Origin: Candidatus Peribacter sp.
GTDB lineage: Bacteria; Patescibacteriota; Gracilibacteria; Peribacterales; Peribacteraceae
DNA: 39,147 nt
Direction of reading: 5' to 3'
Assembly (NCBI GenBank): GCA_030647195.1
Contig: JAUSKD010000007.1
Coordinates: forward strand, 1-39,147
How positions within the stretch are numbered: position 1 is the first letter of the stretch; each line of letters starts with the position of its first letter. A model generated the notes under the pieces. The model searched no databases, had not been told where the DNA came from, and was given only the letters and a program-made list of their open reading frames with translations. Shown piece after piece: positions 1 to 39,147 of this stretch. The translations under genes and the position numbers were made by a program.

Positions 1-1759
1 TGCGCTTCTTGCCCTTCTTCTGCTTCTCCAAGAGCTTGTTCTTGCGGGTGACATCCCCACCATACAGATAGCCAGTCACATCCTTGCGGAACGCGGGCAG
101 CGTCTCGCGCGCCACGATCTTGCCGCCCACCGCCGCCTGAATGGGGATCTGGAACTGCTGCTTGGGAATCACCTCCTTGAGCTTCTTTGCGATCACCGCT
201 CCCACGTGATGCGCCTCGGAGCGATGCACAATGGTCGAGAGCGCTTCGGCCGGATCGCCGAGGAGCAGAATCTGCAGCTTCACGAGGTCTCCCGCACGGT
301 AACCCATGGGATCGTAGCTCATGGAAGCGTAGCCCGAGGACTGGGATTTGAGCAGATCGAAGAAATCGAGCACGATCGCCTGCAGCGGCATCTCAAAATG
401 CAGGAGCGCGCGCTCGGCATCCAGATACTCGAGCGACAGGTACACGCCGCGCCGGTCACTCGTAAGCTTCATCACCGCTCCCACGTCCTGAGCGCGACAG
501 ACCACCTCGAGCTTCACCCACGGCTCGCGCACCTCGGCGATGCACGAGGGATCGGGAAAGTCCGCGGGATTACTGATGCGCGCCGTATCCGGCTCATCCA
601 CTTTGAGCAAACTCGCGCGCACGACTTCCGCCGGACGCCTGACCGCCAGCTTCACTTCGTAGAGCACGCTCGGGGCGGTGATGACGAGATCGCAATCGTG
701 TTCTCGCTCCAGCCGTTCCTGCACGATATCCATGTGCAGAAGACCGAGGAATCCGCAGCGGAACCCATTGCCCAGCGCGGCATTGTGCTCCGGCTCGAAC
801 TTGAGGGCGGCATCGTTGAGGGCCAGCTTCTCGAGCGCCTCGCGAAGCTCCGGATAGGCATCGGCCTCCGACGGGTAGAGCCCGGCGAAGACCATGGGTT
901 GCACCTCTTTGTACCCCGGAAGCGGCTCTGCGCCGATGATGGCAGAAAGGGTATCGCCCGTGCGGACCGAGCGGACATCCTTGGACCCCGTGACGATGTA
1001 GCCGATCTCGCCTTCATTCAGAGCGGGATCCGACGCGTACTTGGGCGAGAAGTGCCCCAGATCCAGAACTTCAACGGGGGTTTTCGTCCCCAGCAGATGC
1101 ACCTTGTCCCCTTTCGTAAATTTTCCTTCCACCACGCGGACATACGCCACCGCTCCACGGTACGGATCCATCACCGCGTCAAAGATCAGCGCGCGGGCCG
1201 CGCCCGACTGTGCGAATTTCTTCGGGGGCGGAATCCTTTCGATCACCGCATCCAGCACTTCGCTGACTCCCCTGCCCTCCTTTGCAGAAATGCGGAGAAT
1301 ATCCTCCTTCGGGCAGCCGAGGAGTTTGACGACCTCTTCGCTCACGCGCTCGGGATCCGCCGCGGGCAGATCGATTTTGTTGAGCACGGGAATAATCGTG
1401 AGATCGTTCTCCATCGCCATCGTCAGCACGGCCAGCGTCTGGGCCTGAATGCCCTGCGAGCAGTCGACAAGCAGGACGGCCCCCTCACATGCCACGAGAC
1501 TGCGGCTCACCTCGTAGCGGAAATCCGTGTGCCCGGGCGTGTCGATGAGGTTCAGCTGGATCCCCTTCCAGCCCATCCGCACCGGCGTCAGCTTGATGGT
1601 GATGCCGCGCTCGCGCTCCAGATCCATCATGTCGAGGAGTTGCTCCTTCATCTCGCGCTTCTGGAGCGTGCCGGTCATTTCGATCATGCGATCGGCCAAG
1701 GTCGATTTGCCATGGTCGATATGGGCAATGATGCAAAAGTTACGGATTTCCATAGTCAT
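1..1759 (-). CDS. lepA: Elongation factor 4 (LepA), C-terminus cut by window edge
   Basis: Ribosome-associated GTPase that remodels or back-translocates ribosomes. The minus-strand frame stays open to the left edge. It begins MTMEIRNF, with a G1 motif AHIDHGKSTLADRM, G3 DTPGHTDF and G4 NKIDLPAADPERV. Near the edge it reads LLEKQKKGKKR, the start of the LepA-specific C-terminal domain tail, so roughly 15 residues are missing. The start is ATG 1759 or ATG 1753; neither has a Shine-Dalgarno, and the only GGAG is too far upstream. It lies 137 bp downstream of the 1090-residue gene on the same strand. Identification is firm; the exact start is not. Confidence 0.95.
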   Translation of the reverse strand, partial: MTMEIRNFCIIAHIDHGKSTLADRMIEMTGTLQKREMKEQLLDMMDLERERGITIKLTPVRMGWKGIQLNLIDTPGHTDFRYEVSRSLVACEGAVLLVDCSQGIQAQTLAVLTMAMENDLTIIPVLNKIDLPAADPERVSEEVVKLLGCPKEDILRISAKEGRGVSEVLDAVIERIPPPKKFAQSGAARALIFDAVMDPYRGAVAYVRVVEGKFTKGDKVHLLGTKTPVEVLDLGHFSPKYASDPALNEGEIGYIVTGSKDVRSVRTGDTLSAIIGAEPLPGYKEVQPMVFAGLYPSEADAYPELREALEKLALNDAALKFEPEHNAALGNGFRCGFLGLLHMDIVQERLEREHDCDLVITAPSVLYEVKLAVRRPAEVVRASLLKVDEPDTARISNPADFPDPSCIAEVREPWVKLEVVCRAQDVGAVMKLTSDRRGVYLSLEYLDAERALLHFEMPLQAIVLDFFDLLKSQSSGYASMSYDPMGYRAGDLVKLQILLLGDPAEALSTIVHRSEAHHVGAVIAKKLKEVIPKQQFQIPIQAAVGGKIVARETLPAFRKDVTGYLYGGDVTRKNKLLEKQKKGKKR

Positions 1760-1896
1760 TCGGAAAGGAAGTGACTCCCCCTCGAGGATGCTTGCCACGG
1801 CGAAATCCGCAGCGAAGCGGAGGATGAAGCCGGGCAGAAATTGCGGATATCCATGCGATGTGCAGGATATCAGCGCCGCCACCTTCTTCCAATGAA

Positions 1897-4800
1897 TCAC
1901 TTGTCTAAACTTCTCAGCCAACCCTGAAGGTCTTGCTTCGGTTCCTCAGGAGCATTCGGGCCGTAATGGAGAGAACGCTCAAATTTCCATCCGCGGTCCA
2001 GGTATCTGCGCACATCCGACTGGAACGATTCGACCGCCTTCTGGAATTCCTTCATCGCTTCCTGAGCCTGGTCATACTTGAACTCGTCCGTCTCGCGCTG
2101 CTCCAGCCCGGCTTGCCGGAATTTTTGGATGGGACCGTTTCTGTACTTCACCGGGATGAATCCGAGTGAGGTTCCGCTGGTATTGATATTGATCTTCCCC
2201 GTGGCCCGGTCACGCGTGAAGGGCTGCTCGACGAGCGGCACACCCACCTGGTACACCGGGAATTGTGCCGCACGCAGAGCATGGAGGTCCTTGGCACCCT
2301 TCAACAGAGCTGCATGACGCTCTGTGAGAGCGACTCCCTCTTTCTGCAGGGCCTCACGCTCAGCCTCCATTTTCTTCCAGAATTCCTCCGGCCAGTTGCG
2401 TGCCGTGCGTGCGGGGAGCGCGGGTATTTCGGTGGGAACCGTGCCGCTCTGCAGAATGAGGATCATATCCAGGGTGAGCTGAAGCTGCCGGATGATTTCA
2501 CGCTCCTGCCCTACCCACTCGCGCTTTCCCGTGGCGGTGATCACTCCAAGCGCCTCGTAGTACTTCCTGTTGTACCCCGCCATCCAGAATTGGTCGCCGC
2601 CCCCCTCCAAATCGATACCGTGTTCTGCATCGCGCCAGATCTCGCGCACCGCATCGAGCGTATCGCGCTCATTCATCAGATCCGCGTTCGCGGTGCGTTC
2701 CAGTGACTGCCGGATGTCGGCAACAACTGCCACTTCCATGAGAATGAAACCGGCGTGGCCGAGGAATCGGCTCCGCCCTCTCTCGAGTGCCGTTTCCGCC
2801 GCCTTTGTCTCGGCTGCCGCAGGAAGTTTAGCCCCGACGGGGGGCTCTGCTGCCGGCGAAACAGGGCGCGGAGGGGGCGTTTCCGGAGCAACAGGCGGAC
2901 GAACAGGCTCCGGAGTGGCAACCTTGGGAGGTGGCTCTGTGGCAGGCCTCGGCGGCCGCTTGGGTGGGATCTGTTCCGGCGGAACCGGTTGCGGCTTCGG
3001 CGGTTTCTTCTTGCCCCAGTCCACAAGGTCGCGGAGCGGAGGCCGCTGCGTTAATCCTGTCGGAGAAAGTGCCGTTCGTCCCGCCCACGGAATATCCCTC
3101 ACCATGCGCCACGGAGCGCGGAAAAATGGAGGCTTCCAGGGAGCTTTCCACTTCGCGCGGGCCATGGCGGAGGCGTACCAGACGACCAGCCACCACGGAA
3201 CCGGCACCATGTCTTTGGCATTCCCATAGCCGCGGCCTTCATCCAGACTCCGTTCGGCCACTTCTTTCAGCGACGTATCGGTCTGGCCCGAAATCGCGAG
3301 GTAGGCGTCCCAGTTGCCATCGAGCTCGACCAATGCGTAGAAGTACAGGGCCACAAGCACCTGTTTCTTGTTCTTGAGTTCCGGATCTTTCAGCAGCGCT
3401 TCGGGCGTTACCTTCTTCGACAGCAAATCGCGGAACGTCTGCTCGTCGGGATCGGTTTCCAGAAGTTCGAGCGGATGTTGAATGTCACGCAGGGTCCGCA
3501 GAAGCTGAACACTGCCGCGGCAATTGTCGAGCTTGCCGAGCAGATCGCCGCGCTGCTTTTCGCAGATGGACATCGTGCTCTCCTGGCTCTTCTTGATCTC
3601 CTCGCACTGTTCGGCATTGATGGCCGCCCAATGCGCATCATTATGGAAATCGAACGGCACCTCTTTCCCGTCGATCTTCACCGTCTTCGGCAGATGCCAT
3701 CCCTCCTGGATCTCCCGCATCACCTTATCGGCTTCCTCCTTGAATGTCGTCTCAACGATCGGCGTGATATACGTTGTGGGAATGCCTGTTGCCTTTTCGA
3801 ATTTCCTCAGTGCTGCTGCAGCCGCCTGGCTGCTCAGAACCTTCGGCGCGGCACGCACCCGAACCATCGTGTCGATGAGCGGATACACTTTTGAGAGAAA
3901 CTGCTTCTTGTGCAGATCCTCCCCGTAGTACTTCCAGTCCTTGAGATTGAAAATGCTGAAAGAGAACACATGGTCAACGAGCGCACGGTGCGCATCGAAT
4001 GTGCGTGAGGAATTCTGAAAGAATTCATCGATCATCGCCCGCTGCTCGGGCAATTTGCTCATCATGCGACCAAACTCCTGTCCCGATGCAGGCTCGGTGC
4101 CCGTGGTAGTACCATACCGCTTATTGAAAAACCCTGTATTCGTATCCTCCAGAAAATCAATGATCGTATCTCCCGAGAGACGTTTGAATTGCTCCCGCTC
4201 GGCAAACAGATAGGAGCGCACCTCCCTGACTTGAAGAACCTGCACGTCTCGTGTCGTCCCCTTCTTCAGGTCCAGACCAAGACTGATTTCTTTATCCAGG
4301 GTCGCCTGCACGGCGCGGTTGATGTACTCCAGACAGAACACATCCACCGGATTCTCTCCTGCATGCTCAGGGGAAACGCCCGGGACATCCTTCCCGAATG
4401 ACAGAAGCCATTCCAGTTGCTGATCCAGGGCGGCCTGGCACTCATTGTAATTCTGGTCACTCAGCACTTCTTGCCACGAACGCTTTGCCAATGCCTCCGG
4501 ATCGAGGCGCAGATCCACCGGCCTCTTCTCCTGACCCGTCTCACCGGTCCTTCCGTGAATCTCCCGCGGGAGTCGACGGAGCGCCTCGTCGAGGTCTGCC
4601 GGGGGAACCTGTTTCCCGTCCTTGAGCTTGTACATCAGCATGATGTAGTTGCCCAAGGAAACGAGACCATCCATGGTTAGCGCGCTCTCACGCAGGTGAT
4701 CATCCATGTTCTTCTTAAGCTCCGCAGGAACGGGAACATCAATGCCGTTTTTTTTCATAGAGTCCTGAATCGCCTTGAACTGCCGCAGTCGCTGTTCATT

Positions 4801-5169
4801 GTGCAGCGCGAGTGCGAGGTGACTTTTCTTGGCAACAATCCGCAATTCAAAAAACTGTTTCTCCTGTTCCGGCCGCACCCGCACACTCTGCGCAAGGCGC
4901 ATGCGCTCATCGAACAGGGTTCGCAGGAGCGTCAGTCGCTCAAATCCCTGCAGGCTGCGTACTGACTCGATTTTCTTGTTGATGGTCTCTTGATCCACGA
5001 CCCCCACCGTTTCTCCTTCCCGCGCTCCGATTGGGATGACAGGGACGCGCAGAGACTCTTCCGTGCCCGCTGTCCCCTGATCCGGACCATGGACAGCCTG
5101 TAGATACGCATCAATATCAGGATGTTCAGGTTGTGCAGCGCCTGTCTTGGGGATTTCGGCTTCGGACAT
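1897..5169 (-). CDS. Large unrecognised protein (1090 aa) with central proline-rich linker
   Basis: I recognise no family. The first ~650 residues are charged and probably helical. A Trp-rich hydrophobic stretch (MVPVPWWLVVW, from residue 654) could be one membrane segment or an interfacial helix. Residues ~715-785 are a Pro/Lys/Glu-rich low-complexity linker, followed by another helical region to the C-terminus. There is no signal peptide at the start (MSEAEIPKTG). It lies 34 bp after the 180-residue membrane protein and reads in the same direction as two small genes and lepA, so it probably belongs to an operon starting at 6161. Long frame, uniform codon use and conserved-looking composition support a real gene. 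A structural or envelope-bridging role is only a guess. Confidence 0.85.
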   Translation of the reverse strand: MSEAEIPKTGAAQPEHPDIDAYLQAVHGPDQGTAGTEESLRVPVIPIGAREGETVGVVDQETINKKIESVRSLQGFERLTLLRTLFDERMRLAQSVRVRPEQEKQFFELRIVAKKSHLALALHNEQRLRQFKAIQDSMKKNGIDVPVPAELKKNMDDHLRESALTMDGLVSLGNYIMLMYKLKDGKQVPPADLDEALRRLPREIHGRTGETGQEKRPVDLRLDPEALAKRSWQEVLSDQNYNECQAALDQQLEWLLSFGKDVPGVSPEHAGENPVDVFCLEYINRAVQATLDKEISLGLDLKKGTTRDVQVLQVREVRSYLFAEREQFKRLSGDTIIDFLEDTNTGFFNKRYGTTTGTEPASGQEFGRMMSKLPEQRAMIDEFFQNSSRTFDAHRALVDHVFSFSIFNLKDWKYYGEDLHKKQFLSKVYPLIDTMVRVRAAPKVLSSQAAAAALRKFEKATGIPTTYITPIVETTFKEEADKVMREIQEGWHLPKTVKIDGKEVPFDFHNDAHWAAINAEQCEEIKKSQESTMSICEKQRGDLLGKLDNCRGSVQLLRTLRDIQHPLELLETDPDEQTFRDLLSKKVTPEALLKDPELKNKKQVLVALYFYALVELDGNWDAYLAISGQTDTSLKEVAERSLDEGRGYGNAKDMVPVPWWLVVWYASAMARAKWKAPWKPPFFRAPWRMVRDIPWAGRTALSPTGLTQRPPLRDLVDWGKKKPPKPQPVPPEQIPPKRPPRPATEPPPKVATPEPVRPPVAPETPPPRPVSPAAEPPVGAKLPAAAETKAAETALERGRSRFLGHAGFILMEVAVVADIRQSLERTANADLMNERDTLDAVREIWRDAEHGIDLEGGGDQFWMAGYNRKYYEALGVITATGKREWVGQEREIIRQLQLTLDMILILQSGTVPTEIPALPARTARNWPEEFWKKMEAEREALQKEGVALTERHAALLKGAKDLHALRAAQFPVYQVGVPLVEQPFTRDRATGKININTSGTSLGFIPVKYRNGPIQKFRQAGLEQRETDEFKYDQAQEAMKEFQKAVESFQSDVRRYLDRGWKFERSLHYGPNAPEEPKQDLQGWLRSLDK

Positions 5170-5203
5170 GTGATCAATGTGTGTGTTGAGACGTAAACGC
5201 TAT

Positions 5204-5746
5204 TTACATGGTATCCGGCAATCTCTTGAAGAGATCTGCCCCGGCCTTGCCAGTGGTCCCTTTACTGAATGCGAGGAACGACTGCAGGTACTCCGCTGCC
5301 TTGCCGATGGCATTGCCTGCGTTCGCATTGGCGAGCGTCTGCAGATAGCCAAGGATCTTCGGCAATTGCCACACCACCAATCCATAGGTCGCGAGGACGA
5401 TGAGGATGGAAAGAATCGGATGACGGATGATACCTTTGCCGACACTGACAACGGAACGCACCGGCAGAAGGAGCATCTTTTTGAAGAATCCCTCTTTCTT
5501 CTTCGCCTGCTCCGCATTTTCTTTGACTGTTGCCAGTGCCTTATTGGCATTGCCGTTAAGCGAAGGGTCGATCTGCTTCATGCGCTGCAGCAGCTCCTGC
5601 TTGCCCTCATCCGTGCGGGCCAGCTCGACGATCCGCTCCAGCTTCATGCCAAACAGGCTCTCGATGCTCTCGCGATCGCGTTGCACCCACTCGCCGAGGA
5701 TCTCCTGTTGCGGGCGCGCCTCTGGAATGGATGCACTGGATGTCAT
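5204..5746 (-). CDS. Unrecognised single-pass membrane protein (180 aa)
   Basis: A soluble N-terminal half (MTSSASIPEARPQQ onward) is followed by a lysine-rich stretch and one clear transmembrane helix (HPILSILIVLATYGLVVW). The C-terminal tail is Ala/Asn-rich, about 50 residues. The start is ATG 5746 rather than an upstream in-frame codon: the preceding gene ends with TGA one nucleotide before this ATG (TGA-T-ATG), the typical arrangement for translational coupling. It sits between the 137-residue gene and the 1090-residue gene, so all three are probably made together. No family recognised. Confidence 0.75.
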   Translation of the reverse strand: MTSSASIPEARPQQEILGEWVQRDRESIESLFGMKLERIVELARTDEGKQELLQRMKQIDPSLNGNANKALATVKENAEQAKKKEGFFKKMLLLPVRSVVSVGKGIIRHPILSILIVLATYGLVVWQLPKILGYLQTLANANAGNAIGKAAEYLQSFLAFSKGTTGKAGADLFKRLPDTM

Positions 5747-5747
5747 A

Positions 5748-6161
5748 TCACGACTGGGAAGCGTTGACCTCGGAAAGCATGGACCGGATGTGCGTGAGTG
5801 CGGACACCAGCTCCATATCCTCATCCGTCTTCAGCTGAGAAAGTACGTACGCAATAAAATGCGTGAGCGCATCCACACCAAGAACAAAGAAGATCTCTGC
5901 CAGTTGTTCACGCGTGAAGGCATCCGCGTCGAGGGAGTGCATGGCCTTTTCGTACGCAGCACCCTCCTTTGCCTCCGCCAATCGTTCACAGGCCGCTCGA
6001 AGCTCCGGCTGGTCGAAAGAAGCCATCCCCTGCCGCACCGTCAGCTCCTCGGGACGCTCGGAAACAAGCGAAGCACCCTCCACCTGCCATCCCTCCTTCA
6101 GGTTCGCCGGAAGCGCCTCAAAGACCTTCTGTTCCTCGGCAGTCAGGAAAAGTATATTCAC
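5748..6161 (-). CDS. Unrecognised soluble protein (137 aa)
   Basis: Acidic, helical-looking protein without membrane segments or known motifs. The start is GTG 6161 (MNILFLTAEEQ). This choice is supported by an extended -10 element (TGG-TAAAAT) ending six bases upstream, which would make the mRNA leaderless. It is the first gene of a minus-strand operon continuing into the 180-residue membrane protein (1-nt gap), the 1090-residue protein and perhaps lepA. Function unknown. Confidence 0.7.
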   Translation of the reverse strand: MNILFLTAEEQKVFEALPANLKEGWQVEGASLVSERPEELTVRQGMASFDQPELRAACERLAEAKEGAAYEKAMHSLDADAFTREQLAEIFFVLGVDALTHFIAYVLSQLKTDEDMELVSALTHIRSMLSEVNASQS

Positions 6162-6167
6162 GACTGT

Positions 6168-6176
6168 ATTTTACCA
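6168..6176 (-). promoter_or_regulatory. Extended -10 promoter element for the 6161 operon
   Basis: On the minus strand the sequence reads TGG TAAAAT, then six bases, then the GTG start at 6161. The TGn extension can compensate for the lack of a good -35. Transcription would start at or within a base or two of the start codon. Confidence 0.5.
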
Positions 6177-6184
6177 GATTCGCT

Positions 6185-7165
6185 TCATTCTGGGAATAGC
6201 CGGCTCCTGAGCTGTCGTTCGCCTGAACTCACCAATGCCAAAGCGGCTGTGGATGATATTTCGGAGACTGAAGAGAGCTTATCCCCCTCGCCTTGCGCCA
6301 CCGCCTCCAAGGGAACGCCGAGCGCCAGAGCCGCCAACGCCCCGTGATAACGCTGTGAAAGGACGAGCTCCGCCCGACCCACCTGCGCAGCCAGATCCGC
6401 GACGGACCGGATCGGCACGATGGCCGAAGCGTGAAGGGAAAGCACATGTACGAGGGAGCGGCAGACCTCCTGTTCCCGCGCATCCTCCGGCTGGAGTGAA
6501 AGAATGCACACCTCATTCCATGTATCGCTCTTCGTAAGCTCACCCGCCCGCTCAATGAAGGAATTTGAGGAATTAATCCGTGGAATAATCACGAGCAATT
6601 TTTGTGAACTTGTGTCTCTCTTCTGCGCTGCAAATAGAGAAAATACAGGATCAGCAGTTTGAATAACATTTGTACTCTTCCTCCACAATTGCACTCGTTG
6701 GAAAGATGCTGTGTCTCGCACGCTTACGAAGGCGGCACGGGCCACCACCCACCGCGCGCACCACTCCCCTGCCCCTCCGAAGCTCCGTAGGAGCGAAGGG
6801 GGGCCCATCCTCGTACGGAACGGACCGATCCCCTGACAGGCAAGGAAGTAGGGTTTGCGGAACACCCGGCAGACGAATGCATGCCACCACCAGAGCAGGC
6901 ATGCATGCACGGACTCGATATCCGTAAAGAGTGTGCCACCTCCGAAGACCAGACCGTCACTCTTCCGAAGAGCTGCAAGCGTCCTCCACCAGCGGGTCAG
7001 GAGAAAGGACCGGATCCCTGCAGGAAGCCGTGGCAGCTCCCCTTCTCCAGGATGTGCGGAGAGCACCTGGAACTTCGCTTCGGGAAAAGCGGAGAGAAAA
7101 TACTCCTTCAAAGCTTCGTCCCCGAAGTTGCCCGTGCCGTAATTTCCGACCAACAAATACTGCAC
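6185..7165 (-). CDS. Polysaccharide pyruvyl transferase family protein (CsaB-like)
   Basis: This family transfers a pyruvyl ketal from phosphoenolpyruvate to sugars of cell-surface polymers; in CsaB this creates the anchor for SLH-domain S-layer proteins. The N-terminus reads LLVGNYGTGNFGDEAL, the family's opening GNxGD signature. DGLVFGGGTLF and ACQGIGPF follow at about residues 70-120, and SQRYHGALAALALGVP near residue 265 is the conserved C-terminal RxHxxl/iA block. The length of 326 residues is typical. GTG 7165 (MQYLLVGNYG) is preferred over ATG 7180 because a TATAGT -10 ends six bases before it and homologues start at this point. No SLH protein or other surface-polymer gene is in the window. 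Confidence 0.85.
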   Translation of the reverse strand: MQYLLVGNYGTGNFGDEALKEYFLSAFPEAKFQVLSAHPGEGELPRLPAGIRSFLLTRWWRTLAALRKSDGLVFGGGTLFTDIESVHACLLWWWHAFVCRVFRKPYFLACQGIGPFRTRMGPPSLLRSFGGAGEWCARWVVARAAFVSVRDTASFQRVQLWRKSTNVIQTADPVFSLFAAQKRDTSSQKLLVIIPRINSSNSFIERAGELTKSDTWNEVCILSLQPEDAREQEVCRSLVHVLSLHASAIVPIRSVADLAAQVGRAELVLSQRYHGALAALALGVPLEAVAQGEGDKLSSVSEISSTAALALVSSGERQLRSRLFPE

Positions 7166-7171
7166 GCCAAC

Positions 7172-7177
7172 ACTATA
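7172..7177 (-). promoter_or_regulatory. -10 hexamer TATAGT for the pyruvyl transferase gene
   Basis: TATAGT on the minus strand ends six bases before GTG 7165. The -35 position falls in the G-rich repeat at 7181-7213 and has no TTGACA-like hexamer. Confidence 0.4.
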
Positions 7178-7180
7178 CAT

Positions 7181-7213
7181 TCCCTACCCCCGACACCCTA
7201 CCCCTACGCCCTA
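7181..7213 (-). repeat. TAGGG-type G-rich repeat beginning at the rplS stop codon
   Basis: On the minus strand the TAG stop of rplS opens a run of TAGGG-like units separated by one to four bases, with five G-runs of three or more. It ends in TAGGGAATG. It could fold as a G-quadruplex in the mRNA or the DNA. Similar runs occur at 7716-7751 and 19367-19384, also starting at TAG stops. Confidence 0.7.
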
Positions 7214-7660
7214 CTCTTTCTTCTCCTCCTTTGCTTCAACCTCGGATGGAGCCTCCTTCGCCGGCTCGGGTGCGGCAACAGCAACATCGAATTCCCCTCC
7301 CGTCGTGAAGCGTTCGCTCAGGCGTGCGGACTTGCCCAGACGACCCCGGAGGAAGTTCAGTTTTGCACGGCGGACCGTGGCGACCTTCTTCACGTCGATT
7401 TTCTTGATCACCGGTGACGAGAGCGGGAAATTCTTTTCCACCCCCACCCCCGAAGCGATGCGGCGCACCGTGATGGTACGATCCGTGGGCACGTGCCCGT
7501 TGTGCACGCCGATCACCAGCCCCTCGAAGATCTGAATGCGCGCCTTGCCGCCCTCCTCATCCTGGATCTGCTCGTGCACACGTACCGTGTACCCGGGTTT
7601 GATCTCGGGGTGATTGGGAATGAAGCGCTCTGCCTGTTCGCGAAGAATGGAGTGAACCAT
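7211..7660 (-). CDS. rplS: Ribosomal protein bL19
   Basis: Large-subunit protein at the interface with the 30S subunit. Family features are clear: the start (HSILREQAERF), PGYTVRVHEQI, RIQIFEGLVIG and the basic C-terminal block KKVATVRRAKLNFLRGRLGK. At 149 residues it is longer than the usual ~115, because of an acidic Ala/Glu/Pro/Lys tail (APEPAKEAPSEVEAKEEKKE). ATG 7660 has no Shine-Dalgarno. A TAGAAT hexamer at 7692-7697 could be its -10. It is not next to trmD or rpsP as in many bacteria. Confidence 0.95.
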   Translation of the reverse strand: MVHSILREQAERFIPNHPEIKPGYTVRVHEQIQDEEGGKARIQIFEGLVIGVHNGHVPTDRTITVRRIASGVGVEKNFPLSSPVIKKIDVKKVATVRRAKLNFLRGRLGKSARLSERFTTGGEFDVAVAAPEPAKEAPSEVEAKEEKKE

Positions 7661-7691
7661 ATCGAAAGCGGCAAAAGGCTACAGATGCGCC

Positions 7692-7697
7692 ATTCTA
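7692..7697 (-). promoter_or_regulatory. Possible -10 (TAGAAT) for rplS
   Basis: TAGAAT on the minus strand lies 31 bases before the rplS ATG, with no convincing -35 upstream. This would give a leader of roughly 25 nt. Confidence 0.3.
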
Positions 7698-7715
7698 AAG
7701 TAAAGCAAAATCTCG

Positions 7716-7751
7716 CATTCCCTACCCCCTACCCCCTACGCCCTATCCCTA
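7716..7751 (-). repeat. TAGGG-type G-rich repeat beginning at the stop codon of the winged-helix gene
   Basis: Minus strand: the TAG stop at 7751-7749 is followed by five further G-runs in TAGGG-like units, closing with TAGGGAATG as at 7181-7213. This is strong G-quadruplex potential. It lies between the regulator gene and rplS. Confidence 0.7.
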
Positions 7752-8336
7752 TTTTTTTAACGCTTCCTCAATCTGCTTCTGAAGCTGATTCGTGATCAGA
7801 AGGTGCCGGGGATCGCTGAGGATCTCCGTAACGAAACGGTCTTTCAGGCTCAACCGGTAAAGGAAATCACCCTCGGAGAAAATGGAGTACTTCACGTTCT
7901 TCAGGCTGGGATCCTGCAGCAGAAGCGCCTCGAGCATCTCTTTCTTCAGGTCCCCGACGATGAACAGATCCACCTTGCTCTCGGACCCCACGAAGGTGCC
8001 GGCCAGCAGAATGAGCTTGATGCCCGAGAGCTTCTTCAAGCTCGCGACAATCGGGCTCTCGGCCTGAATCTCTTTGGTGAAGATTCCGCGCAATTCATTG
8101 AACAGCGGAAAATCCGGATCCACGTGGTAGTACTTCTTGCGGTTTCTGTGTCGTGCGCGCACAAGCCCGATGCGACGCAGGTTCTCGAGCTCGCGGCGGA
8201 TACTGTTGATCTGCTCATGGAGTAGCCTGGTAAGTTCGCGAATGAAATATTCTTCCTCGGGGTGGAGGAGGAATGTCGAGAGGAGCTTCACGCGCGTCTG
8301 CGAACTGAACAGTGCTTTGAGGATGACGGACGACAC
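7749..8336 (-). CDS. Winged-helix protein with nucleotidyltransferase-like domain
   Basis: Residues ~1-75 form an ArsR-like winged helix (SSQTRVKLLSTFLLHPEEEYFIRELTR, then LRRIGLVRARHRNRKKYYHV as recognition helix and wing); the first motif spans about residues 10-36. Residues ~85-190 resemble a minimal nucleotidyltransferase fold (LLAGTFVGSESKVDLFIVGD). The usual paired catalytic aspartates are reduced to one, so it is probably inactive or ligand-binding. Such HTH/NTase-like fusions are known in archaea and CPR bacteria. GTG 8336 is chosen over GTG 8342 because the -10 (8345-8350) ends only two bases before 8342. A 14-bp palindrome overlaps its promoter, suggesting autoregulation. Quoted motifs are split to show key residues only. 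Confidence 0.75.
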   Translation of the reverse strand: MSSVILKALFSSQTRVKLLSTFLLHPEEEYFIRELTRLLHEQINSIRRELENLRRIGLVRARHRNRKKYYHVDPDFPLFNELRGIFTKEIQAESPIVASLKKLSGIKLILLAGTFVGSESKVDLFIVGDLKKEMLEALLLQDPSLKNVKYSIFSEGDFLYRLSLKDRFVTEILSDPRHLLITNQLQKQIEEALKK

Positions 8337-8344
8337 GAGCACAA

Positions 8345-8374
8345 ACAGTACTCATGAGTACACGGATAGTGCAA
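8345..8374 (-). promoter_or_regulatory. Promoter with overlapping palindromic operator for the winged-helix gene
   Basis: Minus strand: -35 TTGCAC (8374-8369), 18-bp spacer, -10 TACTGT (8350-8345), then eight bases to GTG 8336. The perfect 14-bp palindrome GTACTCATGAGTAC occupies 8348-8361, overlapping the -10 and spacer. This is the expected place for a repressor site, plausibly for the regulator encoded just downstream. Confidence 0.55.
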
Positions 8375-8423
8375 GAAAAGTGATCAGACAATTGATCTAT
8401 GATTTTGTTCAAAAACATGGCTT

Positions 8424-8429
8424 ATTATA
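8424..8429 (-). promoter_or_regulatory. Second possible -10 (TATAAT) upstream of the winged-helix gene
   Basis: A consensus TATAAT on the minus strand sits inside the short inverted repeat TGGCT/AGCCA, in an AT-rich divergent intergenic region. The -35 is weak. It would give a leader of about 80 nt. Confidence 0.3.
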
Positions 8430-8563
8430 GCCAAAACTAGCAAATACTGCCTTAAATGACACCAACACATGAACACTAATTATACTCAACTGTGAGGACA
8501 TATTGTGTTCTAAGTATACTTTTCATCACGTTTCCCATTCTCTCCCTGTGAAAGCACAGGCAA

Positions 8564-8592
8564 TTGAGTATAAGGGCAAAACGTGATAGAAT
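8564..8592 (+). promoter_or_regulatory. Promoter for the VirB6-like membrane protein gene
   Basis: -35 TTGAGT (8564-8569), 17-bp spacer, -10 TAGAAT (8587-8592), seven bases before ATG 8600. The geometry puts the transcription start at the start codon, so the message would be leaderless. Confidence 0.65.
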
Positions 8593-8599
8593 ACTTTGA

Positions 8600-10381
8600 A
8601 TGCCCACAAAAAGAAAAATCATCTTCGGAACTCTGTCGCTCCTGCTCATCGTATGGATGACGAAGACGGAAGGCCTGGGCGCTCTCATGCTCGTGGAATC
8701 AGCCAAGGCTGGTGATGCGACAGAGCCCTTCTTCACGATCATCAATCAGTTCATGGGCTGGGTGGCAGTGGTTGCGCACTTCCTCATCTACATCCTCACG
8801 GCAATCTGCGGGATGCTTCTGGATCCCAGCTTCATCAACCTGCGCACCGACGGACAATCGATGGGCGCAACGCTTCTCAAGATCTGGCAGATCTCGCGCA
8901 ATATCACCAACATTCTGCTCGCGTTCATGCTCATCATCGGGGCCATTCTGACCGTTGTCTTCGCCGAGGGCGGATACGTGCAGAAGTACGCGGTGAAATT
9001 CGTGCTGGCGGTGGTCCTGGTCAATTTCTCGTGGTTCTTCCCGCGCGTCGTCCTGGACCTCGCAAACATTCTGACAGCAACGGTCTATTCGATCCCCAGT
9101 GCCATCAATACCCCCTGCGTTGCGTACGACAAAACGGGCAAAGTGGATCCGGGTGGCTGCAAGGTCGTCACGGATTATGCGTTCTTTCAAAAAGGACCTG
9201 GTTTACCGCCTGGCATGACCTCCTGCCCTGTTTTCTTCGACAAAAAAGATCGGATCATCTGCATCAAGGAGGAACGCCTCGACAATGGAGCCAACACCCC
9301 GAACGCCATCATGGGTGCGCTGGTCTACAACCATGCCCGATTCAAGTACTTCGAACAGGTGGTGAAGCCGCCTGCGGCCGGGCCCGGCGGTGGGGCGAAC
9401 CCTCTCGCGGGCCCTGCAACGCTCTCGAATCTGCCGCAGCTGCTCATCTTCACGCTGCTGATGTCGATGATGCTCTTCTTCAGCTTTGCACTGCTCTTCC
9501 CGCTGCTCGCGCTGACCCTCGTCCTGCTCATCCGCATCCCCATCATCTGGATCACCGTGGCCTTCATGCCCTTTATGTTCATCGGGTTCGTGGCGGGCGA
9601 CTCGGGCGCCCTGAAGGCCTTCAACCCCATGGAAATCTGGAACAAGTTCCTGCACGCGGCATTCATTCCGGTGGTGTCGGCCATCCCCTTCTCCATCGGC
9701 TTCATTATGATCAATGTGGCGGCATCTGCTCCTCCGCCCGACAACGCAGCCCTCACGCGTCAAATGGGCATACCGATGATTCCCGGAGTCGCCAACCTCT
9801 GGCAACTGATCTGGGTGGGTATGGCGATCGCCGTCGTGTGGATGGGAGCGAAAGCTGCTTTCAAGATCGATGCGCTGTTCGAGAAATTCGCCGCCCCCAT
9901 CATGAGTGCCGGCGGCTCGATGGGAAAACTGATGATGAAGCTGCCGCTCCTCCTGCCACTGCCGCTGCCGGGAGGCGCCACGCCGCTGGGGGCCTTGCGC
10001 GTCGCGGCGAATCCGGAACAGGCATTCATCGATCCCATGGGCAAATTCCGTATGCCCGAAATTTTGGGAGGAGGCGGTGGAGCGGGTGCGGCGGCTGCCG
10101 CAGCAACCAAGGTCACCAATCACGTGAACGCGAACGTCACCATTCAAAACGATCTTCGCAACCAGGTGAACGCATTCAACGGGGCTGCGGATGATGCGGC
10201 ACGGCAAACTGCGTTCAATAATATCCGCCAGAAGCTGGATGAGATCGCGAGACGGGAAAATGTGAAGCTCGACACAGGGAACAAGCAGACCGTCGATGAA
10301 ATATTGAGAAAAATTTCTGCGGCAACGCCCGCAGCGGGAATCAACAATCTCGATCAGGCCCATTTGGGCAAGGTGCGCTAA
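8600..10381 (+). CDS. Multi-pass membrane protein resembling VirB6/TrbL channel components
   Basis: 593 residues. An N-terminal hydrophobic segment (residues ~8-25) may be a signal anchor. Further membrane segments lie at about residues 50-75, 105-125, 130-155, 275-330 (two), 350-375 and 395-415. The C-terminal third is soluble: a Gly/Pro-rich stretch, an Ala-rich linker, then an Asn/Gln-rich helical tail. A multi-pass core with a large soluble C-terminus is typical of VirB6/TrbL-type conjugation or type IV secretion inner-membrane proteins, which CPR genomes often carry. I see no diagnostic motif, so this is a shape-based call. Twelve bases separate it from the 424-residue gene. Confidence 0.7.
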   Translation: MPTKRKIIFGTLSLLLIVWMTKTEGLGALMLVESAKAGDATEPFFTIINQFMGWVAVVAHFLIYILTAICGMLLDPSFINLRTDGQSMGATLLKIWQISRNITNILLAFMLIIGAILTVVFAEGGYVQKYAVKFVLAVVLVNFSWFFPRVVLDLANILTATVYSIPSAINTPCVAYDKTGKVDPGGCKVVTDYAFFQKGPGLPPGMTSCPVFFDKKDRIICIKEERLDNGANTPNAIMGALVYNHARFKYFEQVVKPPAAGPGGGANPLAGPATLSNLPQLLIFTLLMSMMLFFSFALLFPLLALTLVLLIRIPIIWITVAFMPFMFIGFVAGDSGALKAFNPMEIWNKFLHAAFIPVVSAIPFSIGFIMINVAASAPPPDNAALTRQMGIPMIPGVANLWQLIWVGMAIAVVWMGAKAAFKIDALFEKFAAPIMSAGGSMGKLMMKLPLLLPLPLPGGATPLGALRVAANPEQAFIDPMGKFRMPEILGGGGGAGAAAAAATKVTNHVNANVTIQNDLRNQVNAFNGAADDAARQTAFNNIRQKLDEIARRENVKLDTGNKQTVDEILRKISAATPAAGINNLDQAHLGKVR

Positions 10382-10393
10382 TCCCGATCGCCT

Positions 10394-11668
10394 ATGGCCG
10401 ACGCCCCCCGCGAATCACCGGCAGCCCCCGAGCAGCAGGAACGGATCTCTGAAGCCGAGGTGCGCTCGGCTCTCAGCCGTAACAGAGTGGAAAGCCGGCC
10501 GACGCATCCCCGCGATGCTGAGCGTCAGGACGCAGAGAATGCCAATGACCTTGCCATGACGACGATGGCCGTGGAGATGCTGCCCCGTGAGGGACGCATC
10601 CTGCAAAAACAGCTCGAAAAGAGCAAGAAGAAGAGCGAGGCCCCGCATCTCATCGAAGCCCAACAGCAGGCACAGGCCGTCATCGGCGCGTACATGAAGG
10701 GCCTCAGGGATGATCTTCGGTCCGGATTCACCGAACAGGACTTCCGCCAGCCGTCGCGCGCCTACGGCAAGGGAATTCAGCGCAGGATCGAGGCGATACT
10801 CGACCAGGCCCAGCGCGAGGGGCTCGTGACGGTGTGGAACGGACGTGTTTCGAACCGGGTCGGCTACGCCGCCCCGTGGATCGAGGAACTGAAGGAAATG
10901 CGCAGCGGCCCCGACCTCACGGAAAAACAGAAGCAGGCGGTCCTCAAGGTCGAGCGGTTCTTCCAGATGGTGCTCGATGGCGATCCGGTCTGGGCGCAGA
11001 CCCAGAGAATCATGAACCAGAAGCGCCCGGAATCCCTGGCGGTGCAGCGCGGCAAGGGCGCCCTCAAGATGCTGGGCGTGCTCGCAATTGCCGGCATGGC
11101 ACTCATCTCGGGGCTGCTGGATATGAAGAATAAAAAAATCTCGCCGTACACGCTGGCCTGGCTGGGGCTCACCGGATGGTCCGTGGGATTCTTCAAGGGG
11201 CAAGCCGCAACCGTCCGCGGCCAATTGGCGTTCGTGCCGACCAAGGAGTGGGAGAACCTCTGTCAGAAGCTCGCCCTCAGGGGCAAGGACGGTGTCGAGT
11301 TCATCAACTTCATCCAGAAAAAACATCAGGGGAAGAACCGCGCGAAGTTGCAAGAGCTGCTCAAGAAAGGCCGGGAACAGAAAAAGGTCGACCCGAAGGA
11401 ATACCTGAAACTCCTCGTGGGAGACAAGCCGCAGGGACCGGATGCGCTGATGGAAGCGAAGTTGAAAGCACTCTCCCCCCAGGAGCTGTATTCGCTCTGT
11501 CTGAACCTGACCTCCGTCACGGACCGTGAAGCCAATGCGCTCATCCGCGACTTCACCGAACACAACGTGAACAGCCAGACCACCGCGCCCGACCTTAAGC
11601 AGCTGCAGAGCCCTCCTTCCGCTTCAACTCCTTCAGGAACACCTCAAGCAGATCCCCCTCAAGGATAG
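10394..11668 (+). CDS. Unrecognised protein with two central membrane helices (424 aa)
   Basis: The N-terminal ~220 residues are charged and helical. Two adjacent hydrophobic helices lie at about residues 227-245 (LGVLAIAGMALISGLL) and 254-270 (TLAWLGLTGWSVGFF). A basic helical region follows, then a Ser/Thr/Pro/Gln-rich tail. It starts 12 bases after the VirB6-like gene and is probably co-transcribed and topologically paired with it. No Shine-Dalgarno is visible. Its last 74 bp overlap the 3' end of infB on the opposite strand. Function unknown. Confidence 0.8.
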   Translation: MADAPRESPAAPEQQERISEAEVRSALSRNRVESRPTHPRDAERQDAENANDLAMTTMAVEMLPREGRILQKQLEKSKKKSEAPHLIEAQQQAQAVIGAYMKGLRDDLRSGFTEQDFRQPSRAYGKGIQRRIEAILDQAQREGLVTVWNGRVSNRVGYAAPWIEELKEMRSGPDLTEKQKQAVLKVERFFQMVLDGDPVWAQTQRIMNQKRPESLAVQRGKGALKMLGVLAIAGMALISGLLDMKNKKISPYTLAWLGLTGWSVGFFKGQAATVRGQLAFVPTKEWENLCQKLALRGKDGVEFINFIQKKHQGKNRAKLQELLKKGREQKKVDPKEYLKLLVGDKPQGPDALMEAKLKALSPQELYSLCLNLTSVTDREANALIRDFTEHNVNSQTTAPDLKQLQSPPSASTPSGTPQADPPQG

Positions 11669-13859
11669 GACACGTCGATTCGATGCGCATCCCGCACTCG
11701 GTGCCCTCCTTGGCTTCTTTGATGTCATTGTCCCCTTTGCGAAGCGACAGGATGCGACCGGTGCCCACCTGCTCCGTCCCACGCTGAATACGGAAGGGCA
11801 GACGCTTGAACACGCCATCCGTCACGCGACCGCCCACGATCTGCTCGTTCTTCTTCGTGAGGAAGACCTGCAGCACCTGCAGGTGGCCGACGATCTTCTC
11901 GGTGTCGACCGGCTCCACGAGCCCCTTCAGCAGTCCTTCGATATCGTCGAGCAAAGCGTAGATCACCTCGTATTCGCGCACGCTCACCCCTTCGCGTTCG
12001 GCAATGGCATGCGCGCCGGTGGGAACCGGAGCGTGGAACGCAACGACGATGCCTTCGCTGGCCGCAGCCATCGAGACATCGCTGTCCGTCACCGCGCCCA
12101 CGGAGGCATGAATGATCTTGACGGTCACGGTCTCGGTGGTGAGCTTGGCAAGGGCCTCTTTGAGCGCCTCGAGCGATCCCTGTGCATCCGCCTTGAGGAC
12201 GATCTTCAGCTGCGTGAGCTTGCCCTCCGAGAGCCGGGTCACGAGATCGACGAACCGCTGCGTCTGGCGGAGGTTGCGCCGCTCTTCGACTTGAGCCAGC
12301 AGATCGCGCGCCTTCTTTTCCGAATCGACAACCTGCAGAATGTCACCCACCTCGGGCACCTCGTGAAACCCTGCCACCTGCACCGCTCCCGAAGGCCCGA
12401 CTTCTTCGAACCGCTTGCCATGGGCATCGGACATGGTGCGCACCTTGCCCAGCGTGCGGCCGCACACGAAGCTCTCGCCATGGTGGAGCGTGCCGGTGTT
12501 GATGATGACCGTCGCCAGAGGACCGAGCGAGGGATCCAGCTTACTCTCGATCACCGTGGCCACGGCGGAGTGGCGGGGGTTGGCGGTGAACGAATGAATC
12601 TCGGAGAGAAGGATGATCGAATCCAGCAGATCCGTGATGCCCAGCTTGGTCTTGGCCGAGCACTGAACGAACGGCACCTGACCGCCCCACTCCTCGGACT
12701 GGATCCCCTGCGCCGCCATCTCGCCCATTACGCGGTTCACATCGGCCCCCTCCTTATCCATCTTGTTGAGCGCCACGAGCACGGGCACACCCGCCTCTTT
12801 GGCGTGGTCGATCGCCTCGACGGTCGTGGGCTTCACGCCCTCATCCGCCGCCACCACGATCACCGCGATATCGGTGACCTTCGCGCCGCGCGCGCGCATG
12901 GCCGTGAACGCTTCATGACCGGGCGTATCGAGGAAGGTGATCTTGTGCACTTCGCTGGACCCCGCCGGCGTATGTTCCACCTGATAGGCACCGATGTGCT
13001 GCGTGATGCCGCCCGCTTCGCCCCCCGCCACATTGGTCTCGCGGATGGCATCGAGAATGGAGGTCTTGCCATGGTCGACGTGCCCCATCACCACCACCAC
13101 AGGGGGACGCTTGACCAGATTCTCCGGCTCATCCTTCAACAGTTCCTCCAGATTGCGGCTGAAGAGATCCTCCGCGGATGCGGACTCCTGCTGTTTCTCA
13201 ACCGTGACGCCGAGCTCCGTTGCCACCACGGCCGCCGTGTCGTAGTCGATGGACTGCGTGATCGTGGCGAGCACGCCGTTCTTCATGAGCGTCTGCACCA
13301 GCATGGGGACCTGGATGCCGGTCTTCTCGGCCAGCTCCTTCACCGTGATATGCGCCGGCAGGAAGACGATGCCCTCCTTCTTCTTGATCTGTTCCTGATG
13401 GGAGGAAGCGATGTTGCGCTTCTCGAACGAACCCGGCTTGCGACGGTCAAAGGACCGACGTTTCGGCGCAGAGGGACGCCGCCGGTCGAGCGCCTGCGTT
13501 TCGCGGGCAATCGCCTCGCGCGAGACACCGTCGAGCGTCAGCTTGCGCAGCACATTCACACTCTTGCCGGCGCCATCCTGTTCGGCAGGCGCCGCTTCCG
13601 CCGTGGCGGCCTCGGTGGCGGGCGGAGCGGCTTCCGGCGCCTTCTTCTGAACATCCTCGTCCCCCAAGGGCATGCCCTCCAACGCCGAAAGATCCACCTC
13701 CTTGCCAAGTTTACGCGCGATGAAGCGGATGATGCCCTGCGCGAGAGTATCCGACACCTCGCGATCCGTCGGTTTGACGCCGAAATTCACCTGCTCCAGT
13801 TCATGGCGCAGCTGCTGACCGGTCATACCCAATGCTTTAGCAACCTGTACAAGTCGCAT
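11595..13859 (-). CDS. infB: Translation initiation factor IF-2
   Basis: GTPase that delivers initiator fMet-tRNA to the 30S subunit and promotes subunit joining. It opens with an IF2_N module ([17 protein letters not shown]). A linker rich in Ala, Pro and Arg follows, and a second IF2_N-like module lies near residue 165. The G domain has G1 [10 protein letters not shown], the switch region [13 protein letters not shown]3 DTPGHEAF and G4 NKMDKEG. Domains II-IV follow, ending in [12 protein letters not shown]. At 754 residues it is a short-form IF-2. ATG 13859 has no Shine-Dalgarno. The DHH phosphoesterase gene is 69 bp upstream on the same strand; rbfA and nusA, usual partners, are absent from the window. 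Confidence 0.97.
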
Positions 13860-13928
13860 GGAAGCTTCAAAAAAGCCGCTTTCAGTGTAGCGCCAGCACC
13901 AAAGAAAGCGAGAGAAAACTCATTCTCT

Positions 13929-15290
13929 TCACTTTGCATCGCTTCCCTCCGTTTCCGGTTTCGCTCCCGGGCGCTTTTTCTGTCTCTTCTTGCCGCTCAA
14001 TTCCTCCACGATATCGATGGAAGAGGCTGTCTTGTGCGCTGTCTCCTGCGGCTCGTTCTTCGCAGGTGCCGGGAGCGGGGCAGGCTGAACCGGGAGTTTC
14101 CGTTCGGGAGCGGGAAGGCGCTCGCCCGCACTCTGCTGGCGTGCCATGCCCTCACGGATCTTCTGTACCGCCTCGAGCACCGCAAGCTGAAAATTGGCCG
14201 CCTGCGGAAGCCGGAAGCCGGACGCGCGGGGATGCCCGCCTCCTTTAAAGAGCTGCGCCGCGAGCACATTGGCATCGATGGCCGGCGAGGAACGCATGCT
14301 CGCCTTGATCTCTCCGTCCTCCATCTCGACGAAGATAACGTGTACATCGGCATCGGGAATCGTGGAGATGAGTTCATCCAGAATGCCCGAGACCTCTTTG
14401 CTCTGCGCCCCCATCTCGGCGAGGTCCTCGCGGCTGACGGCCGACCAGGCGATCTTGGCCCGGTCATCCACCTGAATGCGATTCAGGGCCCTGCCCCAGA
14501 TCTTGAGCGTCGTGAGGGGCTTCGTTTTGTAAATATGCTGAATGATCTCCTGCTGGCGCGCGCCGAGGTCCAAAAGCTCCGCAGCCACCTCGAGAGAGCG
14601 GGGCGTGGTATTGGGGTTCTGAAAACTCCGGGTATCGGTGATAAGCCCCGTGAGGAGCAGGGTCGCCAGATCCCCCGTGATCTTCTCGCGCCAGTTGGGA
14701 ACGTGCGTGAACCAATGGTAGAGCACCTCCGTCACACTGGCCGACGTCGTGTCGATGAGCTGGAGTTGTCCGTACCGCGTATTGGAAATGTGATGATCGA
14801 TGTTGAGCACCGGCACCTCCGCAAAGAGGTCCACATGCTGCAGGTACAGGGACCCCAAGAGCGGCAGGTCTGCGGTATCCACCACGACGATCAGATCGTA
14901 GCGCTGCTCCCCCTCCCCGAGAGAAATCTGCTGCGGCCGGATGCGCCCGTTCCGGGGCGAAACGATGATATTCACCCGATTGTCCTCCACGGTGTAACGC
15001 AACTTGTCCACCTCGACCCCCTCCGAAAGATTCACCGTGATGATGAAATTCTGGGAATCCGCGAGTTCTTCCTCGACCCGATCGAATCCCGGCAGAAATT
15101 GGAGTGATTCAGGCGGGGAATCGGGGCAGACCACCGTCACGTCCTTGCCAATCGACCGGAAGAGTTCGAAGCACGACAGGGCCCCCGAGAGAGCATCGGG
15201 ATCGACGTTGGCGTGGCAGACCACGAGGATGCGCTGGTGCTCCTCTATAGCCCTGGTGGCAGCCGATAGCTCTTGGGGGGATAAACTCAT
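13929..15290 (-). CDS. DHH/DHHA1 phosphoesterase, NrnA-like (nanoRNase/pAp phosphatase)
   Basis: Mn-dependent phosphoesterase family that degrades nanoRNA, pAp or cyclic dinucleotide products. Motif I is CHANVDPDALSG (His and Asp ligands), motif II VVDTADLPLLG, and motif III NIDHHISNTRYG contains the DHH triad. The DHHA1 substrate-binding glycine motif GGGHPRASGF lies near residue 340. The C-terminal ~95 residues are a Pro/Lys-rich extension beyond the usual ~320-residue family. ATG 15290 is favoured because a strong promoter (15302-15330) places transcription start about four bases upstream. It is followed by infB; in many bacteria this gene follows infB and rbfA, so the order here is rearranged. 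Confidence 0.88.
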   Translation of the reverse strand: MSLSPQELSAATRAIEEHQRILVVCHANVDPDALSGALSCFELFRSIGKDVTVVCPDSPPESLQFLPGFDRVEEELADSQNFIITVNLSEGVEVDKLRYTVEDNRVNIIVSPRNGRIRPQQISLGEGEQRYDLIVVVDTADLPLLGSLYLQHVDLFAEVPVLNIDHHISNTRYGQLQLIDTTSASVTEVLYHWFTHVPNWREKITGDLATLLLTGLITDTRSFQNPNTTPRSLEVAAELLDLGARQQEIIQHIYKTKPLTTLKIWGRALNRIQVDDRAKIAWSAVSREDLAEMGAQSKEVSGILDELISTIPDADVHVIFVEMEDGEIKASMRSSPAIDANVLAAQLFKGGGHPRASGFRLPQAANFQLAVLEAVQKIREGMARQQSAGERLPAPERKLPVQPAPLPAPAKNEPQETAHKTASSIDIVEELSGKKRQKKRPGAKPETEGSDAK

Positions 15291-15301
15291 GTTAACTTGA
15301 T

Positions 15302-15330
15302 ATTGTAACACAATTTATATCTTTTATCAA
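15302..15330 (-). promoter_or_regulatory. Promoter for the DHH phosphoesterase gene
   Basis: Minus strand: -35 TTGATA (15330-15325), exact 17-bp spacer, -10 TACAAT (15307-15302), 11 bases to ATG 15290. No Shine-Dalgarno fits in the remaining leader. Confidence 0.7.
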
Positions 15331-15646
15331 CTGCCCCATTCTGCCGCCCCTGTAGACCTGTCATAGGCATAAGGGGCGTATGGAAGCAGAAATCCTTTCT
15401 TCTTGCAACCAAAGCAACTTCCATAAGAGAATCAGCACATGACTGAATCCGTCGCAGGCTTGAAGTGTCGGCTTCCGCAGGACTATTTAGAAGAGCCACA
15501 AGGAGTCGCTCTCCATCACTTACTCTTCGCAAGCGATCAGCCGGATCACGTACCGGCAACAGATGAAATGCTGCGACTCTTTCGGGAAGTAACCAGAAAG
15601 AGATCCTCGGTGACTTTGGCAACTGCAGAATAGAGAGCCAATAGGA
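15331..15646. other. Intergenic stretch without a convincing gene
   Basis: A 64-codon plus-strand frame (15439-15633) exists but has no promoter, family match or Shine-Dalgarno. I see no other structured element apart from the terminator at its right end. Confidence 0.5.
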
Positions 15647-15673
15647 AAGGGCCACCCGACTCTGGTGACCCTT
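15647..15673 (-). terminator. Terminator-like hairpin after the kinase/acetyltransferase gene
   Basis: Minus strand: AAGGGTCACC, seven-base loop, GGTGGCCCTT. This is a 10-bp stem with one G-U pair, starting eight bases after the TGA stop. The tail is only weakly U-rich. Confidence 0.55.
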
Positions 15674-15680
15674 CTCTGAC

Positions 15681-17000
15681 TCACTTTCTGGCCGAGAAAA
15701 CTTCGGGGCGCCACATGCAGAAACACGGATCCCGCTTGCTGACATCGTAATCCCTGACGCAGGAGAGGAATTCATAGAACGTGGGATGCTCTTTCTGCAG
15801 TGCGGAAACATGACCGAGATTCTCGAAATGATTGCGCGTGAAGAGTGCCGCCGACTCCGGCGAACTGGCAAAAGCATAGAGGTCTTTTTTCCGAAGCAGG
15901 GCAGCTTTCTGTGCGGCCTGAAGGATCACATCCCCGACACCCGTGCCGTTGTAGTCCGAACACATGGTCGCGAACTCCAGAAAGCTTCCGTGAGGAACCA
16001 ACGCAAACGCCCCCAGGATGGAATTACTGACCTTGAGCAGGTGCACGTGCTCCTTGAGTTGCTGCAATTCCTGCAGGGAGCGTGGCCGGAAATTTTTGCT
16101 TACGACATTCTTCCGATACAGCGCATCGAAGATCGCATCATCGGCACTGTCGTGCGGAGGCGGTTCGCATTGAACGGAGGAGCGCGCAACAACAAGCGTG
16201 CCGCTCCCCAGAATTCTCTCGATCTCCTGCCGGATACCGGCAACCCCGGTGATCACGACTTTCTGGATGTGCCGAAGTATCCGCTTGGCCTCGCAGAGCT
16301 TCTTCTGCATGCCTCCGCCGCCGCCGGTCACGTCGATGTGCGCGTGACTTCCATCTGCGGCGATATCTTCTTCCCAGAGCAGCGGAGCGACACTCCCCCT
16401 GTGGAGCACGCCGCCCGTCTCCGTCACGAAGATGGCCTCGTTAAGATGGCGAGCTTCCTGCGCCGCAATAGCCCGCGCCGTGTCATCCGCGTTCACATTG
16501 AGCAACTGCCGTCCGTCACTCCCCACCGAGGGAACAACGACGATCCTGTCCGTGCCGAGTCTATCGACCGACTCGGGATCACCGACGAACCCGAGTTCCG
16601 GCAGGTGGATGCAATGCAGCTGTTCAGGTTCGAGCATGGTGGCTTCAGGGAGTGATTGGCGGAACAGGGACCGGATGCTCTGACAGGCGGGCAACACTCC
16701 GTGGAGCATCTGCCGCTCATCCGTCACTCTCCTGCCGCCGATGCGCTCGGGCTCCGTCCATTCCTGTCCGATCTGCGCGAGATAGTCTTTGAGGTGCCGC
16801 GTGTTCTGCTCCCCCGCGCCGCACACGATGATGAAGCGAATCCCCTCGCGCGCGAGGGACTGTACATCCTGGATGAGCGCAGGCATTTCTTCACTCAAGA
16901 GCGTCTTGCCACTGACTTTGAGTAACAGGGTTTTGCCGCTGTACTTGTGATGGTACGCATCGGATATCGATGGTGGTTCTTCTGGATGCATGATGGTCAT
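15681..17000 (-). CDS. Amino-acid kinase/GNAT fusion, N-acetylglutamate synthase type
   Basis: Residues ~20-270 are an acetylglutamate-kinase-like domain: LLLKVSGKTLL, IIVCGAGEQN (where NAGK has HGGGP), GGRRVTDERQML, LNVNADDTARAIAAQ and the glycine motif GGGGGMQKKL. Residues ~310-430 are a GNAT acetyltransferase domain (FATMCSDYNGTGVGDVILQAA, the acetyl-CoA loop region, quoted in part as NGTGVGD). This architecture is that of N-acetylglutamate synthase, the first step of arginine synthesis. No other arg gene is in the window, so the substrate is uncertain. ATG 17000 is preferred; GTG 17036 is also in frame. A perfect -35 promoter lies 260 bp upstream and the intervening leader is highly structured. 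Confidence 0.8.
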   Translation of the reverse strand: MTIMHPEEPPSISDAYHHKYSGKTLLLKVSGKTLLSEEMPALIQDVQSLAREGIRFIIVCGAGEQNTRHLKDYLAQIGQEWTEPERIGGRRVTDERQMLHGVLPACQSIRSLFRQSLPEATMLEPEQLHCIHLPELGFVGDPESVDRLGTDRIVVVPSVGSDGRQLLNVNADDTARAIAAQEARHLNEAIFVTETGGVLHRGSVAPLLWEEDIAADGSHAHIDVTGGGGGMQKKLCEAKRILRHIQKVVITGVAGIRQEIERILGSGTLVVARSSVQCEPPPHDSADDAIFDALYRKNVVSKNFRPRSLQELQQLKEHVHLLKVSNSILGAFALVPHGSFLEFATMCSDYNGTGVGDVILQAAQKAALLRKKDLYAFASSPESAALFTRNHFENLGHVSALQKEHPTFYEFLSCVRDYDVSKRDPCFCMWRPEVFSARK

Positions 17001-17264
17001 GGGGAATGGAATGATCGCAGCACGAAAGTCATCCACAGTGTTCTCCGCGGAGGGTGTGCTGCCGGCTACATGCGACGCTGTGAGCCCGGCCCCTCTGCGG
17101 AGGAGATACGGATGCGACGCACGATGGTGAGGAGGAGAATCATGGGAACAACGGAAGAACCTCTGTAGAGAGACATTCTCGTAGAGGTGACTCGAGCTTT
17201 GAGACCGTCACCTCTTACGAGGCGCGGCGACGGAAACAGATTTGAAGGAGTGATAGCTTCACGA
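17001..17264 (-). promoter_or_regulatory. Long structured 5' leader of the kinase/acetyltransferase gene
   Basis: Between the predicted transcription start (~17264) and the gene there are two strong structures. The first is a 13-bp stem with one bulged A (17179-17220), with core GAGGTGAC/GTCACCTC. The second is a 12-bp stem with one mismatch (17043-17102), with arms at 17091-17102 and 17043-17054, enclosing a GCCGG/CCGGC hairpin. A 36-codon frame (17066-17176) runs through the second structure. I could not match this to a riboswitch class or T-box. Confidence 0.5.
17066..17176 (-). CDS. Possible 36-codon leader ORF
   Basis: ATG 17176 to TAG 17066. The peptide starts MSLYRGSSVVPMILLLTIV and continues VRRIRISSAEG, ending SQRRM. 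It has six arginines, several Val/Leu/Ile and a short hydrophobic run. It covers one arm of the 17043-17102 stem, so its translation would open that stem. It has no Shine-Dalgarno. It could be a leader peptide, a small membrane protein or chance. Confidence 0.3.
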   Translation of the reverse strand: MSLYRGSSVVPMILLLTIVRRIRISSAEGPGSQRRM

Positions 17265-17271
17265 CAGGTTT

Positions 17272-17299
17272 ATGATAGTAGTTTTTTGAAAACTGTCAA
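17272..17299 (-). promoter_or_regulatory. Promoter with consensus -35 upstream of the kinase/acetyltransferase gene
   Basis: Minus strand: TTGACA (17299-17294), 16-bp spacer, TATCAT (17277-17272). The predicted start is near 17264, which gives the long leader described separately. Confidence 0.6.
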
Positions 17300-17332
17300 T
17301 ATCGGCTGTTCGATGGGAGTTGTCGCAATGTT

Positions 17333-17409
17333 TGGTCGGGGCGACAGGACTTGAACCTGCGACCTCTTGCACCCCATGCAAGCGTTCTAGCCAACTGAAC
17401 TACGCCCCG
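17333..17409 (-). tRNA. tRNA-Pro (GGG anticodon)
   Basis: The acceptor stem is CGGGGCG/CGCCCCG with discriminator A and an encoded CCA. The D arm is TAGTTCAGTTGGCTAGA. The anticodon arm CTTGC-ATGGGGT-GCAAG gives GGG at positions 34-36. The T arm contains GGTTCAAGTCC. Reads CCC/CCU proline codons. Confidence 0.95.
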
Positions 17410-17457
17410 AGCTGATGATTGAACCAAAGAACTGTGACGTACGGAGCCAACTGCTTG

Positions 17458-17523
17458 CCCACCGAAGCCTTGGCGAAGGTGGGAACTACCCGCCCGAACG
17501 TACCGACGTTCGGTACGGGCGGG
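17458..17523. repeat. Two tandem hairpins between tRNA-Pro and the small membrane protein gene
   Basis: The first hairpin (17458-17483) has CCCACC/GGTGGG outer and GCC/GGC inner pairs separated by symmetrical GAA/GAA, which could form sheared G-A pairs. The second (17489-17523) has CCCGCCC/GGGCGGG and GTACCGA/TCGGTAC with a four-base bulge and three-base loop. They may terminate transcription or be mobile palindromic repeats. Confidence 0.6.
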
Positions 17524-17551
17524 CGCCCCGACGTGCGAACTATAGCAGTGA

Positions 17552-17557
17552 TATCAT
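17552..17557 (+). promoter_or_regulatory. -10 hexamer TATCAT for the 87-residue gene
   Basis: It ends nine bases before ATG 17567. There is no recognisable -35, whose position falls just after the palindrome at 17489-17523. Confidence 0.4.
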
Positions 17558-17566
17558 CTGTGCTGC

Positions 17567-17830
17567 ATGGAAAATCCCGAATCTCAGATCGCCGCCATCG
17601 TGGAACGCAACAAGCGTGTGGAAGCCGACAAGGCATGGGAAGTGAGCCTCTTCAGGCGCCTGACCATTGCTATGCTCACGTACGCCATAGCCGTTCTCTT
17701 CCTCTGGCTCATCGGGAATGATGGCTTCTGGCTGAATGCGGCCGTTCCTGCCTTGGGCTACCTGCTCTCCACTCTCTCGCTGCCATGGGTGAAACGGTGG
17801 TGGGTACGACGCTATCAAGCCGCTCAGTAG
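17567..17830 (+). CDS. Small two-helix membrane protein (87 aa)
   Basis: A short charged N-terminus (MENPESQIAAIVERNKR) precedes two membrane helices at about residues 33-50 and 56-75, with a Trp/Arg-rich C-terminal end (LPWVKRWWVRRYQ). The residues GYLLSTLSLPWVKRWW look like a conserved block of a small protein seen in CPR genomes; that memory is not verified. A probable leaderless promoter precedes it. Function unknown. Confidence 0.75.
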   Translation: MENPESQIAAIVERNKRVEADKAWEVSLFRRLTIAMLTYAIAVLFLWLIGNDGFWLNAAVPALGYLLSTLSLPWVKRWWVRRYQAAQ

Positions 17831-17929
17831 TAAACAGAAACACATTCGCAGAAAAAAAACACAAACCTGCACATAGCAGCAGCGGGCAACAATAAACAAC
17901 TCAGCCGTCAGCTGAAGGAGGTTTACTGT

Positions 17930-18051
17930 TAGGAGGGTAAAGGGGGTGTCGGGGGGCTGAGGGAACCGAACAAGGTGCCCTAGCCCCCTGACGAATGAAT
18001 CAGATTCATCCCTCGTTCAGCGAGAAAATAGATCCCTTCTTGTCGCGACAA
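17930..18051. other. Structured intergenic segment between the 87-residue gene and eno
   Basis: It contains a G-rich run on the plus strand with GGGGGTGTCGGGGGG, resembling the TAGGG repeat at 7181-7213. A hairpin with GGGGGCT (17952-17958) pairing AGCCCCC (17982-17988) plus an inner GGG/CCC follows. There is also a perfect 12-bp palindrome TTGTCGCGACAA (18040-18051) shortly after the eno stop. One or both hairpins may end convergent transcription. Confidence 0.45.
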
Positions 18052-18065
18052 AGGTGGAAAGAATC

Positions 18066-19328
18066 TTAGAAAGGAGAAACGTACTTCGCCTTCTTCCCCA
18101 GCTCCTCCTCAATGCGCAGAAGCTGGTTATATTTACAGACGCGGTCGGTGCGCGAAGCGGAGCCCGTTTTGATCTGGCCGGTTCCGAGGGCCACGGCAAG
18201 GTCTGCAATGAAGGTATCCTCCGTCTCGCCGCTGCGATGGCTCACGATGGCCCGCCAGCCGTTCTTCTGGGCAAGCTCTATGGCATCGACGGTCTCACTC
18301 ACTGTGCCGATCTGGTTGAGCTTGATGAGAATCGCATTGGCCGCCTTTTCCTCAATCGCTTTCTTCAGCCGCTCCACGTTCGTCACGAGCAAATCATCCC
18401 CGACGAGCTGGATCTTCTTACCCATGGTCTTCTGCATCTCTTTGAATCCGTCCCAGTCATCTTCGCTATGACTGTCTTCGATACTCACGATCGGATAACG
18501 GCCGCAGACCGCGTCGTAAAACTTCGTCAGCTCCGGCGAGGAGAGCTTCTTGCCATCCACGGTGTAGATCCCCTTTTCAAAGAACTCCGACGCTGCACAG
18601 TCGATCGCCAGTTTCACCTGGGCACCGTATCCCGCCTCCTCAATGGCATGTGCGAGGAATGAGAACGCCTCGGCGCTGTCTTTCACACGGGGCGCGAATC
18701 CGCCTTCATCCCCGACGGCCGTGATGTGACCCGCATCATGCAAGAGCTTCTTCAGGGTCATGAAGACTTCGACACCCGCCCGCAGTGCATCCGAGAAGCG
18801 GGAGAAGCCGCACGGCACGATCATGCACTCCTGCAGTGAAAGGCCGCTGTCGGCATGCTTGCCGCCGTTCATCACGTTCATGAGCGGAACCGGCAGCAGC
18901 CCCGTCTCCTTCACGGAGAATTGTTTTGCGAGAGATCGGTACAGAGGCAGCTTTTCGCTGACGGCCCGTGCGCGACATACGGCCATGGAAACACCCAGAA
19001 TGGCATTGGCTCCCAGCTTCGCCTTGGACGCCGTTCCGTCGAACGCGATCATCTTCGCGTCTACTGCCCTCTGGTCGCCCGCCTCCGTCCCCTTCAGGTT
19101 CGCCAGGATCCCCTCCACGTTCGAAACGGCTTTGAGCACGGACTTTCCGCCGTAGAGCTTCTTGTCCCCGTCCCGCAGCTCCAGCGCCTCGTGCGAGCCG
19201 GTGGAAGCACCCGAAGGCACGGCGGCTCTGCCAAAGGAACCGTCGGAAAGCAGGCAATCCACTTCGACGGTGGGCGTTCCGCGGGAATCGAGAATCTGGC
19301 GGGCACGGAGAGATTGGATGGTCGGCAC
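18066..19328 (-). CDS. eno: Enolase
   Basis: Glycolytic enzyme converting 2-phosphoglycerate to phosphoenolpyruvate. N-terminal motif [33 protein letters not shown] (catalytic loop), [22 protein letters not shown] (catalytic Glu), [14 protein letters not shown] and VGDDLLVTN (Mg ligands). [10 protein letters not shown] contains the catalytic Lys, and [19 protein letters not shown] closes the signature set. 420 residues is normal. GTG 19328 ([11 protein letters not shown]) is chosen from homology; a TTG two codons upstream is possible. Enolase supplies the phosphoenolpyruvate that the pyruvyl transferase at 6185 would use. Confidence 0.97.
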
Positions 19329-19366
19329 AATCAAATGGGAATGGTGCCAGCATCCTAACACAATCT

Positions 19367-19384
19367 CCTACGCCCTACCCCCTA
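19367..19384 (-). repeat. TAGGG-type repeat beginning at a stop codon
   Basis: Minus strand: the TAG stop of the 290-residue gene continues as TAGGGGGTAGGGCGTAGG, a shorter copy of the repeats at 7181 and 7716. Confidence 0.6.
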
Positions 19385-20254
19385 CGACCTCTTCTTCGCC
19401 CGACCGTGCAGGACGCTCGTGTATCCCGCGAGCATCAGAAAGACGAATGCTCCCATCTCCGGGCCCGAAGAAGGCAGCTTCGTCGGCTTGCTCTTCGCAC
19501 TACTGGCGGGATCCGTAATGCTCCGCATGCTGGATTGGGAGGAAGCAACGCGCGCGATCAGTGAAGAAGCGGACAGACTGCTGGAACCGGCAAGACGCTG
19601 TTCCCGTGCCTCCCTGCGACGCTGTTCGGCCTGCCGCAGCTTCTCACGCCAGCTTTCTTCGCCGGCATCGCTCGAGGCGCTGAGGTTTTGCTGCGTGGGC
19701 AGACGACCGGCCAACCGTACGCCCAGAATGGTCTTGCCCTCCAACTGCGTGAGCCAATCCCCTCCCCACAGCGCTGAGGCAAGCTGGCGATCCCAGTGTG
19801 TGGTCTGCTGACTTGCGAGCGCGCCTCCGACGAAGGGAATGAATGCAAGAAGAAGAAGCATGACACGGGTCACGCGGCGGCGCACCACCTGCAGGCAGTA
19901 ACTGAGGAGCAGGATGAATGCGACCGTCACTGCGGGCAGCGTCCACCCCCACGTGTACCAGCCGATGGCGAGCAGGGCGCGTGGCAGCTCCAGTGCCACC
20001 ACTTCAATGGCCAGCCACAGCAGGAGCATCAGAGCCGGAAACCAGTGCAGAAGCCTGAACGCATGATCGGCACGGCGACGGCGGAAGAGGGCGAAGAGCG
20101 AGAGCGGATAGAGAACGGAGAGCGCGAAGAGAATCGCCCACGGCACTGCGCCCGCCGGCAGATCGGGCAGTGTCGGGAGCAGAAGCCCCGTGAGCAGAAT
20201 GACGACGCCGAGAAGGAAGACTAAAAAGGTTTCCGTAGCGTGCTTGAGAGGCAT
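19382..20254 (-). CDS. Multi-pass membrane protein with sorting-signal-like C-terminus (290 aa)
   Basis: Five membrane helices fill residues ~8-165, with an Arg-rich loop (FRRRRADHAFR) between the second and third. A ~90-residue, probably extracytoplasmic, Ser/Arg/Gln-rich region follows. The C-terminus is a tripartite tail: KLPSSGPE, a hydrophobic segment (MGAFVFLMLAGYTSV), then RAKKRS. That is the layout of LPXTG-type or related cell-wall sorting signals, unusual after a polytopic domain. ATG 20254 is supported by a TTGACA promoter with 17-bp spacing ending 11 bases upstream. No sortase gene is in the window. Family unknown. Confidence 0.8.
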   Translation of the reverse strand: MPLKHATETFLVFLLGVVILLTGLLLPTLPDLPAGAVPWAILFALSVLYPLSLFALFRRRRADHAFRLLHWFPALMLLLWLAIEVVALELPRALLAIGWYTWGWTLPAVTVAFILLLSYCLQVVRRRVTRVMLLLLAFIPFVGGALASQQTTHWDRQLASALWGGDWLTQLEGKTILGVRLAGRLPTQQNLSASSDAGEESWREKLRQAEQRRREAREQRLAGSSSLSASSLIARVASSQSSMRSITDPASSAKSKPTKLPSSGPEMGAFVFLMLAGYTSVLHGRAKKRS

Positions 20255-20265
20255 AAAAGGGGTTG

Positions 20266-20294
20266 ATCCTCTCGAAGCTCAGCCTCACTGTCAA
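20266..20294 (-). promoter_or_regulatory. Promoter for the 290-residue membrane protein gene
   Basis: Minus strand: TTGACA (20294-20289), 17-bp spacer, weak -10 GAGGAT (20271-20266), 11 bases to ATG 20254. Confidence 0.55.
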
Positions 20295-20324
20295 GTTTGT
20301 TGAACACCAAAGGAGAACGAAGGC

Positions 20325-20444
20325 GGATTGGCGATTTTATGATTGAATGATTTGCGATGTACACCCATGAAAAGACGGGGCCTCACATGAAATTCTGCTT
20401 GTTTTCGGCAAATCGCAAATCGTACATCCGCCAATCGCAAATTG
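20325..20444. repeat. ATTTGCG-type repeat pair after the 137-residue membrane gene
   Basis: Minus strand: one base after the TAA stop, AATTTGCGAT, GATGTACG and GATTTGCGATTTGC follow in sequence. The opposite arm at about 20325-20365 carries related words (GGCGGATTGGCGATT, GATTTGCGATGTAC). A second copy lies at 36067-36144. Confidence 0.65.
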
Positions 20445-20858
20445 TTACTTCCTGCGCTTCGGCAAGTACCTATCCCTTGGATCATCCGAAACCTCCGTGG
20501 GGAGTTTTTCATAGTAGCGCATCCTGAAGATCCGGATCTGCACCCCGAGGTACAGCGCGATCGCGATCCCCCACAGCAGCCACCAGAGACGCATGGCCAG
20601 GAATCCGACGCCCTCCACGCGCGACACCACGAAGAGGATCCCCGTGGCCCCGAACCAGAAGGCGGCGCTCGACCACGAGCGGCTGAGCTTCTTCATCACG
20701 GGATTCCCCATCCGGCTCCGCCAGAAGCGGAAGGTGAACGAGAATAGCAAAAGGAGCGCACAGACGATCAGCAGTAACCGCATGCTGCCGCTGCCGTAGT
20801 GGGCATTGCCGGGATTCGGCCAGACGAGGTAGATCACGAGTGACTTCAGCGTTGCCAT
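20445..20858 (-). CDS. Unrecognised membrane protein (137 aa)
   Basis: Hydrophobic segments lie at about residues 5-15, 26-44, 65-82 and 87-108, followed by a basic C-terminal tail (DRYLPKRRK). No family recognised. It begins 14 bases after the stop of the 117-residue gene on the same strand and has no Shine-Dalgarno, so translation probably follows from the upstream gene. It appears to be part of the thrS - Lgt-like - membrane protein series. Confidence 0.75.
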   Translation of the reverse strand: MATLKSLVIYLVWPNPGNAHYGSGSMRLLLIVCALLLLFSFTFRFWRSRMGNPVMKKLSRSWSSAAFWFGATGILFVVSRVEGVGFLAMRLWWLLWGIAIALYLGVQIRIFRMRYYEKLPTEVSDDPRDRYLPKRRK

Positions 20859-20872
20859 GGGAAAAGGGGGAA

Positions 20873-21226
20873 TCAGTCCTCGGATGAGGGTTTCTTGCCT
20901 GAGCGGGCTTTGCTCCCGAGCAGTTTTTCGGTGAGGGAACGGACTCTCTCCTCCTGCTCACGTTCGCGGATGGTGCGCGCGGGACGAATGAGGATGTACA
21001 ACAGGAACCCGACTCCCGGAAGTAGGGCCGTGAGCACGATGCAGAATGCCATGTACCAGAACGAGTGGGTGCGCAGCAGAACATCGCGCGTGACGAAGAA
21101 CACGAGGAAGATCACGACGAATCCGATAAAGAGCAGCCCTCCCTGCATCATCCTGAGCAACGGATCCGCCGACAGGAACAGAAGGAACGGGTCAAAGAAA
21201 GACTGGAGGGACGTGAGAAATTGCAT
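20873..21226 (-). CDS. Unrecognised membrane protein (117 aa)
   Basis: Two strong membrane helices (about residues 28-46, LLFIGFVVIFLVFFVT, and 55-78, MAFCIVLTALLPGVGFLLYIL) are followed by a long charged cytoplasmic-looking tail rich in Arg, Glu and Lys. The LLPGVGFLLYILIRP segment resembles phospholipase-D-nuclease-like N-terminal anchors, but is too short to assign. It is 14 bases downstream of the Lgt-like gene and 14 bases upstream of the 137-residue gene, all on the same strand. Confidence 0.75.
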   Translation of the reverse strand: MQFLTSLQSFFDPFLLFLSADPLLRMMQGGLLFIGFVVIFLVFFVTRDVLLRTHSFWYMAFCIVLTALLPGVGFLLYILIRPARTIREREQEERVRSLTEKLLGSKARSGKKPSSED

Positions 21227-21240
21227 AGTGCAAAGGGAAT

Positions 21241-22164
21241 TTACAAGTGCGGATAGCGCCGCCGGTGGACCACAACATACACGACGGTGGCGAGCAGCGC
21301 CAACACCGCAAGAAACTGGCTGAAGCGAAGCTCATGCGTCTCGAGCGGGAGCTGTGACCGGACGAGCGCGTACCCTCCGAACACCAGGAGCAACCCCCCC
21401 TCGAACAGAAAGAGCATGCGGCGCGACAGCATGAGCTCGATCACGGCAAAGACGCCGAGACTGACGAAGAGGGAGATCAGGATGATGAAATCCACGGTGG
21501 TGGCGAAGACCGGGATGGTGAAATCTCCGCGGAAGTACTCGAGGATGAACGTTCCGACGCTGGCGCAGATGATGCCGACGAGCGTCTCGGTCCCCGCCCG
21601 TTTACTGTATTTGCGAATAATGAGCAGCAAAAAAGTCAGGAAGAGGGAGAAAAACGCATAGTAGAGCTGCACCGGATGGATGGGCACGGCGTAGCGGACA
21701 GAGATCGAATCGTACGTCACGCCCCAAAAGACATCCGTGGGCTTGCCGTACGCATGACCGGCGAAGAAGAGCCCGAGCCAGCTGAATACCGATCCGAGTG
21801 CGGCCGCCGGCAGCAGCACGTCCAGCCACTGCAGGAACGTTGCGCGATGGGCGCGGGTGGCCCAGAAGAGAATGATGCCGATACCGATGGCGCCGCCGAG
21901 GAAGCTGAATCCTCCGTCCCAGATGACGACGATGCGCGGCAGGTCATTCCAGTACACGCGATACTGCGTGATGATGGCGATGGCCCTCCCGCTGAAGAGG
22001 AACCCGAACAGGTACCACCACACGTGATCGCGGAAATGCTGCAGCGAGAGGTTCGCGCTGCCGGCCAGCCGCAGGAAAAACTCCGTCGAGACCCAGATGC
22101 CGATGAGCAGGAAGACGACGGAGGTCCAGACGAGGAACGGACCTAAGGGGAACGCTTGGAACAT
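21241..22164 (-). CDS. Lgt-family membrane protein, catalytic residues replaced
   Basis: Lgt transfers diacylglyceryl from phosphatidylglycerol to the lipobox cysteine of prolipoproteins. This 307-residue polytopic protein shares the fold landmarks: WDGGFSFLGGAIG, PIHPVQLYYAFFSLF and EYFRGD. By eye alignment to E. coli Lgt, key positions differ. The HGG histidine (H103) is Leu. In the GRxGNFINGE segment this protein reads SWLGLFFAGH, so R143, N146 and the Glu are Trp, Leu and His. Only the R239-equivalent in EYFR remains. It could be a non-catalytic relative or act on other lipids. It is 33 bp downstream of thrS. Confidence 0.75.
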   Translation of the reverse strand: MFQAFPLGPFLVWTSVVFLLIGIWVSTEFFLRLAGSANLSLQHFRDHVWWYLFGFLFSGRAIAIITQYRVYWNDLPRIVVIWDGGFSFLGGAIGIGIILFWATRAHRATFLQWLDVLLPAAALGSVFSWLGLFFAGHAYGKPTDVFWGVTYDSISVRYAVPIHPVQLYYAFFSLFLTFLLLIIRKYSKRAGTETLVGIICASVGTFILEYFRGDFTIPVFATTVDFIILISLFVSLGVFAVIELMLSRRMLFLFEGGLLLVFGGYALVRSQLPLETHELRFSQFLAVLALLATVVYVVVHRRRYPHL

Positions 22165-22197
22165 CGGAGGAAGGATAGCAGAGGCAGCGACGTGACA

Positions 22198-24018
22198 CTA
22201 CGCGCCAATGGAGCAACCGAGCCGCCGCAGCCTGATATCCTCCTTCGTCTTCTCGATGAACTCTTTGAGCGGCACAGACACCTGCTTCTTGGTGACGACA
22301 TTGCGGACCGCCACGGCATTCTCGGCGACTTCTTTGTCCCCGACGACCAGCAGGTACGGCACGCGCTGCTGCTCCCCGGCACGGATGCGCTTGCCCAATG
22401 AATCGGTGGAAGGCAGCACCTCGCAGCGGATCCCCTGCTCCCGGAGCGCCTTTTCCACATGTCGCGCCGGCACTTCGTGCGGCTCGGCCACGGGGATGAT
22501 CATCGCCTGGACAGGGGCCAGCCACAGCGGGAAGTGCCCGGCAAAGTGCTCGATCAAAAACCCGATGAACCGCTCGTGCGTACCCAGCGGGGCGCGGTGG
22601 ATGCAGAGCGGCACTTTCTCGGTACCATCCTTGTCGGTGTACTTGAGCCCCACCTTGCCCGGCACGTCGAAATCCACCTGATTCGTGGCCAGCGTGAACT
22701 CGCGGCCGATGGCGCTCCACACTTCGACATCGATCTTGGGACCGTAGAAGGCCGCTTCATCCGGAACCTCGACGAACTCGATCCCCTTCTTCTTGAGCGC
22801 TTTGCGCACCATCTCCTCCGTCTTCAGCCACAGAGCGGGTTCGTTGACGTACTTCTTGCCGAGTCCTTCAGCGGAATGGAGCGAAAGCCGCATGACATAC
22901 TTCTGAATGTCGAAAATCGCGAAGTACGTGAGGTAGAGGTCGACCACCGCGTTGAATTCGTCTTCGAACTGTTCCTCCGTCACGTACATGTGCGCATCGT
23001 TCATCGAGAGCGACCGCACGCGCATGAGGCCGAAGAGCGCGCCGGAATCTTCGTAGCGGTAACAATGCCCGTACTCCGCGAGACGCATGGGCAGATCCCT
23101 GTAGCTCCGCGGACGACTGGCGAAAATCTCGTGATGGTGCGGGCAGTTCATGGGTTTCAGGTAGTACTCCTCTTCCCCATCCAGCTCCATCGGCGGGAAC
23201 ATGGACGTCCGGTAATGCGCCAGATGTCCTGTGCGCTCGTACAGCGCCCCCTTCGCGATGTGCGGCGTGCGCACGCGCAGATACCCGCCCTTCTCTTCCA
23301 TCTCTTTGGCCAGCGCCTCGACCTGATCGGCGATGATCGTGCCCTTGGGTGTCCAGAGCGGCAGCCCCGGCCCCACCATGTCGCTGAACGTGAAGAGATC
23401 CAGCTCCTTTCCCAGTTTGCGGTGATCGCGCTTCTTCGCCTCCTCCATCATCGTGAGGTACTCCTGCAATTCCTGTTTGCTGGCGAAGGCCGCCACGTAG
23501 AGACGCGTCAGCTGCGCATTCGTCTCCTTCCCGCGCCAGTACGCTCCCGCAAGACTGGTGATCTTGAATCCATCGGGCGGAATCTCCCGAAGCGACGTGA
23601 CGTGCCCGCCGCGGCAGAGATCCGTGAACGTCTCTTTGCCGTTTCCATCAATGTTGCTGTAGTGGGTCACAATGGTCTCCCCGGCTTTGGCGAGATCCGA
23701 AACGAGTTCCACTTTGAAGTTCTGCCCTTTGTCCTTCCAGTACTTCACGGAATCAGCGATGGAAAGCTCTGCCACTTCGAATGTCTGCCCCGAGGCGATG
23801 ATCTTGCGCATCTCTTTCTCGACCGCGGGAAAGTCGGCATCCGAGATCGGCTTCGAAAAGAGGAAATCGTAGTAGCAGCCCGTATCGATCGGCGGACCGA
23901 TGGTGATCTGCGTATCCGGCCAGAGCCTTGAGACAGCCTGCGCCAGCACGTGCGCCAGCGAGTGACGCATGTTGTGCAGGGATTCTGGGATCGCGTTTCC
24001 GATGGAGTGCTTTGCCAT
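22198..24018 (-). CDS. thrS: Threonyl-tRNA synthetase without TGS domain
   Basis: Charges tRNA-Thr. The 606 residues begin directly with the N2 editing domain (RHSLAHVLAQA, later CRGGHVTS: the two His, and Cys/His of the editing site). The N-terminal TGS domain of the ~640-residue E. coli enzyme is absent. The class II core follows: MNCPHHHEIF (zinc Cys), RVRSLSMNDAHMY (zinc His) and HRAPLGTHERFIG (third zinc ligand and motif 3). The C-terminal anticodon-binding domain contains RCEVLPSTDSLGKRIRAGEQQ, abbreviated here. ATG 24018 has no Shine-Dalgarno. A threonine-codon leader peptide and attenuator lie just upstream. Confidence 0.97.
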   Translation of the reverse strand: MAKHSIGNAIPESLHNMRHSLAHVLAQAVSRLWPDTQITIGPPIDTGCYYDFLFSKPISDADFPAVEKEMRKIIASGQTFEVAELSIADSVKYWKDKGQNFKVELVSDLAKAGETIVTHYSNIDGNGKETFTDLCRGGHVTSLREIPPDGFKITSLAGAYWRGKETNAQLTRLYVAAFASKQELQEYLTMMEEAKKRDHRKLGKELDLFTFSDMVGPGLPLWTPKGTIIADQVEALAKEMEEKGGYLRVRTPHIAKGALYERTGHLAHYRTSMFPPMELDGEEEYYLKPMNCPHHHEIFASRPRSYRDLPMRLAEYGHCYRYEDSGALFGLMRVRSLSMNDAHMYVTEEQFEDEFNAVVDLYLTYFAIFDIQKYVMRLSLHSAEGLGKKYVNEPALWLKTEEMVRKALKKKGIEFVEVPDEAAFYGPKIDVEVWSAIGREFTLATNQVDFDVPGKVGLKYTDKDGTEKVPLCIHRAPLGTHERFIGFLIEHFAGHFPLWLAPVQAMIIPVAEPHEVPARHVEKALREQGIRCEVLPSTDSLGKRIRAGEQQRVPYLLVVGDKEVAENAVAVRNVVTKKQVSVPLKEFIEKTKEDIRLRRLGCSIGA

Positions 24019-24032
24019 GGTGATGGGAGGGT

Positions 24033-24068
24033 AACAGAAGACAACTTCCTTCGCACTTGCGGAGGAAG
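24033..24068 (-). terminator. Attenuator terminator before thrS
   Basis: Minus strand: CTTCCT C CGCA / TGCG A AGGAAG, arms 24058-24068 and 24045-24055. This gives an 11-position stem with one C-A mismatch, and it is followed by the U-rich TTGTCTTCTGTT. It ends 15 bases before the thrS ATG. Its 5' arm is shared with the antiterminator. Confidence 0.7.
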
Positions 24069-24114
24069 GTAGTGGGATGAATGGTCAGCGCTACACCCCT
24101 TCCTCAGCAGGAAG
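24062..24114 (-). promoter_or_regulatory. Alternative pairings (segments 1-3) of the thrS attenuator
   Basis: Segment 1 is CTTCCT (24114-24109), which overlaps the last Thr codon of the leader peptide. It pairs with AGGAAG (24104-24099) around a GCTG loop. Segment 2, GAGGAAGG (24105-24098), alternatively pairs perfectly over eight bases with segment 3, CCTTCCTC (24069-24062). A further TAG/CTA pair can form after a bulge. The 2:3 pairing destroys the 3:4 terminator. Confidence 0.7.
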
Positions 24115-24148
24115 TCGTGGTAGTTGTCGTGGTGGTGCGCTGCGACAT
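24104..24148 (-). CDS. Threonine-rich leader peptide of thrS (14 aa)
   Basis: The open frame reads MSQRTTTTTTTTSC, stop UGA. All eight Thr residues are consecutive (24136-24113) and use all four ACN codons in mixed order, so it is not a simple DNA repeat. It starts 130 bases before thrS and ends inside segment 2 of the attenuator. Its presumed job is to sense charged tRNA-Thr: a ribosome stalled on the Thr codons covers segment 1 and lets the antiterminator form, while one reaching the stop codon covers segment 2 and lets the terminator form. No Shine-Dalgarno is visible. A 7-bp hairpin sits just upstream. Confidence 0.75.
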   Translation of the reverse strand: MSQRTTTTTTTTSC

Positions 24149-24153
24149 GACAA

Positions 24154-24176
24154 GCAGACGGTACGCTCACGTCTGC
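24154..24176 (-). other. Hairpin just upstream of the threonine leader peptide
   Basis: A perfect 7-bp stem GCAGACG/CGTCTGC with a nine-base loop, five bases before the leader ATG. It may isolate or present the leader start codon, or be a weak end to the upstream gene. Confidence 0.45.
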
Positions 24177-24197
24177 GCTGCCACAAGAGAAAGAGGA

Positions 24198-24566
24198 TCA
24201 CCCCCGCGCAATGGGCCGTCCTGCAAGAACGGCATCCACCAGAAGCCTTGTCTCTTCCCGGACGCTCTCGGGAATGAGACTCACCATGTAAATAAACAAC
24301 ATACTGCGCAGTTTCCCTTCGTTCTGGACAAACTCACCGCCAAGCTCCCGGCGAAACGCATCCATTTTTGCGAGCAATGCATCAATGAAATCGGCACAGA
24401 AAAGTTCCTCCAACTTCTTTCGGGCATCAGCGCGCTTGCGCAAAAGCCACTCTGCACAGAGTGCCTTCTGCTCCGGCAGAGAGAGTTGCCTGATCCACTG
24501 GGAGATCCTGGTCCCCCAAGAATCGAAACTGCCTTCGGGCGCACGACCGGATTCGGAACCGCTCAT
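24198..24566 (-). CDS. Unrecognised soluble protein (122 aa)
   Basis: A charged, helical protein (MSGSESGRAPEGSFDSW onward) with no membrane segment or known motif. ATG 24566 is chosen because a TATCAT -10 ends six bases before it; an in-frame TTG at 24605 would lie upstream of that promoter. It precedes the thrS attenuator on the same strand, so transcription of thrS probably starts at or before this gene. Function unknown. Confidence 0.65.
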   Translation of the reverse strand: MSGSESGRAPEGSFDSWGTRISQWIRQLSLPEQKALCAEWLLRKRADARKKLEELFCADFIDALLAKMDAFRRELGGEFVQNEGKLRSMLFIYMVSLIPESVREETRLLVDAVLAGRPIARG

Positions 24567-24572
24567 AGAGAA

Positions 24573-24578
24573 ATGATA
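24573..24578 (-). promoter_or_regulatory. -10 hexamer TATCAT for the 122-residue gene and thrS unit
   Basis: Six bases separate it from ATG 24566. No good -35 is seen. It follows directly after the T-tract terminator at 24612-24618. Confidence 0.45.
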
Positions 24579-24611
24579 CAACTCCTGCTCTCCCAGCCAG
24601 ATCAAAGATGT

Positions 24612-24648
24612 AAAAAAACCGTCGCGAAGCGCTGGGTGGCTCTGACGG
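24612..24648 (-). terminator. T-tract terminator between dnaA and the 122-residue gene
   Basis: Minus strand: CCGTC (24648-24644) pairs GACGG (24623-24619), with a small CGC/GCG hairpin within, followed by seven T residues. The stem is short but the T-run is the best in the window. Confidence 0.5.
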
Positions 24649-24691
24649 GCCCCTGTGCTGGAGCGACACCACTTAAAGGGAAAGGATGGTC

Positions 24692-24725
24692 CATGGAAGG
24701 AAAACCGCTAGGTTTGCCTTCCATG
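24692..24725 (-). terminator. Strong hairpin immediately after dnaA
   Basis: CATGGAAGG/CCTTCCATG (9 bp) continues after one mismatch into AAACC/GGTTT with a four-base loop. It begins three bases after the dnaA TAA. There is no T-run, so it may instead protect the mRNA 3' end. Confidence 0.5.
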
Positions 24726-24727
24726 AA

Positions 24728-26191
24728 TTACACAACCCCCAATTCTTGTTCCATGGCCCGAACTTCACGGAGAAGTTGCGGATCATTCTGCATCTTCTCC
24801 TCGATCTTGCCGCATGCGTTCATCACGGTGGTGTGGTCGCGGCCCGAGAAGACCTCGCCCAGCCGCACGTAGCTCATGCGCAGGTGCTTCTTGCCCAGAA
24901 ACATCGTGATCTGGCGCGGCATCAGGATCTCGCGCACGCGCGAGGCGCCGATCATGTCCTGCACCGAGACCGAGTAGTAGCGGCTGACGCACTCCAGCAC
25001 GTCCTGGAACGTGGGCGCGCGCTTGGGTGTTGATTCGAACCCCACCTGCTCCTCCTCCGCATGCGGATCGCGGCTGAGTTTACGCATGATTTCGGCGATG
25101 CTCTTCACCGTGGGCATGCGCGACTCGAGCTCGTACTGGGCCACCGCCTGCATCAAAATGCCCTCGAGCTCGCGAACGTTGCGGGTCGTGTGCTCCGCGA
25201 TGAACTGCAGGACAGTCATGTCGATCATCAGCTCATACTCACGTGACTTCTCGACCAGGATGGCCAGACGCGTTTCGTAGTCCGGCACCGAAATGTCGGC
25301 GATCATGCCACGCGCGAAGCGCGAGATGAGTCGGTCTTCGAGCTGCATCTCCTGCGGGGGCCGGTCGGCCGACAGGATGACCTGCTTGCGGTCCTCGTAG
25401 AGGGCGTTGAACGTGTGGAAGAACTCCTCCTGCGTGCGCTCCTTGTTCGCAAGAAACTGCACGTCGTCGATGATGAGCACGTCCACCTGCCGGTAGCGGC
25501 GCCGAAACTGCTCCATCTTCTGCTGGCGGATCGCCTCGATGACCTGATTGGTGAAATCCTCCGTGGTCGTGTACACCACGACCGCCCGGGGCATCTGCCG
25601 GAGGATGGCGTTGCCCGTGGCCTGCAGCAGGTGTGTCTTGCCCAGCCCCACGCCGCCGTAGAGGAAGAGCGGGTTATAGCGTCCGCCGGGAGCCGCGGCC
25701 ACCGACTGGCACGCCGCATGGGCGAGGCGGTTATTGGCGCCGACCACGAAATGCTCCAGCGTGTAGCGGGGATTCAGGATCTTGCTGACGACCCCCTCGG
25801 CCATCTTGACCTCGGGCTTGCCCGGCAACTTGCGCCGCTTCTGTTCGGGGAACACCTCGAGCAGATCCACCGACCGTTCACGGTTGTCTTTGAGTCCCCC
25901 GTCGACGGTGTAGACGATCTTCTCGATGGAAGGGTCGAGTGCCTGCGCGATCTCGAGCGTCATCACGCGGTAGTGCTCCATGTGCCACGACAGCGACATG
26001 GGCAACGGCAACCCCACGATCAGCGTGCCGGCATCTTTGCCCAGGATCGCCGTATCCCGGAACCACGTGATGAAGGCACTGCGCTGCAGCTTCTCCTCCA
26101 ATTTGCGCAGGATGGCAATCCACAAGCCTTGATCCACGTATTCCGCCACGGGAGTGGCGGCGGGAATGCTAGAAGAGACGGACGATGTCAT
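24728..26191 (-). CDS. dnaA: Chromosomal replication initiator DnaA
   Basis: AAA+ ATPase that opens the replication origin. Domain I occupies residues ~20-100 (QGLWIAILRKLEEKLQRSAF in the family position). Domain III has Walker A YGGVGLGKTHLL, Walker B VLIIDDVQFLAN and the arginine-finger region DRLISRFARG. Domain IV carries the DNA-binding signature MPRQITMFLGKKHLRMSY with GRDHTTVMNA. 487 residues. The start overlaps the 3' end of rseP by 23 bp, so it is probably translated from the same message. It lacks the usual dnaN, rpmH or gyr neighbours. Confidence 0.97.
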   Translation of the reverse strand: MTSSVSSSIPAATPVAEYVDQGLWIAILRKLEEKLQRSAFITWFRDTAILGKDAGTLIVGLPLPMSLSWHMEHYRVMTLEIAQALDPSIEKIVYTVDGGLKDNRERSVDLLEVFPEQKRRKLPGKPEVKMAEGVVSKILNPRYTLEHFVVGANNRLAHAACQSVAAAPGGRYNPLFLYGGVGLGKTHLLQATGNAILRQMPRAVVVYTTTEDFTNQVIEAIRQQKMEQFRRRYRQVDVLIIDDVQFLANKERTQEEFFHTFNALYEDRKQVILSADRPPQEMQLEDRLISRFARGMIADISVPDYETRLAILVEKSREYELMIDMTVLQFIAEHTTRNVRELEGILMQAVAQYELESRMPTVKSIAEIMRKLSRDPHAEEEQVGFESTPKRAPTFQDVLECVSRYYSVSVQDMIGASRVREILMPRQITMFLGKKHLRMSYVRLGEVFSGRDHTTVMNACGKIEEKMQNDPQLLREVRAMEQELGVV

Positions 26192-27278
26192 AGAAGGTGA
26201 TGAGCAGGATGAGCAGGATGAGTACCGAGAACCCGAGCGCGTTCGAGAGCGCCTCGAACCGCCGGTTGAGAGGACGCCGCGTCACCGCCTCGACGAGCAC
26301 GAAGAGCAGCCGGCCGCCGTCCAGGGCGGGGAACGGAAGGAAATTCAAGATAGCGAGACTCAGGCTGATGAGCGCGACTAAGCGCAGGTACGTCATGAAC
26401 CCGGCCTGCACCGAGGAATACGTGAGCCGGGCGATGCCGACGATGCCCGTGATCCCCTCGGGAACGCGTCCGCTCTGTGCGAGGGATGAGACGAGCGTTC
26501 CGATGCCGAGCACCGTCTGGACCGTCATGATTTTGGCTTCGCGCAGCGCCAACATGGCCGATGTCCCCACGCCCCTTAAGGGCGCGGAAAGCTTGCGCGG
26601 GAACGTAGAGATGACCACGCCGGACTTTCCGTCCTTAAGCGAAACAGTGAACTTTTCTTCTTTGGCCCCCTCCCCTTCCCCCACAAGCACCAGGTACGAA
26701 ACCCTGCGCTTCCCTTCCTGGATCTGCCCGACCTGCTCTGCAAGCGTAATCGGAATGTCATTCACCTTGAGAAGGACGCTCTTCTCGGGCACACCCGCGA
26801 CCGCCGCCGGCTCGCCGCTCAGCACCTGCTCAATCACGACGCCCGTCGAGAGCGAGATGATGCCCCGGTCGGCGTGCGCCTGCATGTCGGCCATCTCGAA
26901 GTATGTGGGAATCCACCGCCCCACCGAGAATCCGAAGACGAGCAGCACGAACGCGAGGATAAAATTCATGGTGACCCCGGCAGACAGAATCACGATGCGC
27001 GCAACGAGGGAGGCACTGTGAAAACTCCCGGGCTTGTTACGCTCATGTTCCGCGAGCGCGTTCTCGCCTTTGAGTCGCACGAACCCACCGAAGGGAATCC
27101 AGTTGAGCGTGAAAACTGTCCCGCCCCTTCTGAAGAGCGTGCGCGCCTTTGGCGGCAAGCCGAAGCCAAACTCCTCGACCGTGACCCCCGCCTTGCGCGC
27201 CGCCATGAAGTGCCCGAACTCATGGATGAGGATGAGCAGCGTCAGCAGAACAACGAAGGCCACTGCTGTGAGAAGCAT
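26169..27278 (-). CDS. rseP: Site-2 intramembrane metalloprotease RseP
   Basis: Zinc protease that cuts transmembrane substrates such as anti-sigma factors or leftover signal peptides. HEFGH lies in the first membrane helix (residues 19-23). A single PDZ-like domain lies around residues 125-200 (AAVAGVPEKSVLLKVNDIPI). The second active-site motif LNFLPFPALDGGRLLF is near residue 315, with Asp as third zinc ligand. ATG 27278 is preferred over GTG 27284. It is followed by dnaA with a 23-bp overlap. A pair of DnaA-box-like sequences lies 29 bp upstream. Confidence 0.95.
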   Translation of the reverse strand: MLLTAVAFVVLLTLLILIHEFGHFMAARKAGVTVEEFGFGLPPKARTLFRRGGTVFTLNWIPFGGFVRLKGENALAEHERNKPGSFHSASLVARIVILSAGVTMNFILAFVLLVFGFSVGRWIPTYFEMADMQAHADRGIISLSTGVVIEQVLSGEPAAVAGVPEKSVLLKVNDIPITLAEQVGQIQEGKRRVSYLVLVGEGEGAKEEKFTVSLKDGKSGVVISTFPRKLSAPLRGVGTSAMLALREAKIMTVQTVLGIGTLVSSLAQSGRVPEGITGIVGIARLTYSSVQAGFMTYLRLVALISLSLAILNFLPFPALDGGRLLFVLVEAVTRRPLNRRFEALSNALGFSVLILLILLITFYDIVRLF

Positions 27279-27306
27279 GGTCACAGGTTCCGCATGCTAG
27301 TCGCTC

Positions 27307-27332
27307 GGTGGATAACTGAAAAGTTTTCCACA
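27307..27332. promoter_or_regulatory. Facing pair of DnaA-box-like sequences upstream of rseP-dnaA
   Basis: TTATCCACC on the minus strand (27315-27307) and TTTTCCACA on the plus strand (27324-27332) each differ by one base from TTATCCACA. Together they make a near-perfect inverted repeat (GTGGATAAC/GTTTTCCAC). They could mediate DnaA autoregulation. Confidence 0.4.
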
Positions 27333-27428
27333 CCCACTTCGTCTTGCTCTGCCAGCGCAACAGTACGGAATGTATGAACGTCAGCTCGACTTTATTTTTC
27401 GCTCCAGGATTTATCGTGCGCGATTACC

Positions 27429-27545
27429 CATCCGGCTTCGTTCGTCCTCGCTCAGCTCGAACGAAACTACGCCGCGATTTTGCCTTCATAAGCCGGATGC
27501 CACGGCGTAGTGACGGCGGAGCGCAGCGGAGCCGCACGAAGCCGG
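27429..27545. repeat. Compact element with competing palindromes
   Basis: CATCCGGCTT (27429-27438) pairs perfectly with AAGCCGGATG (27490-27499). The overlapping CCGGCTTCGT (27432-27441) pairs perfectly with ACGAAGCCGG (27536-27545). Also present are CGTTCG/CGAACG (27439-27444 with 27458-27463) and CTACGCCG/CGGCGTAG (27467-27474 with 27503-27510). No gene is evident. Confidence 0.65.
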
Positions 27546-27552
27546 GCAATCC

Positions 27553-28200
27553 CTAAATTCTCTTGGCATCATGAGCGATTACCCACGCATCAACACGTTG
27601 TACTCCTGACGCTTTGAGCGTTTGGGCACATCGGTCGAGCGTCGTTCCTGTGGTGGAGAGATCATCGATGAGCACGACATGCTGCGGCGGGTGAGGAACC
27701 GTGCAGCGGAATGCTCCGTCCATGGCAGTCAGCCGGTCGGCGCGGCTGCGTTTCATCTGCGACCCGGTCCAGCGCGTGCGCTTCAGAAGCGGCAGAACAG
27801 TGAGTCCCCTCTCTCTGGCAACAACACGGGCGAGCAGCTCAGACTGGTTGAACCCGCGCTGGAACCGACGGATCCAGTGCAGCGGAACCGGGCAGAGGAC
27901 GAAAGTTCCGTCCGTCACTGCGGCGGCACCGGCGATCAGGTGGCCGAGCTCCCGGTCGAGCGCAGGAATACGTCCGTACTTGAAGGTGTGAATGGCTTTC
28001 TTCAGGAGCGGCGAGTCGGCATACGTACTCGCGGCGACGAGACGATCCAAAAAACGGACGCCACGCTTGCGCAGAGCAAGAGTTTCCTCGATGACCGGAT
28101 GAGGAACGAGTTTGCTCCGCTCCTGCTCCGTGATCCACTCCCCTTCCGCTCCCGAAAGGGAACGGCGGGGGAAGAAGAGATCGAGGAAGTGCTGCCACAT
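27553..28200 (-). CDS. comF: ComF-family phosphoribosyltransferase-like protein
   Basis: ComF proteins assist uptake of transforming DNA. The phosphoribosyltransferase signature VVLIDDLSTTGTTLD is near residue 175, preceded by CPVPLHWIRRFQRGFNQSELLA (core VPLHWIRRFQRGFNQ) and ADRLTAMDGAF. The N-terminal zinc ribbon of the family is lost: the segment FPRRSLSGAEG lacks the expected Cys-x-x-Cys. 215 residues. A TACAAT hexamer nine bases before ATG 28200 suggests a leaderless message. No other competence gene is in the window. Confidence 0.85.
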   Translation of the reverse strand: MWQHFLDLFFPRRSLSGAEGEWITEQERSKLVPHPVIEETLALRKRGVRFLDRLVAASTYADSPLLKKAIHTFKYGRIPALDRELGHLIAGAAAVTDGTFVLCPVPLHWIRRFQRGFNQSELLARVVARERGLTVLPLLKRTRWTGSQMKRSRADRLTAMDGAFRCTVPHPPQHVVLIDDLSTTGTTLDRCAQTLKASGVQRVDAWVIAHDAKRI

Positions 28201-28209
28201 AGGAGGAGT

Positions 28210-28215
28210 ATTGTA
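28210..28215 (-). promoter_or_regulatory. -10 hexamer TACAAT for comF
   Basis: It ends nine bases before ATG 28200; no good -35. Confidence 0.45.
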
Positions 28216-28269
28216 GCGCTTTGCTTGTGGCCATAGGCCTCTCTTGGTACCCTTTCACGGCACTCAAAA

Positions 28270-28346
28270 GGGCAGTTAGCTCAGTTGGTTAGAGCGTCGC
28301 GTTGACATCGCGGAGGTCACTGGTTCGAATCCAGTACTGCCCACCA
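28270..28346 (+). tRNA. tRNA-Val (GAC anticodon)
   Basis: Acceptor GGGCAGT/ACTGCCC, discriminator A and encoded CCA. The anticodon arm TCGCG-TTGACAT-CGCGG gives GAC. The T arm is GGTTCGAATCC. The DUF4238 gene begins about 40 bases downstream. Confidence 0.96.
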
Positions 28347-28387
28347 TTCCAAGACAAATCAGCAGGAAAACGATAATCTTGAAACCT

Positions 28388-29305
28388 ATGGCACAAGGAC
28401 GTCCCGTGGGCCATCACTTTCTCCCTCGTTTCTACCTAAAAGCATTCTCGTTCGAAAACAGAGAGATACCTCCTATTTGGGTTCACGAAAAAGATCATGT
28501 ACCAAGGATATTACCAATTAGCGTTGTTGCTAAAGAAACACATCTCTACTCGACAAAGAAAAATGATCAGGAGAGTCGAGATACCATCAATGAGACCGTT
28601 CTAGGAAAGATTGAAGACTACATTGCACCCGTCTTCCGCAAAATCCTCGAAAACGAGGGTAATATTATTCTATCGACAGAAGAAAAAACTCACTTCGCTG
28701 CATTTGTTCTATTGATGTCTGATAGGACTCCTCGGGCCTTTAGGATAATAGACAAAAGCTTCAAAAAACATGAGGTAGAAACCTACCACAAAGCGATGGG
28801 GCAGATGACGGATAAAGATTTTAAAATTGTTTATGAATCCGTGCTTTCTCGTCATCCAGAAATGCAAAATGTCTCTTTTGCAGAAGCCAAGCAAATAATG
28901 CTGGAAGGACCAACAGTCGACAACATACGACTATCCCATAGCGCCGGGATATATTCGATGTGGGCTTCTGTTGAGCAGATGCTGCCCGTGGTTATGAAGA
29001 TGGATTGGAAATTCTGGGTGCCCGATGATAATAGAGTTTTCTTCACGTCTGATGATCCTGTTGTCGCAACTATTAGAGATGAAAGAGGTTTGCTCAGACC
29101 CCTTAAGCCTGGGTGGGGTCATCCCTCAGTAGAAGTCACTCTTCCTTTGGCACCAAGACTATGCTGTTGTGTCAGTCACGGAGGCGGCACCGGTCGACTG
29201 CTTCTCGGCGACGAAGGTGTCCCCTTTATGAATGAATTGCGAGTGATAATGTCTAACCGATTTATTTACTCATCGAGAAAACTGGATTTGGGGGGATCTA
29301 TTTAA
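28388..29305 (+). CDS. DUF4238 family protein
   Basis: The N-terminus GHHFLPRFYLKAFS matches the (H)HxxPRFYL opening typical of DUF4238, and FFTSDDPVV near residue 220 matches the family's second block (FxTSDxPV). LPLAPRLCCCVSH follows. The molecular function of the family is not established. The start is ATG 28388; TTG 28379, preceded by AGGA, is possible. The gene is clearly more AT-rich than its neighbours and lies directly behind tRNA-Val, consistent with horizontal acquisition. No integrase and no repeated tRNA end were found beside it. Confidence 0.8.
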   Translation: MAQGRPVGHHFLPRFYLKAFSFENREIPPIWVHEKDHVPRILPISVVAKETHLYSTKKNDQESRDTINETVLGKIEDYIAPVFRKILENEGNIILSTEEKTHFAAFVLLMSDRTPRAFRIIDKSFKKHEVETYHKAMGQMTDKDFKIVYESVLSRHPEMQNVSFAEAKQIMLEGPTVDNIRLSHSAGIYSMWASVEQMLPVVMKMDWKFWVPDDNRVFFTSDDPVVATIRDERGLLRPLKPGWGHPSVEVTLPLAPRLCCCVSHGGGTGRLLLGDEGVPFMNELRVIMSNRFIYSSRKLDLGGSI

Positions 29306-29617
29306 GAAACGAGATGATGTTCAGGCTCTTTCGGATGAAACTGAGACACTTGATCGTCTTTATTAGAAAAGGACAATCTGCATAATTATTTCCCACGGGC
29401 GGGGCGCACCGCGGGGGGTGAAGGGGAAGGCCCTGTAACAATCGTTCGCCGACGAGACGAGCCGAAGCCTTGGAGGCGAGGCGAGGAGGCACAGGGCCGG
29501 GCGGAGGAGCGTCGGTGCGCCGGCGTTTTGGCGTCACCTTTGTCGCCGGACAAAGGTGACAAACATCCGATAAACAAAACAAATGCAGAATACTTTCCCG
29601 AGTCAGACAAAAACCAC
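29306..29617. other. GC-rich, highly structured intergenic region without a gene
   Basis: A perfect 12-bp stem with four-base loop lies at 29533-29560 (GTCACCTTTGTC/GACAAAGGTGAC). GGCCCTGT (29429-29436) pairs ACAGGGCC (29491-29498) around a purine-rich 54-base interior. Neither hairpin has a T-run. The region changes abruptly from the AT-rich gene to GC-rich sequence near 29395. Confidence 0.55.
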
Positions 29618-29623
29618 TAGGAT
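29618..29623 (+). promoter_or_regulatory. Possible -10 (TAGGAT) for the TauE/SafE gene
   Basis: It ends nine bases before ATG 29633, matching the leaderless spacing of other genes here. The -35 is weak. Confidence 0.3.
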
Positions 29624-29632
29624 CCCTGCAAC

Positions 29633-30388
29633 ATGTTCGCCCTGCTCTCACACCAATCTCTGCTCATCTTCCTCATCGGTTTTGTCGCAAGCTTCCTCGC
29701 CACGACCACGGGGGGCATCGGGCTGGCCGTCATTCCCGCTCTGATGCTCTTTGGCCTCTCGCCCCTGCAGGCATCCGCCACGTTACGCCTGGCCATCACA
29801 CTGGGTGATTTCACGGGGCTGCACCGCCTTGAACGGGCCGGAAAAGTCGTCCGTCCGATGATCCTGCCCGTCCTCCTGCTCGGCATTGCCGGCGCACTCA
29901 TCGGCTCATTCATCCTGCTCTGGACCCCGGGGCCGCTCGCGGAAAAACTCTTCTCGGGTTTCATCCTGCTCACGGTCGGCATGTCGCTCCTGAAGCCGAA
30001 CTTCGGACTTCAGTCCCAGCACCGGCAATCACAAAAGAAGAAGGCAGCGGGCTACACATCAATCTTCTTCCTGAGCATCCTCAGTACCTACTTCACCGCA
30101 GCCACGGGATTGCTGGGCCGCACCGCCATCATGCTGTGCTTCGGCCAGACGTTTTTAGAGAGCTCCGCCACGCGCAAAGTGCAGAGCCTTGGCATGGGGG
30201 TGACCTCCACCATCATCTTCATCGTGAGCGGCAGCGTGCACTGGACGGCCGCCGCGGTCCTCGTACCCGCCGTCACGCTGGGTTCGCTGTTCGGCTCTGC
30301 ATATGCCATCCGCAAGGGCGAGCGGTGGGTCAGAAACCTCTTCCTCATCGTTGTCGCGGCGACGGCAATCATCCTCCTGCTCAAATGA
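29633..30388 (+). CDS. TauE/SafE-family membrane permease
   Basis: This family exports or imports small anions, often sulfite or organosulfur compounds. 251 residues form two halves of about four helices each. The first half contains GFVASFLATTTGGIGLAVIPAL (family block, core ATTTGGIG) and SATLRLAITLGDF. The second half repeats the pattern with STYFTAATGLLGRTAIML and SATRKVQSLGMGV. The substrate cannot be told from sequence. It has its own possible promoter and no co-directional close neighbour. Confidence 0.85.
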   Translation: MFALLSHQSLLIFLIGFVASFLATTTGGIGLAVIPALMLFGLSPLQASATLRLAITLGDFTGLHRLERAGKVVRPMILPVLLLGIAGALIGSFILLWTPGPLAEKLFSGFILLTVGMSLLKPNFGLQSQHRQSQKKKAAGYTSIFFLSILSTYFTAATGLLGRTAIMLCFGQTFLESSATRKVQSLGMGVTSTIIFIVSGSVHWTAAAVLVPAVTLGSLFGSAYAIRKGERWVRNLFLIVVAATAIILLLK

Positions 30389-30489
30389 TTTTTATTGGCT
30401 TCTATAAGCCATGAAATCACAATGATTCTTTGATCATAATTCGGAGAACCTGCAACTCCCCTGCAATGGGCGAAATGCCGTTTTTCCGC

Positions 30490-30495
30490 TAGAAT
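30490..30495 (+). promoter_or_regulatory. Possible -10 (TAGAAT) upstream of the 155-residue gene
   Basis: An AT-rich stretch with TAGAAT and then TATAAG lies about 30 bases before ATG 30525. There is no clear -35 and no Shine-Dalgarno in the leader. Confidence 0.3.
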
Positions 30496-30524
30496 ATAAG
30501 GATTTATACACACCAACATCACCC

Positions 30525-30992
30525 ATGAACGAAACACACATCCTCGTCGAATGGACGGCCCCCGAGAAGCCCCCGCACAACCGGGATAAGCGCTGGTACC
30601 TGCTCGCGGGAGGCATCGCGGCACTGATGCTCGCCTACGCGCTGTACACGCAGGCCTGGACCTTTGCGGTCGTCATCGTGCTGCTCGCGGTCATCTACGG
30701 GCTCATCCACGGCAAACCACCCATCACGCACACCGTGCAGGTCTCGAGTCAGGGACTGAAGTGGGATAAGCACCTGATCCCGTGGAGCGATCTGGAGAGT
30801 TTCTGGATGCTGCAGGGGCCGGGATACGTGGAGTTGCACATCGACCGCAAGAAGCAGAGAGGGAGCTTGCTCGTACAAACGGGCGACTGTCCTCCGCTCG
30901 AGATTGTCTCTGCACTGTCGCAGTTCATCACGCTCATCTCTGATCGCCGTGAAAGATTACTTGACTACATAATTCGTATCTGTAAACTTTGA
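30525..30992 (+). CDS. Small membrane protein with PH-like C-terminal domain (155 aa)
   Basis: A cytoplasmic N-terminus (MNETHILVEWTAPEKPPHNR) is followed by two close membrane helices at about residues 24-60. A ~85-residue domain then follows with alternating strands (HTVQVSSQGLKWDKHLIPW, SDLESFWML, YVELHID, SLLVQT). This pattern resembles bacterial PH-like/DUF5673-type domains; the call is by shape. The stop is one base before the ATG of the 1531-residue gene, so the two are translationally coupled and probably act together. Confidence 0.75.
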   Translation: MNETHILVEWTAPEKPPHNRDKRWYLLAGGIAALMLAYALYTQAWTFAVVIVLLAVIYGLIHGKPPITHTVQVSSQGLKWDKHLIPWSDLESFWMLQGPGYVELHIDRKKQRGSLLVQTGDCPPLEIVSALSQFITLISDRRERLLDYIIRICKL

Positions 30993-30993
30993 C

Positions 30994-33900
30994 ATGCTGA
31001 GCCTCTACGCTCTGATGCGCCTCGCCCTCAGCCGCTCTCCCCTCCGGGAGCAGCGCGAACTCCTGTTCGCAAACACCGACCCGAACGATCCCAAGAATCC
31101 GCCGGTTCCCGAAAACGAACAGCACGCGGAAGAGAACAATCCCGAAACGAACCGTACGCTGGACGATGAACATCTTGTGGAACGCGAGACCAGGAATACC
31201 GGTACACAGATCTCCTCGATTATCCGCACCTTAGACAGTGAGGAAATCTTTGAACGTTTGGGCGCAGAATTGAAGAACGGAGAGGTCTTTGACCGTCTGT
31301 TCACCCACGAAGAGTCGACGAAAGGCATTGATCTCGCCTCCATCGCAACGAGGTCAGGCATCGCCATCTACATGTCGGAACGGGAATCCGTCCTCCCGCG
31401 GGGAACCCCGCGCGAAGTCTTCTCCGCCATCCTCGACTTCGATACGAAGGATGGATTGCCCATCGAAGTGAAGCGGACATTCATCGAGATGCTCCTGCGC
31501 TCCTCCCCCGGCATCACCGCGGCATTCGCCAGGTCAACAATCACGCGCATCCAGGACTACGAGGAGCAGCAGGCCGCCATCGAAACCGCCCGAACACGAT
31601 TCGAGAAAGAAGAAATGCTCGGAAAAATCGGCGCAGAGGGCATGGCCGTGGCATCGCGGTTGAGCCTCGGCGAGATCCCCAACATCCAGGCTGCCGTGAA
31701 CGAGATCGGCGCGAAGCACCCGCTCACAATGGATCAGGTGCGCGAGCTGTATACCACACTCGATAACGTCAGTGAGGCGATGCGCAAGGCGCGAGAATTC
31801 GGCAACCGCTACTGGGGCACCGCAAAAGTGCTCCCGGCGGAGGAGGACGAGAAACGGAAACTGGAGTATCTGACACATCTCAAAGAGCAGGCACGCGATC
31901 TCTCGCGGCTCCTCTCGATTCAATTGAGGCTGAACGCACAGGACACGGTGCAACACCTGGAGGAAGGCGCGGCAGAGGCCCTGAAGCAGCCTCATGCAAC
32001 GGGCATGGAAGATGCGATTCAGAGGAGCGCGGCGGATCCGGGCATGCGCGCCCTCAGGCTCATCGCAAAAGTGGATGACCCGGAGAACGATCTCGTGCAG
32101 GATCCCAACAATCCGAATTTCACCCGGCTTTCGGGCGAATTCCTCCGTGAAGCGGAACAACACCTCGCCACTCTCGAATCCATCCAGAAAGACGCCGGTC
32201 AACTCCTCAAGCGCTGGAAGAGCCCGGAAGGGCTGAAAGAGGAAACGCGCGACCGACAGGATCGACGCGCATGGGCCGGACGCTGTCTCCCCATACTGGA
32301 AACGGTGCTCACGGATACCGAACTCTCGCCAGAGACGCGCGGATCGCTCGTGAGATTGCAGGAACAATTGCAGGATCCCAAGGTCCTCGACGCGTTCAGC
32401 GGTGAGGAAATGGCGCGCGAGGAGTACGTACTCGGCATCCTGCATGACCGGGGAGAGCGCGCATTCATCGAAACCCAGCGCGAAGGCCGTGCCATCGAGC
32501 AAACGGTGAATCAGGAGATAGAACAATCTTCCCTTGTTCAGTGGGCGGAGAAGCGGCAGCGGGAAGTGACGACGCTGGAGAACAGTCTTACAGCGCTGCT
32601 CACGCACCCGGTGTGTACGGAACTCAACGTGAACGAACAGCTACAGGAGTACGCGCGCGATCTCCACGGACACTTGGACCTGCTCACGGAGGAGAAGATC
32701 CCCGCGCAGCGCAGGCAGGAAATGGCAACGCGCATCGGGGCGCAAATGCAACACTGGAGAACGGCTCTGGAGCGTGTCCGCGCACTGGAACAGGCGACAC
32801 AGAGTCCGATCCCATCCCAGGGGAACGCGCTTGTCATCTTTCTCAATGACGCGCAATACCAGGCCAAATTCCACCTGGCCGCCTCTCGCGCCTGCTACGA
32901 CGAAGGAAAAATCTTTATCCGCAGGACGCCGGACTTGACTCCGCAGGAATCCAACCGGCTCGTGCAGCACGAGAAGGCACACGCTCTCATCGCCATCCTC
33001 TCGGAGCAATCGCACCTGCTGCCCGAGCTCATGGAATCGGCCTTTGGCGAACTCACGGATGAACAGTGGCAACTGCTCGAAGAGCAGCGCGCACGGTGGG
33101 GCGTGCCGTCCCGTGCAGAGGTGCGGGCCGAGTACCGCCGCCTGAATCCCACTCTGCCCGAAGCCCTCTTAAACGCACGGGCGGATGCGCACTACCGCCG
33201 CCTGCTCCAAAACGAGGCCGCGGTGAGCGGCGCGCTGGCGGCCGCCGGGCATGCGGACCGCACGATCCTCGACCAGATCAGACACGCGGAACCGGGCCGC
33301 GGCGTCACTGCGCCGGAATTTACCCTGCACGAGACGGATGAACCTCCCCCCGACATTGTTGATGCGGGGGCGATGCAACAGGGTCCCGCTGACTCAAGCG
33401 CCTACAATGCGCACGAGGATCTGGAAGCCATCGAACGGATGGTCAACGGCATCCAGACTTTCGGAGACGCCTACGGGACACCGGATGGCGGAAGGCACTA
33501 TAATCCACTCTTCAAGAAGCAAGCTGACGAGATCGTGGGCAGCGGCAGCGGTGACGGCGGGTATATGGATGTCCTCAACCAACTGAAATACATCCACACC
33601 AATGGAACAACGCACACCGGGGTGGCAGTGGATCCGCAGCACAACACGAAGTATCGGGAAACCGTCCTGCAATTTAAAGAACACGTCAAAAAAACCCACG
33701 ACAAGGTGGATAAGATGGAAAAGGTATTTGCGGAGATCGCGGAGGAACCGATGTCGAAGAAGCGGACGATCTCGGAGAAACTGGGCATCCAGTGGCTCTG
33801 TGCGCTCGATATCATACGCATGTACAAAGAATTCAAAGAGGACATCGAAGGCATCTGGCACTCCATTCAGGATGGCAAGACCGCCGACGCCAAAGCGGCG

Positions 33901-35589
33901 CTGACGAAGAATCTGCCCATCTATATTCCCGGCACCAAAATCAAAATCCCCATCATCGGCAAGTACACCGAGCGCCTGCCGCACTACACGGAACGCGCAC
34001 GCAACAGCAAGGAACTCGAGCGTGTGAAAAAGTGGGAAGATTCCTTCACGAACCTCGATGCCGAAGAGCTGCTGGATGTCATCGGCAAGACGCCGACCCG
34101 CGACCAGCTGCGCGCCAGTATCGAACTGCTGGTCAAGAAAGGCCGCATGAACTGGGGGGATCACCGCGTATGGAAGGCGCTCAATCAGAAATCGAACTAC
34201 AAGATGCCATTCAAACCCTGTGACCGTGACGAAACACTCCGCGACAAGTGGCTGCACAAGCTCATCTCGGATATCTGGAAGGACAAAGACATGTTCAACG
34301 AGTGGATGACGGGCAATAACGGGAATTTCGACAAGCACAAACAGTCCTACACTCACGAAGCGGATAACTTCGCCAATATCGCGGGCAAGACGGCTTACGA
34401 GCTGCACATGATGCTCAAGACCTACGTGGAATGCCACAATCAAAAGACGGGGGAACTCGAAAAGCCGCTGCCCGAGGAAGTGAATCCCCATCACTTCGAG
34501 GAGCTGCTCGTCTACTCCATGCGCAACGGCAAGATGAGCATGGAGCAGAAGATCTACTACCTGATTCAGGGCGTCGCCTCAGGGTTTTTGCCCTTGGAGC
34601 GGCTGCGTGCCATAGCGGGCGAGAAGGGAGGCGTCCTGCTCAAATTCCCCTTCTTGGACTACTTCTACCAGCGTCACAACACCCTCCCCGAGATCCGCGC
34701 CATCGCAGAGCGCATCACGGAGAAGGGCTCCGACGGCAAATCAACCTTCCTGCCCGGTGCCAAGACAACGATGTTCATGCGCCTCGTGATCCTGCGCGAC
34801 CAGAAAGCCCGTGAGCGTATCTCCAAAGCGCTGGACAAGGGGGCGGAAGGACTCGACCACGAAGACATCCCGTACATCGCCACCGAGATCGACTGGGTGA
34901 AGATGGGGGGCCTGCTGGATGTGATGAGCGGAGGCCGATCCAAAGTATCGAAAGAAGGCTGGAAGAACGCCTACGTGGGATTCAACGAGAAATTCAAGGT
35001 CTACGCCCACCTGGCCAAACTGGCAAAGGAGAAACAGGCACTGTTCACCGAGGAGGACGCGGGAGATCTGGCGCAATCCATCGGCGCGTATCTCGTCATG
35101 GATAACCAGATGATGCGCGCGGTCAAGCTCAAGAACGGAGGAATGATCTCCCTCTCGCGCGAAGCACTGGAAAACGAGCGACCCGTGGCCAATCCCGCAC
35201 TGCGCACGGCAGAGTACCGCAACCGGACACGCGATTTCATCTTTGGCCTCGTGGAACGACTGGGGATGAAAGATAGCGACCTCGGCGTCAAGGACCTCAC
35301 TCTGAAACAATTCCTCGCGAACCGCGACCGCGATCAGCGCAGCATCACCAGCGAAGAGCAGGATAAGATCGAGAAAGCGAAAGAGCCGTTCATCACGGCA
35401 CTCGCGAAGAAGGTCGCGACGAGTGAGGGCACCAAAACGCTCATGGACGTGCTCTCGGAATTCGAGGATGGACCAGTCGCGCAAGACAGAGTATTCCTCG
35501 ACGGTCAAATCGAGAATCTCGACGAAAGCGAAATGAGGAAATACCACGGCGAATTTACGCAGCGTTACCATTCGATCGTCGGTCAGTAA
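30994..35589 (+). CDS. Giant protein (1531 aa) with HEKAH metalloprotease-like motif
   Basis: No full-length family recognised. The first ~25 residues are mildly hydrophobic and basic, then an acidic Asn/Pro/Glu-rich stretch follows to ~70. Long charged helical regions continue to ~620. HEKAH at 659-663 fits HExxH, and LPELMESAFGE follows with Glu681, placed like the third zinc ligand of gluzincin peptidases (LPxWxxEG pattern). Residues ~775-1531 form further helical regions without known motifs, including PIYIPGTKIKIPIIGKY near 975. It is coupled to the PH-like membrane protein upstream, and dut follows 38 bp later. Peptidase activity is an inference. Confidence 0.85.
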   Translation: MLSLYALMRLALSRSPLREQRELLFANTDPNDPKNPPVPENEQHAEENNPETNRTLDDEHLVERETRNTGTQISSIIRTLDSEEIFERLGAELKNGEVFDRLFTHEESTKGIDLASIATRSGIAIYMSERESVLPRGTPREVFSAILDFDTKDGLPIEVKRTFIEMLLRSSPGITAAFARSTITRIQDYEEQQAAIETARTRFEKEEMLGKIGAEGMAVASRLSLGEIPNIQAAVNEIGAKHPLTMDQVRELYTTLDNVSEAMRKAREFGNRYWGTAKVLPAEEDEKRKLEYLTHLKEQARDLSRLLSIQLRLNAQDTVQHLEEGAAEALKQPHATGMEDAIQRSAADPGMRALRLIAKVDDPENDLVQDPNNPNFTRLSGEFLREAEQHLATLESIQKDAGQLLKRWKSPEGLKEETRDRQDRRAWAGRCLPILETVLTDTELSPETRGSLVRLQEQLQDPKVLDAFSGEEMAREEYVLGILHDRGERAFIETQREGRAIEQTVNQEIEQSSLVQWAEKRQREVTTLENSLTALLTHPVCTELNVNEQLQEYARDLHGHLDLLTEEKIPAQRRQEMATRIGAQMQHWRTALERVRALEQATQSPIPSQGNALVIFLNDAQYQAKFHLAASRACYDEGKIFIRRTPDLTPQESNRLVQHEKAHALIAILSEQSHLLPELMESAFGELTDEQWQLLEEQRARWGVPSRAEVRAEYRRLNPTLPEALLNARADAHYRRLLQNEAAVSGALAAAGHADRTILDQIRHAEPGRGVTAPEFTLHETDEPPPDIVDAGAMQQGPADSSAYNAHEDLEAIERMVNGIQTFGDAYGTPDGGRHYNPLFKKQADEIVGSGSGDGGYMDVLNQLKYIHTNGTTHTGVAVDPQHNTKYRETVLQFKEHVKKTHDKVDKMEKVFAEIAEEPMSKKRTISEKLGIQWLCALDIIRMYKEFKEDIEGIWHSIQDGKTADAKAALTKNLPIYIPGTKIKIPIIGKYTERLPHYTERARNSKELERVKKWEDSFTNLDAEELLDVIGKTPTRDQLRASIELLVKKGRMNWGDHRVWKALNQKSNYKMPFKPCDRDETLRDKWLHKLISDIWKDKDMFNEWMTGNNGNFDKHKQSYTHEADNFANIAGKTAYELHMMLKTYVECHNQKTGELEKPLPEEVNPHHFEELLVYSMRNGKMSMEQKIYYLIQGVASGFLPLERLRAIAGEKGGVLLKFPFLDYFYQRHNTLPEIRAIAERITEKGSDGKSTFLPGAKTTMFMRLVILRDQKARERISKALDKGAEGLDHEDIPYIATEIDWVKMGGLLDVMSGGRSKVSKEGWKNAYVGFNEKFKVYAHLAKLAKEKQALFTEEDAGDLAQSIGAYLVMDNQMMRAVKLKNGGMISLSREALENERPVANPALRTAEYRNRTRDFIFGLVERLGMKDSDLGVKDLTLKQFLANRDRDQRSITSEEQDKIEKAKEPFITALAKKVATSEGTKTLMDVLSEFEDGPVAQDRVFLDGQIENLDESEMRKYHGEFTQRYHSIVGQ

Positions 35590-35627
35590 GGCTTGCTCCT
35601 GTCCCTTGTCACGCGCATTCTGACCGC

Positions 35628-36056
35628 ATGCAGGTCGCCATCCAGCGTATCGATCCATCCCTTCCCCTCCCCCGCTACGAATCAGCAGGAGCAGTTGGTT
35701 TTGATCTGATCACGCGCGAGACCACGGTCATCGAACCCGGGAAGATCGTGCTCGTACCGGGCAACGTGATTGTGAAGGTCCCCGAGGGCTACGCGCTCCT
35801 GATCCTGCCGCGCTCCTCCCTCCCCCGAAAGAAGGCGCTCGTCTGCCCGCACAGTATCGGCGTGATCGACTGCGACTACCACGGGACGGAAGACGAAATC
35901 AAAGTGCAGGTGCAGAACATCTCCACTGTGCCTGTGACCGTGGAAAAGGGTGAACGCATCGCGCAGGGGATGTTCGTGCGGGTGGACCGCGCCGAGTGGG
36001 CGGAAGTGGACGGCCACGGCGCGCAGACACGGGGCGGGTTCGGGTCGACGGGTTGA
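35628..36056 (+). CDS. dut: Deoxyuridine triphosphatase (dUTPase)
   Basis: Hydrolyses dUTP to dUMP, keeping uracil out of DNA and supplying thymidylate synthesis. All five trimeric dUTPase motifs are visible: I AGAVGFDL, II PRSSLPRK, III GVIDCDYHGTEDEI (catalytic Asp), IV GERIAQGMFV and V TRGGFGSTG. Motif III carries a Cys and a two-residue extension relative to the common GVIDSDYRGEI. 142 residues is typical. It follows the giant gene by 38 bp and converges on ftsZ. Confidence 0.93.
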   Translation: MQVAIQRIDPSLPLPRYESAGAVGFDLITRETTVIEPGKIVLVPGNVIVKVPEGYALLILPRSSLPRKKALVCPHSIGVIDCDYHGTEDEIKVQVQNISTVPVTVEKGERIAQGMFVRVDRAEWAEVDGHGAQTRGGFGSTG

Positions 36057-36066
36057 TCGTCCCGTA

Positions 36067-36144
36067 TTTATGATTTTATAATTTGCGACTTGCGATTTTT
36101 TTCGAGTTTCCAATCGCAAATCGCAAATCCGTACATCGCAAATT
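36067..36144. repeat. ATTTGCG-type palindromic repeat between dut and ftsZ
   Basis: It starts directly after the ftsZ TGA on the minus strand (AATTTGCGAT, GTACG, GATTTGCGATTTGCGATTGG). It pairs imperfectly with the plus-strand arm AATTTGCGACTTGCGATT, which is followed by a T-run. It could serve as a bidirectional terminator. Related to 20325-20444. Confidence 0.65.
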
Positions 36145-37389
36145 TCACTTACTAATGGGCTTGCGCATGAATGCCGGGACTTCCAGCTCCTCTTCCGTCA
36201 GGCCGAGCGTATTCGTCTTGGCCGGCTCGAGGAAGGATGAGCGGGATGGCTGCTCCACTCTCTCTTCGTTCGCAGAAGAGTAGCGCGCAGGCGTGTGGAC
36301 GCCGGGCTTGAGAGCGCGCGCCGCATTGATGGTGGGCAGACCCTCCAGATGCGCCTCTTCGAAGCCTGTTGCGATGACCGTCACCTTCACCTCGCCCGTG
36401 AACTTTTCGTCGATCACCGCGCCGAAGATGATGTTCGCCTCGGGATCGGCGGCCTCGGTGATGATGCGCGCCGCCTCGTCCACCTCGAACATAGAGAGGT
36501 CCGTGCCGCCCGTGATGTTGAACAGCACGCCCTTGGCACCAGAGATGGAAAGATCAAGCAAAGGACTGTCGATGGCTGCCCGGGCCGCCTCGGCCGCGCG
36601 GCTGTCGCCCGTGCCGTAGCCGATGCCCATCAGGGCCGTGCCGGCATCCTGCATGATCGACTTCACGTCGGCGAAGTCGACGTTGATGAGCCCGTGTTCG
36701 GTGATCAGGTTCGAAATGCCCTCGATAGCATGTTGCAACACCTCGTCCACCACCTGGAACGCCTCGGTGAGGGGTGTGGTCTTGTCGATCAGCGAGAGAA
36801 TCTTGTCATTCGGGATCGTGATGAGCGTATCCACCTTGCCCTTGAGGTTCGCGATGGCGTCATCGGCCTGCTGTTTCCTCTTGAGCCCCTCGAAGCTGAA
36901 GGGCTTGGTCACCACGGCCACCGTCAGAATCCCCATGCTGCGGGCGAGCTCGGCAATCACCTGCACGCTGCCGCTGCCCGTTCCGCCGCCCAGTCCCGCG
37001 GTGATGAAGAGCATATCCGCCCCTTCCAGCGCGGACTGAATCTCGGCGCTGCTCTCCTCCGCGGCCTTCTTGCCCACTTCGGGGTTCGCCCCGGCCCCAA
37101 GCCCGCGGGTCGTTCCGCGGCCGATGGTGATCTTGCGCGGCGCCGGATTGTGGTAGAGCGCCTGCATGTCGGTATTGAGCGCGACGAACTCGACACCCTG
37201 AACTTTGGAATCGATCATGCGCTTCACAGCATTCGAGCCGCCGCCCCCGGAACCGAGGACGATGAGACGCGCACCCGGTGTCGCGTCGGGACGCACCTCG
37301 CGCGAGACCAAGGGATTGTCGTCGTGGCTCGCACCATTACCACTGGTCGCACGTGAGCCGGAGAAGAGAGAGCGGAGAGTATCGGACAT
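36145..37389 (-). CDS. ftsZ: Cell division GTPase FtsZ
   Basis: Tubulin homologue that forms the division ring. A ~40-residue N-terminal extension precedes LIVLGSGGGGSNAVKRM. The tubulin signature is GLGGGTGSGSVQVIAE (most FtsZ have GGGTGTGAAP). Then come TIPNDKIL and the T7 loop region NVDFADVKSIM with the catalytic Asp. A variable linker leads to the C-terminal peptide ELEVPAFMRKPISK, which binds FtsA. 414 residues. It is the gene after ftsA, separated by a 70-bp repeat-filled gap, with no Shine-Dalgarno. Confidence 0.97.
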   Translation of the reverse strand: MSDTLRSLFSGSRATSGNGASHDDNPLVSREVRPDATPGARLIVLGSGGGGSNAVKRMIDSKVQGVEFVALNTDMQALYHNPAPRKITIGRGTTRGLGAGANPEVGKKAAEESSAEIQSALEGADMLFITAGLGGGTGSGSVQVIAELARSMGILTVAVVTKPFSFEGLKRKQQADDAIANLKGKVDTLITIPNDKILSLIDKTTPLTEAFQVVDEVLQHAIEGISNLITEHGLINVDFADVKSIMQDAGTALMGIGYGTGDSRAAEAARAAIDSPLLDLSISGAKGVLFNITGGTDLSMFEVDEAARIITEAADPEANIIFGAVIDEKFTGEVKVTVIATGFEEAHLEGLPTINAARALKPGVHTPARYSSANEERVEQPSRSSFLEPAKTNTLGLTEEELEVPAFMRKPISK

Positions 37390-37390
37390 G

Positions 37391-37458
37391 GGAGTAGGGG
37401 GGAGGGCTTAGGGGGGAGGGTTAGGGAACTAGGGAACAGGGAAATAGGGAACTCGGGA
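37391..37458 (+). repeat. TAGGGAAC-type degenerate tandem repeat between ftsA and ftsZ
   Basis: The plus strand carries TAGGGAAC, AGGGAAA, TAGGGAAC and TCGGGAAT units, plus two AGGGGGGAGGG blocks. The G-rich strand is opposite to the coding direction, so the ftsA-ftsZ message would be C-rich here, unlike at the other TAGGG sites. Confidence 0.65.
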
Positions 37459-37459
37459 A

Positions 37460-38692
37460 TTAAGGAAGGAGACTCTTGAACCAGGAACCGACGCGCTGGA
37501 CGGCGCGCTTCATCTGCGCCGTTCCGACCATCGGTGAGCTTTCGCCCTCGCGCACGCCCCAGATGAGGGTGCCGAGGCCGGTGGCGTAGGCCGGGTCATC
37601 CACCTTCTCGATGACGCCGCCGATATCCACGGGGAATCCCATCTGCACCGGCAGGCCCAAGACGTCGCGGGCCAGATCGAGCACGCCCGGCGCCTTGGCC
37701 GCCGCTCCGGTGAGCAGGGCCCCTGCGGGCAGCATGCCGCTGCGGCCGATGCGCGTGAGCTCCTGCTTCACGAGCGAGAAGATCTCGAAGTACCGCGCCT
37801 GCATGATCTCGGCCATGTAGCGCTTGCTCACCGTCTGCGTATCGACCTTGCTCACGGAAGAGAGATCGATCATCTCGCGCTCGGCGATCTCTTGCGGCAA
37901 CACCGATCCGAATTCGATCTTGATCTTCTCGGCCGTATCAATGGAGGTCCGCAGGCCGATGGCGATATCGTTCGTCACGCTCTCGCCCCCGAGCGGCAGG
38001 CTGGAGGAATACAGAATCGTCCCCTCCTCGAACACCGCAACGCTGGCGCAACCCGCGCCGATGTCGATGACGACGACGCCCAGCTCCTTCTGACGCTTGG
38101 TGAGGACGGCCTCGGGTGCGGCGATGGTCGCCGGTACCAGATCGTCGATGTCGACGCCGGCCTGATCCACGCACTTTTCAATGTTCTTCACATGCTGCAC
38201 ATGCCCCGTGACGATGTGGGCCTCCACCTCGAGGCGGATGCCCGTCATGCCCACGGGGTTCTTGATGCCGCGCTGCTCATCCACCGCGTACGACTTGGGT
38301 TCGATATGCAAAATACGGCGGTTCTGCGGAATGCTGACAGCCTGCGCGGCCTCGAGCACGCGCCCCACGTCCTCCACCGTGATTTCGGAACCCGAGATGG
38401 CGATGACACCGCGGCTGTCGAACGACTCGATATGCGACCCGCTCAATCCCACGAACACGTGGTTGATGGGTACCCCCGCCATGCGCTCCGCATCCTCTAA
38501 GGAGGAGATGATGTTATGGATGAGCTCCTCCACGTCGATCACGTGCCCCTTGCGCATGCCATGGGAGGGCGAGAGGCCGACACCGATGACATTGGGAATG
38601 AGTTTCTCCTGATCGGAGTCCACCACGGCAACGACTGTTCGGATCTTGGCGCTGCCAATATCGAGACTGGCGACAATGCGTTCTTTTGACAT
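37460..38692 (-). CDS. ftsA: Cell division protein FtsA
   Basis: Actin-like protein that anchors FtsZ to the membrane. It starts MSKERIVASLDIGSAKIRTVV (phosphate 1 loop, core SLDIGSAKI). GLSGSHIESF and the 1C subdomain follow, then VVIDIGAGCASVAVFEEG (phosphate 2), GGESVTNDIAIGL and the adenosine motif LTGAAAKAPG. It ends in an amphipathic, basic MKRAVQRVGSWFKSLL helix that would bind the membrane. ATG 38692 is chosen; an in-frame extension to 38767 has no family resemblance. 410 residues. Confidence 0.96.
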   Translation of the reverse strand: MSKERIVASLDIGSAKIRTVVAVVDSDQEKLIPNVIGVGLSPSHGMRKGHVIDVEELIHNIISSLEDAERMAGVPINHVFVGLSGSHIESFDSRGVIAISGSEITVEDVGRVLEAAQAVSIPQNRRILHIEPKSYAVDEQRGIKNPVGMTGIRLEVEAHIVTGHVQHVKNIEKCVDQAGVDIDDLVPATIAAPEAVLTKRQKELGVVVIDIGAGCASVAVFEEGTILYSSSLPLGGESVTNDIAIGLRTSIDTAEKIKIEFGSVLPQEIAEREMIDLSSVSKVDTQTVSKRYMAEIMQARYFEIFSLVKQELTRIGRSGMLPAGALLTGAAAKAPGVLDLARDVLGLPVQMGFPVDIGGVIEKVDDPAYATGLGTLIWGVREGESSPMVGTAQMKRAVQRVGSWFKSLLP

Positions 38693-38727
38693 GGGTAGAG
38701 GGGGATCAGGAAATGGTGAGTACAGAA

Positions 38728-38757
38728 GATGTTCCGCGTATCCCAAAATGGAACATC
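38728..38757. promoter_or_regulatory. Inverted repeat upstream of ftsA
   Basis: GATGTTCC and GGAACATC form a perfect 8-bp inverted repeat with a 14-base spacer, 36 bases before the ftsA ATG. It could be an operator or an mRNA hairpin. No clear ftsA promoter could be identified. Confidence 0.4.
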
Positions 38758-38978
38758 CGCGAAACAACGGCAGTCTAATTGTCTAAACGAAGGATCCGCA
38801 AGATTGAAGTGAGTATCTTTGGTATACAGCGAAGAGCATGAAGAACAATTTTACTGTTCCGTTTTTTCCTCATCCACTGGGGATGAAGTCATATTGCCAC
38901 TCCGCGATAACAACAACCAAAAATGGATGAACACAGTTTGTCGTCAACAGAAAAGCTACTCTGTTATCCGAAAAAGAG
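38758..38978. other. AT-richer intergenic region upstream of ftsA, no gene seen
   Basis: No frame or RNA gene is convincing. The minus strand has TTGTTC, a 16-bp spacer and TATACC as a weak promoter candidate for ftsA. Confidence 0.4.
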
Positions 38979-39048
38979 TGTCATGGTGAGCTCTGTCGAA
39001 CCATGACAATTTCGCTCATGAATCACCCTTCGACAGAGCTCAGGGTGA
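38979..39048. repeat. REP-like double hairpin with complementary loops
   Basis: Hairpin 1 is TGTCATGG/CCATGACA (38979-39008). Hairpin 2 is TCACCCT/AGGGTGA (39023-39048). Their loops, TGAGCTCTGTCGAA and TTCGACAGAGCTCA, are perfectly complementary over 14 bases. Confidence 0.75.
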
Positions 39049-39061
39049 CAACGCCGCCTTC

Positions 39062-39147
39062 TTAGAAAAGCAGCAGCTGCTCCGTCGTCTTCACGACAGA
39101 AGTCTCCGCTTGCGGCACATCTTCAGGAGCACAGTGCGCCCTGCCGA
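39062..39147 (-). CDS. C-terminal fragment of a minus-strand gene cut by the right edge
   Basis: A frame open to the window edge ends at TAA 39062; its last residues are AHCAPEDVPQAETSVV, then KTTEQLLLF. It is too short to identify. Its position upstream of ftsA would suit a division or envelope gene such as ftsQ, but nothing in the sequence proves this. Confidence 0.35.
   Translation of the reverse strand, partial: GRAHCAPEDVPQAETSVVKTTEQLLLF

Follow-up and report, generated by a model that had tools for sequence, protein, structure and literature searches.

A predicted threonine leader-peptide attenuator upstream of the threonyl-tRNA synthetase gene in a Candidatus Peribacteraceae genome

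We present comparative and structural evidence that the threonyl-tRNA synthetase gene (thrS) of a Candidatus Peribacteraceae genome (Patescibacteria) is very likely controlled by a ribosome-mediated transcription attenuator, with a predicted second promoter (P2) that would give basal mRNA bypassing it. The parts of this element, their conservation, their exclusive pairings and the dependence of the predicted folds on ribosome position were obtained by computation. Leader-peptide attenuation of thrS, as put forward in the initial annotation of this DNA, is strongly supported by the comparative evidence, namely the recurrence of the leader, the antiterminator statistics, the predicted fold flips and the shuffled-spacer controls. 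CPR bacteria are usually pictured as regulation-poor; a conserved amino-acid-sensing attenuator in a genome of this size (1.35 Mb) implies transcription-translation coupling and active tRNA-charging control in these bacteria.

The host genome comprises 57 contigs and is 98.6% complete, and its ThrRS is 94% identical to that of the closest named relative among the relatives compared. In the window, by which we mean the whole 39,147-nt stretch of DNA analyzed, the gene order on the minus strand is dnaA (26191-24728), an ORF without a family match (24605-24198), the leader, thrS (24018-22198; 606 aa, NCBIfam TIGR00418, E 2.7e-181) and lgt (22164-21241). Between dnaA and the unmatched ORF, the minus strand also carries a copy of an interspersed 65- to 75-nt repeat with a T-run at its end (24611-24688), which folds no better than its shuffles; similar copies occur in relatives (14 in G020, 7 in G004, 4 in G003 and 1 in G028), some of them just upstream of synthetase genes.

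The leader ORF lies at 24148-24104 on the minus strand, where the initial annotation had placed a 14-codon threonine frame, and encodes MSQRTTTTTTTTSC followed by a stop codon; all coordinates given for the element proved right. Read from the sequence and conserved in relatives, the ORF contains eight consecutive Thr codons that would act as the sensor (ACC ACC ACG ACA ACT ACC ACG ACT; 24136-24113, minus strand). Runs of at least six consecutive ACN codons occur at only four loci in the genome, and the other three were ruled out as leaders, all lying inside long ORFs. Among the four sister leaders that can be aligned, the Thr block varies at five columns, every one of them a third codon position and none a first or second (p = 0.0013), a restriction that supports translation of the leader; we infer that the ORF is translated.

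We compared 125 thrS upstream regions of the class, a nonrandom sample of best ThrRS matches picked to span families, and found a Thr-rich mini-ORF before thrS in 27 genomes, 25 of which pass a strict threshold of at least five Thr in nine residues. The next commonest residues in the same scan were Ser (8) and Arg (4), the antisense strand of the 125 regions held no Thr-rich mini-ORF, and 60 Patescibacteria outside the class yielded no Thr leader at the strict threshold. The leader precedes thrS in all five members of the genus and in many other genera; families f5, f6, f16, f21 and f23 also include leaders, as does, in a weak form, one f14 genome. Examples from relatives are MSQLCTTSTTTTTFR, MQQRPTTTGTTTTTS, MHRPLTTTATTTTSV, VHTLIVTTTTTTTSL, MKNTTTTTTTITE and VKTIATTTTTYTD. 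Absence of the Thr run from close relatives had been named at the outset as an observation that would count against attenuation, and the run was found in all four sister species as well as in many genera. Such recurrence before thrS across genera and families is more than chance would give. Within its own family the leader is present in 18 of 67 genomes, and since most of those examined (49/67) are without it, it is evolutionarily dispensable.

Two mutually exclusive pairings follow the Thr codons, both present as originally claimed. Segment 2 (GAGGAAGG, 24105-24098), the antiterminator, begins inside the leader stop codon and pairs with segment 3 (CCTTCCTC, 24069-24062) in a duplex of -19.5 kcal/mol (predicted); segment 3 can instead pair with segment 4 in the 3:4 intrinsic terminator hairpin (24068-24045, predicted -11.3 kcal/mol), all on the minus strand. 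With one genome taken per genus (21 genera), the complementarity of segment 2 to the 5' arm of the terminator exceeded that of its own shuffles (Fisher p 1.5e-16), though Fisher's method takes genera as independent, which makes this and the other combined p-values rough. The terminator hairpin exceeded its shuffles as well, by a figure that is inflated because the best hairpin had been picked. Compensatory change in the stems had been expected, and the segments do differ in sequence between genera yet keep their pairing. The 1:2 hairpin (CTTCCT-GCTG-AGGAAG, 24114-24099, minus strand) is present in the window but weak across the 21 genera, where its excess over shuffles is marginal (Fisher p 0.02).

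The terminator is followed by a U-rich tail (TTGTCTTCTGTT, 24044-24033, minus strand), which in this window (TTGTCTTCT) is imperfect. Two sister species, G003 and G004, have TTTTTT at this position, and G001 has GGGGGG and shows no flip. An imperfect U-tract would be compatible with translational attenuation, in which the alternative structures govern access to the thrS start and not termination, and a proteobacterial locus offers a parallel: in L081 (SZAS-39) a Thr mini-ORF (MSATTTTTTAAT) about 130 nt before thrS precedes a strong hairpin that has no U-tract, a possible case, in another phylum, of an independent Thr leader that may act on translation. We nevertheless regard a translational switch as very improbable in the present genome, given that terminators made of a hairpin and U-tract occur in nearly all leader-bearing relatives and that the pairing segments do not include the thrS start, at which there is no Shine-Dalgarno sequence that could be masked.

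Folds were predicted with ribosome footprints modelled either at the leader stop codon or on the Thr codons. Across the 21 genera, the terminator probability averaged 0.94 for a ribosome at the stop versus 0.25 for one stalled on the Thr codons. In 18 genera the fold flipped, with the antiterminator favored when the ribosome was on the Thr codons and the terminator when it was at the stop; the three that did not flip are represented by G005, G006 and G174. Thermodynamic folding of the window's own leader, suggested as a check in the initial annotation, predicted the same switch (0.99 at the stop versus 0.23 stalled). When the spacers were shuffled, the terminator stayed high (mean 0.79 versus 0.23 observed) and the flip disappeared (Fisher p 6.5e-14; p = 0.059 for this window alone), from which it follows that the sequence itself is responsible for the flip. 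The whole leader region folds modestly better than its shuffles (z -1.4 to -1.7), which is what might be seen if a Thr-codon run happened to lie beside an ordinary terminator; so fortuitous a pairing is scarcely credible, however, as it is contradicted by conservation across genera and families, by the specificity for one amino acid, by the third-position-only variation, by the antiterminator statistics and by the shuffled-spacer control.

Upstream of the leader, a predicted sigma70-type promoter, P1 (24186-24158, minus strand), consists of a -35 element (TTGTGG, 24186-24181), a 17-nt spacer and a -10 element (TACCGT, 24163-24158) that ends 9 nt before the leader ATG. Relatives have P1 at the same place and with the same spacing; in the window at least one other site scores higher than the aligned site. 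For 11 of 17 leaders, the -10 element of the best sigma70-like site within 360 bp ends 6 to 9 nt before the leader start, one further leader has its second-best site 10 nt before the start, and in G006, which has an in-frame ATG further upstream, the best site precedes that ATG by 7 nt. Placement of the -10 element some 6 to 10 nt before leader starts points to a leaderless leader mRNA, and the leader ORF is probably read from such a transcript. TAnnnT hexamers also stand 6 to 9 nt before several other gene starts in the window (e.g., 8600, 22164 and 28200), and few of its gene starts have a Shine-Dalgarno sequence, which suggests that this organism has many leaderless genes.

The predicted second promoter, P2 (24036-24028, minus strand), is an extended -10 element (TGtTACCCT) ending 9 nt before the thrS ATG. 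In 54 of 61 family genomes, an in-frame thrS ATG is preceded at 4 to 11 nt by a TAnnnT motif, mostly with an upstream TG, and the same motif is found in 14 of the 18 family genomes that bear the leader, compared to 8.7% of background ATGs. On this pattern a leaderless promoter of its own probably serves thrS from downstream of the terminator, a position that would leave only the P1 share under the control of the attenuator. The attenuator would then probably tune one of two thrS promoters, and part of thrS transcription may bypass it via P2. Transcription of thrS from a start downstream of 24060 had been named in the initial annotation as a finding at odds with attenuation; the predicted P2 fits such a start for part of the transcription, and P1 and the leader are conserved. 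A stronger version of the same idea is that thrS is expressed mainly from the leaderless P2, the upstream leader and terminator being of minor weight or in decay here. The wide occurrence of a P2-like extended -10 in the family, the imperfect U-tract here together with its loss in sister species G001, and the many relatives whose thrS has no leader at all would agree with this. We consider it unlikely, as the leader, the exclusive pairings and P1 are kept throughout the genus (five of five members), the Thr codons of the four members that can be aligned differing by silent changes alone, and as strong switching is predicted in this very genome.

Under the attenuation model that we favor, RNA polymerase would start from P1 at the leader ATG or no more than a few bases from it, and a ribosome would load on the 5' end of the leader without a Shine-Dalgarno site. 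Where charged tRNA-Thr is plentiful, the ribosome would reach the stop codon and cover segment 2, and the 3:4 terminator would form; where it is scarce, the ribosome would stall on the eight Thr codons, segments 2 and 3 would pair, and transcription would run on into thrS. P2 would meanwhile supply basal leaderless thrS mRNA irrespective of the switch. Both promoters would thus fire and expression would respond to threonine charging, low charged tRNA-Thr very probably leading to more ThrRS being made.

An Rfam scan of the window at gathering score returned two tRNA matches and no regulatory RNA, with no match to either the Thr_leader (RF00506) or the T-box (RF00230). The T-box core motif occurs in 6 of the 125 class genomes (families f9 and f11), and three of five such cores scanned sensitively match RF00230 below gathering score (E 3.7e-8, 0.0036 and 0.015); outside the class, 10 of 60 Patescibacteria have the core motif. 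The ThrRS proteins nearest the Peribacteria type outside Patescibacteria are from Anaerolineae (L069-L072, L075 and L076; Anaerolineae/Chloroflexi), where a T-box core often precedes thrS, the core of L070 matching RF00230 at E 2.9e-15, below gathering score. In six family genomes, in which gene starts are uncertain, no convincing cognate-rich leader was found before Ile, Leu, Val, Phe, Trp, Tyr or His synthetase matches, and the leader device seems to be specific to thrS in its own family. Separately, hairpin-like similar sequences lie upstream of a valyl/isoleucyl-type (PF00133) synthetase gene in several genera (L215, L217, L218 and L219; examples GTTCTAGAGGAACC and GGACCACGAGGATCC), without an Rfam match at gathering score. 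We tentatively propose, at somewhat less than even confidence, that in one CPR class leaderless Thr-leader attenuators replaced T-boxes before thrS, perhaps more than once, and that they sit on top of a constitutive leaderless promoter of thrS, so that very reduced genomes would use two promoters for this gene. With T-box and leader peptide, one class offers a natural example of two different sensors in front of a single gene, an example that includes leaderless initiation.

Several known systems resemble the element in part. The E. coli thr operon leader (RF00506) likewise uses Thr codons to sense charged tRNA-Thr through attenuation; it controls biosynthesis and uses Ile codons too, in both of which it differs from the window, where RF00506 has no match. 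T-boxes (RF00230) before thrS also sense tRNA-Thr charging and control thrS by antitermination, but they sense the tRNA directly, without a leader peptide. Similar in kind are the attenuators of synthetase genes, among them the leader-peptide attenuator of the pheST synthetase operon (pheM) in gammaproteobacteria. Attenuators have also been reported upstream of leuS and trpS in Streptomyces (PMC1262725), and His leaders precede hisS paralogues in bacilli, where they are swapped against T-boxes (PMC2965389). All of these share with the window a short ORF whose codons include those of the amino acid charged by the downstream product and an exclusive antiterminator and terminator; the window differs in its combination of thrS with Thr codons, its occurrence in Patescibacteria, its leaderless ORF and a second promoter between terminator and gene. 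In mycobacteria, leaderless poly-Cys short ORFs (Canestrari et al. 2020, cited in PMC9031893) are similar in their homopolymeric codon run and in downstream control by ribosome speed, whereas they are cysteine-responsive and described as regulating downstream translation (PMC9031893). The literature covered, largely open-access papers, contained nothing relevant on leader peptides or leaderless genes in Patescibacteria. The initial annotation knew of no leader-peptide control of thrS in CPR bacteria, and none was found for that group; a weak thrS leader is, however, listed elsewhere, in Streptomyces lividans, where thrL (MKRVRPFLETTPGFVPAR) has two Thr codons, is leaderless and shows no clear terminator (PMC8079986). 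The S. lividans thrL-thrS pair shares with the window a leader peptide before thrS and a leaderless transcript, and the window is set apart by up to eight Thr codons, a full attenuator and conservation over multiple genera. Attenuated synthetase genes are thus already known, and the attenuator described here is, as far as we found, new for thrS at such strength and for the phylum Patescibacteria.
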